Below, in pieces: positions 1-61,268 of a DNA stretch of 61,268 nucleotides. The stretch is from Balneolaceae bacterium (GTDB lineage: Bacteria > Bacteroidota > Rhodothermia > Balneolales > Balneolaceae): contig JAEPQH010000022.1 of NCBI GenBank assembly GCA_017640605.1, positions 1 through 61,268 of the forward strand, written 5' to 3'. Position numbers and translations under genes: made by a program. Each line of letters opens with the position of its first letter. Within the stretch, counting starts at the first letter, position 1. The notes below the pieces were generated by a model. The model did not search any database, had not been told where the DNA came from, and saw nothing but the letters and a program-made list of their open reading frames with translations.

Positions 1-681
1 CCCCCGCGTTTTAAGCTCATGCAGTACCCCGCGCCAAAAGCTCGCCGATTCATGCTCGCCAAAGTAAATACCCAGCACTTCTTTGACGCCTTCGGTGGAT
101 ACGCCTAGCACACTGTATACCGCCTTGGTGAGGACCTTGCCTGCCTCGCGTACTTTAAAGTGCATCGCATCCAACCACACCACAGGGTAGACCGAATCCA
201 ATGGGCGAGCCTGCCACTCCAGAATATCGGGAAGGATCCGATCGGTGATCGCACTAATCGTGGCCGGGCTTACCTGCGCTCCGTACATGTCTTCCAAGTG
301 CGCTTGAATATCCCGGTAACTCATGCCTCGGCTGTATAGGGACAGGATTTTTGCGTCAATATCGCTGCTTAATCGGCGCTGACGTTTGGGCAAGGTCTGC
401 GGGGTGAAGCTTGCCTGGCGATCACGCGGGGAGAAAATCTCAAACCCGCCCACCGAGCTTTGTACTTGCTTTGGCGTTCGGCCATTACGACGATTACCCT
501 CAGAGGAAGCCTCCTGTAAATGGGCATCCATTTCTGCCTCTAAACTGGCCTCAATCACACGTTTGAGCAAGGGGGTTAACACCCCGTCTTTGCCCGTGAT
601 CGGTTTGCCTTGCAATAATTGCTGCGACATCTGAGCAACCAAGGCATCTAATGGGGTTTCTTTACTTTTTTTCTTAGTCAT
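1..681 (-). CDS. IS256-family (Mutator-type) transposase, N-terminal part, cut by window edge
   Basis: DDE transposase that would move its own insertion sequence by a copy-out or cut-and-paste mechanism. The frame is open from ATG at 681 to base 1, giving 227 codons of an enzyme that is usually about 400 residues. Residues 24-60 have the typical IS256 start (LLQGKPITGKDGVLTPLLK). Residues 171-174 (DAMH in VVWLDAMHF) carry the first catalytic Asp; the second Asp and the Glu would lie outside the window. Base composition is clearly GC-richer than the neighbouring genes, which suggests recent arrival. Just upstream, TGTGTC at 681-686 and GACACA at 699-704 form an inverted repeat, probably part of the element end. 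The outer boundary is probably near 718-725, but no terminal repeat pair can be confirmed because the other end is missing. Confidence 0.9.
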   Translation of the reverse strand, partial: MTKKKSKETPLDALVAQMSQQLLQGKPITGKDGVLTPLLKRVIEASLEAEMDAHLQEASSEGNRRNGRTPKQVQSSVGGFEIFSPRDRQASFTPQTLPKRQRRLSSDIDAKILSLYSRGMSYRDIQAHLEDMYGAQVSPATISAITDRILPDILEWQARPLDSVYPVVWLDAMHFKVREAGKVLTKAVYSVLGVSTEGVKEVLGIYFGEHESASFWRGVLHELKTRG

Positions 682-772
682 GTGTCTATAGTAATTATGA
701 CACACTTAAATAAACAGTCTCCACTGGGCTTATACGGATCCGTTACCCTATTCTTAATTGACAAGTCTTAAT

Positions 773-846
773 AACCCTCACCATCTCAAATACCTCTTCC
801 CCAGCTCAGCGGCTTAAGCTTTAACCACATATACTTAATTGGCGGC
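773..846 (-). pseudogene. decayed copy of the purM 3' end
   Basis: This stretch aligns with the last 75 bases or so of the intact purM (about 1148-1223) at roughly three quarters identity with a one-base gap. Shared blocks include CCTCTTC, AGCTCAGC and GGCGGC in the same order and spacing. Read on the minus strand it still ends with EEVFE before drifting away from the true PurM tail. It is separated from purM by a small antitoxin-like gene, so the gene end is present twice around a roughly 290-bp insert. Either a local duplication or the scar of an element that integrated at the purM 3' end would explain it. Confidence 0.7.
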
Positions 847-869
847 TACCTAGACTGTTAAAACCCAAT

Positions 870-1052
870 TTAATCGAACCACGATTTCATTTCTTCTTTA
901 ACAACATCTTCCGATATAGTTTCACCTAACTCAGATTGTGCTATTCTTTCCTCGAGTTTTTCAATAAAAACCAATCTGTCTATTAATTCATCAATAGACA
1001 ACTCATCCGGAAAACTCTCTATATGTTTCTTTAGTTTTTCTTTGGTGATCAT
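870..1052 (-). CDS. small antitoxin-like protein, no toxin partner visible
   Basis: A 60-residue charged helical protein that begins MITKEKLKKHIESFP and ends EEMKSWFD. It resembles in length and pattern the small antitoxins that precede RelE/ParE-type toxins in Bacteroidota, but I cannot assign a named family with certainty. A partner toxin would be expected just downstream on the minus strand. That space instead holds the purM relic and an insertion sequence, so the toxin is absent or was lost. The ATG at 1052 is the only sensible start. The gene sits between the two copies of the purM 3' end and may be the remaining cargo of an insertion. Confidence 0.5.
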   Translation of the reverse strand: MITKEKLKKHIESFPDELSIDELIDRLVFIEKLEERIAQSELGETISEDVVKEEMKSWFD

Positions 1053-1142
1053 AATTCAAAATAACAGTTCCTAAACAGTACTAAAAAGTGCTTAGTATTA
1101 CAATCCAATACCAAAATATGGTTACTAATTGATTATGTAGCT

Positions 1143-2147
1143 TTAAACAACCTTCCCCACCTCAAAAACCTCTTCACCTAGCTCAGCAGCTTTGGCTTTT
1201 ACCGCATCCACCTGATCGGCGGCAACAACGGCTACTAAGCCAATCCCAAGATTGAAGGTAGCTTGCATGTCTTCTTCGGGGACGTTGCCGATTTCCTGAA
1301 TGAGTTTGTACACGGGTGGACGTTCCCAGGCATCCCAGTTTATATCCAAGGCTAAACCTTCGGGTAAAATTCGCTTGGTGTTGCCAACCATCCCACCACC
1401 GGTAATGTGGGAAAATCCATTTACGCCATCCATAACTTTTAGGGCAGAAATGATCGGTAAATAGGAGCGGTGAACTTGCAGTAATTCTTCAGCCACGGTG
1501 CTGCCTAGTTCTTCTACATAATCGTTTACACCGTATTCACTAAACAACACTTTTCGAGCTAGCGAGTAGCCATTGGTGTGTAACCCCGAGCTTTTAAAAC
1601 CGATCAACACATTGCCTTCGGTAATTCCGGTTCCATTAATTACTTGGTCTTCATCTACAATGCCTACAATGGTTCCGGCCAGATCGAATTCTCCTTCGCC
1701 ATAAATATCGGGCATCTCGGCGGTTTCGCCTCCAATCAAAGCTACACCGTTTTCTTTACACGCAGTGGCAAATCCGCGAATCACTTCAACGCCTACATGT
1801 TGCTCCAGTTTTCCGGTAGAAAAGTAATCCAAAAAGAAAAGAGGAGTAGCTCCACACACGGCAATGTCGTTAATGCAATGGTTTACCAAACACTGTCCTA
1901 CGGTATCATATTTTCCGGCTTTAAAGGCTACGATCAACTTAGTGCCCACACCATCCACCGAACTCACAAACACGGGATTTTTAAAAGCACCTAAATCAGG
2001 TTTAAAGAAACCTCCAAATCCGCCAATATTGGACAAAACAGCATCGCTGTGGGTTTCTTTTACCATCCCTTTGATGGAATTCACAAGTTCTTCTCCGGCT
2101 TTAATGTCAACGCCGGCGTCTTTGTAGGTAATCGATTTCTTTGTCAT
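1143..2147 (-). CDS. purM: phosphoribosylformylglycinamidine cyclo-ligase (AIR synthetase)
   Basis: Converts formylglycinamidine ribonucleotide to aminoimidazole ribonucleotide with ATP, the fifth step of cytoplasmic purine synthesis. The 334-residue product has family signatures: a glycine-rich stretch IGGFGGFF, SSVDGVGTK for substrate and Mg binding, and GGETAEMPDIY. The frame is open upstream to 2198, but the start at 2147 is preferred: its ATG overlaps the TGA of the upstream gene (ATGA, 4 bp), and MTKKSITYKDAGVDI is the normal PurM N-terminus. It is probably co-transcribed with the upstream DinB/YfiT gene. Its 3' end is duplicated in decayed form at 773-846. Confidence 0.95.
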   Translation of the reverse strand: MTKKSITYKDAGVDIKAGEELVNSIKGMVKETHSDAVLSNIGGFGGFFKPDLGAFKNPVFVSSVDGVGTKLIVAFKAGKYDTVGQCLVNHCINDIAVCGATPLFFLDYFSTGKLEQHVGVEVIRGFATACKENGVALIGGETAEMPDIYGEGEFDLAGTIVGIVDEDQVINGTGITEGNVLIGFKSSGLHTNGYSLARKVLFSEYGVNDYVEELGSTVAEELLQVHRSYLPIISALKVMDGVNGFSHITGGGMVGNTKRILPEGLALDINWDAWERPPVYKLIQEIGNVPEEDMQATFNLGIGLVAVVAADQVDAVKAKAAELGEEVFEVGKVV

Positions 2148-2662
2148 TGTGGATTGGTAACTAATTTTATATGAGCTAAGTGATGATTGCCATGCCAAAC
2201 ATACATGGCTAATGTGTGGAGTAAATCAGTAGGATAATTTCCTTCGGGATGAACAAAGGTTCTGGCAAAATCAGCATCAGTCATATCGTCTAAAATTGCT
2301 CCCCACTTTTTGTGTATGATCGAAATAAAATCTACTGAATCCTGAATGGGAACTTTTACATAATCAGCCGTTTTCGACCAGGCGAGTTCATCGTAAGGTT
2401 TAATCGTGGGATTATCTTCCGTCAACGCTAACTTAAATCGCATCAATGCATTCATGTGGCTGTCGCCGATATGATGAACCACTTGCTTAACCGTCCAACC
2501 ACCTTCGCGATAAGGTGAGTTTAATTGATCAACTTCTGCGTAGTACAGCTCATTCTGAATTTTTTTAGGAAGTGCTTTTATCTCCTCAATTAATTCAGGA
2601 ACGTTTTGCTGGGTAAAAACTGCTTTGAGATCAAAAGTACCGATTGGGAATTTTCTGTCCAT
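2144..2662 (-). CDS. YfiT/DinB-type putative metal-dependent hydrolase (bacillithiol transferase-like)
   Basis: A 172-residue four-helix-bundle protein of the DinB superfamily. Its layout matches YfiT/BstA: WTVKQVVHHIGDSH near residues 57-70 and HGNHHLAH near the C-terminus supply the three His metal ligands. Family members are thiol transferases or hydrolases that use a divalent metal. Whether this organism makes bacillithiol cannot be seen here, so the substrate is open. The stop overlaps the purM start by 4 bp, which suggests translational coupling. Transcription would start in the oriC-like region upstream. Confidence 0.8.
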   Translation of the reverse strand: MDRKFPIGTFDLKAVFTQQNVPELIEEIKALPKKIQNELYYAEVDQLNSPYREGGWTVKQVVHHIGDSHMNALMRFKLALTEDNPTIKPYDELAWSKTADYVKVPIQDSVDFISIIHKKWGAILDDMTDADFARTFVHPEGNYPTDLLHTLAMYVWHGNHHLAHIKLVTNPQ

Positions 2663-3097
2663 TCATTCAAAAATTTCTTCTCAGAAATATAAGATTCTTC
2701 AAAGAGTGTAAAGGGATGAATTTTTAAATCTTTTCCACACCCTTTCTTACAAACATGATGAGATTTTTAAATTTAGTATATAGTATTAGGTAGTGTGGAT
2801 TTGTGGATAACAAACTTTTCATTTTTTTGAACAAAACTTGACAGCATCTTGTGGATACTATTGTTGAAAAGTGAACGCTTATTTTTAACTACTTACAGAA
2901 ATTTTAAAAATGTTCTCCACATACACACACGCATTGCACATAATCGGCACAGAAATTCTGTTAACATCAAAAGTTATTCTTTTTGGATGTTGATTAGATC
3001 AGAACTTTGTGGAAACTTGTTCAGAACTTTTGGCAGTTTGAATTATCCCAATGTTATTCGACAGCTATCCACAAAGTAATCCACATAAATATCCCCT
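2663..3097. other. candidate replication origin (oriC): DnaA-box cluster in AT-rich gene-free DNA
   Basis: This 435-bp region lies between divergent genes and holds eight TCCACA/TGTGGA cores (2735, 2794, 2802, 2850, 2916, 3009, 3068, 3080). About 0.2 would be expected by chance at even base composition. The box at 2802-2810 (TGTGGATAA) is a perfect DnaA box. Those at 2732, 2850, 2913, 3065 and 3077 differ from TTATCCACA at one position. Very AT-rich stretches at 2755-2790 and 2811-2840 could serve as unwinding elements. The 76-codon frame at 2849-3079 has low-complexity, unconvincing protein sequence. No dnaA gene is visible, and the orientation of the rpsP operon and gyrBA further right would be lagging-strand, which is the main argument against. 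Confidence 0.65.
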
Positions 3098-3538
3098 ATG
3101 AAAATTGTAGTTCAGCGCGTGAAAGAAGCAAGTGTTACCGTGGGTAACGAGATAACCGGTGCCATCGAGCAAGGACTTCTTTTACTGGTGGGCATCCACG
3201 AAGATGATACCGACGATCAATTGAAATGGATGTGTGAAAAGATTCTGAAACTTAGGATTTTTGAAGATGATGAGGGGAAAATGAATCGATCGGTGAGTGA
3301 TGTGGAAGGTGGAATTCTGGTTGTTTCCCAATTCACTTTGTATGGCGATGCTAGAAAGGGAACCCGTCCTAGTTTTATAGCAGCAGCACGACCTGAGAAA
3401 GCAGAACCTATGTATGATCAGATGATCGAGTACTTTCAATCAAACTCATCGTTAAATATACAAGGCGGAAAATTTGGTGCTATGATGGATGTACATCTCG
3501 TAAATGATGGCCCGGTTACACTGATTCTGGAGAAGTAA
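3098..3538 (+). CDS. dtd: D-aminoacyl-tRNA deacylase
   Basis: Removes D-amino acids, and glycine mischarged on tRNA-Ala, in the cytoplasm, preventing their entry into translation. The 146-residue length is normal for bacterial DTD. The two signature motifs are present: SQFTL at residues 77-81 and the NDGPVT stretch at 136-141, whose Gly-Pro pair gives chiral proofreading. The start ATG at 3098 lies directly after the DnaA-box cluster, and the N-terminus MKIVVQRVKEASV is canonical. The next gene begins two bases after its stop, so the two are likely one transcript. Confidence 0.95.
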   Translation: MKIVVQRVKEASVTVGNEITGAIEQGLLLLVGIHEDDTDDQLKWMCEKILKLRIFEDDEGKMNRSVSDVEGGILVVSQFTLYGDARKGTRPSFIAAARPEKAEPMYDQMIEYFQSNSSLNIQGGKFGAMMDVHLVNDGPVTLILEK

Positions 3539-3539
3539 A

Positions 3540-4427
3540 TTGGCGGTAATTTTTCTATTTGTTGATGGAGTTGGATTAGGAAAACAAGGAGCTGAAAATC
3601 CTTTTTTTGAATCAACGTATGAGAGTTTCCAAATACTATCGGATGGAGATTTTTATGAGGATCCGAAAGTAATCATACAACATAATCATCTGTTTAAGCC
3701 CATTGATGCAAATCTTGATGTGGAAGGATTGCCCCAAAGTGGAACCGGTCAGACCACCTTATTCACCGGAGTGAATGCCAGTAAAGAAATCGGAAAACAT
3801 TTTGGGCCATATCCGCATTCGGGTATAAAGCCTTTGTTAAAAAAGCAGAGCATTTTTCATGCGGTGCAGGATGCAGGAAAAACTCCGTATTTCATGAATG
3901 CATATCCGCCTATTTTTTTCGAATTCGCCAAAAAGAGAAATCGATGGAGTTGCACCACTTTAATGACAAAAGCGGCGAATCTTCGACTTAACTCCATCAA
4001 AGAAATAGAAAATGAAGAAGCGCTTACTGCAGAAATTGTGCAAAATGCCTGGCGAGATCGGTTAAATATCGACATCCCAAAAATCACAGCAACCGATGCT
4101 GCTCAACGTTTATTAAATATTGTGCCGGATTACGATCTAGTATTGTATGAGTATTATCTCACCGATAAAGCTGGTCATAACAAAAGTGAAGAAGATGCTG
4201 AACGTGTGCTTAAACCTCTGGATGAATTCTTAGTTCATATTTTAAAGCACATGAAAAGTAGGGATACCCTCGTAATCACCAGCGATCATGGAAATCTGGA
4301 AGATCTTTCAGTAAAAACCCATACACGAAATGCGGTGCCATTGATGGTTTATGGACAAAATGCGGATCAGTTTGCACAAGTTGAGAGTTTGATCGATGTG
4401 AAGAATGCCATTTTAAAAACGCTGTAG
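3540..4427 (+). CDS. alkaline-phosphatase-superfamily metalloenzyme
   Basis: A 295-residue protein of the metalloenzyme clan that includes phosphopentomutase and cofactor-independent phosphoglycerate mutase. Metal and nucleophile motifs are visible: FLFVDGVGLG at the N-terminus (Asp9), GTGQTTL near residues 68-74 (likely nucleophile Thr), YYLTDKAGHNK in the middle, and TSDHGNLED with a following HTRN near the C-terminus. It lacks the long cap domain of phosphoglycerate mutase, so its substrate is unknown. Start is TTG at 3540, one base after the dtd stop, with no better codon downstream before the first motif. Translation is probably coupled to dtd. Confidence 0.8.
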   Translation: MAVIFLFVDGVGLGKQGAENPFFESTYESFQILSDGDFYEDPKVIIQHNHLFKPIDANLDVEGLPQSGTGQTTLFTGVNASKEIGKHFGPYPHSGIKPLLKKQSIFHAVQDAGKTPYFMNAYPPIFFEFAKKRNRWSCTTLMTKAANLRLNSIKEIENEEALTAEIVQNAWRDRLNIDIPKITATDAAQRLLNIVPDYDLVLYEYYLTDKAGHNKSEEDAERVLKPLDEFLVHILKHMKSRDTLVITSDHGNLEDLSVKTHTRNAVPLMVYGQNADQFAQVESLIDVKNAILKTL

Positions 4428-4614
4428 AATTACGAATAGAGAGTTCGGAAATATTGGAATAGGTTAAGCCCACAAGACCTATTGAACTATAAACAAGTTT
4501 GTAACGAGAACAAACTTTCATGATTTTGAGATTATTCTGAAGTTAAAATAAATAGAAGCATAACTTCAGGTATGCACTTCCATTGAAGGCAATGGGAACG
4601 ATTTTCAATTTTTT

Positions 4615-5148
4615 ATGAGTAGATCTAAACTATATACGCTAGATAATCAATCAAATAAATTAAAGCTGGAATTCTTCCCTAAAATGGGTAAAGCTAAAAT
4701 TAAATCTAAGTCGATAAAAAGTATATTACTAGCTGCTTTTTTTATCTTAGGTTTTCTTCAATTATATCCTCTAAAGACCTTATTTGTGATTTTTGTTCTA
4801 ATAATTGGGGTGTTTATTAATAGTAGTTGGTCACTAATGGGGAAGGAAACAGTACTTTTTGATACGAATGAATTAAAAATTATAAGAAGTATCTCATATT
4901 TACAGTCAACACTGACTTTTTCTCTAGATGAATTAGATCATCTAACAATAGGGGTTAGAAAGAAAGATAAAGATGGTAAAGATATACCTAATACATCGAT
5001 GTTTAATACGAATGGAATATTTCAATTCCAACATAAAGGCATTAATTACAACTTCGGTTTAGATATTGAAATTGAAGAAGCCTACTTGATTTATAAGGAA
5101 ATTGCGAATGTAACTAGGTTTTCTGATTTGAATATTAGACTTGATTGA
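4615..5148 (+). CDS. uncharacterised membrane protein
   Basis: A 177-residue protein that I do not recognise. It has a soluble lysine-rich N-terminus, two adjoining hydrophobic segments around residues 37-70 with a short turn between them, and a polar C-terminal half with several beta-like stretches. This layout recalls membrane proteins with a PH-like cytoplasmic domain, but that is only a guess. Codon use is strongly AT-biased compared with flanking genes, suggesting acquired DNA. It stands alone, with more than 100 bp of non-coding sequence on each side. Confidence 0.6.
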   Translation: MSRSKLYTLDNQSNKLKLEFFPKMGKAKIKSKSIKSILLAAFFILGFLQLYPLKTLFVIFVLIIGVFINSSWSLMGKETVLFDTNELKIIRSISYLQSTLTFSLDELDHLTIGVRKKDKDGKDIPNTSMFNTNGIFQFQHKGINYNFGLDIEIEEAYLIYKEIANVTRFSDLNIRLD

Positions 5149-5303
5149 TATTTGCCGATATAATATTGATGAAAATAAAAGTTAGAGCTTCTATAAAGTT
5201 CATAAAGAGACCTAAGAAACACCAATGGCACTTATTGAATGTTAAGTATGGTTTATAATCCGAAACCCATGCATCCACTTTGGCTTATTACTACCTTCGA
5301 TCT

Positions 5304-6272
5304 ATGAAAAAAACTTGGGTGATCATCCTTTTATTAGTTTCAACGGTAATACTCTTCGGATTTATCCATTACCAACAACAGGTTAAAAAACCTGTTCGCC
5401 AATTTGAACCAAGCAGCTTATTTCATCCATCTAATTTTAAAGAACTTCGATTTGCCCATCGTGGAGGCTATGCTTTTGGTCCTGAAAACACAGTAGAAAC
5501 AGTGCTTCATAACATCAGAAACAATGAGGTTACCGCCATTGAAGTGGATGTGATGATGAGTAAAGATGGTAAGTTGTATCTCTTTCACGATGATTATGTA
5601 AATCGGGTGTTAGATTATCCCGAGAAGAGATTGTTTTCAGATTTTACTTCAACTGAACTATCGAGCTTAACATTAAGAGATACCACGTTTGGTAGGATTG
5701 GACTTACATCCCTTGCACAACTTGTTGATTCTTTAAAAACATTGGCGTTTGATGAAAGCTATTCATTTCTAGTAGAATTAGATTTTAAACCAAGCGGGGA
5801 TCAAACGGAAGCAGCAGCAGATGCACTTATGGCTATTGTTAAAGCTCAGGAACAAGAAATTGGCGCAATGATTTACGACTTCTTCTTTGTTTCTACCTTT
5901 TTCCCGGAAATGTTATCAGAACTTCGATCGAGATCAGATCACATTGTAACTGCATTTGGAGTGCATAGCGATTCACCAAAAAGTAAGTGGGCAGCCCGAG
6001 CCGCGTTGCTGGGAGCACATTATATCATCAAGAAGAATGGGGCAAGTATTATTGAACCGAACTTATGCTTGGTTACGCCCGGCTTTGTAGATAAATGGCA
6101 AAAAAGAGATATATCCATTAATACATACACGGTTAACACCTTTTGCGAGAAAGAATACATGAATACATTACCGGTGGCTTATACAACCAATTGCCCCAAT
6201 GAAACTTGTTTAACAGATGAAGCAGAAGGATTGGGTCCACCAAGAAATTGGTGTACAATGTGTAGTAAGTGA
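5304..6272 (+). CDS. glycerophosphodiester phosphodiesterase family protein, membrane-anchored
   Basis: Predicted to hydrolyse glycerophosphodiesters to an alcohol and glycerol-3-phosphate. After an N-terminal hydrophobic segment (signal or anchor, MKKTWVIILLLV) come the GDPD motifs: FAHRGG with ENTVE, the acidic EVDVMMSKDG, and LFHDD, which carry the catalytic His pair and metal-binding Glu/Asp. The C-terminus has an unusual cysteine cluster (NCPNETC, then WCTMCSK). The frame is open from a TTG at 5280, but ATG at 5304 gives the natural signal sequence. Its stop overlaps the GTG of the patatin gene. Together with glpK-glpD-glpF downstream it could feed glycerol-3-phosphate into central metabolism. 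Confidence 0.85.
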   Translation: MKKTWVIILLLVSTVILFGFIHYQQQVKKPVRQFEPSSLFHPSNFKELRFAHRGGYAFGPENTVETVLHNIRNNEVTAIEVDVMMSKDGKLYLFHDDYVNRVLDYPEKRLFSDFTSTELSSLTLRDTTFGRIGLTSLAQLVDSLKTLAFDESYSFLVELDFKPSGDQTEAAADALMAIVKAQEQEIGAMIYDFFFVSTFFPEMLSELRSRSDHIVTAFGVHSDSPKSKWAARAALLGAHYIIKKNGASIIEPNLCLVTPGFVDKWQKRDISINTYTVNTFCEKEYMNTLPVAYTTNCPNETCLTDEAEGLGPPRNWCTMCSK

Positions 6273-7174
6273 AAAGTTTTTGGAATAGAAAAAGACGAAA
6301 ATCAATGAAGAAGAAGATTCAATTAGTTCTGGGAAGTGGCGGGGCTCGTGGAATCGGGCATATCGCAGTAATCGATGAACTCGAAAAAACCGGTCATGAA
6401 ATTGTAGAAATTGTTGGCTGTTCGATGGGCGCTGTAATTGGTGGGATTTATGCTGCGGGACAGCTTAAAGAATATAAAGATTGGCTATTTACCCTGGATA
6501 GAAATCAGGTATTTGATCTCACTGATTTCACTTTTAAGAAAGAAGGATTTGTTAAAGGGGAAAAAATATTCGCTAAACACCGCGAAATGACCGGCGATTT
6601 AAACATTCAGGATTTTAGCATTCCATTCACAGCCATAGCCACCGATGTCCGGTCAGGAAAAGAAGTGAAATTCAATAAGGGAGATTTATACAAAGCACTT
6701 AGAGCCTCGGTATCTATTCCCGGAGTATTTGTACCAGTAGAGGATTCGAAACGATTGTTGGTAGATGGAGGAATCGTAAATCCACTGCCGCTAAACATCA
6801 TGAAAAAAAGAGAAGACGCCACGTTAATTGCGGTAGATTTAAACGCACTTGGTACTCCATTGATTGATGAAATCGTAAAAGATGAGGAAGAATCACAGAA
6901 ATGGTACGAGCAGCTTATTCCGGATAATATCCTGCAAAAAACACAGATTCAGACTAAAAAAGGAGATTCGCTTTCTGTATTCGAACTGATGGAAAGCACG
7001 TTCACATTAACTCAAGATCGATTAAAAGAGCTCATGATTCAGGTCTATCCACCTGATATTTTGGTGAATATTCCGCGTAGAACCTGTGGAACCTTCGAAT
7101 TTTGGAAAGCTGAGTATGTTTATAATTGTGGTGCAGAAGCCTTTCGTAAAGCGTTGGAAGAGTTAAAAAACTAA
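6269..7174 (+). CDS. patatin-like phospholipase
   Basis: Serine lipid acyl hydrolase of the patatin family. Visible motifs are the oxyanion loop GSGGARG, the nucleophile elbow GCSMG, and the dyad Asp in LLVDGG, all in the expected order in a 301-residue protein without a clear signal peptide, so it probably acts in the cytoplasm or at the inner membrane. A GTG at 6269 overlaps the TGA of the preceding GDPD gene (4 bp). An ATG at 6305 would give 289 residues starting MKKKIQLVLGSGG and is an equally plausible start, because the first 12 residues are just basic. Pairing with GDPD suggests phospholipid turnover: acyl removal followed by headgroup release. Confidence 0.85.
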   Translation: MKSFWNRKRRKSMKKKIQLVLGSGGARGIGHIAVIDELEKTGHEIVEIVGCSMGAVIGGIYAAGQLKEYKDWLFTLDRNQVFDLTDFTFKKEGFVKGEKIFAKHREMTGDLNIQDFSIPFTAIATDVRSGKEVKFNKGDLYKALRASVSIPGVFVPVEDSKRLLVDGGIVNPLPLNIMKKREDATLIAVDLNALGTPLIDEIVKDEEESQKWYEQLIPDNILQKTQIQTKKGDSLSVFELMESTFTLTQDRLKELMIQVYPPDILVNIPRRTCGTFEFWKAEYVYNCGAEAFRKALEELKN

Positions 7175-7253
7175 CTTGTTGTATTTACAGACATAATTTG
7201 AGAATGACTCCAATTTAGATCATATTCTCGGGGTAAAATTAATGGAGTCATCA

Positions 7254-8747
7254 ATGAGTAAAGAGTTTATCCTAGCAATCGATCAAGGCACAACCAGTTC
7301 ACGTGCTATTGTGTTCGATCATTCCGGCAACATCCAATCCGTTGCTCAAAAAGAATTTAAGCAGCACTTTCCACACGATGGATGGGTAGAACACGACCCA
7401 AGAGAAATCTGGAAAACCCAAGCCGGTGTGGTGGCCGAAGCTATTTCTGCTGTTGGAGCAAATGGCAAAAATATTGCCGCTATTGGAATAACCAATCAGC
7501 GGGAAACCACCGTAGTTTGGGATCGGGAAACCGGGAAACCTGTATATAATGCTATTGTTTGGCAAGATCGTAGAACTTCAGATTATTGCGACTCACTTCG
7601 CGAGCAAGGGTGGACAGAAAAAGTAAAGGCGAAAACCGGACTCATCATCGATAGTTATTTTTCGGGCACAAAAGTTCGATGGATTCTAGAAAATGTGGAT
7701 GGAGCTCGCGAAAAAGCAGAACAGGGCAAACTAGCTTTCGGTACCATTGATTCGTGGGTGGTTTGGAATTTTACCGATGGTGAAACACATGTTACCGATG
7801 TAACCAATGCTTCACGCACCATGCTTTATAACATTCGTGAGGGAAAGTGGGATACAGAATTGCTGGATTTAATGAATATTCCGGAAAGTATGTTACCCGA
7901 AGTGAAAAGCTCCAGTGAGGTATATGGACATACCAAAACCACAATTTTTGCACACGAAGTACCCATAGCCGGAATTGCAGGAGATCAACAAGCGGCTATG
8001 TTTGGGCAGATGTGTTTAGATCCTGGAATGCTAAAAAATACCTATGGAACCGGATCATTTATCATGTTTAACACCGGTGAGGAAGCAATTCCATCTGAAA
8101 ATAATTTATTAACCACCATTGGTTATGGAATTAACGGTAAAACTACGTACGCACTCGAAGGCAGTATTTTTATCGCCGGCGCAGTGGTGCAATGGTTACG
8201 AGATGGTTTGGGTATCATAAAATCATCCAGTGATATTGAAAAACTGGCTTTATCAGAAAAAGATAACGGAGGCGTGTATTTAGTGCCGGCCTTTGCTGGA
8301 TTAGGAGCTCCACACTGGGATCAACGTGCCCGGGGATCAATGTTTGGATTAACTCGAGGTACTACTGCCGGACATATCGCCCGTGCTGCTCTCGAAGGAA
8401 TAGCTTACCAAGTAAAAGATGTACTTTCGGCGATGGAGGCCGATTCCGGAATCACTATCAAAGAACTCCGTGTTGATGGCGGCGCAACGGTTAACGATAC
8501 CTTAATGCAATTTCAGTCTGATATTTTACAAATTCCAATTGTTCGACCAAAAGTATTGGAAACCACGGCATTAGGTGCGGCATATCTGGCAGGATTAGCT
8601 GTCGGATTCTGGAAAGATACCGACGAAACCAGCCAACAATGGCAAGAAGACACTCGCTTTGAACCAAAGATGAGCGAAGATCAAGCAAAAGCTTTATTAC
8701 ACAAATGGAATAAAGCCGTTGAAAAAAGCAAAGGTTGGATTGAGTGA
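7254..8747 (+). CDS. glpK: glycerol kinase
   Basis: Phosphorylates glycerol to sn-glycerol-3-phosphate with ATP in the cytoplasm. The 497-residue product is full length for the FGGY family, with the N-terminal phosphate-binding DQGTTSSRA, the glycerol-contact NQRET, the [13 protein letters not shown] block and the C-terminal GGATVND. A second in-frame ATG lies at 7242, but GGAG at 7245-7248 is correctly spaced before the ATG at 7254, which therefore decides the start. It is the first gene of a glycerol-uptake group with glpD and glpF, although 176 bp containing a palindromic repeat separate it from glpD. Confidence 0.95.
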
Positions 8748-8817
8748 TTGAAATGAATTAGCAATTTGTGATTGAGTGAGTTACGAATTACGATTTTATG
8801 GCTTTGATAAAATCTTA

Positions 8818-8843
8818 GATCCCGGCTTTCGCAGCGGGATGAC
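8818..8843. repeat. short palindromic intergenic repeat
   Basis: ATCCCG and CGGGAT flank a loop that contains CTTTCGCAG, and the unit ends in GATGAC. It belongs to the same loose family as the elements at 20070, 38840 and perhaps 15053, which end in GTCAT or ATGAC. It lies between glpK and glpD and could form a hairpin that stabilises or separates the two messages. Confidence 0.45.
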
Positions 8844-8923
8844 AGCGACAACGTAACTTTATCAACGATTCCTCTTTTTAAAGTTAGAGGTGACTAAAAT
8901 AAATAGGCAAAAACAGCCAAACC

Positions 8924-10486
8924 ATGAATAGAACTACTTATTTACAAACACTTAAAAAGAAAAATGAATACTGGGATGTAGTAATTATTGGTGGAGGTGC
9001 TACCGGATTAGGTTGTGCTGTTGATGCAGCTTCTCGGGGTTATTCAACCGTGTTGTTAGATATGCATGACTTTGCTAAAGGAACTTCCAGCCGGAGCACA
9101 AAACTGGTTCATGGTGGGGTTCGCTATCTTCAGCAAGGTGATGTTTCGTTGGTGATAGAAGCGTTGAAAGAACGGGGGTTGCTTATTCAAAATGCCCCTC
9201 ATTTAGTGAGTCACCAATCTTTTATTGTGCCAAGTTATAAGTGGTGGAGCGGACCATTTTACGGGGTTGGAATGAAAGTGTACGATGTATTAGCGGGTAA
9301 GCTGAACATCAAAAAGTCGAAAAGTCTTTCGGAGAAGGAAACGTTAGAGAAAATCCCCACGCTGGAAACAGATGGCTTACTTGGTGGCACAATGTACTAT
9401 GATGGACAATTTGATGATGCGCGCCTGGCGTTAAATCTTGCTCAAACTGCTGCAGATCATGGAGCATTGCCTATCAATTATATGAAAGTGACCAATCTGC
9501 TGAAAAACACTTCAGGCTTAGTAACCGGAGTTGAAGCAATGGATATGATCGATGGTGAAAAACTAAACATCAATGCACGTGTAGTGATAAATGCGACTGG
9601 GATTTTTACTGATTCCATTATGAAAATGGATGACGAAGAGCATACCAATATCATACAATGCGCACAGGGGATTCACTTAGTATTGGATAAAGAATTTCTG
9701 CCCGGCGATGCGGCCATAATGGTTCCGCACACCGATGATGGGCGAGTTCTTTTTGCCGTTCCTTGGCATGGTAAAGCTTTAGTTGGTACTACCGACACCC
9801 CCATTGATAAACCTGATTTAGAGCCTCGTGCTTTAGAAGAGGAAATAGAATTTGTGCTACGTCATGCGGCAAGGTATTTATCAAAAGATCCAACCAGAGA
9901 GGATGTGAAAAGTGTATTTGCAGGATTACGTCCCTTGGTAAAACCTGATGAATCTAAATCCACTGCTCAAATTTCACGCAGTCACCATCTGCAAGTTAAT
10001 GAATCTGGATTGGTTACTATAACCGGTGGAAAATGGACTACCTATCGCAAAATGGCCGAAGATACTATTGATCAGGCTGTATTGGTCGCTGGCTTGCAGG
10101 AATCGCCCTGTGTTACAGAAAATCTAAGAATCCATGGGTGGCTTAAAAATGTAGATATGAACAATCATCTGCATGTGTATGGATCAGATCGTGTTGGTAT
10201 TGATCGATTAATAAAAGAAGAGCCGGAATTGGGCGAACGTATCCATCCAAACTTACCCTATATGAAAGCAGAAATTGTGTGGGCTATAAATAACGAAATG
10301 GCCATTACTATTGATGACATTTTATCGCGAAGAACCCGAATGTTACTGCTAGATGCCCAAGCTGCTTTGGATTCAGCTGAATTAGTAGCTCAGTATCTTG
10401 CGCGGGAATTAGACAAAGATCAGGCGTGGATTGATCAGGAAGTATCAGAATTTAAAGCACTTGCTAAAGAGTATACACTAACTTAA
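8924..10486 (+). CDS. glpD: glycerol-3-phosphate dehydrogenase (FAD, aerobic type)
   Basis: Oxidises glycerol-3-phosphate to dihydroxyacetone phosphate and passes electrons to quinone at the inner membrane. The 520-residue product has the N-terminal FAD-binding motif VIIGGGATGLG, the GTSSRSTKLVHGG substrate loop, GTTDTP in the middle, and the C-terminal DAO-C domain with the SRRTR stretch. Length and order match GlpD/GlpA. It is followed by glpF nine bases later, so these two are clearly in one transcript. Confidence 0.95.
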   Translation: MNRTTYLQTLKKKNEYWDVVIIGGGATGLGCAVDAASRGYSTVLLDMHDFAKGTSSRSTKLVHGGVRYLQQGDVSLVIEALKERGLLIQNAPHLVSHQSFIVPSYKWWSGPFYGVGMKVYDVLAGKLNIKKSKSLSEKETLEKIPTLETDGLLGGTMYYDGQFDDARLALNLAQTAADHGALPINYMKVTNLLKNTSGLVTGVEAMDMIDGEKLNINARVVINATGIFTDSIMKMDDEEHTNIIQCAQGIHLVLDKEFLPGDAAIMVPHTDDGRVLFAVPWHGKALVGTTDTPIDKPDLEPRALEEEIEFVLRHAARYLSKDPTREDVKSVFAGLRPLVKPDESKSTAQISRSHHLQVNESGLVTITGGKWTTYRKMAEDTIDQAVLVAGLQESPCVTENLRIHGWLKNVDMNNHLHVYGSDRVGIDRLIKEEPELGERIHPNLPYMKAEIVWAINNEMAITIDDILSRRTRMLLLDAQAALDSAELVAQYLARELDKDQAWIDQEVSEFKALAKEYTLT

Positions 10487-10495
10487 CAGAATAAA

Positions 10496-11206
10496 ATGGA
10501 AGCATATTTAGGTGAAATATTAGGCACATTCTTACTCATTTTTTTAGGAAATGGCGTGGTAGCCAACGTGCTATTAAAAGATACAAAAGGTAACGGCGCC
10601 GGATGGGTAGTTATAACCTTAGCCTGGGGCTTTTCGGTATTTGTAGCTGTATTTGTAGTTGCCGGAATTAGTGGAGCGCATATAAATCCTGCAGTAACTA
10701 TTGGGTTGGCGCTGGCAGGAAAATTTTCGTGGGATTTGGTACTCGGCTACATCTTAGCACAAATGCTCGGAGCTATTTTAGGCGGCGCTTTCGTTTGGCT
10801 GCATTACAAAGATCATTATGATGTGACTGAAGAAGCGGATCTAAAATTAGCCACCTTTAGCACCGCTCCAGCCATTCGAAATACTATTTCCAACTTGATT
10901 TCGGAAGCGCTCGGTACATTCGTATTGGTTTTAGGAGTGTTGTATATGGCTGCACCAGAAGTTGGCTTAGGAGCTTTAGATGCTCTTCCTGTAGCGTTAC
11001 TTGTTGTGGTTATTGGGATGTCGTTAGGTGGCACAACCGGGTATGCGATAAATCCTGCTCGTGATTTAGGCCCAAGAATTGCACACTTTTTATTACCTAT
11101 AAAAGGGAAAGGGAGCAGCGATTGGTCGTACAGTTGGATTCCGGTTGCCGGACCAATTATCGGCGGAGCCTTAGCAGCCTTATTATTTCTTCAACTACCT
11201 TTTTGA
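10496..11206 (+). CDS. glpF: glycerol uptake facilitator (aquaglyceroporin)
   Basis: MIP-family channel that lets glycerol cross the inner membrane. The 236-residue protein has six hydrophobic segments and both half-helix motifs: INPAVT in the first half and INPARDLGPR in the second. Asp in the second motif is typical of glycerol rather than water channels. It follows glpD closely. A small anchored protein begins nine bases after its stop. Confidence 0.93.
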   Translation: MEAYLGEILGTFLLIFLGNGVVANVLLKDTKGNGAGWVVITLAWGFSVFVAVFVVAGISGAHINPAVTIGLALAGKFSWDLVLGYILAQMLGAILGGAFVWLHYKDHYDVTEEADLKLATFSTAPAIRNTISNLISEALGTFVLVLGVLYMAAPEVGLGALDALPVALLVVVIGMSLGGTTGYAINPARDLGPRIAHFLLPIKGKGSSDWSYSWIPVAGPIIGGALAALLFLQLPF

Positions 11207-11215
11207 TTGGTTGAC

Positions 11216-11788
11216 ATGAGACGCAGGCAACAACGTGCATGGCCGTTTTTGGTGGCTGAATTTCTGGTAGTTTTCATAAGTGTATCCGGTGCTTTCTATT
11301 TAGATACAGTAAAAGAAGATCGAAAACTCAAGGAAAACCAAATCAGATACTACGAAACCTTTCTGATGAATTTGGAAGTCGGGTCAGCCAAAATTGCTCG
11401 TTTACAAACCCAAATTGATACCTTAATTGTACAAGCCAAAACGGAGGAGGACTTTGAAATCCGAGTTCGCCGTAATCTGAATTTTGTGAACAATCAGCTG
11501 ATTATCAGGGCAGGATTTGAAGAACAAAATTTCTCGGTAATTACTCCGCAGTATCTTAGAAATCTTGATGAAGGTTCAAATTTAATCACAAGAGTACAAC
11601 GCCGGTTAAACACGCTCGAACTACGGACTCAGGAATATGTATTTTCCAATCAGATAGATAAGGAAGCATTCAAGAGTTGGTATATAAACGAATTACAGGC
11701 GATCTCAAATTTACTTAGGGCGCTGGATCAGGCTGTAAATCAGGGCGCAGTTCCTGCAACTCGAAATTTATTGGAAGAACTGAAATAA
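11216..11788 (+). CDS. membrane-anchored coiled-coil protein, DUF6090-like
   Basis: A 190-residue protein with a single N-terminal transmembrane helix (WPFLVAEFLVVFISVSGAFY) preceded by Arg-rich residues and followed by long helical, charged sequence. The arrangement recalls DUF6090 family proteins of Bacteroidota, whose function is unknown. The frame is also open from a TTG at 11207 that follows the glpF stop directly; ATG at 11216 is preferred. Its position suggests co-expression with the glycerol channel. Nothing in the sequence shows an enzymatic site. Confidence 0.65.
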   Translation: MRRRQQRAWPFLVAEFLVVFISVSGAFYLDTVKEDRKLKENQIRYYETFLMNLEVGSAKIARLQTQIDTLIVQAKTEEDFEIRVRRNLNFVNNQLIIRAGFEEQNFSVITPQYLRNLDEGSNLITRVQRRLNTLELRTQEYVFSNQIDKEAFKSWYINELQAISNLLRALDQAVNQGAVPATRNLLEELK

Positions 11789-11790
11789 AA

Positions 11791-11811
11791 AAGCCCTCAT
11801 TATGAGGGCTT
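11791..11811 (-). terminator. intrinsic terminator of adk (minus strand)
   Basis: AGCCCTCAT and ATGAGGGCT form a perfect stem of at least nine pairs around a tiny loop. Read on the minus strand it is followed by TTTTTTATT. It lies nine bases after the adk stop and just after the converging plus-strand gene, so it mainly serves adk and may also stop the glp transcript. Confidence 0.85.
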
Positions 11812-11819
11812 GGAATGTG

Positions 11820-12374
11820 TTATGAAAGGACTGCTTTTATGCGATTGAAGATGTCGTTAACATCTCCGGTTCCTTCAATAATTTTTGCTTGTCCGCGATT
11901 AGCATAATGTGCCAAAACTGGTGCGGTTTCTTTCTGATATACAGCCAAACGATTTTTGATTCCTTCTTCGGTATCGTCGCTTCTGCCTTCTCCTCTGGAA
12001 AGCACACGGCGGATGAGTTCCTCTTCAGGGACCGTAAGGGCAATTACTTGAGCATCTCCGGTTCCGTGTTTTTCAAGTATTTTATCAAGCGATTCGGCTT
12101 GAAAAACAGTGCGGGGAAAACCATCAAAAATACAGCCATTAGCATAGATATCGTCTTCGAGAGCCTCTGCAACTATATCCACTACTACCTGATCAGGAAC
12201 AAGTTCACCGGCATCGATGTAAGATTTTGCTTTTAAGCCAACGGGAGTTTCGTTTTTAATAGCAGCCCTAAAAATATTTCCGGTAGAAAGGTGAGGGAGT
12301 TTGTATTCCTCAACCAATTTGGCGGCTTGAGTACCTTTTCCGGCGCCGGGAGGCCCGAATAGTATAATATTCAT
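11820..12374 (-). CDS. adk: adenylate kinase, short lid-less form
   Basis: Interconverts ATP plus AMP with two ADP. The 184-residue product has the P-loop GPPGAGKGT at residues 7-15, the AMP-binding LSTGNIFR and FDGFPR, and RRVLSRGEGRSDD followed directly by the C-terminal helix. The zinc-type LID insert of long bacterial kinases is missing, giving the short form. It is separated from rplS by about 100 bp with a hairpin, and ends in a strong terminator. Confidence 0.95.
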   Translation of the reverse strand: MNIILFGPPGAGKGTQAAKLVEEYKLPHLSTGNIFRAAIKNETPVGLKAKSYIDAGELVPDQVVVDIVAEALEDDIYANGCIFDGFPRTVFQAESLDKILEKHGTGDAQVIALTVPEEELIRRVLSRGEGRSDDTEEGIKNRLAVYQKETAPVLAHYANRGQAKIIEGTGDVNDIFNRIKAVLS

Positions 12375-12420
12375 GGTAAATTCTCTTGGTAAGTAAGTGT
12401 GAGGGAATAAAATGCAAGTA

Positions 12421-12447
12421 GCCCAAAACCTGATTACAGGTTTTGAG
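12421..12447 (-). terminator. hairpin between rplS and adk
   Basis: CAAAACCTG and CAGGTTTTG pair around a four-base loop, with a further GCC/AGC flank. On the minus strand it follows the rplS stop by about 30 bases. There is only a weak T-rich tail, so it may act as a partial terminator or an mRNA 3'-end stabiliser for the ribosomal operon. Confidence 0.55.
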
Positions 12448-12477
12448 CTAATCTAACATTCTAATGTAATCGTAAGA

Positions 12478-12837
12478 TTACTTCTTCTTGCCTTTGGTAT
12501 CGCGCTCCTTAATACGAGCTGCTTTACCGCGCAATTCACGTAAGTAGAATAATTTTGCACGACGTACTTTACCACGACGTTTAACTTCTACTTGTGCAAT
12601 AAAAGGGGAATTGAACGGAAAAATACGCTCAACACCAATGTTACCACTCATTTTACGTACAGTAAATGTGCGGTTTGGGCCACTGCCACGCATGGCAATA
12701 ACAACACCCTGATATTGCTGAATTCTTTCCTTTTCACCTTCCTTTACCCGATAGTGAATATTCACTGTATCGCCGGCGATGAATTCAGGTAGGCTTTCAC
12801 CTACGAGCGATTGTTCAACTAATTTTAGCTTATCCAT
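12478..12837 (-). CDS. rplS: 50S ribosomal protein L19
   Basis: bL19 sits at the interface of the ribosomal subunits. The 119-residue sequence shows the family pattern: [16 protein letters not shown], the GVVIAMRG turn, [17 protein letters not shown] and the basic C-terminus. It is the last gene of the rpsP-rimM-trmD-rplS operon, whose order is widely conserved. It starts at ATG 12837, 40 bases after the trmD stop. Confidence 0.96.
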
Positions 12838-12877
12838 GGTTCTTATTGTTTAATCCTGCCCATGCAGGATTGATGTG

Positions 12878-13570
12878 TTAATATTCTTTCTTAATCTGAT
12901 TAAATAAATCCGGTCGTCGTTCTTTTGTTTTCTTAAGAGATTGCTCTTGTTGCCAGGCTTCAATTTTTTTGAAATTTCCCGAGCGTAATACCTCCGGTAC
13001 ATCCATTCCTTTAAAACGGGCTGGCCGTGTATACACAGGTGCTTCCAACATTCCGTCTTGAAAGGAATCTTTGAGTGCACTTTCTGCATCGCCAATAGCT
13101 CCTGGTAGTAATCGCACAATAGCATCAGTAATAACCATTGCGGGTAACTCACCACCTGAAAGCACCACATCACCAATTGAATATTCTTTAGTGATTAAGG
13201 CATCTCTTACTCGCTGATCCACTCCTTTATAATGTCCACAAAGGATTATGAGATTTGTTTTTAACGAAAGCTCATTAGCATCACCCTGATCAAACACTTT
13301 GCCATCAGCAGCTGTAAAAATGAGTTCATCATACTTTCTTTGAGAAGTTAGATGCTCGATACAACTAAAAATGGGTTGTGGTGTTAACACCATACCGGCA
13401 TCTCCGCCGTAGGGGTAATCATCCACTTTTTTGTGCTTGTTTTCAGTGTAGTCTCTTAAATCGTGAATATGAATTTCCACTAAGTTATTATCACGTGCAC
13501 GTTGTACAATGCTGTGGTTGAGTGGACCTTCAAGCAATGCCGGAACTGAGGAAATAATGTCAATTCGCAT
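12878..13570 (-). CDS. trmD: tRNA (guanine(37)-N1)-methyltransferase
   Basis: Methylates G37 next to the anticodon, which prevents +1 frameshifting. The 230-residue product is a SPOUT (trefoil knot) enzyme: YPYGGDAGMVL near residues 53-63, ILCGHYKGVDQRV, and the SAM knot SIGDVVLSGGELPA are all present. It begins four bases after rimM stops and shares the operon with S16 and L19. Confidence 0.96.
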   Translation of the reverse strand: MRIDIISSVPALLEGPLNHSIVQRARDNNLVEIHIHDLRDYTENKHKKVDDYPYGGDAGMVLTPQPIFSCIEHLTSQRKYDELIFTAADGKVFDQGDANELSLKTNLIILCGHYKGVDQRVRDALITKEYSIGDVVLSGGELPAMVITDAIVRLLPGAIGDAESALKDSFQDGMLEAPVYTRPARFKGMDVPEVLRSGNFKKIEAWQQEQSLKKTKERRPDLFNQIKKEY

Positions 13571-13574
13571 GATG

Positions 13575-14114
13575 TTAATCCTCCAGCAGGTCTAAGTTTC
13601 TACACCGTATCGTGGTTGATGCTTCATCGATCGATTCCACAAATTGATCAACTACAGGAATCATTAAAGAACCTGAAGTAGTAGCCACAACAATAACTAT
13701 TTGTGCCCCATTATCAAGTTCATCTATAACTAATCCTTTTGATTGATTATTTGAGTCTATGACTTCGAAATCAATGTAGCTTGCTTCTGCTTCAAGGATG
13801 AGTTGTAATTGCTCGGCGATATTATGCTCTACATAAATCGACTTACCTCGAAGGGCTTCGGCAGCACTACGATCAGCGATATGGTCAAAATGTACAAAGA
13901 ACGAAAAACGGCCATCCGCACCTTCGCTTCTCACATGAGAAATACGACACGGATAGTAATCTCCACGGTTGTTTTGCAAATACACCAAATCAAGTTTCGT
14001 GAACTCTTCGGGAGCTATCGCTTCTGTCTGAATCTTCAGCTCGCCTTTAAGTCCGTGCGATTTAGCAACAAAGCCAATCGATGTAAAAGGTGATGTACCG
14101 GCACCTGCAACCAT
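13575..14114 (-). CDS. rimM: 16S rRNA processing factor RimM
   Basis: Assembly factor that binds ribosomal protein S19 and matures the 30S head. The 179-residue product has the N-terminal beta-barrel start (IGFVAKSHGLKGELKI) and a C-terminal PRC-barrel with the late IPVVDQFVESID stretch. It is located between rpsP and trmD, with 15 and 4 base gaps. Start at ATG 14114; an in-frame later Met is not available before the first motif. Confidence 0.93.
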   Translation of the reverse strand: MVAGAGTSPFTSIGFVAKSHGLKGELKIQTEAIAPEEFTKLDLVYLQNNRGDYYPCRISHVRSEGADGRFSFFVHFDHIADRSAAEALRGKSIYVEHNIAEQLQLILEAEASYIDFEVIDSNNQSKGLVIDELDNGAQIVIVVATTSGSLMIPVVDQFVESIDEASTTIRCRNLDLLED

Positions 14115-14129
14115 AGGAGCCTTAATTTT

Positions 14130-14984
14130 TTAGTCTGCTTTTTTGGCTTCCCAGGCTGCAAGCACAGTTTTGCGCTCCTCAGCATCGGTTACAAATCCTT
14201 CAAGATCGGCAAGATCGGTGTTGGAAATGTGATCAGCTGCTTCTTTTGCAGTCATATCTACAGAAGTTTTAGCCGCTTCTTCTTCTTTAGCTTCCTCAGC
14301 CGGCTCTTCTGCAACTTCTTCTTCTTTCGTTTCTTCTGCAGGAGCTTCTTCTACTGGCGCTTCTTCTTTTGGCTCTTCCTTAGCTTCTTCTTCAGCAGGC
14401 GCCTCATCTTCAGTAGTTTCCTCTTCTGCGGCAGGCTCTTCGGTAGTTTCTTCTACTACTTCTTCGGCTGCAGGCGCTTCTTCGGTTACTTCTTCAGCAA
14501 CTTCTGCTTCTACTTCTTCTGCTTCGGCAACATCTTCTTGTTCTGATGCAACTTCGGCAGCGGCAGTAGCAGCTTTTTTCTCAACCTGTTTTTTGTATTC
14601 TTTTTCTTCGACAGCAAGAGCAGCTTTAACCTGATCGCGGCGAGTTACTTCGTCACCTTTTTTAGAATCGCGGTATGCTTTCCACTCTTCCATTGCAGCT
14701 TCGATTTCTTCGTCGCTTTTGCCCCACATTTTAAGGTGACGCTTGTATAAGATTCCCTCGGTACGTAGAATTTTACGAACAGAGTCGGTTGGCTGAGCGC
14801 CGGTATCTAACCAATACATGATACGATCTTCGTTCAGTATGGTCTCTTTCTTTTCGGTAACGCCATCAAATCGTCCAACTTGCTCAATAATACGTCCATC
14901 ACGCGGTGAACGGCTATCGGCAACTACGATATGATAAATAGGACGACGAATACGCCCTTTACGTTGAAGTCTGATTTTAATCAA
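14130..14984 (-). CDS. rpsP: 30S ribosomal protein S16 with a long acidic C-terminal extension
   Basis: Residues 1-85 are a normal bS16 (MIKIRLQRKGRIRRPIYHIV, VADSRSPRDGR, GAQPTDSVRKIL). The protein then continues to 284 residues: a helical basic part to about 135, a Glu/Ala/Pro/Thr-rich low-complexity tract to about 238, and a small folded-looking end (DMTAKEAADHISN, then ERKTVLAAWEAKKA). Typical S16 is 80-100 residues, so about two thirds of the protein is extra. The reading frame is clean and codon use matches the operon, so this is not an assembly artefact. The extension is predicted to protrude from the 30S body; its role is unknown. First gene of the rpsP-rimM-trmD-rplS operon. Confidence 0.92.
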   Translation of the reverse strand: MIKIRLQRKGRIRRPIYHIVVADSRSPRDGRIIEQVGRFDGVTEKKETILNEDRIMYWLDTGAQPTDSVRKILRTEGILYKRHLKMWGKSDEEIEAAMEEWKAYRDSKKGDEVTRRDQVKAALAVEEKEYKKQVEKKAATAAAEVASEQEDVAEAEEVEAEVAEEVTEEAPAAEEVVEETTEEPAAEEETTEDEAPAEEEAKEEPKEEAPVEEAPAEETKEEEVAEEPAEEAKEEEAAKTSVDMTAKEAADHISNTDLADLEGFVTDAEERKTVLAAWEAKKAD

Positions 14985-15052
14985 TGGTTATCTCCAGTGA
15001 GTTATGTTGTTGTCTATATCTATTCTTTGTGAGCCTGGTAATTCATAGTCAT

Positions 15053-15110
15053 GTCATCCTGAGTCTTGTTTGCGTCCGGTTTACCGAACAAACAAGGCAG
15101 AAGGATCTGC
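15053..15110. repeat. palindromic intergenic repeat between ffh and rpsP
   Basis: Begins GTCATCCTGAGT and ends GAAGGATCT, with CTTGTTTG and CAAACAAG forming an eight-pair stem inside. GTCATCCTGAG/AGGATCT repeats are common scattered elements in related genomes (general knowledge). A poor match to part of it occurs at about 45574-45602. It lies in the spacer upstream of the S16 operon. Confidence 0.5.
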
Positions 15111-15202
15111 ACAAACTTAAATCAGCTTAGATTTTGGTTGTGAAGACTCATCGCTACGCTCTGAGTGACTTTTACAAAACCACGCTCTCAGTATGTCAAT
15201 TT

Positions 15203-16543
15203 CTACTTGCCAAATGGCAGACTCTTAAGACCTTGCATGGCTCTACCCATTTTGCCCATTTTGGACATGGTCTTCATCATCTTTTTCATTTGTTCAAACT
15301 GTTTGATGAGATCGTTAATCTCACGAACAGTGGTGCCAGAACCTTGGGCTATTCGTCGGCGTCTGCTTCCGTTGAGTATGCTTGGGTTCTGACGCTCTTC
15401 CGGCGTCATAGAATAGATTATGGCTTCGATGGGCTTAAAAGCGTCATCACTGAGATCTGCATTTTCTATTGCTTTGCTGGCGCCGGGGATCATCGAGACG
15501 AGGTCGGTAAAGTTCCCCATCTTTTTGATCTTTTGAATTTGATCCAGAAAATCTTCCAGATCGAATTTTTCAGAGCTGATGCGTTTCTGCAGGCGATCTG
15601 CTTCTTTGGCATCAAATTCTTTTTGAGCTTTTTCAACGAGTGAAACCACATCACCCATCCCCAAGATACGCTGAGCCATACGGTCAGGGTAGAACGGCGA
15701 TAGTGCATCCAGCTTTTCGCCGGTGCTTACAAATTTGATGGGTTTATCAACTACCGATTTGATTGAAAGGGCAGCACCACCTCGGGTGTCACCATCCAGC
15801 TTGGTAAGAACCACGCCGTCAAAATCGATACGATCGTTGAATGCTTTTGCTGTATTTACAGCATCCTGACCTGTCATAGAATCTACAACAAACAGGATTT
15901 CATCGGGCTTGATTGCGTCTTTAATGTTCGCAATCTCGTCCATCATTTGCTCATCTACAGATAAACGTCCGGCGGTATCGATGATCACCGTATCCATTGC
16001 TAAACTCTTTGCCATCGAAACGGCTTCTTTAGCTACACGGATAGGATCTTTTTGTTCAATCGAATACACCGGCACATCAACAGACGTAGCGAGCGTTTTT
16101 AACTGGTTTACGGCAGCAGGGCGATAAACATCGGCGGCAGCAAGAAGAGGATTCCTTTTATGCTCCTGCTTGAGATATCGGGCAAGCTTTCCGGAGAAAG
16201 TGGTTTTACCCGAACCTTGTAAACCTGCGATTAAAATTACGGTTGGCGGAACATGTGCAGTGGCGATGTCCGATTTTTCTCCACCAAAAGTAGCAACCAG
16301 TTCGTCGTACACAATTTTAGTGAACTGCTGACCGGGATTTACTGAGGTGAGAACATCGGAGCCAAGCACTTTGTCTTTAACGTCCGCGGTAAACTGACGA
16401 GCAACCTCCAGATTCACATCGGCATCCAATAGCGCACGGCGGATTTCACGTATCGTCTCGGCAATATTTACCTCGGTAATACGCGATTCGCCTTTCAGGC
16501 TTTGGAATGCTTTATCTAAATTGGAGGATAGATTCTCAAACAT
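15203..16543 (-). CDS. ffh: signal recognition particle protein (SRP54 homologue)
   Basis: GTPase that binds 4.5S RNA and nascent signal sequences and delivers ribosomes to FtsY at the membrane. The 446-residue product has the N domain, the G domain with GLQGSGKTT (G1), DTAGR (G3) and [10 protein letters not shown] (G4), and a methionine-rich M domain with the [19 protein letters not shown] hinge and late [15 protein letters not shown] stretch. It has its own promoter-like sequence at 16593-16623. The SRP RNA gene is not in the window. Confidence 0.97.
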
Positions 16544-16592
16544 GAATCTTTAATTCTTTCTAAACAGGATTTATCGTCAGTTTCAGAGCCTA

Positions 16593-16623
16593 CAAAAATA
16601 AGGTTAAAATGCGGGCTTATCAA
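16593..16623 (-). promoter_or_regulatory. Bacteroidota-type promoter of ffh
   Basis: On the minus strand TTG (16623-16621) is followed after exactly 20 bases by TATTTTTG (16600-16593), a perfect match to the TTG / TAnnTTTG pattern of Bacteroidota housekeeping sigma factor. The predicted start is about 45 bases before the ffh ATG at 16543. Confidence 0.6.
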
Positions 16624-16943
16624 CAGCAATGTGGATAATTATTTTAGCCCCTTGCATCGCTGCGGGAATTAAGAATTGGATGTGATAAAGTGATTAGGTG
16701 AAAAAGTGAGAGGGGTGATATAAATTGGTACTCCCTTTTTCCATAATCTGCCTGACAGATGTTATGAAAACTAGTTCGAGCGTTCGCTCGGATATTTATT
16801 TATGAGTAAAAACTGATGAAGACGATTGCTGGTTCCACGTAACAATATTTGGCTACTATATTTAATAATTCGTCTTAAATTCTATTGTATTTTCAGAGAT
16901 AAAGTAATTACTATCATTGCTTTATTAATTAAACAATGATTCT
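16624..16943. other. intergenic region between ffh and the zinc-ribbon gene
   Basis: No gene seen. It holds an isolated perfect DnaA box (TGTGGATAA, 16630-16638) and two possible hairpins. The first pairs CATAATCTG with CAGATGTTATG (16742-16766); the second pairs CGAGCG with CGCTCG (16777-16790). The second hairpin resembles small scattered GC-rich repeats. The AT-rich last 100 bases presumably hold the promoter of the gene at 16944, but no clear consensus is visible. Confidence 0.5.
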
Positions 16944-17498
16944 ATGAAATGCCCCCATTGCCAATCAAAGATGAAACGAGAACTTATGGAAGACCGTGTG
17001 CCGGTTTACCGATGTGTTTCATGTGCGGGAACCTGGGTTTCATCAAGCGAATTTGCCGATTGGGTTGAAGGGCAATCATCAGTTCCGGTTAAGGAAGAGA
17101 TTTCAAAAGAATCTGTAAATATACCGGTTCTTGGAGCAAGAAAACCGTTGTTATGTCCCGATTGTGGAAGAATTGTTAGACGCTTTAAAATTTGGCCTAA
17201 CTTAGAGTTTTATTTAGACCGATGCGGTGGTTGTAATGGAATTTGGTTTGATCAACATGAATGGGAAGTGTTCAATGAACATTGGTCGGTTAAGAACCTG
17301 AATATGTTTTTTACCGACGAGTGGCAGCAAAAGCTAAAAAAAGAAGAGATGGCATCACGATTTAGTGCCATGTATTTGGAGAGATTTGGCGAAGATGACT
17401 ACAATAAAATTCAAGAAATCAGAAAATGGATTTATGCTAATTCCAATAAAAATCAATTAGTCGCTTACTTACTAGATTCGAATCCTTACGAGAGTTGA
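16944..17498 (+). CDS. zf-TFIIB-type zinc-ribbon protein
   Basis: A 184-residue protein with two zinc ribbons of the zf-TFIIB (transcription factor zinc-finger) family. The first, at residues 1-35, is CPHC ... CVSCAGTW. The second, near residues 73-105, is CPDC ... CGGCNGIWFD. Each supplies four Cys and the family's W-(x)-(S/D) tail. The C-terminal 70 residues are helical and charged. Family members are found in many bacteria, with no agreed function. It stands alone. Confidence 0.75.
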   Translation: MKCPHCQSKMKRELMEDRVPVYRCVSCAGTWVSSSEFADWVEGQSSVPVKEEISKESVNIPVLGARKPLLCPDCGRIVRRFKIWPNLEFYLDRCGGCNGIWFDQHEWEVFNEHWSVKNLNMFFTDEWQQKLKKEEMASRFSAMYLERFGEDDYNKIQEIRKWIYANSNKNQLVAYLLDSNPYES

Positions 17499-17568
17499 TT
17501 CGAGTAAAAACTACATGAACTTTATCTTTTAGCACTTTTGACGTACATTAAAATTAAAAAAGCACGTC

Positions 17569-17814
17569 ATGAGTAATAAATTAACACTAAGGCTCGATAA
17601 GGAATTGATAGATCGGGCAAAAAAGCACGCAAAACAACAAGGTACTTCCGTTTCGAAATTAGTGGCTAATTATTTTGAAGCCATTGATAGCACACCGAGA
17701 GATGGTTCCAATAAAAAACTACCACCAATAACCCAATCTTTAGCAGGAGTTCTTGAGGTTACTGATATCACAAAAGAAGACTATCAAGAGTATTTAGAAA
17801 AGAAGCATCAGTAA
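17569..17814 (+). CDS. antitoxin of a VapBC-like pair (RHH/DUF6364-like)
   Basis: An 81-residue protein starting MSNKLTLRLDKELIDRAKKHA, which is a ribbon-helix-helix DNA-binding module, followed by TSVSKLVANYF, typical of DUF6364-type antitoxins. The C-terminal half should wrap the toxin. Its TAA shares one base with the ATG of the PIN toxin (TAATG), so both are translated together. It probably represses its own promoter; GACGT (17539) and ACGTC (17563) upstream could be part of an operator, but this is weak. Confidence 0.8.
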   Translation: MSNKLTLRLDKELIDRAKKHAKQQGTSVSKLVANYFEAIDSTPRDGSNKKLPPITQSLAGVLEVTDITKEDYQEYLEKKHQ

Positions 17815-18221
17815 TGAATATCCTGTTTGATACTAATATTCTACTGGATGTTTACATTCGCAGAGAACCCTTTTTTGAACATTCATCTCTGTTAATGGCA
17901 AACGCAGAACAAGGAATTATTACAGGCTGGGTAAGCTCAACAAGTATTACAACTATACACTATTTAGTTGGGAAGTGGCGGGACAAAAAAGCAGCAAATA
18001 AAATCATTGAATCGACACTTAAGATCTTCAATGTTTCAACTGTTAATCGAGCCGTTCTTGAGGGCGCTTTAACACTTGGTTTTTCTGATTATGAAGATGC
18101 GGTGCTTCATCAATCTGCAATTTTCAATAATCTTGATGGTATTTTGACTCGAAATAAGAAGGACTTCTCTAAAGCATCATTTGCAATATTTACTCCCGAA
18201 GAACTTCTTGCACTGCTGTAA
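17814..18221 (+). CDS. PIN-domain ribonuclease toxin (VapC-like)
   Basis: A 135-residue PIN-domain protein. Acidic active-site residues are visible: Asp7 in LFDTNILLD, the DYEDAV stretch in the middle, and the late RNKKDF block. PIN toxins cleave tRNA or rRNA when the antitoxin is degraded. The TAATG overlap with the upstream RHH protein and the isolated two-gene layout fit a type II toxin-antitoxin module. The RNA target cannot be told from sequence. Confidence 0.85.
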   Translation: MNILFDTNILLDVYIRREPFFEHSSLLMANAEQGIITGWVSSTSITTIHYLVGKWRDKKAANKIIESTLKIFNVSTVNRAVLEGALTLGFSDYEDAVLHQSAIFNNLDGILTRNKKDFSKASFAIFTPEELLALL

Positions 18222-18305
18222 TTTTTTTTAATATTCAGAATTAAATGAAACTCATTTTAAGCATGGTCGGGAACAATAATCATCTAAAATAGTATGCACG
18301 CAATC

Positions 18306-19076
18306 ATGAAAAAAATTAGTGTATTTACTTTACTCATTCTTTTGAATTGCGCTTTTGCATTTGCCCAAACCGGCTCTTCAGGTGTGCAGGATAGGGCGGA
18401 TGATGCTTTTAACGAACTGAACACCGGCGAACTTACCCTTAGGTTTGTTAACGCGTTAACCGGGGAATATGTAAGCAATGCATTTATTGGCATTGGTGAG
18501 CAATCTTTCCGATCAGATGGTGAGGGAAAAGTTCGGTTTAAAACTGAAATCAAAAATGGGACGATACAAGTTAGATTCGGAAAATCAGGGTTCATCACCT
18601 CAGATTTTAATATCGAAATTATGGCCGGGTCAGTCTTTCAAAATCAGATCTCTGTTTCACCCGAACTATTGCCGGAACAATATCGCATTGTATTGGATTG
18701 GGCGAATCGCCCCCGTGATTTGGATGCTCACCTTATAAAAGAGGACGGATATCATATCTCTTATCGCCACAAAAAAACCAGCGATGACGGCGTTGCCCGC
18801 TTAGATAGAGATGATAGAAACGGAAATGGCCCGGAAACCATCACAGTAAATAGAATCGACTCCGACGCTGTGTACACTTATAAAGTACACGATTACTCTA
18901 ATCGTGATAAGCGCCGAACATCTGAACTTTCGAACAGATCTCGGGCTACCGTTCGTGTGTATGGTGATAACCGCTTGTTAAGAACGTATAGCATCGAACC
19001 TAATCAACGTGGGGACGAATGGTTCGTGTTTTCGATTGAAGACGGATTAATTGTAGATGAAGATACCGTAAACTAA
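18306..19076 (+). CDS. exported protein with a YfaP/DUF2135-like C-terminal domain
   Basis: A 256-residue protein with a clear signal peptide ending in FAFAQ at about residue 21, from ATG 18306; another in-frame ATG at 18294 would only add MHAI. Residues 40-120 look like a beta-sandwich (carboxypeptidase-regulatory type: LTGEYVSNAFIGIGEQSF). Residues 125-250 begin RIVLDWANRPRDLDAHL and resemble the YfaP/DUF2135 domain, including a GPETITV block and a final strand WFVFSIEDG. Likely periplasmic or surface located; function unknown. Confidence 0.65.
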   Translation: MKKISVFTLLILLNCAFAFAQTGSSGVQDRADDAFNELNTGELTLRFVNALTGEYVSNAFIGIGEQSFRSDGEGKVRFKTEIKNGTIQVRFGKSGFITSDFNIEIMAGSVFQNQISVSPELLPEQYRIVLDWANRPRDLDAHLIKEDGYHISYRHKKTSDDGVARLDRDDRNGNGPETITVNRIDSDAVYTYKVHDYSNRDKRRTSELSNRSRATVRVYGDNRLLRTYSIEPNQRGDEWFVFSIEDGLIVDEDTVN

Positions 19077-19224
19077 GCGCTTATAAACCTTCTGTCATTT
19101 TAATAGATTTAGTGTGATTTTTGAGGCTGCACTGTATTAATCAGAATCAGAAATTGATTAGTGCAGGATACCGACATTGTTTACTATTTTAGGTCGAGTT
19201 CAAATCATCACACAAAACAATATT

Positions 19225-20061
19225 ATGAGCGAAGGTTACGGATTACTAAAAGGGAAAAAAGGAATTATTTTTGGCGCTTTAGATGAGCGCAGTATTGCCT
19301 GGAGAATTGCATTGGCTTGCAAACGCGAAGGCGCTGAATTTGTATTATCAAACGCACCCATAGCACTGCGACTTGGAGCACTTGATGCACTCGGCGAAGA
19401 AACAGGCGCGCCAATTATTCCATGTGATGTAACCAGCGATGAAGAAATCGTTGATTTGGTGAACAAAACCAAAGAACACTTTGGTGGTGGCGTAGACTTT
19501 ATCCTTCACGCCATCGGAATGTCTCCAAATATTCGCAAGAAAAAAGAATACACAGATATTAATTATAAGTGGTTTCAGCAATCGCTGGATATTTCGGCCA
19601 TTTCTTTACACCGTATTTTACACCATGCCGATGAAGGTGGATTATTGAATGACGGCGGTTCTATTGTGGCGTTATCTTACATTGGTGCACAGCGAATTTT
19701 CAGCAAGTATTCGGATATGAACGATGCTAAGGCGTTGTTAGAGAGCATCGCGAGAAATTACGGTAGCAGACTCGCTCCTCGTGGAATTCGAGTGAACACA
19801 GTTTCACAGGCGCCAACTAAAACTTCTGCCGGTTCTGGAATCAAAGGTTTTGACGGCATGTATACTTTTGCCGAGAAGTTAGCACCATTAGGGAATCCAT
19901 CGGCGGATGAATGTGCGGATTACTGCCTGACTTTATTCTCTGATCTTACTCGAAAAGTTACCATGCAGAACTTATTCCACGATGGTGGATTTGTGACCAA
20001 CGGGATTTCGGAAGAAATGATGAACGACCTTGCTAAGCTTTATGCGGAAGGAGAAGAGTAA
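19225..20061 (+). CDS. fabI: enoyl-[acyl-carrier-protein] reductase, NADH (FabI type)
   Basis: Last reduction of fatty-acid elongation in the cytoplasm. The 278-residue SDR protein has the divergent FabI nucleotide motif (GIIFGALDERSIAW), HAIGMSP, and the Tyr-x6-Lys pair in YSDMNDAK rather than the classical Tyr-x3-Lys of SDRs. It ends in FHDGGFVTNG. The frame is open from TTG 19177, but ATG 19225 (MSEGYGLLKGKKG) is the natural start. Its sequence is somewhat divergent from E. coli FabI, though the key residues are kept. Confidence 0.9.
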   Translation: MSEGYGLLKGKKGIIFGALDERSIAWRIALACKREGAEFVLSNAPIALRLGALDALGEETGAPIIPCDVTSDEEIVDLVNKTKEHFGGGVDFILHAIGMSPNIRKKKEYTDINYKWFQQSLDISAISLHRILHHADEGGLLNDGGSIVALSYIGAQRIFSKYSDMNDAKALLESIARNYGSRLAPRGIRVNTVSQAPTKTSAGSGIKGFDGMYTFAEKLAPLGNPSADECADYCLTLFSDLTRKVTMQNLFHDGGFVTNGISEEMMNDLAKLYAEGEE

Positions 20062-20069
20062 CCTTAAAA

Positions 20070-20140
20070 GTCATTCCGCAGCGTAAGCCGGAATCTTATG
20101 CTATCTATAAGCTCAAGATTTCTGCCTTCGCAGAAATGAC
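20070..20140. repeat. palindromic intergenic repeat (GTCATTCC family)
   Basis: Starts GTCATTCCGCAGCG and ends TTCGCAGAAATGAC, so the outer ends are inverted (GTCATT/AATGAC), with inner hairpin TTTCTGC/GCAGAAA. It occupies the fabI-ruvC spacer. Its last bases contain an ATG (20136) in frame with ruvC, creating a false upstream start. The related element is at 38840-38949. Confidence 0.6.
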
Positions 20141-20156
20141 AAAAAAAGAAAAACCA

Positions 20157-20726
20157 ATGCCTGAAATCATCCTTGGTATCGATCCCGGTTCGCGCGTAAC
20201 CGGATACGCTGTTCTTACCGAGGAACAGGGCAAGTTAATTGCCCTTCGCTGTGATGTGATCAGGATGGCAAAGATTGAAAATCATTCAGACCGGCTGAAT
20301 TACATTTTTGAGCAGATTTCAGGCATCATTAAATCCATTAAGCCCACACAATGCGCGGTAGAAACTCCGATTTATGGAGTTGATCCACAGGCGATGCTCA
20401 AGTTGGGACGCGCACAGGCTGCGGCTATCTTGGCAATAAAGCAATGCGGATTGGAAGCCTTCGAGTATTTCCCTAAAGTGGTAAAGAAATCCATCACCGG
20501 AAATGGTAATGCCAGCAAGGATCAGGTTGCATTTATGTTAAAAAAGATGGTTCGACTTCCGGATGAGAAATTATCAAACGATGCAACCGATGCATTAGCT
20601 GTTGCATGGTGCCATATGATGAATGGAAGAGCAATTCCTACATCAAAAAAGCAGACACATCAGAATAACAAAAAAGGTGATTGGGCTAGTTTCGTAGAAC
20701 AGAATCCTGATCGAGTAAGAAAATAA
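20157..20726 (+). CDS. ruvC: crossover junction endodeoxyribonuclease RuvC
   Basis: Resolves Holliday junctions made by RuvAB. From ATG 20157 the protein is 189 residues and starts MPEIILGIDPGSRVTGYAV, the normal RuvC N-terminus with the first catalytic Asp. VETPIYG carries the Glu, and NDATDALAVAWCH the final acidic residues. The frame opens at an ATG at 20136, but that codon is part of an intergenic repeat, so I reject it. ruvA follows 12 bases later. ruvB is not in the window. Confidence 0.93.
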   Translation: MPEIILGIDPGSRVTGYAVLTEEQGKLIALRCDVIRMAKIENHSDRLNYIFEQISGIIKSIKPTQCAVETPIYGVDPQAMLKLGRAQAAAILAIKQCGLEAFEYFPKVVKKSITGNGNASKDQVAFMLKKMVRLPDEKLSNDATDALAVAWCHMMNGRAIPTSKKQTHQNNKKGDWASFVEQNPDRVRK

Positions 20727-20738
20727 CCCAGTTTTAGC

Positions 20739-21332
20739 ATGATCGCATTTCTTAAAGGACATATTGAAGAAAGTACCGAAGACACCATTTTTTTGGATGT
20801 AAACGGAGTTGGGTATAAAGTAGAAGTGTCAACCCAAACCATCGATCAGCTAAAAGGCGCGGGCAAGGATATAAAACTGCTGGTCTATCATCATATTACA
20901 GATAGTGATCAACGATTATTCGGGTTCTTTACTAAAGATGAAAAAAATCTTTTCGAGCAATTGATTACCGTAAAAGGGGTTGGTCCAAAGTTGGGTTTAA
21001 CGATATTAAGTGGGCTTCCGGCTTCAAACTTGATAGGCGCCATCACCGGGGGAGATGCCGTTGCTCTTTCCAGAGTGCCGGGAATTGGTAAGAAAACAGC
21101 AGAACGTATAATTGTTGAACTGAGAGAAAAACTAAAAGCTTTTGATACCGGCGATTCTGTTGAAATATCAGGAGCAAAGTCCGGTGTATTTGAAGAAGCG
21201 GTTCAGGCATTACAAGCCCTCGGATTTAAACAGAAAGAATCGGAGCAGGCGGCTATGTCGGTTATTAATGCCGGAGAAGTTTCTGATTCATCCGCAGTAA
21301 TTCGGAAGTCACTTAGTTTGCTGAATAAGTAG
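20739..21332 (+). CDS. ruvA: Holliday junction branch migration protein RuvA
   Basis: Tetrameric DNA-binding subunit that holds the Holliday junction for the RuvB motor. The 197-residue product has the N-terminal OB fold (MIAFLKGHI, VGYKVEVS), two helix-hairpin-helix motifs (TVKGVGPKLGL and SRVPGIGKKTAERI) and the C-terminal RuvB-interaction domain ending KSLSLLN. It is coupled to ruvC. Confidence 0.96.
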   Translation: MIAFLKGHIEESTEDTIFLDVNGVGYKVEVSTQTIDQLKGAGKDIKLLVYHHITDSDQRLFGFFTKDEKNLFEQLITVKGVGPKLGLTILSGLPASNLIGAITGGDAVALSRVPGIGKKTAERIIVELREKLKAFDTGDSVEISGAKSGVFEEAVQALQALGFKQKESEQAAMSVINAGEVSDSSAVIRKSLSLLNK

Positions 21333-21439
21333 CGACGCTTTGTTTACCGCTTAGTAGGTAACAATTTCTTCATTATACTTTCCACGCTATGATTAGTATC
21401 ATTGCCAAATTGTTTCATTTATAACAAACCGGATAAATC

Positions 21440-22117
21440 GTGGCAAAAAAAACGATTCTTGTAGTTGATGACGAAAAAGATCTCTTAGATCTAATTGAAT
21501 ACAACTTAAAAAAAGAAGGCTTTAAAGTTCTTAAAGCAGAAAACGGGAAAGAAGGAATTGAAGTAGCCAAAGAACACAAACCGGATCTTGTGCTTCTCGA
21601 TATCATGATGCCGAAGATGGATGGACTTGAAGCCGTCGAAATCATGCGTAAAGATGATGATCTGAAACGTATCCCTATCATCTTTTTAACGGCAAGAAGT
21701 GATGAAAACACAGAAATCGAAGGCCTGAACAAGGGTGGCGATGATTTCATCACTAAGCCAATAAGCACAACAAAGTTAGTTTCTCGCATTAAAGCAGTTA
21801 TGCGCCGGTTTGATGACACGGCAGAAGCTGTAAATAAACTTGAAGTGCATGACCTAGAAATTGATAAAGATCGGTACATCGTGAAGCGGGAAGAGCAAGA
21901 GTTTCAACTTCCACGCAAAGAGTTTGAATTACTTTTTTATCTGGCAAGTAGAAAAGGAAAAGTGATGGATCGGCAGACGCTATTAAATAAAGTGTGGGGC
22001 GATAACATTTACGTAGTAGATAGAACAGTAGATGTTCACGTTCGCAAAATAAGAGAAAAATTAGGTGACCATTACATCGAGACGGTTAAAGGTGTAGGTT
22101 ATCGTTTTAAAGAATGA
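21440..22117 (+). CDS. PhoB/OmpR-type response regulator
   Basis: A 225-residue two-component regulator. The receiver domain has the acidic pair Asp10-Asp11, phospho-acceptor Asp54 (VLLDIMMP), Thr84 and Lys106 (ITKPIS). The C-terminal winged helix (from about residue 130) has the usual RKEFELLFYLA and VDVHVRKIREKLG. The start is GTG at 21440. The stop overlaps the kinase ATG (ATGA). The pairing with a kinase without periplasmic domain recalls PhoBR, but no pho regulon genes are adjacent, so I leave the gene name open. Confidence 0.9.
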   Translation: MAKKTILVVDDEKDLLDLIEYNLKKEGFKVLKAENGKEGIEVAKEHKPDLVLLDIMMPKMDGLEAVEIMRKDDDLKRIPIIFLTARSDENTEIEGLNKGGDDFITKPISTTKLVSRIKAVMRRFDDTAEAVNKLEVHDLEIDKDRYIVKREEQEFQLPRKEFELLFYLASRKGKVMDRQTLLNKVWGDNIYVVDRTVDVHVRKIREKLGDHYIETVKGVGYRFKE

Positions 22118-23184
22118 GTAGAAACCGCAGAAGAGATAAAGCCATTTACAAGCTGGGGCTTAGAATTGCGATTTACACCGGTTTAATTTCCGCAGTTCTC
22201 ACCTTTATCATCATTTACACGTTTGATCACGGTTGGGAAGAGTCGCTGCTTATTTCTGCCATGGTGATGGCTGCAACTGCGCTAACCTCCTACGTTGTTG
22301 GATACAAACTTCAGTATCGACGCATTAAAGTTCTAGAGCGAGTATCCAAAAACATCTCTAAAAAAAGATTTGAAGAGATTGAAGATCTAAGAACTCAATA
22401 CGATGATGAACTGGATTACATCATCAAACATCTGATCAAATCCAGCCGAACCGTTGAACGCGAAATTCAGCGATTGAATCGCATAGAAAATTATCGAAAG
22501 GAATTTATTGGGGATATTTCGCATGAGTTAAAAACGCCAATTTTTGCGATACAGGGTTTTATCGAAACGCTATTGAACGGTGCATTAGAAGATGAAGAGG
22601 TAAATAAGAAGTTTCTGCAGAAAGCGATGCGTAACGTAAACCGCTTGATCTTCTTAACGAAAGATTTGATGGAAATCTCGAAGCTAGAAACAGGTGAGCT
22701 TAAGTCAGATATCGAAAGTATTTATCTGTATGAGATTGTCCATGACGTGGTGGAAAACCTGATGTATAAAGCGGATAAGGAAGAAGTTGATTTGATAATC
22801 CATCCCTTTGATAGAAACATTCAGATCAGAGCGGATAAGAATCAGATTCGTCAAGTACTGGTCAATATTATCGAGAATGGAATTAAGTATAACATTAAGG
22901 GTGGCAAGGTTGAAGTTGGGATTGAACCTAACAAACAACGCGCTGATAAAATTGATCTATTCGTAAAGGATACCGGAATGGGTATCGACAAAACAGATAT
23001 TCCAAGAGTAACCGAGCGTTTCTTCCGAGTGGATAAATCAAGATCAAGAGAAAGAGGGGGAACCGGGCTTGGGCTTGCCATCGTAAAGCACATCATCGAA
23101 GCACACGGCGAAAAACTTACCATAACCAGTGAACCAAATAAAGGTTCGGTTTTCTCTGTAAGTTTGTCTAAAATTGCCTCCTGA
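22114..23184 (+). CDS. PhoR-like sensor histidine kinase
   Basis: A 356-residue kinase with two transmembrane segments (about residues 15-36 and 43-64) separated by only six to eight residues, so it has almost no periplasmic sensor. A HAMP-like linker follows. The HisKA box contains phospho-acceptor His137 in ISHELKTP. The ATPase domain has the N box IIENGIKYN, G1 VKDTGMGI and G2 GTGLGLAI. It partners the regulator whose TGA it overlaps. Without a sensor domain it probably reads a membrane or protein signal, as PhoR does through the Pst complex. Confidence 0.9.
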   Translation: MSRNRRRDKAIYKLGLRIAIYTGLISAVLTFIIIYTFDHGWEESLLISAMVMAATALTSYVVGYKLQYRRIKVLERVSKNISKKRFEEIEDLRTQYDDELDYIIKHLIKSSRTVEREIQRLNRIENYRKEFIGDISHELKTPIFAIQGFIETLLNGALEDEEVNKKFLQKAMRNVNRLIFLTKDLMEISKLETGELKSDIESIYLYEIVHDVVENLMYKADKEEVDLIIHPFDRNIQIRADKNQIRQVLVNIIENGIKYNIKGGKVEVGIEPNKQRADKIDLFVKDTGMGIDKTDIPRVTERFFRVDKSRSRERGGTGLGLAIVKHIIEAHGEKLTITSEPNKGSVFSVSLSKIAS

Positions 23185-23221
23185 TTTTAATAAACAATTG
23201 TCGACTTAAATAAAACATTTT

Positions 23222-24307
23222 ATGGTATATGCAGTAATTATGGCGGGTGGCTCTGGCACTCGTTTTTGGCCAAAATCCACAAAGTCTCTTCCAAAACAGT
23301 TTTTGAATTTATTTGGAGAAGGCACCATGATTCAAAACACTGCAAAAAGAATAGAGTCTATTATTCCTCAAGAAAGAATAATGGTTGTAACTAACGAGAG
23401 TTACGTTTCAATTGTTAAAGAGCAACTTCCAAAGGTGCCGAATGAAAACATAGTTGGCGAGCCCGTTGCTAAAAACACCGCTCCCTGTGTAGCTATTGCA
23501 GCTGAGTTATTGCACAAAAAAGATACCGATGCTACCATGGTGGTCTTGCCTGCAGATCATCATATCACCAACACCGATGGTTTTTTGTCGATCTTAAATG
23601 CGGCGATCGAAAAAGCAAAATCAGGTAAGCATTTGGTAACTATTGGTATAAATCCAGACAAACCGGAAACAGGGTTTGGATACATCCACGCGGATAAAAA
23701 CTCAGAAGAAACATACGGTCATCATGCGGTTCACCCGGTTCGTGCATTTACCGAAAAACCGGATCTATCGACGGCCGAAAAATTTCTTGAATCAGGTGAA
23801 TATTTCTGGAACAGCGGCATGTTTGTTTGGAAAGCATCTACCGTTTTGGGTGAAATCGAAGCTCACTTGCCAAATATGTTCGATGAACTAAAAAAATCGA
23901 GTGAAGAGTTATACACAGATTATCATATACCGGCTATCAAAGACTTCTATCACGGTTGTGAATCCATCTCGATTGATTACGGAATTATGGAGCGTTCAGA
24001 ATCGGTATTTGTGGTTCCGGGTGAATTCGGCTGGAACGATGTTGGAAGTTGGTCGGCGGTGTACGACTTAGCTGATAAAGACAAGCTTGGGAATGCTGTT
24101 CAAACCATGTTTGCAAGTTTTGCTGCGTCAGAAAATAATCTTGTGCTATCAAGCTCAGAGAAAATGATATCGCTGGTGGGTGTAGATAATATTGCCGTTG
24201 TTGAAACCGATTCTGCAATTTTGGTTTGTAATCTACAAACAGCGCAAGGCGTTAAACAAATCGTTGAGCATCTTAAAGCTGCTGAAGACTTAAACAAGTT
24301 TCTCTAA
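23222..24307 (+). CDS. mannose-1-phosphate guanylyltransferase
   Basis: Makes GDP-mannose from GTP and mannose-1-phosphate for surface polysaccharides or glycosylation. The 361-residue protein has the nucleotidyltransferase signature AGGSGTRFWP with SLPKQFL, GEPVAKNTAPCV, PADHHI, and FTEKPD followed by FWNSGMF. It lacks the C-terminal isomerase domain of bifunctional ManC proteins. Its stop overlaps that of the converging MBL gene by four bases. Confidence 0.9.
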   Translation: MVYAVIMAGGSGTRFWPKSTKSLPKQFLNLFGEGTMIQNTAKRIESIIPQERIMVVTNESYVSIVKEQLPKVPNENIVGEPVAKNTAPCVAIAAELLHKKDTDATMVVLPADHHITNTDGFLSILNAAIEKAKSGKHLVTIGINPDKPETGFGYIHADKNSEETYGHHAVHPVRAFTEKPDLSTAEKFLESGEYFWNSGMFVWKASTVLGEIEAHLPNMFDELKKSSEELYTDYHIPAIKDFYHGCESISIDYGIMERSESVFVVPGEFGWNDVGSWSAVYDLADKDKLGNAVQTMFASFAASENNLVLSSSEKMISLVGVDNIAVVETDSAILVCNLQTAQGVKQIVEHLKAAEDLNKFL

Positions 24308-25065
24308 CGAAGAGGGATGGTCTGCATGTCAAACGCCAGTTTGATGTGAGGAGGTAAATTTCGATTTGTTTTTTCATGATCCACATAGCTATTCATGTGG
24401 ATCAGATAAGCCTCGGGAATTCCAAGTTGTTCAATGATATCCACAGCTTGGGGGATAGTTAGATGCGTTGGGTGTTCCGGTTCCCATCGAAGTGCACTCA
24501 ATACAATGGTTTTACAACCACTTAATAACGACAGTGTAGATTTTGAAATGTCTTTTACATCGGTTAGATATGCGGTGTCATTAATTCGAAAACCTAGAAT
24601 TTCTAACTTACCATGTTTTATGGGTAACGGGGTAATTTTTACATCGCCAATTTCTATCACATTCTTGATCACGTGTAAATCAAGTGATGTTGAACCGGGA
24701 TATTTGTTTTCGCCGAACATATAATCGAAACGGCTTTTGATAGATGCGCATGCTGTTTCAGTGGTATATACATCAATTGGTCCTTTCTTTTTATAGTTGT
24801 ACATACGCAACTCATCCAAACCACCAATATGATCCATATGTTCGTGTGTAACTAAAACAAAATCAACGCTTTTAATCCCACTTCTTATGCTTTGAATTCG
24901 GTATTCCGGTCCAACATCAATCAGAAAAGACAGTTCCTCGGTTTGTATCCAGGCTGAACATCGTGTTCTCTCATTTCTGGGATCATGAAAAAGCTCTTCT
25001 CTCATAAATCCACCGGCAACCGGAACTCCCATCGATGTGCCTGTACCTAAAAAAGTGAGTGTCAT
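24304..25065 (-). CDS. MBL-fold hydrolase (PhnP-like phosphodiesterase)
   Basis: A 253-residue metallo-beta-lactamase-fold protein with the zinc motif THEHMDHIGG (His74, His76, Asp78, His79) and later HGKLE, YLTDVKDIS and a terminal HMNSYVDHE that give the remaining ligands. It looks like the PhnP / cyclic-phosphate phosphodiesterase group, often annotated as MBL-fold metallo-hydrolase. It begins directly after the stop of the 99-residue gene. Substrate unknown. Confidence 0.8.
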   Translation of the reverse strand: MTLTFLGTGTSMGVPVAGGFMREELFHDPRNERTRCSAWIQTEELSFLIDVGPEYRIQSIRSGIKSVDFVLVTHEHMDHIGGLDELRMYNYKKKGPIDVYTTETACASIKSRFDYMFGENKYPGSTSLDLHVIKNVIEIGDVKITPLPIKHGKLEILGFRINDTAYLTDVKDISKSTLSLLSGCKTIVLSALRWEPEHPTHLTIPQAVDIIEQLGIPEAYLIHMNSYVDHEKTNRNLPPHIKLAFDMQTIPLR

Positions 25066-25365
25066 TTAACCCATCTCCCAATCACTATCGTCAGCTACGG
25101 GCGTTACAGCAAGCCGATCCCATAATTTATCAAGTTCTTTGCGAACTGCCGGTTTTATGTAAGTTTCTGATAAATCAACCTGACCTAAAACTTTTGCGAT
25201 GGTTCCAAGTTGTGATTCAACCGGTTTGTTCTTGTTCACCATCACTAATTTATCACCTTCAATAACACAATCAGCACCGCGAAATGAACCGCGCTCTTTT
25301 CGCAGCGTATATCCCGATTGTTCTAATAACTGTTCTAGCTCAAGTAGTAGTTTATCTGGTTTCAA
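25066..25365 (-). CDS. conserved hypothetical protein, 99 residues
   Basis: Small soluble protein starting with TTG at 25365, whose codon overlaps the TGA of the upstream envelope gene. The first 60 residues (RKERGSFRGADCVIEGDK, LVMVNKNKP) look like a small alpha-beta domain, and the tail is acidic. I do not recognise a characterised family. Three genes, 26081 to 24304 on the minus strand, are packed without gaps, so they form one operon: envelope protein, this protein and the MBL hydrolase. Confidence 0.65.
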   Translation of the reverse strand: MKPDKLLLELEQLLEQSGYTLRKERGSFRGADCVIEGDKLVMVNKNKPVESQLGTIAKVLGQVDLSETYIKPAVRKELDKLWDRLAVTPVADDSDWEMG

Positions 25366-26081
25366 AGTGATATTCCAATTGTGAACTGATGACCTGAAAG
25401 ATCATAATCGTATAAGCTAACATCAATATCATATCCCTTGTAGAAAAAATCGTAGCCAACGCTTAGTGTTTTGTTTCCAATAAAATTCAAAACATTGACG
25501 CGTGAACTAATTGTATAATAGGTCAGATTACCACCAAAAAAACCGCCATTAGAATTACTGAAGCCATATCCAATAATTCCATCTACAGAAGCACGGAGTT
25601 TTCGATTGATTCTAGAATTGATGGATAAACCTGTTCCCCCCGAGAAATAGGATTGATTAAAACGATCTTCGTAAAAATCATCATTCGATGTAGTTAACCC
25701 GGTACTAAGTTCTATTGGGATACCTAATTGAAACTTTTGGCGTCTTATAATTCTGATCCCATTTGTAAATTTTAAATTCAAATCGAAAAACGACCCATCT
25801 TTAACGCCCGAAATTCTGTTTCCGATAAGTGCATTTGCGGAAAGCCCCAAAGTTTCAAAAGATGCGGCTAAAAGGGGCTGATCTATATTTAAAAGTTCGG
25901 GCCCATTTTGTGAGGATTCACCCACATATTCAAATTGTGTTAGTGAAGTACCAATCCTGATAATGGTGGTAGGTTCTGTAATTTCAGCTCGGCGATCGGA
26001 AACAGAAAACATCTGAGCGCTAATAGTTTCCGAGGCAATTAGAATAATAAGAAGTAAAAAGGGGGTAAATTTTTTCTGCAT
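25362..26081 (-). CDS. outer-membrane beta-barrel-like exported protein
   Basis: A 239-residue protein from ATG 26081, with a signal peptide (MQKKFTPFLLLIILIASE) and cleavage after ISAQ. The remainder has alternating polar and hydrophobic short strands, Gly and aromatic residues, and ends in a strand (HQFTIGISL), consistent with a small outer-membrane barrel. The frame extends upstream to 26126, but that part has no signal sequence. It is first in an operon with the 99-residue and MBL genes, and divergent from the glutathione peroxidase gene. Confidence 0.65.
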   Translation of the reverse strand: MQKKFTPFLLLIILIASETISAQMFSVSDRRAEITEPTTIIRIGTSLTQFEYVGESSQNGPELLNIDQPLLAASFETLGLSANALIGNRISGVKDGSFFDLNLKFTNGIRIIRRQKFQLGIPIELSTGLTTSNDDFYEDRFNQSYFSGGTGLSINSRINRKLRASVDGIIGYGFSNSNGGFFGGNLTYYTISSRVNVLNFIGNKTLSVGYDFFYKGYDIDVSLYDYDLSGHQFTIGISL

Positions 26082-26110
26082 GGGAATGAATAGAAAACAG
26101 ATTAACTTTG

Positions 26111-26680
26111 ATGAGTAACAAATCATTCAAATTTTACATGATGAAGATTATACTAACTATTCTGATAACAGTTTTATTCTCTGGCATGGCGAACATCAAC
26201 GATTCAATTTACGACTTTAATCTAGCCGATATCGATGGCAACAAAATGAGTCTCGAACAATTCGAAGGTAAAGTGTTACTCTTAGTAAATGTGGCTTCTA
26301 AGTGTGGATACACCCCACAGTATGAAGGCTTACAAGCTATTTATGAAGAATACAGTGATGAAGGCTTGGTGATTATCGGCTTTCCAGCGAATAACTTTGC
26401 AGGACAGGAACCCGGTACCGAAGAAGATATCAAACAATTTTGCACGCTTAATTATGGGGTAACTTTCCCAATGACAGAAAAAGTATCTGTTGTTGGTGAT
26501 GATCAAGCAGCCTTATTTAGCTATTTAACTTCTCAACCTAATAAGGATTTTGAAGGTGATATAAAGTGGAACTTCGAAAAGTTTTTGATTGATCGAGAAG
26601 GAAATTTGCAACGAAGATTCAGAAGCAGTGTAAAACCTGAAAGTGAAGAGCTAGTTTCAGCAATAAAGGAACTTCTTTAA
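26111..26680 (+). CDS. glutathione peroxidase family protein, exported or membrane-anchored
   Basis: Thiol peroxidase that reduces hydroperoxides, in bacteria usually with thioredoxin. From ATG 26111 it has 189 residues. A hydrophobic segment (IILTILITVLFSG) gives a signal or anchor. Then come the family motifs VNVASKCGYTPQY (peroxidatic Cys65), GFPANNFAGQEPG and IKWNFEKFLID with the active-site Trp and Asn. ATGs at 26138 and 26141 are alternative starts. The signal suggests action outside the cytoplasm. Confidence 0.88.
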   Translation: MSNKSFKFYMMKIILTILITVLFSGMANINDSIYDFNLADIDGNKMSLEQFEGKVLLLVNVASKCGYTPQYEGLQAIYEEYSDEGLVIIGFPANNFAGQEPGTEEDIKQFCTLNYGVTFPMTEKVSVVGDDQAALFSYLTSQPNKDFEGDIKWNFEKFLIDREGNLQRRFRSSVKPESEELVSAIKELL

Positions 26681-26697
26681 AAAAAATGAAAGAGGTG

Positions 26698-26729
26698 TTG
26701 ACTATGCCTTCAATACCTCTTTATATTTG
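26698..26729 (+). promoter_or_regulatory. Bacteroidota-type promoter of tRNA-Asp
   Basis: TTG at 26698-26700 (within TTGAC) and TATATTTG at 26722-26729 are separated by 21 bases, a perfect TTG / TAnnTTTG pair. The tRNA begins 16 bases downstream, as expected for a short leader. Confidence 0.7.
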
Positions 26730-26745
26730 ATGCTCTCAAAGAGAT

Positions 26746-26819
26746 GGTCCGGTAGTTCAGTTGGTTAGAACGCCTGCCTGTCACGCAGGAGGTCGAGGGT
26801 TCGAGTCCCTTCCGGATCG
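26746..26819 (+). tRNA. tRNA-Asp (anticodon GTC)
   Basis: A 74-base cloverleaf. The acceptor stem pairs GGTCCGG with CCGGATC (one G-T pair). The D arm holds AGTTCAGTTGGTTAGA, and the anticodon stem CCTGC/GCAGG encloses loop CTGTCAC with anticodon GTC at 26780-26782. The T arm GAGGG/CCCTT carries TTCGAGT. The discriminator base is G, as usual for bacterial tRNA-Asp. CCA is not encoded. Confidence 0.97.
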
Positions 26820-26823
26820 CACA

Positions 26824-26859
26824 AAGCTCTGAACTTACTACTAGTTCAGAGCTTTTTTT
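26824..26859 (+). terminator. intrinsic terminator after tRNA-Asp
   Basis: AAGCTCTGAAC (26824-26834) pairs perfectly with GTTCAGAGCTT (26844-26854) around a nine-base loop and is followed by a run of seven T. It ends the tRNA transcript before mnmG. Confidence 0.92.
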
Positions 26860-26910
26860 ATTTTAAGACAAGTTTACTCTTCTTAATCCTCTCTAAAGCA
26901 AATAAAAACA

Positions 26911-28794
26911 ATGTATAACAAAGAGACATACGATGTAATTGTTGTTGGCGCTGGTCATGCCGGTAGCGAAGCCGCAGGTGCTGCTGCACGCTTAGGAGCA
27001 AAAACGTTACTTATAACGATGAATCTTGAAGCCATTGCAAAAATGAGTTGTAATCCTGCAATGGGTGGAGTAGCAAAAGGACAGCTTGTCAGAGAGATTG
27101 ATGCGTTAGGTGGGTTAAGTGGTATTGTAAGCGATGAGTCATCGGTACAATTCCGAATGCTTAATCGTAGTAAAGGCCCTGCAATGTGGAGTCCTCGGTG
27201 CCAAAGTGATCGAATGCTTTATGCACAAAAGATGAGAGAGAAGTTAGAGAGCATACCATTACTAACTTTTCGGCAAGATAATGTAGTCGATTTAATTACG
27301 GAGGACTTTGAAGTAAAAGGAATCGTTACCCAAACAGGGCAAAAGTTTTTCGCAAAATCAGTGGTGCTCACAAGTGGCACGTTTTTAAATGGCTTGATTC
27401 ATATTGGGGAGAGTAACTATGGTGGAGGACGATCAGGTGAACGCGCTTCAGTAGGAATATCAGCTGCATTAGAGAATCTTGGCTTTGAAATTGGCAGGCT
27501 CAAAACCGGAACACCACCACGAGTTGATGGTAGATCTGTTGATTATTCTAAGCTTGAAATACAGTATGGAGATGATGACGCGTCTCCGTTTTCTTTTATG
27601 ACGGAAGGAGAATTACCCAAAGCGAAAGACCAACTTACTTGTTGGATTGGATACACAAACGAGCAAGTTCATGATGTGTTAAGAACCGGTTTCGATAGAA
27701 GCCCCATGTTTAACGGCCGCATAAAATCTATTGGCCCGAGGTACTGTCCAAGTATTGAGGATAAGATTAATAGGTTTGCAGATAAGGATCGTCATCAATT
27801 ATTTCTAGAGCCCGAAGGTTGGAACACCTACGAAATGTATCTTAACGGTTTTTCAACTTCTTTACCAGAGGAAACACAAATTGAAGCTCTCCGAACAATT
27901 CCGGGATTTGAGAATGTAGTAATGATTCGTCCCGGATATGCCATTGAATACGATTACTTTCCACCACATCAGGTAAAAAGAAGCCTTGAGACAAAAAACG
28001 TTGAAGGACTTTTCTTTGCGGGTCAGATTAATGGTACCACCGGATACGAAGAGGCTGCATGTCAAGGTTTGATGGCCGGGATTAATGCCGCGCTAAAAGT
28101 TCAAAACAAAGATCCGTTTGTCCTAAAGCGAAGCGAAGCTTATATCGGAGTACTTATCGACGATCTGATTAATAAAGGCACAGAAGAGCCTTACCGAATG
28201 TTTACCTCAAGAGCAGAGCATCGAATTTTATTGCGCCAAGACAACGCCGATTTAAGGCTCACCGAGCTTGGATATAAAATTGGTTTAGCTACAAAAGAGC
28301 GATACGAGCAATATCTTCAAAAGAAAGAAGAGATAGATCGACTACACACGCTAGTTTCAAAATACACTGTTAGGCCTGAGCAAATGGATCCTATGCTTAA
28401 AAAGCTAGGCACTTCTAAATTGACACAGCCTGTAAAAGCGCACACAGTTTTAATGCGACCGGAGGTAAACCTTCAAGAGATGCTTCTAGCTGATGACATA
28501 TTTAAGTCGAAAGTGGAGGCTATTACGAGTAAAAAATATGTAGTTGAACAGGTTGAGATTCAGGTTAAGTATTCAGGCTATATTCAAAAAGAGTACGAAA
28601 TGGTGGATGAGCTCAGTAAAAAGGAAAACTCGCCTATCCCAGAGAAGATTGATTACGCTAAATTGAAAAGTCTATCCACCGAGGGGATGGTGAAATTATC
28701 TAAAATCAGGCCGGAAACTATTGGGCAAGCTTCAAGAATAAGCGGCGTGTCTGCAAGTGATGTAGCTGTTCTGATGGTATACCTGAAAAATTAG
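26911..28794 (+). CDS. mnmG: tRNA uridine-5-carboxymethylaminomethyl modification enzyme
   Basis: With MnmE, installs cmnm5 at U34 of several tRNAs. The 627-residue flavoprotein has the N-terminal dinucleotide motif VIVVGAGHAGSEAA, the SCNPAMGGVAKGQLVREIDALGG block, GTFLNGLIHIG, and the GIDA C-terminal domain with TSRAEHRILLRQDNAD. Its start ATG 26911 follows the tRNA terminator by about 50 bases. rsmG follows after seven bases that form part of a parS-like site. Confidence 0.97.
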   Translation: MYNKETYDVIVVGAGHAGSEAAGAAARLGAKTLLITMNLEAIAKMSCNPAMGGVAKGQLVREIDALGGLSGIVSDESSVQFRMLNRSKGPAMWSPRCQSDRMLYAQKMREKLESIPLLTFRQDNVVDLITEDFEVKGIVTQTGQKFFAKSVVLTSGTFLNGLIHIGESNYGGGRSGERASVGISAALENLGFEIGRLKTGTPPRVDGRSVDYSKLEIQYGDDDASPFSFMTEGELPKAKDQLTCWIGYTNEQVHDVLRTGFDRSPMFNGRIKSIGPRYCPSIEDKINRFADKDRHQLFLEPEGWNTYEMYLNGFSTSLPEETQIEALRTIPGFENVVMIRPGYAIEYDYFPPHQVKRSLETKNVEGLFFAGQINGTTGYEEAACQGLMAGINAALKVQNKDPFVLKRSEAYIGVLIDDLINKGTEEPYRMFTSRAEHRILLRQDNADLRLTELGYKIGLATKERYEQYLQKKEEIDRLHTLVSKYTVRPEQMDPMLKKLGTSKLTQPVKAHTVLMRPEVNLQEMLLADDIFKSKVEAITSKKYVVEQVEIQVKYSGYIQKEYEMVDELSKKENSPIPEKIDYAKLKSLSTEGMVKLSKIRPETIGQASRISGVSASDVAVLMVYLKN

Positions 28795-28809
28795 GTTTCA
28801 CGTGAAACA
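28794..28809. other. parS-like ParB-binding site at the rsmG start
   Basis: GGTTTCACGTGAAACA matches the bacterial chromosomal parS consensus TGTTTCACGTGAAACA at 15 of 16 positions, and the core GTTTCACGTGAAAC (28795-28808) is a perfect palindrome. It spans the mnmG stop/rsmG start junction, and the GTG in its right half is the rsmG start codon. parS sites often lie near gidA/gidB and the origin. Confidence 0.8.
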
Positions 28810-29455
28810 CTCTATAACAATATCTGACTTAACTCACGAGGCATTTAAACAAGCTCAAGAGAATTATCATGATCAGCGAGGGCAGTATCTAGAATATATA
28901 AGTCAGCTTTTTTGGTGGAATAAAAGAGTAAACCTGATAAGTAGAGATGTTTCACATGAAACAATGGTGAGGCATGTTCAGCATTCCTTGTTGCTTACAA
29001 CCCTAGAGGAAGTTAAAAAAGCAGAATATATTCTTGATACAGGTTCGGGGGGTGGGTTGCCGGCAATTCCTTTAAGCATTCATTTCAGAGATAAGAAAGT
29101 AGTAGCTAATGATATCGTTTCAAAAAAAATGATGGCGATAAAACAAATTGGTAGAAAACTAGGATGTACTAATTTTGATACTATTACTACTTCGATAAAA
29201 AACTATGAACTAAGTACCAATGAGTTGATCGTTAGCAAGTATGCTTTCAAGGTGGGTGAATTAATTGCATATTTAGAGGGGAAAAGCTGGAGACAAATAA
29301 TATTTCTAAAAGGAGAAAATGAAGCGAAAGAGGAAATTGAAGAAGTTTCTATTGCGCTTGATACTGAGATTTTACGGCTTGATCCCACCATATCTGATCC
29401 TTTCTACACAAGAAAAGCTATTGTTAAAGTGAGGAGAAAAGATGAAAAGCTCTGA
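28802..29455 (+). CDS. rsmG: 16S rRNA (guanine(527)-N7)-methyltransferase
   Basis: Methylates G527 in the 530 loop of 16S rRNA. The 217-residue protein is full length, with the helical N-terminus, FWWNKRVNLISR, and the SAM loop ILDTGSGGGLPAIPLSI. The start is GTG 28802, lying inside a parS-like palindrome. A second parS-like sequence is in the coding region and encodes VSHET. It follows mnmG in the classical gidA-gidB order, but parA and parB do not follow; a WYL regulator does, overlapping by 14 bases. Confidence 0.92.
   Translation: MKHSITISDLTHEAFKQAQENYHDQRGQYLEYISQLFWWNKRVNLISRDVSHETMVRHVQHSLLLTTLEEVKKAEYILDTGSGGGLPAIPLSIHFRDKKVVANDIVSKKMMAIKQIGRKLGCTNFDTITTSIKNYELSTNELIVSKYAFKVGELIAYLEGKSWRQIIFLKGENEAKEEIEEVSIALDTEILRLDPTISDPFYTRKAIVKVRRKDEKL
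28948..28963. other. second parS-like site inside rsmG
   Basis: TGTTTCACATGAAACA matches the parS consensus at 15 of 16 positions; the only change is G to A in the centre. It lies 154 bp from the first site, inside rsmG. Two such 16-mers so close together are far beyond chance, which supports a real partition locus. Confidence 0.7.
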
Positions 29456-30380
29456 ACGTAGATTAAAGTTGATGCTTCTGCTTCAAAAGCCGGGAGATAA
29501 ACTGACAGTTGACGAGATAGCAAAAAAATTTGGAGTAAGCAGGCGTACTATATTTAGAGATTTCAATGCTTTGCAAGAAATAAATGTGCCGGTAACTTGG
29601 GATAAGTATGCAGGCTATGGAATGATGAAGGGGTACAAAATTCCACCATTGATGTTCTCCGAGAAAGAGTTAGCTACTATTATTGTTGGACTTAACTTTG
29701 TTAAAACTCAAATTGACAATGGTTTGACGGAAGATGCGGAAGGGGTTGAGCTCAAAATAAAAAATGTACTTCCGGTGGAACTCAAAGATTTTATGAATTC
29801 ACTGAGTAGTAAAACTATTGTCGATCCATTTCAGAAATATAGTGGTATCAAAAGAGAAGGCGGTGATTGGTATGTCTTGGCCAGCGCGATTTCTCAACAG
29901 TTAAGAGTAGAGTTTGTTTATGAGTCGAGTAAGGGGGAATCGAAAACCAGAAAAGTAGATCCATACATCATTGTATATTTCGAAGATCATTGGAATATGA
30001 TCGGACGATCGCATCTTAGAGGGGACGTAAGAAATTTTAGGCTCGATCGGATGAAAGAGGTAAGAATTTTGAACGAGAAATATGAGCTAAAATCAAAAAT
30101 CGACATAGAGGGCTTAATTTTTCGCTCTAACGAGTTTGAGCAAAAAATAATAGTAGTACTCGATGGTGCGGCTGTTAATCGATTTAAAGCCAATCTGCCG
30201 GCTAAAATATTTAAGGAAACGAAGAAAAAATCTAAAAAATTAAAGGTAGAGTTTTTCTTCGATAACTTAGACTTTATCAACCAGTGGCTGCTACAATTTG
30301 GTGATGAACTACGAGTTGAAGCACCACAAGAGTTAGTAGAAAAAAGAACGGCGCTTTTAAAGAAAATGCTGAACAGCTAA
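29442..30380 (+). CDS. YafY-type WYL-domain transcriptional regulator
   Basis: A 312-residue regulator. The N-terminal HTH_11 domain contains LTVDEIAKKFGVSRRTIFRDFNAL, and the WYL domain near residues 140-220 includes DPYIIVYFEDHWNMIGRSH and RNFRLDRM. A WCX-like C-terminal extension follows. WYL proteins often sense nucleic acids or small ligands and regulate defence or DNA-repair genes. It overlaps rsmG by 14 bases and probably shares its transcript, so a link with the parS/rsmG region deserves attention. Confidence 0.85.
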   Translation: MKSSERRLKLMLLLQKPGDKLTVDEIAKKFGVSRRTIFRDFNALQEINVPVTWDKYAGYGMMKGYKIPPLMFSEKELATIIVGLNFVKTQIDNGLTEDAEGVELKIKNVLPVELKDFMNSLSSKTIVDPFQKYSGIKREGGDWYVLASAISQQLRVEFVYESSKGESKTRKVDPYIIVYFEDHWNMIGRSHLRGDVRNFRLDRMKEVRILNEKYELKSKIDIEGLIFRSNEFEQKIIVVLDGAAVNRFKANLPAKIFKETKKKSKKLKVEFFFDNLDFINQWLLQFGDELRVEAPQELVEKRTALLKKMLNS

Positions 30381-30388
30381 ATCGACAA

Positions 30389-31303
30389 CTAGAAAATGGA
30401 TAACTCAGAATGAGTCGTAAGTTCTTCGAGAAATTTCATTCCGATGTAAGAGTTTCCTTTTTTGTTTAAACCCGGGCTCCACACAGCAATGGAGTAATTG
30501 TTAGGATACACGGCAACAATTCCACCACCTACGCCACTTTTTCCGGGTAACCCAACCTTGAATGCAAACTCACCGGATTCATCATAAAAACCGCAGGTGA
30601 GCATTAACGCATTCAAACGTTTGGCTTGGCTTTTGGTGATCACACGTTTTCCATCGTTTATTTTGCAACCTCCATTTGCTAAGTATCCAAACGTTTTGGC
30701 TACCTGCTCACAATTGAGTTCAAGCGAACAAAGATCGAAATAAAAATCGAGTACTTCTTCCGGTTCATTATCGATATTTCCAAAAGACTTAATAAAATTA
30801 CACATAGCTATATTTCGATAACCCGTAGCTTTTTCTGAGTCTGCGATGTGATCGGAATAACTTAAGGTAGATAAGCCGCTTAACTCCCGAACAAAGTTAA
30901 GAAACTCCGCGGGTGCATCATCAAGTTCAGAAATCAATATATCGCAAATTACTAAGGCACCTGAATTAACAAACGGATTGCGAGGAATTCCTTCAAACGT
31001 TTCCAGAAGAATCAAAGAATCGAATTTTGTTCCGGATGGTTCAACTCCCAAGCGCTTCCAAATTTTTTCGCCCAACAAATGGTAGGCTAATGTGAGTGAA
31101 AGAACTTTCGCGATACTTTGAATAGAAAATTTTTGTTGATGATCACCAAGTCCATAGTGTTTGCCATCCATCGTAATCATATGCACTCCAAACATAGACG
31201 GGTCAACTCGGGCAAGTTCAGGAATGTAGGTTGCCAATTGTCCGCGATCCTTTAACTGCTCGGTAACCCGAAAGGATTTATAGATTATTTTTTTATAATC
31301 CAT
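30389..31303 (-). CDS. glsA: glutaminase
   Basis: Hydrolyses glutamine to glutamate and ammonia. The 304-residue product belongs to the serine-dependent beta-lactamase-like glutaminases: Ser63-x-x-Lys66 in FSIQSIAKV, NPFVNSGAL, YRNIAMCNF, LANGG, and the GKSGVGGGI loop near the C-terminus. Length and order match E. coli GlsA/GlsB. Start ATG 31303. It is a single-gene unit, converging with the WYL regulator. Confidence 0.95.
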   Translation of the reverse strand: MDYKKIIYKSFRVTEQLKDRGQLATYIPELARVDPSMFGVHMITMDGKHYGLGDHQQKFSIQSIAKVLSLTLAYHLLGEKIWKRLGVEPSGTKFDSLILLETFEGIPRNPFVNSGALVICDILISELDDAPAEFLNFVRELSGLSTLSYSDHIADSEKATGYRNIAMCNFIKSFGNIDNEPEEVLDFYFDLCSLELNCEQVAKTFGYLANGGCKINDGKRVITKSQAKRLNALMLTCGFYDESGEFAFKVGLPGKSGVGGGIVAVYPNNYSIAVWSPGLNKKGNSYIGMKFLEELTTHSELSIF

Positions 31304-31342
31304 CTGATTGATTTATTTGTACTTAATTATATTTCAGGAGCA

Positions 31343-32887
31343 CTATTTCGGCCAATCAATATCAGGCGAGGCGAAAAAATTAATATTGTTTCTACGAAGA
31401 TAATATGCCTGATGAGCGAGCCTTTCTTTATACTCCATCCAATTACGATTAGATTTAGTAGTCCAACCTAGTTCTGCAATTCCAATCAGTCTGGGGAAAG
31501 CCATGAACTCTAGCGAATCAGCGGTACTGAAATTCTCTGACCATAAGGGAGCTTCAATTCCAATAACATCTCCATCTTCAAAATACTCTTCCGGATTCCA
31601 ATCGTAGGCATGTTCAACAGAGATGTATCCAATCCAATTATATCCAAATGGAGATAGTGAATCGTATTTCATATCCAAATAGGTTCTCTCGGCCGGTGAT
31701 AGTATCAGTTGCATATTTTTCTGAATGGCCATTGCTGCTTTTTCCGGATGTACCCAATATTGAGCTATAGAGGTGGAATCCAAATCAGCTTGTGCCACTT
31801 CGGTCCAGCCGATCATTCGTTTGCCGTATTTTTGTACTATCTTTTCAACTCGATTTATGAAGTAGATGTAATCAGCATCTTCTGTAACATGACTTTCATC
31901 CCCGCCAACATGAAAATAAGGTCCGGGTGAAATAGCAGAAATTTCTCGAATAACGTCATCAACAAACGCATACACCGTATCACTACGCGTATCAAAGGTA
32001 GAGAACCCTACTTTTTTACCGGTGTACAGTTCTGGAGTGGTGTCAGTTCCGTTTAAAATGGGATAAGAAGCAGTTGCTGCATTGGAATGTCCGGGCATGT
32101 CAATTTCCGGTACAATGGTGATAAAACGCTGAGCAGCATATTCAACCAATTCTTTAAAATCTTCTTGAGTGTAAAACCCACCCGGACCGCCACCCACATC
32201 TGTGCTTCCACCAATTTCTGTAAGTAATGGCCACGATTTAATTTCTATGCGCCAGCCTTGATCATCGGATAAATGAAGGTGCAAGTGATTGATCTTGTAA
32301 TATGCCAATATATCGATGTATTTCTTTAGATAATCCACGCCAAAAAAATGACGGGAGACGTCCAGCATGGTTCCACGGTATGCATATTGCGGTTCATCTT
32401 TAATCATGCCTGTCGGAATAATCCAATCTCCGGTATCAGTGTGATGAATGAGTTGAAGGATAGTTTGAATGCCACGAAATGCACCTTCGGATGTATTTGA
32501 AGATAGATACAGTGCGTTTTCGGTGATGTCTAACTCATAGGCTTCAGGGTTATCAGAATCTAGATTTTTAATAATGATGTACATCGAAGAGGGACCAACT
32601 TCAAAAGACTTTATAGATGCAGAGATACCCGTCCTTTTTTCCAATTCTGTCTTTAGAAAAAGGCCAACTTCTGATAGTTCTGTACTATTGTTATCCAGTT
32701 GAATTCGAATGGCTTCGTCGATCGTGAAGTGAGAATCAGTGGAAGAAACAGACAATGGTTTTGGAATTAACGTATTAAACCCAAGTTGAGAATTCGTTTC
32801 GGTTGAGTGCTTACTGGATGTGCAAGAGTTTGAAAAAAGCGTAAGTGTTAGAACAGAACAGGTTAAAATTGCCTTTTTAAGAATCAT
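31343..32887 (-). CDS. beta-N-acetylhexosaminidase, GH20, lipoprotein
   Basis: Removes terminal N-acetylhexosamine from chitin oligomers or glycans. The 514-residue protein from ATG 32887 has a lipoprotein-type signal with Cys22 as the likely lipidated residue (LFSNSC). It then has the GH20b domain (to about residue 150) and the GH20 barrel with GTMLDVSRHFFG, HLHLSDDQGW and the catalytic Asp-Glu pair in FHVGGDE. Expected at the cell surface or in the periplasm. An upstream frame to 32959 overlaps the antiporter gene and has no signal, so I chose 32887. Confidence 0.92.
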   Translation of the reverse strand: MILKKAILTCSVLTLTLFSNSCTSSKHSTETNSQLGFNTLIPKPLSVSSTDSHFTIDEAIRIQLDNNSTELSEVGLFLKTELEKRTGISASIKSFEVGPSSMYIIIKNLDSDNPEAYELDITENALYLSSNTSEGAFRGIQTILQLIHHTDTGDWIIPTGMIKDEPQYAYRGTMLDVSRHFFGVDYLKKYIDILAYYKINHLHLHLSDDQGWRIEIKSWPLLTEIGGSTDVGGGPGGFYTQEDFKELVEYAAQRFITIVPEIDMPGHSNAATASYPILNGTDTTPELYTGKKVGFSTFDTRSDTVYAFVDDVIREISAISPGPYFHVGGDESHVTEDADYIYFINRVEKIVQKYGKRMIGWTEVAQADLDSTSIAQYWVHPEKAAMAIQKNMQLILSPAERTYLDMKYDSLSPFGYNWIGYISVEHAYDWNPEEYFEDGDVIGIEAPLWSENFSTADSLEFMAFPRLIGIAELGWTTKSNRNWMEYKERLAHQAYYLRRNNINFFASPDIDWPK

Positions 32888-32892
32888 AATAG

Positions 32893-33846
32893 TTAGGTCT
32901 GTGTAATCATATAGAATGTATAAGCGATAAAGAGCATAAGTAAAATAAATGCTTCCCATCTTTCTAATTTCTTTTTAACACCCGTAAACATAGCGATAAA
33001 AAGAAGAAGTGTGCCGACCATCAAAAGTATCAAATCCATATTAAATGATGGATCAAATGCTATTGGATGGATGGTAACGCTGGTTGCCAGAATAAAGAAT
33101 ATATTGAAGATGTTCGAGCCGATTACATTACCTACGGCCAGGTCAATATTTTTCTTAATGGCTGCAATTACAGTAGTTGCAAGTTCCGGAAGTGAGGTGC
33201 CTGCAGCTACGATAGTAAGTCCAATTACTTTTTCGCTGACCCCCAACTCGCTTGCAATGGTAATGGCATTTTGCATTACAAGATTTCCTCCAATGATAAG
33301 ACCGGCTAAACCGGAAATTACCTTAGCCGAAGATTTCCAAATTGGAGAATGCTTGTTGGTAGAGGTCTTTTCTTCAGATACAGTTTTAAGCTCTAAAAAG
33401 ACATAGTACATAAAACCCGCAAAACAGAATAAAAGCAAAACACCATCTAAACGAGATAATGAAGTGGGTGCATCAGAAAAGAATCCATTCCCAAGAATGA
33501 AAAGTAAAATGGCAGCAAATAAGGAAATTGGTATTTCTCTCCATACAGTATTGGAGTGCACAGCAAGCGGAGTAATTAATCCGGCTAATCCGAGGATGAA
33601 GAATAAATTGAAATTATTGCTACCAATGATATTTCCAAGCAAAATGTCTTGATGACCCTGCAAAGATGCGATTACATTTACAATGAGTTCTGGCGAAGAT
33701 GTACCAAAAGCTACAATAGTAAGGCCAATGGTAAGATTAGAAACATTATAACGATTGGCTAGAGATGAGGCGCCACTTACTAACCAATTTGCACCACCAA
33801 TCAACAATACAATGCCGAGAGCAAGAAATAAAGACGGGGAAAGCAT
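32893..33846 (-). CDS. calcium/sodium antiporter, CaCA family (YrbG-type)
   Basis: A 317-residue inner-membrane exchanger with ten to eleven hydrophobic segments and two inverted halves. The alpha repeats are recognisable: GTSSPEL with GNIIGSNNFN in the first half and GTSLPELATT with GNVIGSNIFN in the second; their Glu and Asn residues bind calcium. It ends five bases before the GH20 start, so both may be co-transcribed. Cation choice is inferred from the family. Confidence 0.92.
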   Translation of the reverse strand: MLSPSLFLALGIVLLIGGANWLVSGASSLANRYNVSNLTIGLTIVAFGTSSPELIVNVIASLQGHQDILLGNIIGSNNFNLFFILGLAGLITPLAVHSNTVWREIPISLFAAILLFILGNGFFSDAPTSLSRLDGVLLLFCFAGFMYYVFLELKTVSEEKTSTNKHSPIWKSSAKVISGLAGLIIGGNLVMQNAITIASELGVSEKVIGLTIVAAGTSLPELATTVIAAIKKNIDLAVGNVIGSNIFNIFFILATSVTIHPIAFDPSFNMDLILLMVGTLLLFIAMFTGVKKKLERWEAFILLMLFIAYTFYMITQT

Positions 33847-33911
33847 ATAAGCGATTTAGTTCGAATAAATATAAAAGCTTTCTAGGTAGGCGCTCTCATA
33901 ATCTTTTCGAT

Positions 33912-34253
33912 CTATTTCCCCTTTGCTAATTCATCCACCACTTTGTCCAAGTAACGGCAATGGCGGGTTAATGGTATTTCGATGTCTTCAATCCGATACC
34001 CACATATCACTCCTTTGATCAAGTCAGCATTAGGATTGAGGTCGGCTTGCTCGAAAAACTCTTTAAAAGTGACTTTCTGTTCAATGAGATCTGATAGCTT
34101 TTGCTCATCAAAACCGGTGAGCCATTCAATTACTTGATGTAATTCTTCCTTCGTTTTTCCCTTCTTTTCGATTTTAGTAACATAATGGGGATAAACACCG
34201 GCAAAAGTTAACGCGGCAATTCGGGCATCGTGTTCGGGCGTGGTGGTTGGCAT
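33912..34253 (-). CDS. DUF2200 family protein
   Basis: A 113-residue soluble protein with the DUF2200 pattern: the block around FAGVYPHYVTKIEKKGK, EEVIEWLTGF-like helix, KVTFKEFF, and a C-terminal CRYLDKVVDELAKGK. The frame is open to 34349 within the restriction gene, but ATG 34253 gives the family N-terminus MPTTTPEHDARIAAL. Function unknown. It separates the restriction-modification pair from the antiporter gene. Confidence 0.85.
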   Translation of the reverse strand: MPTTTPEHDARIAALTFAGVYPHYVTKIEKKGKTKEELHQVIEWLTGFDEQKLSDLIEQKVTFKEFFEQADLNPNADLIKGVICGYRIEDIEIPLTRHCRYLDKVVDELAKGK

Positions 34254-34287
34254 AATATCTAGATAGCGTAGTTCAAATGAATGGAAT

Positions 34288-35304
34288 TTAGAAATGCATA
34301 TAGTAATGTCCTTCTTCGAACTTATAGAAAATGATTTCTGTTGATCCATATTCTAACAGGACTTCATATGTTACAGGCTCATACCTTTTAAGAACACCTT
34401 TTTTTTCAAGTTTGCCTTTTAACCAAATACCAAATAGTTGTAAACTATTTCTAGAGCGGATATTTTTGAAATAATCACCTTGTGTTCTCATTGGAATTAT
34501 TAAACCATCATCAGTGTACGCCAAAAAATCTCCTTTTGGATAATTCTCTTGCTCTGTTAGTTCCCTGTTAGCTATAAGCTCAATCTCATACCATGGTCTT
34601 GGTCTAGTCTTACCTGTCGCTCTATTCCAGCGACCTTTACCAAAATAAACATTTAAATTTGATTTTTCTTTTTCAGCTATTCTCTGTAATGGGAAAATAA
34701 ATCTGGGTAACTTATCCAAAGAAATAGCGTTTGGATCATATTTTTTTAGTGAATTCCATAGCCTTTCTACTGTATTAAGAACAACTTTCTTTTGACCAGG
34801 TATCGTTATTTCTGCTAAATCAAATGGTACTGAATACTCACCTGAAAAAATATCAGTAAGGAAATTGATCAGTAAAGTTTCTTGTTCCTTTGAAGAGATA
34901 GGTAAAGTACACTCAATATTACCTTTAGTGCCACTGGTAGAGAAATTAGATGATCCAACATAAATGTTAGAAATATTGTCATTGGTAAAATGATAAACTT
35001 TACCATGAAAACGTCTACCATTCGCTACAAACACACCTGAGCTTTCCGATCTTTGCTTTAATTCATTATGGAGGTTACTAACAATCTCATGTTTTCTTTG
35101 ACTTAGTCCTTCATAAAAGGCCATTCCAAGTAGTAACTTTGACTCACCACCATTTTCAGCGATTCTGAGAAAATCGTTCTGAAATTGTTGAATAGTATCA
35201 ATTGAACTGTAGCCAGTTGCTATTTTTACATTACTAGCGTTTTGGAACTCAGTACTGAGAACCTCAATAAAATTTCCACCGTATTTATTAACATTAGTGA
35301 ACAT
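34288..35304 (-). CDS. NgoFVII/BfiI-type restriction endonuclease (PLD nuclease plus B3-like domain)
   Basis: A 338-residue type II restriction enzyme. The N-terminal half is a phospholipase-D-type nuclease with a single His-x-Lys motif (His100, Lys102 in RRFHGKVYHF) followed by GSSNFSTSG (Asn120). As in BfiI, one motif per chain means two chains form one metal-independent active site. The C-terminal half (from about 195) has WYEIELI and GDFLAYTDDG, compatible with the B3-like DNA-reading domain. It overlaps the methyltransferase gene by 11 bases. GC content is visibly lower than in the flanking genes, suggesting transfer. Recognition site unknown. Confidence 0.85.
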   Translation of the reverse strand: MFTNVNKYGGNFIEVLSTEFQNASNVKIATGYSSIDTIQQFQNDFLRIAENGGESKLLLGMAFYEGLSQRKHEIVSNLHNELKQRSESSGVFVANGRRFHGKVYHFTNDNISNIYVGSSNFSTSGTKGNIECTLPISSKEQETLLINFLTDIFSGEYSVPFDLAEITIPGQKKVVLNTVERLWNSLKKYDPNAISLDKLPRFIFPLQRIAEKEKSNLNVYFGKGRWNRATGKTRPRPWYEIELIANRELTEQENYPKGDFLAYTDDGLIIPMRTQGDYFKNIRSRNSLQLFGIWLKGKLEKKGVLKRYEPVTYEVLLEYGSTEIIFYKFEEGHYYMHF

Positions 35305-36358
35305 TGGATTTTATTTGCTGTAAGAATAATTTGATATGCTTTGCAAACGGGGTTATTCCAGAAGGGGGTACAGAGTTTCCAATTTGTCTTCTCACTTCAG
35401 TAATTGTGCCATCAAAAATAAAATAATCTGGATATCCAAATAAACGAGCTCTTTCACGATTTGTTAAGGGCCTTGGCTCCTCAAAATGATATCCCCAAGT
35501 CCCACCACCACCAGCGGCTATAATTGTTTTAGCGGGCTTATCTGGATGTAATCTTCTATAAACATGTGAAATCATTCCTTTTACATAATGGGGTGACGAT
35601 TTAGGTATATCCGAATAGTTTCCGCCTGGAGGTATAAGCTTTAGTTTTTCTACTGTTTTCTGTTTAATATTTTGGTGTTCATTATTAAATGGAACTTCCC
35701 GAACATTAAGTAGAGCTTCTTTAGCAGTGAGATAGTTATCAGGATCTCTTGTAGGTGCAGGAATATCAAAATATTTACCAATGTCTTTTCTAACACCAAT
35801 AATTAGTACTCTTTCCCGTAGCTGCGCGACACCATAATCAGCAAAATTTACTAAATGAGCTTCTGTTTGATAGCCACATTCACCAGTTTGCGAAAAGTCA
35901 TGTATTATTTGCTTAATGGCTTTTCCTTTATTGGCAGTTAAAAGCCCTTTTACATTTTCAGCGACAAACATTAGAGGATTTTTCTGGTGAACTACATCAA
36001 CAAAATTTAAATATAGATTTCCTCTATCTGTTTCTATACCGCCACGTTTCCAAATCATTGAAAAATCTTGACAAGGAAATCCACCAAGTATTAAATCAGC
36101 TTCTGGAATTAAAGAATAATCTAGTTTAGTAATATCATCGCAGATGATGTGATCACCAATATTTTTAGCATATGTACTACACGCTTTTGGGTCTATATCA
36201 TTGGCCCATTTAATATTGAAACCATTTTGGTGAAATGCTAAATCCATTCCACCACAACCTGAGAATAAAGATATTACATCTATTTGACTCTCTTCGTGAA
36301 CGTTTTGAGTATCTAGAACAGGAGAATAAAGTCTAAGCTGAGGTTCTTTTGCCTTCAT
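35294..36358 (-). CDS. DNA (cytosine-5)-methyltransferase
   Basis: Protects the host DNA against the adjacent restriction enzyme by methylating cytosine C5. The 354-residue product has the classical motifs in order: I (DVISLFSGCGGMDLAF, residues 27-42), IV with catalytic Cys96 (GGFPCQDFS), VI (VAENVKG), VIII (QLRERVLIIG), IX and X (RQIGNSVPP). It starts six bases after the gyrA stop and shares low GC with the nuclease gene, so the pair looks like an insertion directly behind gyrA. Confidence 0.95.
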   Translation of the reverse strand: MKAKEPQLRLYSPVLDTQNVHEESQIDVISLFSGCGGMDLAFHQNGFNIKWANDIDPKACSTYAKNIGDHIICDDITKLDYSLIPEADLILGGFPCQDFSMIWKRGGIETDRGNLYLNFVDVVHQKNPLMFVAENVKGLLTANKGKAIKQIIHDFSQTGECGYQTEAHLVNFADYGVAQLRERVLIIGVRKDIGKYFDIPAPTRDPDNYLTAKEALLNVREVPFNNEHQNIKQKTVEKLKLIPPGGNYSDIPKSSPHYVKGMISHVYRRLHPDKPAKTIIAAGGGGTWGYHFEEPRPLTNRERARLFGYPDYFIFDGTITEVRRQIGNSVPPSGITPFAKHIKLFLQQIKSNVH

Positions 36359-36364
36359 TATATC

Positions 36365-38827
36365 CTAAATCTCATCACCTTCGTCTTCATCTTCATTCAC
36401 TACACGGGTTACCGCTGCAATGGCACCGTCGCTATCCAAGCGCATAATGCGAACACCTTGTGTATTTCTACCCATGGTTCTGATTCCCGAGCAGCTCATT
36501 CGAATTACTTTACCGCGTTCGGTAATAATCATCAAATCATCTTGATCGGTTACTTCTTTCAGGGCTATCAAATCACCGGTTTTCGGAGTTACTTTTAGCG
36601 TGATAACTCCTTTTCCACCACGACTTTGCTCTCGGTAATCATCCACCAACGAACGTTTACCATAGCCATTTTCGGAGATCGCAAGAACGGTAGCTTCATG
36701 AGAATTTTTGATTACAACCATGTCTACGATTTCGTCGTCTTTGCCTAGCGTCATGCCGCGAACACCGGAAGTATTTCGTCCCATTTCGCGCACATCGCTT
36801 TCGTGGAAACGAATAGCTCGTCCGTTTTTATTGGCAAGAATGATGTTAGAATCACCATCGGTAAGTTCAGCGCCTAATAAACTATCGCCTTCCTTAATGT
36901 TGATGGCAATGATTCCATCACGACGAGGTCGGCTATAAGCTTCGAGTGAAGTCTTCTTAATCTGGCCTTCAATGGTGCTCATCACAATAGAGTGGCCTTT
37001 TACGTACTCTTCATCATCCAATGTTTTAACAGGAACAAAAGCTTTGATGGCGTCATCTTTATCAATTTCGATTAGGTTTACGATGGCACGTCCACGCGCT
37101 AATCGCCCACCTTCCGGAATTTCATATACTTTTAGCCAGTAACATTTACCTTTTTCCGTAAAGAACAGGATGTAATTGTGGTTAGTGGCCACAAATAAAT
37201 GTTCTACATATTCCTCATCACGAGTGGTAGTACCTTTCATTCCTTTTCCACCACGACGTTGTCGGCGATATCCACTCACCGGCATTCGTTTGATGAAGCC
37301 TTTGTTCGATATGGTTACCACCACATCTTCATCGGCTATCATATCTTCCACATTGAAATCTTCTGCAGAGTACACAATTTGGGTACGACGCTCATCGCCA
37401 TATCGCTCTTTAAGATCTTGTAGTTCAGCAACAACAATTTCTGTCTGACGATCACGATCAGATAAAATCACGCGGAATTCCTGAATTTTGTCAACGATTT
37501 CGCGGTACTCGGTGTCGATTTTGTCCCGCTCAAGTCCGGTAAGCTTCTGCAGACGCATCTCCAAAATCGCTTTAGCCTGAATGTCGGTCAGAGCAAATTT
37601 CTTACGAAGTTCAACATTCGCTACCTGCGGATTTTTCGACTCACGGATGGTTTTGATTACTTCATCCAGATTGTCGAGCGCAATCTTTAGTCCCTCTAAA
37701 ATGTGAGCGCGAGCTTCGGCAGCTTCTAAATCATAAATCGTACGTCGAATAATAATTTCGATACGATGCTCCACATAATGATGAATCAACTCTTTGAGCT
37801 GCATCACTTTCGGGCGACCTTGAACCAAAGCAAGGTTGATGATACCAAAAGTAGTTTGCATCTGCGTGTACTTATACAACTGATTCAGAACCACACCGGC
37901 ATTGGCAGATCGCTTTAAAATGATGACTAAGCGCATTCCTTCACGATCCGACTCGTCACGTACTTCAGAAATCTCAGTGATCTTCTCATCGCGAACAAGC
38001 TCGGCAATTTTTTGTACCAAGGTACTCTTGTTCACCTGATAAGGAATTTCTGTAACCACGATTTGCTCCCGGCCACCACGTAATTCTTCGGTGTTTGCAC
38101 GAGCTCGTAAAGTTACTTTTCCACGCCCGGTTTCGTAGGCTTCTTTTACGCCTTCATATCCATAAATGATGCCGCCGGTTGGGAAATCGGGAGCGGTAAT
38201 GTGCTCCATTAAAGCTTTCGTTTCGATTTCCGGATCTTTAACATAAGCTACAATCCCATCCACAACTTCGGTTAAGTTATGTGGCGCCATGTTTGTAGCC
38301 ATACCTACGGCGATACCGGAAGCACCATTTACCAATAAATTGGGAAGAGCGCCCGGTAAAACTACCGGCTCTTGTAAAGTATCATCGAAGTTGGGTTGGT
38401 AATCAACGGTTTCTTTGTTGATGTCGGTCAACAATTCTTCCGCAATTCGATCCATGCGCACCTCTGTGTAACGCATAGCTGCTGCGGAATCGCCATCCAC
38501 CGAACCAAAATTACCTTGTCCGTCTACCAGTGGATATCGCAGGGAAAAATCCTGCACCATTCGAACAATGGTATCATACACGGCAGTATCACCGTGCGGG
38601 TGATACTTACCCAAAACCTCACCCACAATACGGGCACTTTTCTTATAGCCCCGGTTGTGCAACATTCCCAATTCACTCATTCCATACAAGGCCCGGCGAT
38701 GCACAGGTTTTAAACCGTCCCGAACATCCGGAAGCGCACGTGATACAATAACCGACATCGAATAATCGATGTAGGACGATTGCATTTCATCTTCGATGGT
38801 TATTGGAATAATTTTTTCTCTAGCCAT
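36365..38827 (-). CDS. gyrA: DNA gyrase subunit A
   Basis: Cleaves and religates DNA in gyrase. The 820-residue protein has the catalytic Tyr120 in [11 protein letters not shown], the quinolone pocket [10 protein letters not shown] (Thr81 at the position of E. coli Ser83; Asp85 at Asp87), and the C-terminal beta-pinwheel with the GyrA box QRRGGKG. Thr at the first pocket position occurs naturally in several groups and does not prove resistance. Located 164 bp downstream of gyrB on the same strand, with a palindromic repeat between them. Confidence 0.97.
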
Positions 38828-38839
38828 AAAGTTGTCTTA

Positions 38840-38949
38840 GTCATTCCCGCGCAGGTAGTGCATTTCGCATTCCTACGGAAGAATCTGGATTGTTATTAAA
38901 ATTGATGTAGATATTGAACTCCGGATTCCGGCATTCGCTGCGGAATGAC
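38840..38949. repeat. palindromic intergenic repeat between gyrB and gyrA
   Basis: Outer ends GTCATTCC and GGAATGAC are perfectly inverted. Inside are fragments such as CCGGATTCCGG and GCATTCGCTGC. It has the same design as the element before ruvC (20070-20140), so these are copies of one dispersed family. It may fold into a long RNA hairpin in the gyrBA message. Confidence 0.6.
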
Positions 38950-38991
38950 ACTACATTCAGATCATTCAGCATCGAATTAACGGAACACATG

Positions 38992-40950
<1,959 letters not shown>

Positions 40951-41144
40951 TTAGATGAGTATTTTAACGCCAGAAAATAGGGCTATTACGTGCAAAAACA
41001 AAAATAGACAGCCCTTATATCAAAAAAAGTAAAGATTGAATGGCTAAGGCGAAATTTGATGAAAATTAAATCAGTTTTTAATGTGGATAATTTGGGGTTT
41101 TGGTGGAAAACTTAACTTTTTAGAACTTTTCGTGCTTCATGGGA

Positions 41145-41174
41145 TTGAATTAAGATAAAATTCCCTTATCTTTG
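41145..41174 (+). promoter_or_regulatory. Bacteroidota-type promoter of rpmB-rpmG
   Basis: TTG at 41145-41147 is followed after 19 bases by TATCTTTG at 41167-41174, a perfect TAnnTTTG element. The rpmB ATG lies 33 bases downstream. Confidence 0.7.
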
Positions 41175-41206
41175 GTGTCTATCTGAAAAACGAAAAGTGT
41201 AAGCAA

Positions 41207-41452
41207 ATGTCGCGAAGAGACGATATTACGGGCAGAAAAGCGATGAACGGTTACCGTTCTTCGAAGTCCAACAACAAGACGAAACACCGTTTCCATTTAA
41301 ATTTACAAAAAAGACGTTTCTACGTTCCTGAAGAGGATAAGTGGATTACGTTAAAGGTATCTGCCAAAACGTTGAAGACCATCAACAAAAAAGGTATTAC
41401 CGAAGTGTTGAAGGAAGCGCGTAAGAAAGGAACCCTTTTAAAACACGTATAA
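41207..41452 (+). CDS. rpmB: 50S ribosomal protein L28
   Basis: bL28, an 81-residue basic protein with the family features MSRRDDITGRKAMNGYRSSKSN, RRFYVPEEDKWITLKVSAKTLKTINKKG. It is first of three small translation genes packed within 600 bp. The start codon ATG 41207 is supported by the promoter upstream and by the N-terminus. Confidence 0.95.
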   Translation: MSRRDDITGRKAMNGYRSSKSNNKTKHRFHLNLQKRRFYVPEEDKWITLKVSAKTLKTINKKGITEVLKEARKKGTLLKHV

Positions 41453-41455
41453 ACC

Positions 41456-41620
41456 ATGGCAAAAGGTAATAGAGTACAAGTGATTTTAGAGTGCACAGAA
41501 AAACCGGGTTCTTCTCGTTATGTGACTACTAAAAATCGCCGTACACAAACAGAACGTATGCAACTGAAAAAGTACAACTCTGTGCTTCGCAAGCATACTG
41601 TACATAAAGAAATTAAGTAA
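41456..41620 (+). CDS. rpmG: 50S ribosomal protein L33
   Basis: bL33, 54 residues, starting [15 protein letters not shown] with [12 protein letters not shown] and [15 protein letters not shown]. It has a single Cys, so it is the zinc-free form. It begins three bases after the rpmB stop. The order rpmB-rpmG-DUF4295 is characteristic of Bacteroidota and relatives. Confidence 0.95.
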
Positions 41621-41627
41621 CTGAGAT

Positions 41628-41798
41628 ATGGCTAAGAAACAAGTATTCGGTTCAGAAGCATTACAGGCTAAAGCATCCGCTCGCAGAATGGCAAAAGTGG
41701 TGATTTCGACTAAAAATGCGAATGGTAAATTTTCTTACCAGGAAACAATGGTTGATCAGGACAACGTAAAAGACTTTATCCAAAAAAATAAAGCTTAA
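41628..41798 (+). CDS. DUF4295 small basic protein, ribosome-linked context
   Basis: A 56-residue basic protein (MAKKQVFGSEALQAKASARRM, ending DFIQKNKA) seven bases after rpmG. It matches the DUF4295 family by size, composition and its position directly behind rpmG, an arrangement I know from Bacteroidota. It is probably ribosome-associated. A strong terminator follows. Confidence 0.85.
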   Translation: MAKKQVFGSEALQAKASARRMAKVVISTKNANGKFSYQETMVDQDNVKDFIQKNKA

Positions 41799-41817
41799 GT
41801 AACTTCCTGAAGATTTT

Positions 41818-41853
41818 AAGGTTACACAAGTTGATTGTGTAGCCTTTTTTTTT
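41818..41853 (+). terminator. intrinsic terminator of the rpmB-rpmG-DUF4295 operon
   Basis: AAGGTTACACAA pairs with TTGTGTAGCCTT (twelve pairs with one G-T) around GTTGA, followed by nine T. Confidence 0.92.
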
Positions 41854-41877
41854 GCTTATTTTCCAACTCCTAATACA

Positions 41878-42342
41878 ATGATTATGTCGGTAAAAGATCA
41901 AATATTTTCGGACCTGAAAGAGGCAATGAAAGCCAAAGACGCGGATAAACTGCGTGTGCTTCGATCGTTAAAAGCTAAACTTATGGAGGCAGAAATTGCA
42001 GAACGCAAAGGTGGGGATGCAAGTCTGTCAGACGCTACGGCTATTCAAGTGATAACTAAGGCGGCAAAACAGCGGAAAGAGTCCATCGATCAATTCGAAA
42101 AAGGTGGGCGTGAAGATTTAGCAGCCAATGAAAAAGTAGAACTCGAAATCATTGAAGCATACTTGCCCGAAATGATGAGTGAAGACGAAGTTCGCGCCAT
42201 TGTTAAGCAAAAAATTGAAGCCATTGGAGCTGCCGGTCCACAGGACATGGGAAAAGTGATGGGGCCACTCATGGGACAGTTACGTGGTAAAGCAGATGGC
42301 GCGTTAGTAAGTCAACTTGTGAAAGAGGAGCTAAACGGCTGA
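41878..42342 (+). CDS. GatB/YqeY domain-containing protein
   Basis: A 154-residue helical protein of the YqeY family: SDLKEAMKAKDADKLRVLRSLKAKL at the N-terminus, KQRKESIDQFEKGGR in the middle, and the GatB_Yqey tail IGAAGPQDMGKVMGPLM ... GALVSQLVKEEL. It is related to the tail domain of the amidotransferase subunit GatB, but its own role is unclear. A second ATG at 41884 (MSVKDQIF) may be the true start. cvpA follows two bases after its stop. Confidence 0.9.
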   Translation: MIMSVKDQIFSDLKEAMKAKDADKLRVLRSLKAKLMEAEIAERKGGDASLSDATAIQVITKAAKQRKESIDQFEKGGREDLAANEKVELEIIEAYLPEMMSEDEVRAIVKQKIEAIGAAGPQDMGKVMGPLMGQLRGKADGALVSQLVKEELNG

Positions 42343-42343
42343 T

Positions 42344-42907
42344 ATGCACATTCTTGATCTCATAATTGCGGTTCCATTACTGTACTTTATTTATAAAGGT
42401 GCAGTAAACGGAATTGTAAAAGAGATTTTGAATATTGTAGGCATTACGCTCGCTATTTTTCTCACCTTCAAATACATGGATGCATTAGCAGTAATCATTA
42501 CTCCATTTTTTGAAGAAAACGCCTCCCCATACATTCCGTTTATCTCATCCGCACTGATTTTTTTGGGCACGTTAACGATAGTCGCAGTTATTGGATATCT
42601 AACTAAAGAGCTGCTTAAAGCGGTAAAGTTGAGTACGGTAAATCGAGTGTTGGGGGCTATTTTTGGATTTGTGAAAAGTGGACTCGTTGTAAGCACCATT
42701 TTATTATTAGCTGCGGGTTTTAACATCCCCAAAGAAGAAGTGAGAAACGAATCAATTCTTTATCCATACATTATTTACATGGGACCTTGGGCTTACGATG
42801 CCGTGGCTCTTATCTACCCCGGAGCAGAAAATTATACCGAGACGATTCAAGAGAATCTGAGTAAATACAACCCGATTGAAAACCTACCAATCTTAAACGA
42901 TAATTAA
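42344..42907 (+). CDS. CvpA family membrane protein
   Basis: A 187-residue inner-membrane protein with four hydrophobic segments (residues about 3-20, 28-48, 64-84, 105-125). The family start [20 protein letters not shown] and [19 protein letters not shown] are visible. CvpA proteins influence colicin production in E. coli and envelope processes elsewhere. It is co-transcribed with yqeY and perhaps tyrS, which starts eight bases after it. Confidence 0.85.
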
Positions 42908-42915
42908 GTACGCGC

Positions 42916-44130
42916 ATGGCATTTCTACCAGTAGAAGAACAGCTGGAGATCATCAAAAGAGGAACCGTAGAAATTGTTCCTGAAAACGAACTCGTTGAGA
43001 AGCTCAAACAATCAAGTAAAGAAAACAGACCGCTAAAAATTAAATTGGGTGTTGACCCAACCCGTCCGGATTTACATCTCGGGCATTCCGTAATTCTTAG
43101 AAAACTAAGACAGTTTCAGGATCTTGGACACGAAGCCATCTTGATTATAGGAGGTTTTACGGCAATGATTGGGGATCCTACCGGTCAGAACACAACGCGG
43201 CCGCCTCTTACGATTGAAGAAGTTGAGGAAAATGCCAAAACATATATCGAGCAAGCGGCGAAAATTCTCGATTCTGAAAAACTTACGTTAGTGAATAACA
43301 ACGACTGGCTGGGCGGTATGGATTTTATGGATGTGATTCGACTCACATCGAAAATGACCGTTGCCCGAATGATTGAGCGGGATGACTTTTCTAAACGCTT
43401 TAACAACAACGAGCCCATCTCTTTGCACGAGTTTTTGTATCCGCTTGCTCAAGGACAGGATTCAGTGTATTTAAAATCGGATGTTGAGTTGGGTGGAACC
43501 GACCAGAAATTTAATCTCTTAGTTGGTCGTCAGCTTCAGAAGGATATGGACTTGGAGCCGCAGGTTTGTTTGATGATGCCACTACTAGTTGGTACCGACG
43601 GATCGGCAAAAATGTCGAAATCATACGACAATTACATTGGGATTGATGAAAACCCTAACGACATGTATGGCAAATCTTTATCTATTCCGGATGATCTGAT
43701 TTATACCTACTTCGAGTTAGTTACCGACGTACCCGTAGCGGATTTACCTGCCATCAAAATAAAGGCGGAACGAGATCCCCGTAATGCTAAACATGATCTG
43801 GCCTTTGCCATTACTGCATTATATCATGGTGATGAAGCGGCAAAAGAAGCACGTAATCACTTCGAACAAACGGTGATTAATAAGCAGGTTCCTGATGATG
43901 CCCCGGAATTTGAAGTGAAAGCCGGGGAAGAAACCAAACTGATGGATATAATTTCGGAGCTAAAGTTTTCGCCAAGTAACGGAGAAACTCGTAGACTTAT
44001 TAAACAAGGTGGAGTAAGTCTAGATGGAGATAAGGTGCAAGACGTTCATCTTGAGATTACCCTCAAAAGTGGTGACGAAAAAGTATTGAAAGTAGGCAAG
44101 CGAAAATTCGCGACACTAAAAGGAGTGTGA
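42916..44130 (+). CDS. tyrS: tyrosyl-tRNA synthetase
   Basis: Charges tRNA-Tyr. The 404-residue class I synthetase has the HIGH-type motif HLGH in [11 protein letters not shown], the KMSKS loop (AKMSKSYDN), and a C-terminal S4-like domain (residues about 340-404, [13 protein letters not shown]). The layout and length are those of the TyrRS-2 (TyrZ-like) group. Its stop overlaps the start area of xth, which has AGGAG at 44121-44125. Confidence 0.95.
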
Positions 44131-44897
44131 TGATCAAAATCAGTTCCTATAACATTAACGGTGTACGCGCAGCACACAGAAAGGGTTTTGTTGATTGGGT
44201 TGAACAATCAAATCCGGACATAATTTGTATTCAGGAATTAAGAGCTGACGAAACACAGATTCCACCGGAAATCGGAGAATTGAAGTATCACCAACATATC
44301 TTTTCGGCAGAGAAAAAAGGATACTCCGGGGTTGCAATCTTCAGTAAAAACGAAGTGCCTGAAATTAAACACGGGATGGGCATTGAATGGATTGATGGAG
44401 AAGGACGTGTGATAACTGCCGAATATGAAGCTTTCCGTGTTGTTTCTGCATATTTCCCAAGTGGAACTACAGGAGATGTCCGACAGGAAATGAAGATGAA
44501 GTTTTTGGCGGATTTTCACTCATGGGCGAAACAGTTTGTCTCTGATAACAAGCCAACGGTGATTTGTGGAGATTTTAATATTTGTCACGAAGCCATCGAC
44601 ATTCACAATCCTGACAAACAGCATAAAACATCGGGCTTTTTGCCGGAAGAACGCGCATGGGTTACCGATTTTCTAGCCACCGGTTTTGAAGATGTATTTA
44701 GAAATCTGCATCCGGGAGAAAAAGATTTATATAGCTGGTGGAGTTATCGTGCCGGTTCAAAAGGAAAAAATAAAGGTTGGCGGATCGATTATCAGATGGC
44801 AACACCTGCGCTTGCTGCAAAAGCCAATGAAGCTGTAATCGAGAAAGAATGGGATATTTCTGACCACGCACCCGTTACAATAACTTACGATCTCTGA
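44130..44897 (+). CDS. xth: exodeoxyribonuclease III
   Basis: Apurinic/apyrimidinic endonuclease and 3'-5' exonuclease in base-excision repair. The 255-residue product shows SYNINGVRAA, the metal-binding Glu in CIQELRAD, GDFNICHEAIDIHNP, WRIDYQMA and the final SDHAPVTI. A GTG at 44127 also opens the frame, but the AGGAG spacing favours ATG 44130. Its start overlaps the tyrS stop by one base. Confidence 0.93.
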   Translation: MIKISSYNINGVRAAHRKGFVDWVEQSNPDIICIQELRADETQIPPEIGELKYHQHIFSAEKKGYSGVAIFSKNEVPEIKHGMGIEWIDGEGRVITAEYEAFRVVSAYFPSGTTGDVRQEMKMKFLADFHSWAKQFVSDNKPTVICGDFNICHEAIDIHNPDKQHKTSGFLPEERAWVTDFLATGFEDVFRNLHPGEKDLYSWWSYRAGSKGKNKGWRIDYQMATPALAAKANEAVIEKEWDISDHAPVTITYDL

Positions 44898-44952
44898 TAT
44901 TGACAAAGATCAGAATAGTTTGTTATATGTAAGGCCAATAATTTAACTATTT

Positions 44953-45402
44953 ATGCCCACCCATTTTAAAGGCACTGAAAAAGAAGTTCAGGTGCTGAAT
45001 ACGTTTATTAAGTTGATGCGATCAACAGAGAGTTTAAATAACAGACTTCTACAGCATCTGAACGAGAATAATCTAACCATTAGTCAGTTTGGGGTTTTAG
45101 AAGCATTGCTTCATGTTGGGCCACAAAATCAGAAAGAATTGGGCGAACGATTGCTGAAAAGTGGAGGCAACATCACGATGGTAATTGATAATCTGGAAAA
45201 GAATGGTTGGGTAGAACGAACGAAAAACCCTAAAGATCGCCGGGCAATGATTATTAGTTTAACAAAAGATGGCGAGCGTTTTATCAAAGAGTTTTTCCCC
45301 AAACACTTGGAGCGAATAGTTGCTGAGTTCGAAGTTTTAAACCCTGAGGAGTTGGAGCAGCTGGGACAGCTTGCAAAAAAAGTTGGAATGCAGACAAAAT
45401 AA
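44953..45402 (+). CDS. MarR-family transcriptional regulator
   Basis: A 149-residue winged-helix protein. LTISQFGVLEALLHVGPQNQKELGERL followed by GNITMVIDNLEKNGWVER and the wing KDRRAMIISLTKDG are canonical MarR features. The target is unknown. The gene is close to xth but has its own 55-bp spacer, so it may have its own promoter. No adjacent divergent gene suggests a target. Confidence 0.88.
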   Translation: MPTHFKGTEKEVQVLNTFIKLMRSTESLNNRLLQHLNENNLTISQFGVLEALLHVGPQNQKELGERLLKSGGNITMVIDNLEKNGWVERTKNPKDRRAMIISLTKDGERFIKEFFPKHLERIVAEFEVLNPEELEQLGQLAKKVGMQTK

Positions 45403-45638
45403 AAGGCCGAGGTATCGGTTTACTGAGTGTATTTCAATAAAACTCCATAAATCCCTCAGGGGGTAGGCTTGATCCGCTTACTCCCTCTTTTTTTGAAGTT
45501 GACTTTGGGAATGGACAAATCATCGACTCAAAAGCAATAAGGCACGGAAGGTGATAGGGAAAAAGACATTAAAGTCCTCCTGAGGATACTTCCGAAGGAT
45601 CTAACTGGATTGAAGAGGTGAGTTAATTATTAAAATTA
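45403..45638. other. intergenic region with repeat relics
   Basis: No gene seen. It contains CCCTCAGGGGG, and TCCTCCTGAGGATACTTCCG with GAAGGATCT that look like a decayed copy of the GTCATCCTGAG-type repeat (compare 15053-15110). The converging marR and rhlE genes end on either side. Confidence 0.4.
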
Positions 45639-46919
45639 TTAACGTCGTTTTTTGGGCCTGTTATTATTCGACTGATTTCCGTTTTTCTTCTTCGCGCGAT
45701 TGGAAAAAAATTCTTGCTTACGCTTTTGCTTTTCTTTCTCAGCCTCTTTCTTTTCTGAGGAAGTCATGGGCTTATCCGTTTGGGGAAATGGATTATCTGC
45801 AAACACTTGAAGCTTTTGCTTAGTGAGCTTTTCTATATCCCTCAAAAACAAATTTTCTTCCGGTTCACACATCGAAATGGCAATTCCTTCTTCTCCGGCA
45901 CGACCGCATCGGCCAATGCGATGCACATAGGTTTCGGGTTCATTGGGGATGTCGTAATTAATTACAAATCTCAGTTTATCTATGTCGATGCCGCGGGCTG
46001 CTATATCGGTGGCTACCAGCACCCGAATAATTCCGTCTTTAAAATCACCCAGTACTTTTTGGCGTTGATTTTGTGCTTTATTACCATGAATAGCTGCAGC
46101 TTGAATGCCTTCTTTTTTCAGATTTCTCACTATCCGATCAGCACCATGTTTGGTGCGCGAGAAGAGCAACACTTGCTCTATGTCATCATTTTTAAGGATG
46201 TGAAGCAGCAATTTACCTTTCAAATTTTTATTCGTGGGATACACGTACTGCTGGATTGTTTCTGCAGTGGATGAAACCGGATTCACCGCCACTTTTACAG
46301 GCTTATGCAAAATTGATCGCGAAAGTTCTACAATATTTTGAGGCATGGTAGCTGAGAAAAACAACGATTGACGGCGCTTCGGCAACTGAGCAATGATCTT
46401 CTTTATATCGTTGATGAAGCCCATATCCAGCATTCGATCCGCTTCATCCAACACAAAATATTTGATGTCTTTTAGTGATACCAAGCGTTGGTTCATCAAA
46501 TCAAGTAGGCGACCGGGGGTTGCTACCAGTACATCCACACCACGCTGGATTCGTTTAACTTGCCGACCTTGTTTTACACCACCAAAAATTACGGTGTTTT
46601 CGATGTCTGTGTTTTTACCATAAGCCGAAAAGCTTTCCCCGATTTGGATGGCGAGTTCGCGTGTAGGAGTAACTACCAACGTCGTAATTTTTCGAGAGCG
46701 GGGATTAGTATTCGCATCCTTATCGCGGACAATGTGCTGAATAATTGGTATAGCAAAGGCTGCTGTTTTACCAGTTCCAGTTTGGGCACTTCCTAGGACA
46801 TCTTTTCGATCCAAAATAAGCGGAATCGATTTAGCTTGAATATCAGTAGGTGTGGTATAGTTTTCATCGTTCAGCGCTTTTAATATTGGCTGAATGAGGT
46901 TAAGGTCTTTAAAAGTCAT
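45639..46919 (-). CDS. DEAD-box RNA helicase, RhlE type
   Basis: ATP-dependent RNA helicase of 426 residues. Motifs in order: Q motif (TTPTDIQAKSIP), I (AQTGTGKT), Ia (PTRELAIQ), II (VLDEADRMLD), III (SAT), IV-VI with ATDIAARGIDI and HRIGRCGRAG, and a basic tail (KRKQEFFSNRAKKKNG ... RPKKRR) that binds RNA. The frame is open to 46982, but ATG 46919 gives the family N-terminus MTFKDLNLIQPIL. Likely roles are ribosome assembly or mRNA decay. Confidence 0.92.
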   Translation of the reverse strand: MTFKDLNLIQPILKALNDENYTTPTDIQAKSIPLILDRKDVLGSAQTGTGKTAAFAIPIIQHIVRDKDANTNPRSRKITTLVVTPTRELAIQIGESFSAYGKNTDIENTVIFGGVKQGRQVKRIQRGVDVLVATPGRLLDLMNQRLVSLKDIKYFVLDEADRMLDMGFINDIKKIIAQLPKRRQSLFFSATMPQNIVELSRSILHKPVKVAVNPVSSTAETIQQYVYPTNKNLKGKLLLHILKNDDIEQVLLFSRTKHGADRIVRNLKKEGIQAAAIHGNKAQNQRQKVLGDFKDGIIRVLVATDIAARGIDIDKLRFVINYDIPNEPETYVHRIGRCGRAGEEGIAISMCEPEENLFLRDIEKLTKQKLQVFADNPFPQTDKPMTSSEKKEAEKEKQKRKQEFFSNRAKKKNGNQSNNNRPKKRR

Positions 46920-47134
46920 TATTGGTGTAAAAAAGTACGGAAAAGGAAATGTATTGCTCTCTGCAAATGCCCCGTATCGCACGTAGTATTAATTATAAAA
47001 AGGGAACACAAGAATTAGAGGGGCGAAGAATTTTAACTCAGCTTTACCGGCGAATGATTGCGTTCGGAATGGTTACAAGATAAGAAGAAATAAGTAATAA
47101 CAAGCTATAACATACCTATCCGATTTAGCATTGA

Positions 47135-47386
47135 TTACGTAGATAGCTTGCGTCGGGAGATTTCATCTTTTAATGCCTTATATCTTTTTGGTTTTTTTAG
47201 GAAGAGATATATCAGATAAAGCGGGATCAAAGTTAGAAAACCAACAGTATTATATATCACGCTAAATATGATAATACCAATCAGAAACCCGATCAGAAAA
47301 GCATCGGTTAATGGTGAAACAGTGATACTCTTAAATTCATGGATCAGTTCATCGTCGGAGAGATGAGTAACGTTTGTTTTTGCCAT
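47135..47386 (-). CDS. small membrane protein, unknown function
   Basis: An 83-residue protein with a soluble N-terminus (HLSDDELIHEF), two adjoining hydrophobic helices (about residues 29-62), and a basic tail KKPKRYKALKDEISRRK. I do not recognise a family. The start is ATG 47386. It stands alone between the helicase and the protease gene. Confidence 0.55.
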   Translation of the reverse strand: MAKTNVTHLSDDELIHEFKSITVSPLTDAFLIGFLIGIIIFSVIYNTVGFLTLIPLYLIYLFLKKPKRYKALKDEISRRKLST

Positions 47387-47531
47387 AACAATTACTATAT
47401 CAGGTAGCTTTATTCGCTAGAATTGAAAAACCCAATATTTCATTCGGATAGAATTTAGAAAGCGAGAAATCTTCAAGGGTTCTGAAGAATAAACTCTGTT
47501 ACAAAATCCGGGCTTCATAATTAATGAATAC

Positions 47532-48614
47532 TCATTTTATTTCAAACCGATTGTTCTTCATATCGATCGTTAACTGTTGATGAGCCGTTCCAATGATTAG
47601 GTCAATCATTTCTTCGTCTAATTTGAGATTGAAGCCTTCCATATAGTCAGCCACTCCTAATTCGAATTCAGAATTTTGTATGGCTATTGGAACCGTGTAA
47701 AGATTGTAGCCATAATCCCCATACTTCTTTTCTTCCTTTTTCGAATAATGATCTTTGTAAAACTCGTAATTCAAAATATCAACGGGAGAACCTGTATCAA
47801 TTACGGTGGTTAACGATGTGTTTGCTAATTGCAGAACGGTAATAGCTTTAGAATCAAAAAATAGAAATGGTTGAGGGTTATCCATTACAAGCACTTCATT
47901 TGAAAATGTGATTTCACCTTTCGTCCAGTCAAATCTTACATAGTCGACCAACCCAATTAAAACATCCAATCCCATGAAAACGTCATACTGTTGCTGGGAT
48001 TGAAATTGCCCGTCATCGTCTACCGAGATAGTAAATTCGCCTCTTAAGTTATTTAATTCAAGGTTTCCGAAATTTAAACGCTCGATAATGGTAGGGCTGT
48101 TAGTAGAAACCCTTCTGAAGGCCGGCATATAAGAAGTACCGGTAATGGAAGTGTCTGTTGGCAGATTATATTTTTCTACGAGCTTTTTGGAGATCGAAAT
48201 TCCGTGACCACCAGTATCTAAAACCACATTAAGCGTGTCATCTCCAATAGTAGCTTTAAATAGATTTCGATCTAGGGGCAGAGTTACTGACTGCGCACCA
48301 TTAAACTGAACCGTACTTTTAGGAAAGTTTTTGTAGAAATCATCACCCCAAGTTTTTGGAATAGAATCAAGTATGTTAGAGGTTCGATTCGCATAAAGAT
48401 ATGCATTCGTAAAAAACTGATTCTTGGGTGGTTTAATTTTTTGTTCGGCCAATGTATTAAATGTCGTTTCGTAATCACCGTTAGCATAAGCGACAAACCA
48501 GCTTGGTCCGTTTCCTTCCTGATTAGATAAATATAGATCTTGGACTACACGTTGTGCGGAGGCATTAATACCAAACAGGCATATAAATAGAGTTGCGAAA
48601 AAACGATTCATCAT
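47532..48614 (-). CDS. retropepsin-like aspartyl protease, exported
   Basis: A 360-residue protein with signal peptide (FFATLFICLFGINASAQ). It has two Asp-Thr-Gly sites: VVLDTGGHGIS (about 158-168) and TVIDTGSPVDIL (about 268-279), each within a beta-rich lobe, as in pepsin-like or tandem retropepsin folds. Bacterial members of this family are usually poorly characterised periplasmic proteases. The first and second codons are both ATG (48614 and 48611). It is followed on the minus strand by a small membrane protein after 145 bp. Confidence 0.78.
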   Translation of the reverse strand: MMNRFFATLFICLFGINASAQRVVQDLYLSNQEGNGPSWFVAYANGDYETTFNTLAEQKIKPPKNQFFTNAYLYANRTSNILDSIPKTWGDDFYKNFPKSTVQFNGAQSVTLPLDRNLFKATIGDDTLNVVLDTGGHGISISKKLVEKYNLPTDTSITGTSYMPAFRRVSTNSPTIIERLNFGNLELNNLRGEFTISVDDDGQFQSQQQYDVFMGLDVLIGLVDYVRFDWTKGEITFSNEVLVMDNPQPFLFFDSKAITVLQLANTSLTTVIDTGSPVDILNYEFYKDHYSKKEEKKYGDYGYNLYTVPIAIQNSEFELGVADYMEGFNLKLDEEMIDLIIGTAHQQLTIDMKNNRFEIK

Positions 48615-48949
48615 ACATTTCTTTTATTAAGTAAGAATATGATGAACGCGATTCATTATATCCCTAATTCGTTATTAAGATATACTATTCAAATAATTCG
48701 GAGATAATACAAACAGCGAAGTTAGTGTAAAAGCGCGATAATCATTTCATAATCTGAAAAAGCAAAATCTTGAAAGTGTTAATCTAAGTAACATCAAGAA
48801 ATTCTGATCTTCTGTTGTAGTAGAAGTTCAAGGGTGGAATTACGAAGAAAGATGTATCGGAACGAGTTGAGTACTAAAGTAACTAATAAAGTGTTTACCT
48901 GATTTTTAAATAGAAATCTTTAATAACCGACCTCTCTAATGTTAAGTAG
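48615..48949. other. intergenic region upstream of the protease gene
   Basis: 335 bases without a convincing gene. It is AT-rich and should hold the protease promoter (minus strand) and the end of the exported-protein operon. I see no strong hairpin, repeat or consensus promoter. Confidence 0.5.
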
Positions 48950-50053
48950 TTACTGGATACTAAAGGGGATTTTAAGATCAGAAATACTTTTCTGGGTTTT
49001 TTCTTTTCCGAAAGTATCCATCAGTCCATGTAGGTTATTGCCGGTTATATCTTCCAAATTTCGATCAATTGTTATTATATAATCGCCGGTTACCCAATTC
49101 TCTTCTGGGATAAAATAAGCGCTATGTTCATGATCTGAAAAGTCCCAAAATCCGCAAATGCTGGTTTCATCCTTTTTAGAAATTCGAATCATTGACCGAA
49201 TAAGTGCATGATCCATCATTCGGTCAAAATGTATCTCTAAGGGTAATTTACTATTAGCCTCCGGTTCAAGGATTGTCCAATCATTGTAGTTGATTTTATC
49301 ACGATAGGCGTGTACTGCTTCGATTTTCTTTATTGTATTTACAGATAGTTTCTGCCCATATACATCTTGCCAACTTGCTGAAATCGTTAATTTATAATTA
49401 TTTCCTTCTAGCAGTGGAGGGCCAAGTTCACTATGGGTTGATACTCCCTGTTTTATTCTACCCGGATCGAATAAAAGTGTAAGTCGTTTCCCGTTTGCGC
49501 TCCAGAGCTCGTCCTTGAATTCCATAAAGGCATTTGAATCAACATCTCCTTCGGCATTCGTTAGTTGAATAAAAGTATTAGCATATCCCTTTTCCATGGG
49601 ATTGTTGAAATATATATAGAATCGTAAAAGATTCTCTGGCAAAAACTCGCCAGTAGGGTAGATATTCAATACTTCAGGAGAAGTTACGATTTGATTTTCC
49701 CCAATTATGAAAGATTGTATAAGAAATTCTTCCGTCGCCAGACTACTTCTATATTTGACAGTATATGAGATGCCTAAATCGAAAGGATAGATAGGGGAAA
49801 AGGAAAGAGCGTTGCCATTTAGACTATATGTTCCTTGTATAGCAAGTTCCAAATGCGCGTTGTGATCATGATTTACATATACTTGAAAAAATCGCTCTGG
49901 ATGAGTTTTAACATTCTCGGGCAGAAGTTCAGAAAGTTCAAGAGAAACACTACCGTCAGGCTCGGTTGGTGTAAGTAGAGCTGAATTAGTTTGGGAAGCT
50001 AAATTCTGCGATAAGATCATCAGCATTATCGAATATATGAAGGTTCGTGCCAT
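48950..50053 (-). CDS. exported protein with Ig-like domains
   Basis: A 367-residue protein with a signal peptide (residues 1-20, MLMILSQNLASQ). The rest is made of beta-rich repeats with the pattern of bacterial Ig-like/Big_5 folds: LSFSPIYPFDLGISYTVKYR and GNNYKLTISASW, and a late ITIDRNLEDITGNNLHGL that resembles the Big_5 ending. It starts eight bases after the propeller-like gene upstream, so the two are translated from one message. Function unknown. Confidence 0.6.
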   Translation of the reverse strand: MARTFIYSIMLMILSQNLASQTNSALLTPTEPDGSVSLELSELLPENVKTHPERFFQVYVNHDHNAHLELAIQGTYSLNGNALSFSPIYPFDLGISYTVKYRSSLATEEFLIQSFIIGENQIVTSPEVLNIYPTGEFLPENLLRFYIYFNNPMEKGYANTFIQLTNAEGDVDSNAFMEFKDELWSANGKRLTLLFDPGRIKQGVSTHSELGPPLLEGNNYKLTISASWQDVYGQKLSVNTIKKIEAVHAYRDKINYNDWTILEPEANSKLPLEIHFDRMMDHALIRSMIRISKKDETSICGFWDFSDHEHSAYFIPEENWVTGDYIITIDRNLEDITGNNLHGLMDTFGKEKTQKSISDLKIPFSIQ

Positions 50054-50061
50054 CCTCTTAG

Positions 50062-51270
50062 CTAATTACTGCTGGGAGTGGGGATATCGAATTCACCAAC
50101 TATATTATGCATTTTGAAAGGCATCTTGGTATTAAAGGTTACTAAGTCCAGACTACCTGTTTCAATATCTCTGTTTAAAGAAACAAATTGATGATCATTT
50201 AGTAGATCGATGCGTAAAGAAGCTCCCGTAAACATGATTGATTGTCCCATTGGGCCATAAGGAATGATAGGTCCCAGATCTAGTTTTGGACCTCGTTCAA
50301 AATCTTCCTTTGATACTACTTTGGCATTGTGAAGTCCTTTAACGGGAATAACTCTGGGACTTCTGCTATTATTGGTTACAAATAACATTTCTTCGCCCTC
50401 TAATTTAAATGGTACTATGTCTATCGGTTGACCATTACCCATATCGCCAATGGTTCTGGCTTTAACTTTGGTATTATGTGTAATATCCTCTAGCGGAATT
50501 AAAACCAACGGGCTACAAGTGTAAGCCGCCACAAGTTGGTCGCGACCATTAATATTTTTAATAACCATCGACCGTATAGGAGCGCGAGACTCGTATTGAT
50601 CGTGGGCGATATGATACATTTCTACACTGCTTATGCTTTCTTCCCCTTCGAAAGGATAGGGTAATCTTCTAAGTACAGAATTAAAGTCTTCATTGCTTAA
50701 GCCTGCCACAATCAGTTCGCCTTTGTAGAATTCCATATCAACTACAGTAAGTATTCGTAACGATTGCTTAGATTTAGCGATATCTTTTTTTGTAGGAGGA
50801 GAGCCCATACTTCCCCTTAATGCTAGTTTATGACTACTGTGGGGAACGCTCAAAAGAGATTGAGATGTAAACTCTACCTTCGATAAATCAATAGTATGAA
50901 TGTTATTTTCAGCATCAACCTTTAATAGTGCTGGTAAAGCATTATCACCATGTCCCCGGGTAACTGATATAAAAACTTCCCGGCTTGTGGGGTGTACAGC
51001 AATATCATTAATCTGTATTTGATCTTGCAAAGTACCCAATATGGCTGCTACCTGGGCATCAACGTTATATATGTTAATTTCGAAGGTCTCCGATGGAGTA
51101 ATCTCCGAAGTAAAATTAAATGCTAGTACTGCCCCAGATACATTATCTCCAGCAAATAAAATACCATCGCTATTAAAATGAAGTTTGCCAAGGGATTGGA
51201 TGTCTTGTGCATTTGAACTAGTAGATGTGATCATGGCTAAAAAAAGGATGATTAATAATTTAAAGTTCAT
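50062..51270 (-). CDS. exported beta-propeller-like protein
   Basis: A 402-residue protein with a signal peptide (MNFKLLIILFLAMITSTSSN). It contains repeated strands of the form GKLHFNSDGILFAGD, INDIAVHPTSREVFISV, and FYKGELIVAGLSNEDF, which resemble the blades of a six- or seven-bladed propeller (NHL/WD-like). Two-gene organisation with the Ig-like protein suggests they act together at the cell surface. I do not recognise the specific family. Confidence 0.55.
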   Translation of the reverse strand: MNFKLLIILFLAMITSTSSNAQDIQSLGKLHFNSDGILFAGDNVSGAVLAFNFTSEITPSETFEINIYNVDAQVAAILGTLQDQIQINDIAVHPTSREVFISVTRGHGDNALPALLKVDAENNIHTIDLSKVEFTSQSLLSVPHSSHKLALRGSMGSPPTKKDIAKSKQSLRILTVVDMEFYKGELIVAGLSNEDFNSVLRRLPYPFEGEESISSVEMYHIAHDQYESRAPIRSMVIKNINGRDQLVAAYTCSPLVLIPLEDITHNTKVKARTIGDMGNGQPIDIVPFKLEGEEMLFVTNNSRSPRVIPVKGLHNAKVVSKEDFERGPKLDLGPIIPYGPMGQSIMFTGASLRIDLLNDHQFVSLNRDIETGSLDLVTFNTKMPFKMHNIVGEFDIPTPSSN

Positions 51271-51391
51271 GTTTAAAGTGGTTTTAGAATAATGGATTAG
51301 ATTTAATCAGTCATACCAAAGCGATAATTGTTAACAGTTTTGCTTGGTAGTGAACTTAAAATGCGCGAATGGTTTAAGTAGGAAATTCAGT

Positions 51392-52150
51392 TTAACGTTT
51401 ATGTTCTGGGCTGGCCATTCCTGTAGTACAACCAGCATCCCATTCATCCGGCAAGTTTCCGTAGGCTGGAACTCCTCCCTGATTTTTTAGCATTCGGGCC
51501 AGATGTAAACAGTTCCATACTAAAAAGGTTGTATTTCGATTAGTGAAATCGTTTTGAGGTCCGCCGGAGCCTTCATCCATATAAGAAGGTCCAGGGCCAG
51601 CTTCGCCCATCCAACCCGCATCAGCTTGTGGGGGGATGGTGTAACCAATGTGGGATAAAGAGAATAGAATATTCATCGCACAATGTTTTACTCCATCTTC
51701 GTTTCCGGTAATTAGAGTTGCACCAACCTTACCATAATCCCGATACTGGCCTTTAGAATTGAATTGATGAGTGTACCCGTACATTCTTTCAAGAGTTCTA
51801 TTAGCTACGGATGATTTTTCACCAAGCCATACAGAAGTACAAAAGATGAGGATATCACAGGCATCGACTTCTTTTTGGATGATAGGCCAATCGTCCTTAT
51901 CCCATTCTGGGGTTTCGGACATATCAAGTCCCAGTCCTGCCGGAATATCATAATCAACGGGGCGAATGATTTTACTCGATGCTCCCACCGATTCAAAAAT
52001 TGCCTGTGCTTTTTTGATCAGTCCTTCGGTGTGGGAAAGAACGGGGGTTCTGTTTAATGTGCAGTTTAAAAATAAAACATTTAGGTCATCGTATTTTTCT
52101 GGTGGATTTGTACAATGTTTTTCTGTTTTTTTATCAAATTGTTTTGACAT
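51392..52150 (-). CDS. flavodoxin-family NAD(P)H-dependent oxidoreductase
   Basis: A 252-residue flavodoxin-like protein. The N-terminal VLFLNCTLNRTP binds FMN phosphate, followed by ILIFCTSVWLGEKSSVANRTLERMYGY and GATLITGNEDG. It probably reduces quinones or related electrophiles using FMN and NAD(P)H. It is grouped with a broken membrane gene and the HxlR regulator, a common setting for HxlR-controlled electrophile-response oxidoreductases. Confidence 0.85.
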   Translation of the reverse strand: MSKQFDKKTEKHCTNPPEKYDDLNVLFLNCTLNRTPVLSHTEGLIKKAQAIFESVGASSKIIRPVDYDIPAGLGLDMSETPEWDKDDWPIIQKEVDACDILIFCTSVWLGEKSSVANRTLERMYGYTHQFNSKGQYRDYGKVGATLITGNEDGVKHCAMNILFSLSHIGYTIPPQADAGWMGEAGPGPSYMDEGSGGPQNDFTNRNTTFLVWNCLHLARMLKNQGGVPAYGNLPDEWDAGCTTGMASPEHKR

Positions 52151-52227
52151 TATAAATATGTTAGTTATTAATAATTAATCGTTTATATTATTTCATTGTG
52201 GGTGAATAATGATGATTTGAATCAAAG

Positions 52228-52650
52228 CTAATCGTTGAGCAACTGTTTATTTTTTGAAATACGATAAACAGTTACAAAGGCCCAGATTTCAAGCGCAACG
52301 ATAACCAAGTGCATTCCGATGTCTATAAACATAGGTCCGGCGTTTGCATAGGGAAAACTTGGATCAATAAATGTTTCCTGACCTTACCGGAAAATGCTTA
52401 AGGTCAAAACCACGAGAAATTGATTTGGGTTTTGAGTAACCAAAACAAACACAGTTGCAGCTATCATGGCCACTAAACGCCCTGCAGTTGTATAGATAAT
52501 ATTTAAATCAGGGGCACCATCAATAGTAATTCCGGAGTCTAGTAACATTTGATGGTCGAAATAAAACATGTAAACTTGCGGAACCATAAAAAGGATAAGC
52601 ATCATCATCAGAATGTTTATCCAAATGGGAATGGGAGAATCTTTCAACAT
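52228..52650 (-). pseudogene. four-helix membrane protein interrupted by one in-frame stop
   Basis: From ATG 52650 the frame reads 88 codons (MLKDSPIPIWINILMMM onward) to a TAA at 52384-52386. It then stays open without a shift for another 51 codons to TAG 52228. The second part continues sensibly (GQETFIDPSFPYAN, then a hydrophobic helix LVIVALEIWAFV and a basic tail). Together they make a 140-codon protein with about four membrane helices. A single base change (for example GAA to TAA) would explain the stop. Either a recent nonsense mutation or a sequencing error; family unknown. Confidence 0.75.
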
Positions 52651-52687
52651 AAAAGAGTTCGCTATTTGATTACGAATTAACTTAATT

Positions 52688-52725
52688 AGTTACTTGTAGT
52701 AACTATCTTTTGTTACTTTAAGTAA
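52688..52725. promoter_or_regulatory. two palindromic operators between the divergent membrane and hxlR genes
   Basis: AGTTACTTGTAGTAACT (52688-52704) is a perfect inverted repeat with a 3-base centre. TTACTTTAAGTAA (52713-52725) is a second perfect palindrome with the same TTACT half-site. Centres lie 23 bp apart, about two helical turns. They sit in the divergent promoter region and are probably bound by the HxlR protein encoded 75 bp to the right. Confidence 0.6.
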
Positions 52726-52799
52726 TTATTGCGCTAAATGGTATAATGGAGCTTAAAAAGTGGTTACCATAAGGTTACAAATATGAAAACAATCCAGCT

Positions 52800-53114
52800 A
52801 TGGACATTAGTGAGTGCCCGTTAACAGCGGCTATAAAGGTAGTGGGAGGCAAATGGAAGCCCATAATTATTTTGAATCTGAGCAAGTCACCCAAGCGATT
52901 TGGACAACTAGACTATTCCATACCGGATATTTCTAGGAAAGTGCTGACAACGCATTTAAATGAGTTAGTGGAGGATAAGCTAATAACCCGTCATTCCTAT
53001 GCTGAGAGCCCGCCTAGAGTAGAGTATCAGCTCACTGAAAGAGCAATAGAACTGGTCCCGATTTTTGAACAATTGGCAGACTGGGGGAGGGAGTTAACTA
53101 AGAAACAGGCCTAA
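52800..53114 (+). CDS. HxlR-family transcriptional regulator
   Basis: A 104-residue winged-helix regulator: ECPLTAAIKVVGGKWKPIIIL at the N-terminus with a Cys at position 6 that in many HxlR proteins senses electrophiles or redox stress, followed by RFGQLDYSIPDISRKVLTTHL and the wing. It is divergent from the broken membrane gene and the oxidoreductase, which it probably controls through the palindromes at 52688-52725. It converges on uvrB and overlaps its stop by four bases. Confidence 0.88.
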   Translation: MDISECPLTAAIKVVGGKWKPIIILNLSKSPKRFGQLDYSIPDISRKVLTTHLNELVEDKLITRHSYAESPPRVEYQLTERAIELVPIFEQLADWGRELTKKQA

Positions 53115-55165
53115 AGCTCTTTCTCCAACTTCCCGATTTGATCGCGGATTCTTGCGGCCTCTTCAAACTCCATATTTTTCGCGGCGTTTACCATAGTAGC
53201 TCGCAGATGGTCGATGAGTTTTTCTTTGCTTTCGAAGGTGACTTCATTCATAGCCGGAGAAGCTTTATAGGCAATGCCGTCTTCCGCAACTTTGATGGAC
53301 TCCAGATAATCTTGTTCGGCCAGTTTCTCTGCCTCAGCGCTGTAATCGAATTTGTCTTTACTGATAAGCGCGGGATCTACCAACGGTTTAAGTTCTTTGG
53401 TTACCGTTTGCGGAGTAATGCCATGTTTCTCATTATACTCTGCCTGAATTTTTCGTCGGCGCTCGGTTTCATCGATTACTTTTTTCATAGAGTCAGTAAT
53501 CTTATCCGCATACATAATGGCCTTTCCTTGTACATTTCTTGCGGCACGACCCACAATCTGAAATAAGGAAGTTTCTGATCGTAGGAAACCTTCTTTGTCG
53601 GCGTCCATAATTGCAACCAAACTCAGTTCAGGGATATCAATTCCCTCACGCAATAGATTGATTCCAACCAACACATCAAAATCCCCACGACGGTATTTGT
53701 ACAGCACTTCGATACGCTCCAACGCATCCAATTCGCTGTGCATGTAAGCAGCAGATACCCCCACATTTTTAAGATATTCACTGAGTTCTTCCGAAAGTCG
53801 TTTGGTAAGCGTAATTACCAATACACGTTCTTTCTTTTCAACTCGTTTTCGGATTTCCTCCATCAAATCATCCACCTGATTCGCAAGTGGACGAACTTCC
53901 AGTTCGGGCTCCATCAAGCCGGTTGGACGAATAATCTGCTCGGCATACACACCGCCACTCTGCTCCAGCTCATAATCACCCGGCGTGGCACTAACAAAAA
54001 TGGTTTGGTTTACAATTTCCTCCCATTCGTCAAAAGTAAGCGGACGGTTATCCATGGCGGATGGAAGTCGAAAACCATGATCCACCAATTGAACTTTTCG
54101 GGATCGATCACCGCCGTACATGGCTGAAATTTGTGGGATGGTTTGATGGCTTTCATCCACCACACAGAGGAAATCATCAGGAAAATAATCGAGCAGACAA
54201 AACGGTCGTTCACCCGGTTTTCTGGCGGATAAGTAACGGCTGTAATTTTCGATACCGGAGCAGTATCCAATTTCCTGTATCATTTCGAGATCGAACAATG
54301 TGCGCTGCTCTAAGCGTTTAGCTTCTAAAAACTTTTCTTCATCAATCAACACTTTGGTTCGCCATTGAAGCTCTTCGCGTATTTGTTTGATGGAATCTTC
54401 AAGCCGGGATTTGGTAGTTACATAATGGGAGGCAGGATAGATTTTAAACTCCTGAACTTCTTCAATGATATTTCCGGTATTTACATCAAACAGCTGAAGC
54501 TTCTCAATTTCATCGCCCCATTGAGTGATACGCAGGCCTTCATCAGAATACGCCGGATACACATCGGTAACATCGCCACGAACCCGAAACACTCCGCGTT
54601 TGAATTCATGGTCGTTACGTGTATAGTGCAAATCCACCATATCGTACAAGAGTTTTCTACGTGGGATTTCCATCCCGGTACGTAAGGAAACAATCAATTT
54701 TGCATATTCACTGGGTGAGCCAATGCCGTAAATACAACTCACCGATGAAACGATCACCACATCCCGACGACCGGAAAGCAATGAACTTGTTGCTCGTAAT
54801 CTAAGTCGCTGAATTTCTTCGTTGATGGATAAATCTTTTTCGATGTATTTATCCTGCGCAGAGATGTAGGCTTCCGGCTGATAGTAATCGTAGTAAGAAA
54901 TAAAGAATTCAACGCGATTATCTGGGAAGAAATCACTTAACTCACGGAAAAGCTGTGCAGCCAGGGTTTTGTTATGACTCATCACCAAAGTAGGTCGTTG
55001 CACATTTTCGATGACACTGGCGATAGTCCGTGTTTTACCTGAGCCCGTTATTCCAAGCAAAGTCTGAAAACGATCTCCTGCTTCCACGCCTTCGGTTAAA
55101 TCTGCGATGGCTGTGGGTTGATCGCCGGCTGGAGAGAAAGGAGACTGAAGTTTGAAATCGGACAT
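53111..55165 (-). CDS. uvrB: excinuclease ABC subunit B
   Basis: Damage-verification helicase of nucleotide excision repair. The 684-residue protein has Walker A GITGSGKT, the beta-hairpin region (YYDYYQPEAYI), helicase motifs (LLDYFPDDFLCVVDESH, VGINLLREGIDIPE, QIVGRAARN) and the C-terminal UVR domain (KEKLIDHLRATMVNAAKNME) that contacts UvrC. Complete and unremarkable. uvrA and uvrC are not in the window. Confidence 0.97.
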   Translation of the reverse strand: MSDFKLQSPFSPAGDQPTAIADLTEGVEAGDRFQTLLGITGSGKTRTIASVIENVQRPTLVMSHNKTLAAQLFRELSDFFPDNRVEFFISYYDYYQPEAYISAQDKYIEKDLSINEEIQRLRLRATSSLLSGRRDVVIVSSVSCIYGIGSPSEYAKLIVSLRTGMEIPRRKLLYDMVDLHYTRNDHEFKRGVFRVRGDVTDVYPAYSDEGLRITQWGDEIEKLQLFDVNTGNIIEEVQEFKIYPASHYVTTKSRLEDSIKQIREELQWRTKVLIDEEKFLEAKRLEQRTLFDLEMIQEIGYCSGIENYSRYLSARKPGERPFCLLDYFPDDFLCVVDESHQTIPQISAMYGGDRSRKVQLVDHGFRLPSAMDNRPLTFDEWEEIVNQTIFVSATPGDYELEQSGGVYAEQIIRPTGLMEPELEVRPLANQVDDLMEEIRKRVEKKERVLVITLTKRLSEELSEYLKNVGVSAAYMHSELDALERIEVLYKYRRGDFDVLVGINLLREGIDIPELSLVAIMDADKEGFLRSETSLFQIVGRAARNVQGKAIMYADKITDSMKKVIDETERRRKIQAEYNEKHGITPQTVTKELKPLVDPALISKDKFDYSAEAEKLAEQDYLESIKVAEDGIAYKASPAMNEVTFESKEKLIDHLRATMVNAAKNMEFEEAARIRDQIGKLEKEL

Positions 55166-55296
55166 AAATTAATTCTATGAGGAGTGATTTTTGATCAATC
55201 GGAAAGATACTGCTTTTGCAGCATGCTTTTGAATTGAATTAAAACCGAAAAGTGTGGGGGGATAGTTCGGAATAAAAATATGGGGCAAATAAATGA

Positions 55297-55333
55297 CCTC
55301 ACCCTGTCCCTCTCCTGCGGCAGGAGAGGGGAC
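55297..55333. repeat. left inverted repeat of the DUF559 cassette
   Basis: A 37-bp element starting CCTCACCCTGTCCCTCTCC and ending AGAGGGGAC. Its inner part is itself a palindrome: CCCTCTCCTGC and GCAGGAGAGGG pair perfectly around one base. It is the inverted partner of the element at 55801-55838. Confidence 0.85.
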
Positions 55334-55440
55334 TCATTTAGTAAAATTGTGCCAGAATCAACGAAAGTAATTTTACTATGTAAGGAGTTGTGTTGAAAAG
55401 GATCATACTGTTTAAAAGTAATTGATCAAATCAGAAGTAA

Positions 55441-55800
55441 ATGAGTATTAAAAACCCATATTCAACGAAGGAGTTTAGAAGGAAGCTTCGTCAAAAAAGC
55501 ACAATTCCTGAGCGTGCTTTGTGGCAGGAACTACGAAATAGGAAGTTTAATGGGCTTAAATTTAAAAGACAGTTTGGTGTAGGGCCTTATGTGCTGGATT
55601 TCTATTGCCCTGAAAAGAATTTTTGTATAGAACTTGATGGGTCAATCCATGATCAACCAGAACAAATCGTTCATGACTTAAACAGAGATAAATTTCTAAA
55701 TAGAAACGGAATTAAGGTGCTTAGAATCAAAAATAAGATAATAATGGAGGAGCTTGATTTCGCTTTAGCGTTAATATCTAACGAAATTTCTGATATTTAA
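55441..55800 (+). CDS. DUF559 endonuclease-like protein inside a repeat-bounded cassette
   Basis: A 119-residue protein of the DUF559 family, a restriction-endonuclease-like fold related to Vsr. The core shows KFKRQFGVGPYVLDFYCPEK with Asp in a PD-(D/E)xK-like arrangement, then IELDGSIHDQPEQ and the C-terminal NGIKVLRIKN. Activity is inferred from the fold. The gene alone is bracketed by inverted repeats (55297-55333 and 55801-55838), the right one beginning directly after its stop. The unit lies between uvrB and a T9SS nuclease gene and looks inserted. Start ATG 55441. Confidence 0.88.
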   Translation: MSIKNPYSTKEFRRKLRQKSTIPERALWQELRNRKFNGLKFKRQFGVGPYVLDFYCPEKNFCIELDGSIHDQPEQIVHDLNRDKFLNRNGIKVLRIKNKIIMEELDFALALISNEISDI

Positions 55801-55838
55801 GTCCCCTCTACTTACCAAGGAGAGGGACAGGGGTGAGG
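55801..55838. repeat. right inverted repeat of the DUF559 cassette
   Basis: A 38-bp element starting GTCCCCTCTAC directly after the DUF559 stop and ending GGACAGGGGTGAGG. Its reverse complement matches the left element over CCTCACC, CTGTCCCTCTCCT and AGAGGGGAC, with a different centre. Its own GTCCC-CTCT / AGAGGGAC arms also form a hairpin, which may terminate transcription. Confidence 0.85.
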
Positions 55839-55842
55839 TAAC

Positions 55843-57573
55843 TCACTTCACCAACAACATCTTTTTCGAAATCACTTGCTTTGCGACTTCCAACCGATAC
55901 AAATACATGCCCGACGACAACAAAGACGCGTCAAAATAGTGAGAATGAGTTCCTGCCGACATTTGCTTATTATCAATTAAAACAGCGATTTGTTGTCCGG
56001 TTATACTAAACACACTAAGACGTACATTCGAAGATTTCTGTAATCGAAACGTGAGCGTTGTTCCGGGATTAAACGGGTTTGGGTAGTTCTGCATCAAATC
56101 AATTTCGAGTGGGATTTCTTCATTAAACGATGTTGAACTTGGTTCTTTGAACGTGAAATCAGCAACTAGTGGCAGGTGATCGGATGCTGAAGTGGCATCG
56201 TTGGGATCCATTCCATATTGAGTTAAGGAATCGGCCGGAAGTGATGGTGTAAATAGAGCGTAGGAATTATCCAGAGTTAGCACAGAGCCTGAATAGACAA
56301 TATAATCCAATCGGCCGGCGCTGAAAGAACTTCCCGAGCTGTACCAGGTGAAACTTGTAGGCAATTCCGGATTCATGGGCTTGGCATCTTCAAAGGCGCT
56401 TCCATCCCAATCGGGATCAAAATCGGGACCATGAATGGTATTGTTGGTAATATCTCCGGTGATCAATGTTCGCTGTTGTTGAGCGAGCCCAACCAGATTC
56501 ATATCTCCCATAATCATAATCGGAGTATTTGCAGCAATATCGAAAGCCTCTCCATTTTTTGATTTTCGAACAAAAGCCATCATCGCATTAATTTCTCGTT
56601 GACGACCTTCATCTCCCGAACTGCAACAAGGTGGATGCGCCACAAGCGCTAACAGTTCTTTGTCGCCCAAGTCGAGTAAATAGGCCGCGTTTCCATCTAC
56701 AGATTGCTGCCTAAGCACCGGAAAACGACTTACAATGAGATTATCATTACCTGTATCTCCATAAAACCATTGTTCGCCTTCGCCTGATGGTAAAAACTGT
56801 TCCATCAACTCCGCTGTTTGTTGCCCACTGTTATCATAAATCTCCTGAAAGCCGATGATATCCGGCTCAATGGCAGAAATAATACGTTTGAAAGCGGCTT
56901 GTTTTGCAGGATCGAACAGGTCATCTCTTCGCACATTGTACGAGAGAACACGAAGATCAGAGAAAGCAGGTTTTTTGATTTGATAGGGCGAGGGGGAAAA
57001 ACTTCGTTCCGAATTAAGTTGATAGGTAAGCACTTCGTTCTTTTCAGGAATTTGATCTCCGGATGCACTCGTAATAACAATAGCGATGGTATTGCCAATA
57101 AAAAGTGGAGATCCATTAACGGAGGCATTCAAATCAATTTTAAGCTCAAACCAGGTGGATGTTACAGTGGGTGCAGAAACCAGACCAATGGAATACGAAT
57201 TGATGGTTGTGCTTGTACTTCGATGAACAGAACCTCTGCGCTGTCCCAAGTTATATTCAAGATCCGCACCGATTTCATCGCGAGTATTTCCGGTACCGGT
57301 GTCGTTATCAGTGTCGATGTATAGCGTAACATTGTTATTTTCTTGCAGGGTGATTTCAGCGCCTACTTCCAGATACAAATAAAGAAAGCGATCATCGTTA
57401 TGCACTTTCAATGCTCCAAAATTAACGGAACTGAACGCATCTTCACCATCTACATAAAGAGGATCGATGGTGTCCCAATCGGTTTTGGATTCATCGATAA
57501 ATACTTGTTGTGCATTTGTTGAGAGATGGCAGGTAACGAAGAATAGTAATAGAAAAGAATAAACTGGTTTCAA
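55843..57573 (-). CDS. secreted endonuclease/exonuclease/phosphatase-family protein with T9SS sorting domain
   Basis: A 576-residue protein built from: signal peptide (to about NAQ21), a beta-sandwich resembling CBM9/DOMON-like modules (about 22-190), an EEP-fold hydrolase domain (about 205-475) with LRVLSYNVRRDDLFDP, DIIGFQEI, MIMGDMNLVGL and the final ASDHLPLVADF, and a C-terminal type A T9SS sorting domain (about 490-576) with NYPNPFNPGTTLTFRL and SSGMYLYRLE. It should be exported through the type IX system and stay on the surface or be released, possibly degrading extracellular DNA or phosphoesters. Confidence 0.9.
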   Translation of the reverse strand: MKPVYSFLLLFFVTCHLSTNAQQVFIDESKTDWDTIDPLYVDGEDAFSSVNFGALKVHNDDRFLYLYLEVGAEITLQENNNVTLYIDTDNDTGTGNTRDEIGADLEYNLGQRRGSVHRSTSTTINSYSIGLVSAPTVTSTWFELKIDLNASVNGSPLFIGNTIAIVITSASGDQIPEKNEVLTYQLNSERSFSPSPYQIKKPAFSDLRVLSYNVRRDDLFDPAKQAAFKRIISAIEPDIIGFQEIYDNSGQQTAELMEQFLPSGEGEQWFYGDTGNDNLIVSRFPVLRQQSVDGNAAYLLDLGDKELLALVAHPPCCSSGDEGRQREINAMMAFVRKSKNGEAFDIAANTPIMIMGDMNLVGLAQQQRTLITGDITNNTIHGPDFDPDWDGSAFEDAKPMNPELPTSFTWYSSGSSFSAGRLDYIVYSGSVLTLDNSYALFTPSLPADSLTQYGMDPNDATSASDHLPLVADFTFKEPSSTSFNEEIPLEIDLMQNYPNPFNPGTTLTFRLQKSSNVRLSVFSITGQQIAVLIDNKQMSAGTHSHYFDASLLSSGMYLYRLEVAKQVISKKMLLVK

Positions 57574-57754
57574 GCGAGTAATATGAGGTTTAGTTAATTA
57601 CCTCAAAGGTAGTTGGTTTAGGCGAGTAAAAAGAAAATAATTAAGGGAGAAAAGATCATCGAGTAAGCAAGAATGGCGGATTAGCAGGAAAACAGAAAGC
57701 TCGGAATTCCTCAAAAATCAGTATCTGAATATTCGTAGATTCTCGCCTCACTCA

Positions 57755-58900
57755 ATGTCATATATTATGCCGCACCGACACAAGGAATTACAGGATTCCC
57801 GTAAACGAATCGACGAAATCGATACTCAAATTTTAGATTTGCTGGCTGAACGAGCAAAGACCGTTCAGCAGGTGATAAAGACGAAAGTCGAGAATCAATT
57901 GCCGGTATTTGTTCCTCAAAGAGAACAGGAAAAATCGGAGGCTTTTAAAGCGCTTGCTGCCGAACGTGGAATTAAACCGGAGTGGGCCGAAGATTTTCTG
58001 CGCCTGATTATGAGTTCATCTAGGGATAGTCAGTCTCGGGCGAAGTTTCCCATTGCTACCGAAGAACCTAAGCATATTCTTTATATCGGTGGCGAAGGAG
58101 GGATGGGGAAATTGTACAAGAGAATCACCGAGCAAACGGGGCATATAGCGTATTCCATCGACAAAAGTAACTGGTACGAATTAGATGAATGGGGAGAAAC
58201 GCTTGATTTGGTGATTATTACGGTTCCGATTAATGTAACCGAAAACGTGATTGAGCGATTGAAAGGCCGGCTGAATGAAAACACTATTTTGGCTGATTTT
58301 ACCTCCAATAAATCAAAGCCCATTCAGGCGATGTTGGAAGCACATGTCGGTCCGGTTTTAGGATTACACCCGATGCATGGCCCGGATGTTGAAAATTTGT
58401 CGAAACAATTGATGGTTGTTTGTCCGGCGCGGGATGCCGAAAAAGCCGAATGGTTTGTGAAACAGTGTGAGCTTTGGGGAATGCGCATCATTCAAGCTGA
58501 TCCGGAAAAGCACGATCATGTGATGCATTTGGTTCAAGGGTTGCGACACTTTGTGGCTTTGCTACATGGCTCGTTCATGAAGAAGTACGATCTCAAACCC
58601 GCCGATATGGTGGATTATTCATCGCCCATTTATCGTGCAGAATTGATGATGACCGGCCGGATTTTCGCACAAAGCGCAGAACTTTACGCCGATATCGTTT
58701 TTGCCAACGAAGAACGCAGAAAACTGTTGATTAACTTTTTCGAGCATCATCAAAAACTAGCGGAATTAGTACAACAGAATGATAGAGAAGGCTTTATTCG
58801 GGAGTTTGAAGGAGTGACCGATTTCTTCGGGAAGTTTGCTACACAGGCGCTGGAAGAATCCGGGTATTTGATTAATCGTTTGGCAGATCGATTTGCTTAA
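57755..58900 (+). CDS. tyrA: bifunctional chorismate mutase/prephenate dehydrogenase (T-protein)
   Basis: Makes 4-hydroxyphenylpyruvate for tyrosine. The 381-residue product fuses an AroQ chorismate mutase (residues about 10-95: RKRIDEIDTQILDLLAERAKTVQQV) with prephenate dehydrogenase, whose NAD-binding motif is GGEGGMGKLYKRI. LGLHPMHGPDVENLSKQ and HDHVMHLVQGLRHF are in the expected places. This arrangement is the E. coli-type T-protein. A second ATG at 57767 is possible. DUF1643 follows seven bases later. Confidence 0.92.
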   Translation: MSYIMPHRHKELQDSRKRIDEIDTQILDLLAERAKTVQQVIKTKVENQLPVFVPQREQEKSEAFKALAAERGIKPEWAEDFLRLIMSSSRDSQSRAKFPIATEEPKHILYIGGEGGMGKLYKRITEQTGHIAYSIDKSNWYELDEWGETLDLVIITVPINVTENVIERLKGRLNENTILADFTSNKSKPIQAMLEAHVGPVLGLHPMHGPDVENLSKQLMVVCPARDAEKAEWFVKQCELWGMRIIQADPEKHDHVMHLVQGLRHFVALLHGSFMKKYDLKPADMVDYSSPIYRAELMMTGRIFAQSAELYADIVFANEERRKLLINFFEHHQKLAELVQQNDREGFIREFEGVTDFFGKFATQALEESGYLINRLADRFA

Positions 58901-58906
58901 CTAAAA

Positions 58907-59476
58907 ATGTCTATGACTTTAGAAATTGATACGGATTCTGATACTGAGTTGTCAAAGAACTGGATCTACGACCACGACGAACCAAAAGCACGCTATTCGT
59001 TAGGACAAACAGGTGATAATCCACTCATTGGGATTGGAGTAAACCCGAGTACAGCCGTTCCGGGGAATTTAGATCCTACCGTTGCAGGAGTAGCTCGATG
59101 TGCTGCAGAACAAGGTTATGATGGCTGGATTATGTTGAACGTTTATCCGCAACGAGCCACCAACCCAAATAACATGCACAAGCGATTTCAAAAACAGCTT
59201 CATCAAAAAAATATGGAGGCGGTAGAGCGGTTGGTGTATAAACCGCTGGATGTTTGGTGCGCATGGGGAACTCTCATTGAAAAGAGACCTTATCTAAGCC
59301 AATGTATGCAAGAGATGTACGAAATTCTGGAGAACGCAGGATGCTCGTACTTTCGTCGCGGAGCAATCAGCAAAGCCGGACATCCACATCATCCGCTTTA
59401 TCTTCGAAAAACCGAGCCTATGGTTCCATTCGACATGAATCACTATACAAACACGGTGATTAAAAATTTAAAATGA
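58907..59476 (+). CDS. DUF1643 family protein
   Basis: A 189-residue protein of the DUF1643 family: RYSLGQTGDNPLIGIGVNPSTAVPGNLDPTV near residues 30-60, WIMLNVYPQRATNP, WCAWGTLIEKR, and the late GHPHHPLYLRK. The function is unknown. Members commonly occur in diverse bacteria as stand-alone genes. It follows tyrA directly, so it may be co-transcribed. Start ATG 58907, with an in-frame ATG at 58913. Confidence 0.85.
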   Translation: MSMTLEIDTDSDTELSKNWIYDHDEPKARYSLGQTGDNPLIGIGVNPSTAVPGNLDPTVAGVARCAAEQGYDGWIMLNVYPQRATNPNNMHKRFQKQLHQKNMEAVERLVYKPLDVWCAWGTLIEKRPYLSQCMQEMYEILENAGCSYFRRGAISKAGHPHHPLYLRKTEPMVPFDMNHYTNTVIKNLK

Positions 59477-59531
59477 AGAATTAAGGAAATAGGAATCAGG
59501 TAATCCGAAATCTTAAATCCATAATTTTCAA

Positions 59532-60152
59532 TTACACTTTCAAGCCGCCTTTGCCTTCGCGAACCAGCACAGGATCGCCGGAAGTTAAATCGATTACTGT
59601 AGTTGGTTCTATTTCACCCATACCGCCGTCAATCACCACATCCACCTGATGTTGCCACTCTTCCCAAATCAATTCGGGGTTGGTTGGATACTCCAAAATG
59701 TCGTCGTCTTTTTTGATGGAGGTTGAAACCACCGGATTACCAAGCATTTCTGTGATTTGTTGAATAATGGCATTGTCCGGAATTCGGATACCTACGGTTT
59801 TCTTTTTTCTGAACACATTGGGCAAAATATTACTGTGCGGAAGTATGAACGTATAAGGTCCCGGTAGTGAGCGTTTTAGAATTTTGAACGTACTAGTTTC
59901 GATTTGGGAGATGTGGTCCGACACTTGTTTAAAATCGGAGCAAATAAATGAGAGTTTCGTTTTTTCGACTTTTTCGCCTTTTATCTGAGCTACTCGTTCT
60001 ACCGCTTTTTTATTCATGATATCGCAACCCAGACTATACACGGTGTCGGTTGGGAATATTACCAGTCCTCCCTTTTTTAGGACTTCTACAACGTGACGTA
60101 CAATTTTTTGATCGGTATTCTCTTCGTATAGTTTGATGAATTCTGCGGCCAT
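59532..60152 (-). CDS. Sua5/YciO/YrdC-family protein (threonylcarbamoyladenylate synthase-like)
   Basis: A 206-residue YrdC-fold protein. KKGGLVIFPTDTVYSLGCDIMNK, IKGEKVEKTKLSFIC, the LPGPYTFILPHS loop and VGIRIPDN are present. TsaC/Sua5 form threonylcarbamoyl-AMP for tRNA t6A37; YciO-type relatives lack one Lys/Ser set and may do another reaction. The sequence KTKLSFIC in place of the usual KxRP... suggests the YciO branch. It lacks the Sua5 C-terminal domain. Confidence 0.85.
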   Translation of the reverse strand: MAAEFIKLYEENTDQKIVRHVVEVLKKGGLVIFPTDTVYSLGCDIMNKKAVERVAQIKGEKVEKTKLSFICSDFKQVSDHISQIETSTFKILKRSLPGPYTFILPHSNILPNVFRKKKTVGIRIPDNAIIQQITEMLGNPVVSTSIKKDDDILEYPTNPELIWEEWQHQVDVVIDGGMGEIEPTTVIDLTSGDPVLVREGKGGLKV

Positions 60153-60241
60153 ATTTTCCTCTTTTTTATTTTAAATCAGTTAGATAGGGTATTAATCAGG
60201 TGCTTACTTTTCTGAATTCAAAAAATCACAAAATTGGATGG

Positions 60242-61091
60242 AAAGCAATGGCTATTTTTAATTCAAAATGAAAGATTTATAATTAAAAATGTTCTTTTTG
60301 GGGTCATTGCGAGGAGTATGGGAATTATGAATCCATTGAGCTATGATGTCGACGAAGCAATCTCCTGATCAACGCCTTTAATGGGAGATCACGTCGTCGA
60401 TGAGAACTGAAATCTTCAAATAGTTATGTTTCTCCTCGTGATGACGGGTAGTTAGTTAATTTTAGGGTCGTTGCGAGGAGGCATTTTATTTCAATATTCA
60501 ATAACCAACAAGGAATAATCAGTGTTCAACTGCTGAGCCATTTGGGAGGAGTATGGGAAATTTTAATCTATTCATTCAACTTGTAGCGAAGCAATCTCTA
60601 TTTTAATTCAAAATGAAAGATTTAAAATTAAAAATGTTCTTTTTGGGGTCATTGCGAGGAGTATGGGACTGTGTAGCTCTGCTTCAAAAGAACTCGACGC
60701 GGCAATCTCCAAAGCAACGCCACGAACCGGAGATCACGTCGTCGATGAGAACTGAAATCTTCAAATAGTTATGTTTCTCCTCGTGATGACGGGTAGTTAG
60801 TTAATTTTAGGGTCATTGCGAGGAGGCATTTTATATCAATATTCAATAACCAACAAGGAATAATCAGTGTTCAGCTGCTGAGCCATTTGTGAGGAGTATG
60901 GGAAATTTTAATCTATTCATTCAACTTGTCGCGAAGCAATCTCTATTTTAATTCAAAATGAAAGATTTAAAATTAAAAATGTTATATGGGTCATTGCGAG
61001 GAGTATGGGACTGTGTAGCTCTGCTTCAATAGAACTCGACGCGGCAATCTCCAAAGCAACGCCACGAACCGGAGATCACGTCGTCGATGAG
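60242..61091. repeat. 345-bp tandem repeat, about 2.5 copies
   Basis: The marker ATTCAAAATG recurs at 60261, 60606 and 60951, that is with an exact period of 345. Each unit carries, in order: an AT-rich lead, GGTCATTGCGAGGAGTATGG, GCAATCTCC, GGAGATCACGTCGTCGATGA, CTCCTCGTGATGAC (an inverted copy of the lead motif), then a second GCGAGGAG. Copies 1 and 2 are full and copy 3 stops matching at about 61091. Copy 1 has a slightly different middle section. No protein-coding sense is visible. GTCATTGCGAGGAG/GCAATCTCC elements are known as dispersed repeats in this and other phyla; the tandem arrangement is the special point here. Confidence 0.9.
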
Positions 61092-61150
61092 GTTGTTCGC
61101 CTTGACCTTGTTTAGATACTCCTCGTGATTGTAGATGTTAGATAATTCGA

Positions 61151-61171
61151 GGACAAAAATTACCTTTGTCC
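61151..61171 (+). promoter_or_regulatory. hairpin just upstream of the last ORF
   Basis: GGACAAA and TTTGTCC (perfect 7-bp stem, 7-base loop) end one base before an ATG at 61172. It could be an element end or a translation-control hairpin. Confidence 0.35.
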
Positions 61172-61268
61172 ATGCGAATAAATACTCAAGACATGACTCT
61201 AGTTCGGAATTACTTACAGAAGTACCAATTTCTGTTTTCCGAATACGAACTAATTAAAGCAAAGAAAC
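61172..61268 (+). CDS. start of an ORF cut by the window end, possibly a transposase
   Basis: ATG at 61172 opens 32 codons that run off the window (MRINTQDMTLVRNYLQKYQF, then LFSEYELIKAKK). The charged helical start with YLQKYQFLFSEYELIKAKK reminds me of the N-termini of some DDE transposases in Bacteroidota, but the family cannot be proven from so little. It lies directly after the 345-bp tandem array and a hairpin, which would suit a mobile element. Confidence 0.35.
   Translation, partial: MRINTQDMTLVRNYLQKYQFLFSEYELIKAKK

What the first reader, a model, noticed from the sequence alone, without database searches (positions are those of the whole stretch)
2663..3097. Dense DnaA-box cluster: candidate oriC between yfiT and dtd
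Eight TCCACA/TGTGGA cores in about 350 bp, one perfect and five near-perfect DnaA boxes, AT-rich stretches and divergent flanking genes. dnaA is not adjacent, so automatic origin finders that rely on gene context could miss it. Against it: the rpsP operon and gyrBA to the right would be on the lagging strand.
Basis: partly seen in the sequence, partly recalled or inferred. Interest (0 to 1): 0.75.

Follow-up and report, generated by a model that had tools for sequence, protein, structure and literature searches.

The report
Chromosome replication origin beside dtd
This 435-bp gap between two genes is very probably where this bacterium starts copying its chromosome; the site is kept next to the same gene across its whole order but lies hundreds of kilobases from dnaA, the gene for the initiator protein beside which such origins are usually looked for.

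Summary
In detail: eight TCCACA/TGTGGA cores fall in 352 bp of the yfiT-dtd intergenic region (expected 0.28 per 435 bp; none of 20,000 simulated regions exceeded 4). One box is perfect and five have one mismatch. The array is conserved in position and spacing across Balneolales. A profile of its left half finds it in 78 of 84 genomes, and in all 76 where dtd was also found it lies just upstream of dtd in the same orientation. In closed relatives the strand-composition switch falls at this array. In G034 the cumulative AT-skew minimum is at 320.0 kb (array 320.16-320.52 kb) and the GC-skew minimum is broad, 283-320 kb. In G059 skew flips from -0.089 to +0.059 across it. dnaA lies 150-832 kb away and shows no switch. 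Inside the array two overlapping DnaA boxes sit beside DnaA-trio-like TAG repeats (3'-GAT-5') and an AT-rich stretch, the layout of the bacterial basal unwinding system. Initiation was not measured, and DoriC could not be checked for an earlier prediction.

The parts
2663..3097 (.). proposed oriC: intergenic DnaA-box array
   Evidence: 8 cores, 1 exact + 5 one-mismatch boxes; far above chance; conserved through Balneolales upstream of dtd
2731..2739 (+). DnaA box TTTTCCACA facing the AT-rich stretch from the left
   Evidence: the TCCAC core is invariant in the 31-sequence alignment
2740..2780 (.). AT-rich stretch, inferred unwinding element (DUE)
   Evidence: sequence; conserved ATTTATAAATTT-like block; no stable single-strand structure predicted
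2781..2789 (+). DnaA-trio-like repeats, TAG-TAT-TAG on the top strand (3'-GAT-TAT-GAT-5')
   Evidence: relatives have TAGTAGTAG at the same place, its last TAG nearly invariant; at least two GAT in 19 of 31 relatives against 0.7% in shuffles
2794..2810 (-). tandem overlapping DnaA boxes AAATCCACA and TTATCCACA (exact); 12 bp from the exact box to the first trio
2850..2858 (-). DnaA box GTATCCACA
   Evidence: same offset (-248) in many relatives
2913..2921 (+). DnaA box TTCTCCACA
   Evidence: same offset (-185) in relatives
3008..3016 (-). weaker box (core TGTGGA, GTTTCCACA)
   Evidence: TGTGGAAACTTGT block conserved in close relatives
3065..3073 (+). DnaA box CTATCCACA
   Evidence: offset -33
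3077..3085 (+). DnaA box TAATCCACA next to the dtd start
   Evidence: offset -21
2147..2662 (-). left flanking gene, YfiT-family bacillithiol transferase (DinB_2)
3098..3538 (+). right flanking gene dtd, D-aminoacyl-tRNA deacylase

Best explanation
The yfiT-dtd intergenic region is the chromosomal replication origin (oriC) of this Balneolaceae bacterium. DnaA, encoded far away, binds the array of boxes. From the tandem overlapping pair at 2794-2810 it is guided leftwards onto the DnaA-trio repeats (2781-2789) and opens the adjacent AT-rich stretch (2740-2780), where the helicases are loaded and two forks leave in opposite directions. Shown here: the array, its conservation, the composition switch at the homologous site in closed relatives, and the box/trio/AT-rich order. 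Inferred from B. subtilis and other species: DnaA binding, unwinding and helicase loading.
For: Array far above chance. Fixed offsets across the family (-367, -296, -248, -185, -33, -21 from dtd) in genomes whose Dtd is only about 70-90% identical, while most bases between the boxes drift. The profile finds one strong site per genome in 78 of 84 Balneolales; all 76 that also have a dtd match lie immediately upstream of dtd, same orientation (my comparison of the two tables). G034 (closed, 3,747,071 bp): cumulative AT and GC+AT minima at 320.0 kb, GC minimum 283 kb (-11635 against -11533 at 320 kb), skew maximum between 2.18 and 2.34 Mb against an antipode of 2.19 Mb. Third-position skew for +/- genes is -0.030/-0.094 between dnaA and the array, like the left arm (-0.043/-0.087), and +0.115/+0.026 to its right. 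G059 (closed): -0.089 left, +0.059 right in adjoining 20-kb stretches, third-position skew also switches. In the window itself the cumulative GC and AT minima are at 3096 and 3058, though only 2.7 kb lies to the left. Box-trio layout with a 12-bp spacer matches the 10-13 bp peak in PMC8287927.
Against: No direct measurement of initiation. The window's own genome is a draft and its contig ends 2.7 kb left of the array, so its genome-wide skew was not computed. Raw skew around the array in the same-genus genome G001 shows no clean minimum, although third-position skew shifts as expected. The G043 skew is coarse and its third-position skew is dominated by gene strand. A strict run of three or more NAN trios occurs in only 13 of 31 relatives against 20% of shuffles; the signal is in the GAT motif itself. 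Essential operons rpsP and gyrBA to the right are head-on. Gene strand bias is weak: 58% of coding residues on + to the right of the array, 43% between dnaA and the array.
Confidence: 0.94

Rival explanations
1. The array is a DnaA-regulated promoter region or DnaA-titration site (datA/DARS-like) and not the origin; the origin is near dnaA.
For: Smaller same-strand box clusters lie upstream of dnaA (C17:33241-33511) and of the B12-dependent ribonucleotide reductase gene (C10:103620-104194) in the same genome, so box clusters alone do not prove an origin. Boxes lie close to both gene starts.
Against: The composition switch is at the array and not at dnaA in G034 and G059. The other clusters have 4 boxes, not 6-8. 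The paired-box/trio/AT-rich block is found once per genome as a strong match, here.
Confidence: 0.04
2. Two origins or a bipartite one: this array plus the dnaA-upstream cluster act together.
For: A 4-box cluster precedes dnaA; the Helicobacter pylori origin is described as consisting of two parts (PMC8235120, abstract).
Against: dnaA is 150-832 kb from the array wherever both were found on one contig, far beyond a bipartite origin, and skew does not switch there.
Confidence: 0.01
3. Chance or AT-rich clustering with no function.
For: AT-rich intergenic DNA raises the number of AT-rich motif matches.
Against: Zero of 20,000 simulated regions reach the count; conservation across families of the order.
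Confidence: 0.005

Closest known systems
Bacterial oriC with a basal unwinding system (B. subtilis type; Pelliciari et al. 2021, PMC8287927)
   Same: DnaA-box array, tandem boxes next to 3'-GAT-5' trios and an AT-rich stretch; 12-bp spacer in the reported 10-13 bp peak. B. subtilis also has two such boxes (#6/#7) next to its trios.
   Different: In B. subtilis oriC adjoins dnaA (own knowledge); here it lies between yfiT and dtd, with dnaA hundreds of kb away in relatives. Function untested.
dnaA-distal oriC of E. coli/Yersinia (gidA-mioC)
   Same: Intergenic array away from dnaA; the Ori-Finder authors note that oriC is not always near dnaA and place the Yersinia oriC between gidA and mioC, as in E. 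coli (PMC10225481).
   Different: Different neighbours; mnmG/gidA is about 24 kb from the array in this window; no search for Dam, SeqA, IHF or Fis sites was made.
Box arrays in other orders of the same class (e.g. G110, G263, G124, G245, G100)
   Same: Weaker matches to the same profile with many DnaA boxes, also apart from dnaA (about 31, 70 and 230 kb in G100, G124, G245).
   Different: Not beside dtd or yfiT; neighbours read from sequence include pgi-, moeA- and comEC-like genes. Their skew was not tested.

Membership tests
Bacterial chromosomal oriC | Cluster of DnaA boxes in an intergenic region | tested here: met
Bacterial chromosomal oriC | Coincides with the composition-skew minimum/switch | tested here: met
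   Met at the homologous site in closed relatives G034 and G059, bracketed in G043; own genome only locally
Bacterial chromosomal oriC | AT-rich unwinding element next to DnaA boxes | tested here: met
   Conserved AT-rich block 2740-2780 by sequence; melting itself not tested
Bacterial chromosomal oriC | Replication initiates there (depth, 2D gel, autonomous replication) | not testable with these tools
   needs cells or reads
Basal unwinding system (BUS) | At least three trios 3'-NAN-5' within 16 bp of a DnaA box (PMC8287927 rule) | tested here: met
   In the window: three trios (two GAT), 4 bp from the near box, 12 bp from the exact box. Among relatives 13 of 31 meet the strict run; 19 of 31 have at least two GAT
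Basal unwinding system (BUS) | DnaA-dependent unwinding requiring boxes and trios | not testable with these tools
   needs the strand-separation assay
dnaA-adjacent origin | oriC next to dnaA | tested here: not met
   150-832 kb apart in 14 genomes with both on one contig; different contigs in G000

The most novel reading that the evidence does not exclude
Throughout the class to which Balneolales belongs, the origin is uncoupled from dnaA: one box-trio-AT-rich module has been kept while its neighbouring genes changed between orders (dtd in Balneolales; pgi/moeA-like or comEC-like genes elsewhere), so the origin module evolves as a unit independent of its gene setting.
Probability: 0.4. Interest if true: 0.5.

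Novelty: new member of a known kind. Interest (0 to 1): 0.42.

Why it matters
It gives an order of environmental bacteria a well-supported origin with a simple landmark (upstream of dtd) and a profile for finding it in draft genomes. One closed relative (G043) has its coordinates starting at dnaA, about 270 kb from this array, so origin-based analyses that assume dnaA would be shifted. The near-textbook unwinding layout makes a direct DnaA assay easy to design.

Tried and rejected
Origin at dnaA: rejected on skew. Other box clusters in the genome as origin: C17 is the dnaA upstream region and C10 lies upstream of a B12-dependent ribonucleotide reductase gene; neither has a comparable array. 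The nearby gidA/mnmG (26911-28791) as marker of the origin: 24 kb away, no comparable cluster there. Local raw skew in G001 was uninformative. 16S search found rRNA in only three of seven genomes; rrn orientation in G034 agrees with the array but does not discriminate it from dnaA. Literature searches for a described Balneolales origin found none in the held library; DoriC itself was not available. PMC7029141 matched only through the genus name Oricola.

Full report
WHAT WAS CLAIMED AND WHETHER IT IS THERE. All eight are present, over 352 bp, with one exact TTATCCACA and five one-mismatch boxes. The flanking genes are correctly named: a YfiT-family bacillithiol transferase on minus and D-aminoacyl-tRNA deacylase on plus. 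Expected number of cores in 435 bp is 0.28; simulated sequences with the region's own dinucleotides never exceeded four in 20,000 trials.

HOST. The best named database match to the Dtd protein outside the genome is a Balneolaceae MAG, so the window is placed in the Balneolaceae or close to it, and 'the order' below is called Balneolales on that basis. The genome is a draft of 34 contigs, 3.74 Mb; dnaA is on another contig, C17.

CONSERVATION. Upstream of dtd, relatives of the same family carry boxes at the same offsets (-367, -296, -248, -185, -33, -21 and so on), while most sequence between boxes has changed. The pattern persists, with modified spacing, in other families of the order. A sequence-only profile of the left half (31 sequences, 138 positions) was searched in 84 genomes of the order: 78 have a match. 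dtd was found in 78. Comparing the two tables, 76 genomes have both, and in every one the array lies immediately upstream of dtd in the same orientation. Many of these genomes were not in the profile. Of the genomes without an array match, G097 has dtd at the very end of a contig and G035 has only about 200 bp upstream of dtd, so the profiled part is missing from the assembly; G016, G024, G084 and G085 have no dtd match either.

STRAND COMPOSITION. G034, same family, is one contig of 3,747,071 bp. About a third was sampled, continuously from 3.42 Mb through the start to 0.56 Mb. The cumulative AT skew and the GC+AT sum reach their minimum at 320.0 kb; the array is at 320.16-320.52 kb. The cumulative GC skew is nearly flat from 283 kb (minimum) to 320 kb and rises afterwards. 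The maximum lies between 2.18 and 2.34 Mb; the point opposite the array is 2.19 Mb. dnaA, at 3.619 Mb, is 448 kb away. Because gene direction affects skew, third codon positions were compared for genes of each strand separately. The stretch between dnaA and the array behaves like the left arm (-0.030 and -0.094), and the stretch right of the array has the opposite level (+0.115 and +0.026). This separates the array from dnaA as origin. G059, another closed genome of the family, switches from -0.089 to +0.059 between the 20-kb stretches on either side of its array, with the third-position values switching too. G043, of another family, starts its coordinates at dnaA; raw skew there is still negative (-0.069), about zero at the array (260-280 kb) and positive at 600 kb, but its third-position values are dominated by gene strand, so it is supporting and not decisive. 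G001, same genus, shows no clear raw minimum though third-position values shift in the expected direction.

DISTANCE FROM dnaA. In fourteen genomes with both features on one contig the distance is 150 to 832 kb (e.g. 448 kb in G034, 346 kb in G059, 270 kb in G043, 150 kb in G082, 832 kb in G072).

INNER ANATOMY AND MECHANISM. On the minus strand the window reads TTATCCACAAATCCACA, two boxes overlapping by one base (2794-2810). On the top strand to their left come TAG-TAT-TAG (2781-2789), that is 3'-GAT-TAT-GAT-5' read outward from the boxes, and then an AT-rich stretch. The order-wide consensus is AGATTTATAAATTTnnTAnnTAGTAGTAGnnAnTGTGGATATGTGGATAA. This is the order box-spacer-trio described as the basal unwinding system, and the 12 bp from the exact box to the first trio is inside the reported 10-13 bp peak (PMC8287927). 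At least two GAT trios occur in 19 of 31 relatives against 0.7% of shuffled flanks; the looser rule of three NAN trios is met by 13 of 31 against 20% of shuffles and is weak evidence alone. The proposed working is DnaA loading on the array, guidance from the tandem boxes onto the trios, opening to the left, helicase loading. These steps are inferred from other species.

THE COUNTER-ARGUMENT. The rpsP operon and gyrBA are indeed on minus to the right of the array and would be transcribed against the fork. But minus-strand genes in the window show the same positive top-strand third-position skew (+0.083) as plus-strand genes (+0.079), so the arm carries the rightward-replicated signature regardless of those operons.

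RIVALS. Box clusters also lie upstream of dnaA and of a B12-dependent ribonucleotide reductase gene, consistent with ordinary DnaA-controlled promoters. They show that clusters alone are not proof, but neither has the array size, the unwinding block or the skew switch.

WIDER LEADS. The same profile gives weaker matches with many boxes in other orders of the class, apart from dnaA and not beside dtd. Their skew could not be sampled, so the class-wide statement is a lead only.

VERDICT. Whether DoriC already lists a Balneolales prediction is unknown to me.

Noticed in passing
G000:C10:103620-104194 (L033:9620-10194): Four DnaA boxes, all on one strand, upstream of a vitamin B12-dependent ribonucleotide reductase gene; similar clusters are seen in G001 (C2:107583-108158) and G005 (C4:298017-298213), their gene context not checked. 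Likely DnaA control of nucleotide supply.
   Followed up: partly
G000:C17:33241-33511 (L032:10241-10511): Four DnaA boxes in one orientation directly upstream of dnaA, suggesting autoregulation.
   Followed up: partly
G259 (C1:1899622 and C1:3581210) and G346 (C4:81201 and C32:54242): Two strong DnaA-family matches in each of two genomes of the same class but other families; in both, one copy lies about 12-23 kb from the origin-like array.
   Followed up: no
window 26911-29452: mnmG/gidA followed by a probable rsmG/gidB, genes classically close to oriC, about 24 kb from the array.
   Followed up: no
L281, L273, L285, L276; L269, L275: Origin-like arrays in other orders of the class sit near pgi- and moeA-like genes (first four) or comEC-like genes (last two; also L281), names read from sequence only.
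   Followed up: partly

Follow-up and report, generated by a model that had tools for sequence, protein, structure and literature searches.

A free-standing DUF559 nuclease gene between inverted intrastrand-triplex-type repeats: a candidate two-part selfish element

The closest described parallel to the locus considered here is provided by the RAYT/TnpA-REP systems (REPtrons, REPINs), in which a single nuclease gene is flanked by structured palindromes with a conserved head, GTAG (or CGTC). The RAYT enzyme, a Y1 HUH transposase, is thought to copy or move the REPs; gene-less inverted dimers are dispersed through the genomes, and the nuclease and its repeats co-diversify. A second body of work concerns the intrastrand-triplex repeats known as boxC, PIT or TM elements (Hoyne 2000; Holder et al. 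2015, PMC4666352). These occur in hundreds of bacterial genomes, that of E. coli K-12 included, and have been tied to genome instability, and the means by which they spread is unknown. They are intergenic, are found as inverted pairs in many phyla and are built of a pyrimidine arm, a loop, a purine arm, 2-3 nt and a purine block (PMC4666352). Holder et al. (2015) list a motif adjacent to the E. coli gene ycjD, and state that near TM sites they themselves had never come upon activities that could provide mobility (PMC4666352).

The locus analysed here has something in common with both. It lies in a window (the whole stretch of DNA that was analysed, 61,268 nt) that is an entire contig, C30, of a 3.74-Mb Balneolaceae genome. 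Its features are as follows:

53111-55165, minus strand: uvrB, the left boundary of the site
55297-55334, minus strand: left triplex-type element (stem 55308-55330, 3-nt spacer, purine head)
55297-55304: head of the left element, GGGTGAGG as read on the minus strand
55335-55440, plus strand: leader from the left element to the start codon, inside the cassette
55441-55800, plus strand: DUF559 gene (PD-(D/E)XK, Vsr-like), 119 aa, frame intact
55800-55839, plus strand: right triplex-type element, inverted (stem 55804-55826 with an internal mismatch, spacer, head)
55831-55838: head of the right element, GGGTGAGG, its fit established by direct sequence reading
55843-57573, minus strand: secreted endonuclease/exonuclease/phosphatase-like gene with a C-terminal sorting tail, the right boundary of the site; identity read from the translation

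As the preliminary description had it, a small DUF559 gene does lie between two inverted copies of a repeat; that these copies are palindromic is, however, fully true of the left one only, since the stem of the right copy has an internal mismatch. The left stem is a perfect 11-bp hairpin, CCCTCTCCTGCGGCAGGAGAGGG (55308-55330), and the folding z-scores are -2.95 for the left copy and -1.11 for the right. The inverted arms (55302-55334 against 55800-55832) are 85% complementary over 33 nt. The CCTCACC start ascribed to both copies was recovered as their outer heads (55297-55304 and 55830-55839), likewise inverted in the window, and the right copy begins, as had also been claimed, directly at the stop codon (55800/55801, at the TAA). 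The exact stem pattern is found at only 3 places in the 3.74-Mb genome and the reversed control pattern at none, so the window repeats cannot be attributed to chance. Matches to the window element elsewhere in this genome lie at C17:58611-58661 (E=3.8e-13) and C1:214877-214917. The unit on C1 (at 214.9 kb) is a gene-less dimer of the form GACCTCACCCTGTCCCTCTCCTTGGCAAGGAGAGGGGACT, about 30 nt, CCTCCTCCTTGAGAAGGAGGAGACAGAGGAGGTC, and its left, outer end, GACCTCACCCTGTCCCTCTCC, is identical to the left end of the window cassette. The number of repeats in this genome is nevertheless low, with about 5 matches to the covariance model introduced below. No defence neighbours of the window gene were seen, and a reading as a defence system was rejected: PADLOC gave only weak matches to the nuclease domains of DpdF and mREase_II.

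Read on the strand that begins with pyrimidines, the element consists of a pyrimidine arm, a loop, a purine arm, 2-4 nt and a purine block. The latter matches the purine arm in antiparallel orientation, G standing opposite G and either T or A opposite A, and this pattern is the rule of a purine-motif intrastrand triplex. All 8 of 8 head positions obey the rule in the left window copy; by reading, 8 of 8 also do so in the right copy, which has the one stem mismatch. Judged from sequence alone, the window elements are putative intrastrand-triplex motifs rather than plain palindromes. Covariation between heads and arms may be taken to support a triplex, or at least a contact of head and arm, without proving that the triplex forms: when the 87 distinct arm/head pairs separated by 3 nt were scored, 436 positions fitted the rule, against 371 (sd 9.5, maximum 402) when the heads were permuted among loci in 2000 runs. 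A motif was called perfect when its head matched all of the 7-8 outermost arm positions. For copy counts a generic pattern, GGNGAGGN(0-12)GGNGAGG, turned out to be unspecific, with control counts that were similar in most genomes, and it was replaced by a covariance model.

The element also has variants. One carries a second small hairpin between the purine arm and the head (for example CCCCTCT..AGAGGGG-TGGCCGCGAAGTGGGC-GGGGAG) and was found near the DUF559 gene at seven loci (L105, L112, L116, L118, L136, L154 and L160). At L052, L075 and L082 the flanks of DUF559 are direct repeats of about 250 nt, the stems having long loops instead of short ones.

With respect to the generality of this arrangement, we have assembled 120 DUF559 loci: 40 genes with 20-kb surroundings from genomes of the host family, and 80 more retrieved by searching bacterial species at large (Nitrospira, Neomarinimicrobiota, Planctomycetota, Desulfobacterota, Chloroflexi, Zixibacteria, Ignavibacteria and candidate phyla included). 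The similarity between the left and right 500-nt flanks exceeded that of all control positions of the locus in 29 of the 40 same-family loci (roughly 55 controls each) and in 52 of the 68 testable cross-phylum loci; flank scores of at least 16 were reached by 52 of these 68, against 33 of 2382 control positions. Flank similarity alone is insufficient proof, and because the flanks of GIY-YIG (16/29) and Y1 (27/29) genes are also repeated, albeit with repeats of other kinds, we have employed the triplex motif itself as the test. Perfect motifs number 1.55 per kb at up to 500 nt from DUF559 and 0.033 per kb at distances of more than 2 kb, a 47-fold difference. At least one is present in 82 of the 120 loci, and a purine/pyrimidine hairpin lies near the gene in 107; none was found near the gene in the other 13, nor at several DUF559 genes of the window's genus. 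The same 58 host-family genomes served for the controls: a perfect motif lies within 500 nt of 14 of 21 DUF559 genes and of none of the GIY-YIG (0/29) or Y1 transposase (0/29) genes, and the link is therefore not a general property of small selfish genes. The comparison of palindromes beside DUF559 with those beside random genes, which the preliminary description had proposed, thus places them far above both random positions and control gene families.

The same motif is found in plasmid and chromosome records of Sinorhizobium, Azospirillum and Neisseria, with triplex motifs near the DUF559 gene of N. gonorrhoeae (L083), and related hairpins occur in Sphingobium, Sphingomonas and Novosphingobium. 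Beside DUF559 on pSymB of Sinorhizobium meliloti (L084, 3826-3951 and from 4430 onward) lies a dimer, about 125 nt long and containing two large palindromes, that may resemble the RIME elements of rhizobia. In the 49 loci with repeats on both sides, the nearest heads point toward the gene on both sides in 37 and away from it in 3. The window, with its heads outward, belongs to this minority, as does L010, whose gene likewise lies between outward-facing repeats; in many other DUF559 loci the gene is enclosed by dimers of about 100-160 nt repeated in direct orientation. Across 89 loci, the more nearly identical two proteins are, the more nearly identical their repeats tend to be (r=0.37, against at most 0.156 after permutation), and the correlation persists among proteins that are less than 50% identical.

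For a more global view, all 58 host-family genomes were searched with the covariance model. Matches were present in 38 of the 43 genomes with DUF559 and in 0 of the 15 without it (Fisher p=5e-10) or, counted by genus, in 11 of 13 against 0 of 8 (p=2e-4). The DUF559 genes number 0-9 per genome, at scattered places, and their number follows that of the repeats (Spearman rank correlation 0.79); all 26 family genomes with at least 5 matches have DUF559. This association of presence is partly built in, because the model was trained partly on DUF559-adjacent copies and one or two copies come with every gene, but repeat numbers of up to 55 are not explained by that effect. Outside the family (198 genomes of the phylum), matches were found in 25 of 59 genomes with DUF559 versus 10 of 114 without (p=5e-7), so that some genomes that lack the gene still have matches. 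Among the matches listed, repeats accompany a free-standing small-ORF DUF559 in 20 of 37 genomes, against 1 of 14, which is like the background, where DUF559 occurs only in long fused form. Outside the family the link thus holds, approximately, for free-standing and not for fused DUF559; the split, again among the matches listed, was made by hand and is itself approximate.

DUF559 was also observed as a domain of proteins with open frames of more than 1000 aa (genomes G178, G150, G106, G097, G070 and others). Where only such long-frame forms are present, triplex repeats are not above background.

DUF559 is a large family of unknown function. The window protein matches its Pfam profile (PF04480) at 4.5e-31, with 107.4 bits against a curated cut-off of 20.6; the only other Pfam family in it is a weak REase_MTES_1575, and no Y1 HUH tyrosine transposase was found by the Pfam search. 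D53, E64, D66, H70 and D79 are invariant in an alignment of 54 sequences. An AlphaFold2 model (pLDDT 87.5) has its best PDB fold matches in 3hrl (NGO0050 of N. gonorrhoeae) and 3r3p (the catalytic domain of I-Bth0305I), Vsr (1vsr) being weaker, and a sequence profile finds the 3hrl and 3r3p entries and no others. The modelled protein thus shows a predicted nuclease fold with conserved candidate catalytic residues, the activity itself being inferred. NGO0050 (match 7.5e-28) is a solved member of DUF559, a structural entry for which we found no reported function. The homing endonuclease I-Bth0305I has a related nuclease domain (profile 1.5e-4, structure 1.7e-4) and is intron-borne, whereas the window DUF559 is a bare 119-aa domain; we know of no repeats that accompany I-Bth0305I. 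The Vsr/VsrA repair endonucleases have a fold superfamily in common with DUF559, but their mismatch repair is linked to cytosine methylation and no methylase lies beside the window gene. YcjD had earlier been placed in the PD-(D/E)XK superfamily (PMC1189080). DUF559 occurs in VsrA, and a Caulobacter DUF559 protein has been given a Vsr-like repair role in a DNA-damage context (PMC12907096).

In having a single nuclease gene between structured palindromes, dispersed gene-less inverted dimers and co-diversification of nuclease and repeat, the DUF559 system resembles a REPtron. It is not, however, a member of the RAYT/REP family, because the defining Y1 enzyme and the GTAG head were both tested for and are both absent: the enzyme is PD-(D/E)XK/Vsr-like instead, and the repeat head is a purine block of the CCTCACCC type that follows the triplex rule. 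The original supposition of a RAYT/REP-like layout with a nuclease of another fold is accordingly supported, both by the flanking tests and by the enzyme. With the boxC/PIT/TM elements the DUF559 repeats share the order of arms, loop and purine block as well as the intergenic placement, the inverted pairing and the spread over many phyla; the difference is that no mobility gene had previously been found near the former, whereas a nuclease family is linked here. Inverted repeats at both gene ends, as in a DNA transposon with terminal inverted repeats, are present in the window too.

In two congeners uvrB and the secreted-nuclease gene are near neighbours, with neither DUF559 nor repeats between them; the stretches matched on either side are 176 nt apart in G001, compared with 622 nt in the window genome. 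The expectation of an empty site between uvrB and the T9SS nuclease gene was therefore met as regards the absence of gene and repeats, but target duplications could not be shown, the congener flanks being too diverged for exact junctions or duplications to be recognised. A relative with the gene at this site and without the repeats would have refuted the preliminary description, as would repeats with no statistical link to DUF559; we found no such relative, and the repeats are tied to DUF559 at the level of both locus and genome.

The DUF559 gene of E. coli K-12, ycjD (1351407-1351760), is accompanied by a boxC/TM element at 1351205-1351240; a half copy adjoins the 3' end of the gene. The 3' stretch of ycjD is partly duplicated downstream (L089, 2330-2480), with TATTCTCCAGCACCGTCTCC occurring twice, next to the half boxC. 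The gene is missing or unmatched in about 2,000 of 5,426 E. coli genomes (3,333 have most of the region). In the ycjD-less genomes inspected, efflux genes adjoin fabI instead, and a 2026 study of the eef operon agrees with efflux genes near fabI (PMC12817139). Strains differ in their TM dimers at three sites, alx-sstT, lldD-trmL and hrpB-mrcB. As clean empty sites these had to be rejected, the short alleles at alx-sstT and lldD-trmL being deletion derivatives and that at hrpB-mrcB an absence with changed flanks, and no clean empty site with a target duplication was found at the three sites compared. With short alleles of this kind, and with congener junctions that have diverged, transposition is not demonstrated.

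We consider it probable that the cassette in the window represents a selfish element of wide distribution with two parts, a free-standing DUF559 gene and inverted triplex repeats that the nuclease spreads. This reading builds on what was observed (the anatomy, the linkage at loci across phyla, the co-occurrence in genomes, the arm/head covariation, the co-diversification of protein and repeat and the nuclease fold); recognition, nicking and mobilisation by the nuclease are inferred. Several findings weigh against it: no movement was seen, the E. coli alleles compared are not clean empty sites, 13 of the 120 loci have no hairpin near the gene, 10 of the 114 DUF559-less genomes outside the family have matches all the same, repeats are few in the window genome, and the Caulobacter DUF559 protein has been tied to repair (PMC12907096). 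The nuclease would recognise the folded repeat, a hairpin with its purine head laid back on the purine arm, in single-stranded DNA, such as that exposed at a replication fork, and would nick at or near it. Such nicking could lead to the copying or moving both of the gene-bearing unit, which would be autonomous, and of the gene-less dimers (two repeats with a short spacer), which would be non-autonomous. The co-occurrence across phyla suggests that the nuclease is the long-missing agent that spreads triplex repeats. For the broader proposition, that free-standing DUF559 proteins are an unrecognised class of mobile-element enzymes, Vsr-fold nickases that read an intrastrand triplex as an end signal and spread both themselves and boxC/PIT/TM, we would put the chance at about even.

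The main rival is homing: DUF559 could encode an endonuclease of the homing type whose targets are the triplex repeats. Repair of the cut would copy the gene into them, and the repeats, as its landing sites, would owe their spread to something else. Its closest characterised structural relative is, after all, the catalytic domain of a homing endonuclease, the genes of the window and L010 have repeats facing outward on both sides, as would a gene inserted in a dimer, and many others lie between direct copies of whole dimers. Nonetheless we think homing unlikely. Independent landing sites should exist in genomes without the gene, and all 15 DUF559-less genomes of the family are devoid of repeats; moreover, the inward orientation of the heads in 37 of the 49 two-sided loci is more reminiscent of terminal inverted repeats than of random insertion. 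A host function appears quite improbable to us, namely that DUF559 acts in repair, as Vsr does, by resolving stalls or mismatches at triplex repeats, and is kept because genomes in which these abound need it. A housekeeping gene need not lie between its own substrates; DUF559 varies from 0 to 9 copies per genome at scattered places and, at the window locus, is gained or lost within the genus. The Vsr-like fold, the DNA-damage context of the Caulobacter protein (PMC12907096) and the instability of boxC/TM loci (PMC4666352) nevertheless speak for it, and because that protein behaves in a Vsr-like manner (PMC12907096) a repair role for DUF559 cannot be excluded.

It is very improbable that DUF559 is merely carried along with repeats that another enzyme moves, such as a Y1 transposase/RAYT. 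Y1 transposases are indeed present in 40 of the 58 family genomes, but the triplex motif lies within 500 nt of none of 29 Y1 loci, and it is the DUF559 protein that co-diversifies with the repeat. Ordinary hairpins, that is terminators of transcription or palindromes that stand beside a small gene by chance, would account for the intergenic position of the repeats adjoining gene ends, and yet we find this explanation barely tenable in view of the 47-fold enrichment, the dispersed gene-less copies and the lack of any T-run after the window stems; plain terminators or chance are ruled out by the control genes (0/58) and the head/arm covariation.

Both components of the proposed selfish element were known. 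Their link is new to the literature that we searched, as are the enzyme and the signal for a system of a nuclease plus mobile palindromes. We found no DUF559-repeat link in the open literature that mentions DUF559, a search to which subscription papers and preprints were external, so that a prior report cannot be excluded; titles and abstracts on intrastrand triplexes, the only parts of those papers covered, contain no link to DUF559 that we could find. The link makes both the spread of the repeats and the function of DUF559 testable in E. coli K-12, which has ycjD and 23 such repeats. If the proposed element is real, it would be a second, independently evolved solution to the task of RAYT/REP, relying on another nuclease and, possibly, on a triple-stranded signal for recognition; were mobilisation to be shown, DUF559 would constitute a new class of mobile-element enzyme.

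A separate observation concerns the REPs of the CGTC type (GTCAT plus a stem, e.g. GTCATTCCCGCGAAGGCGGGAATC). As partners of DUF559 these were rejected, their heads being different and only 1 of 22 DUF559 loci having such a repeat. They lie within 500 nt of 6 of 29 small GIY-YIG genes (L177, L181, L190, L192, L193 and L199, all of the host family, with the gene at 1501), where their density over 40 x 20 kb predicts about 0.8; the figures are 0 of 29 for Y1 loci and 1 of 22 for DUF559. CGTC REPs have been described as lacking a dedicated transposase (PMC3733652), and since they are enriched beside GIY-YIG genes all the same, the two may form a second nuclease-repeat pair.
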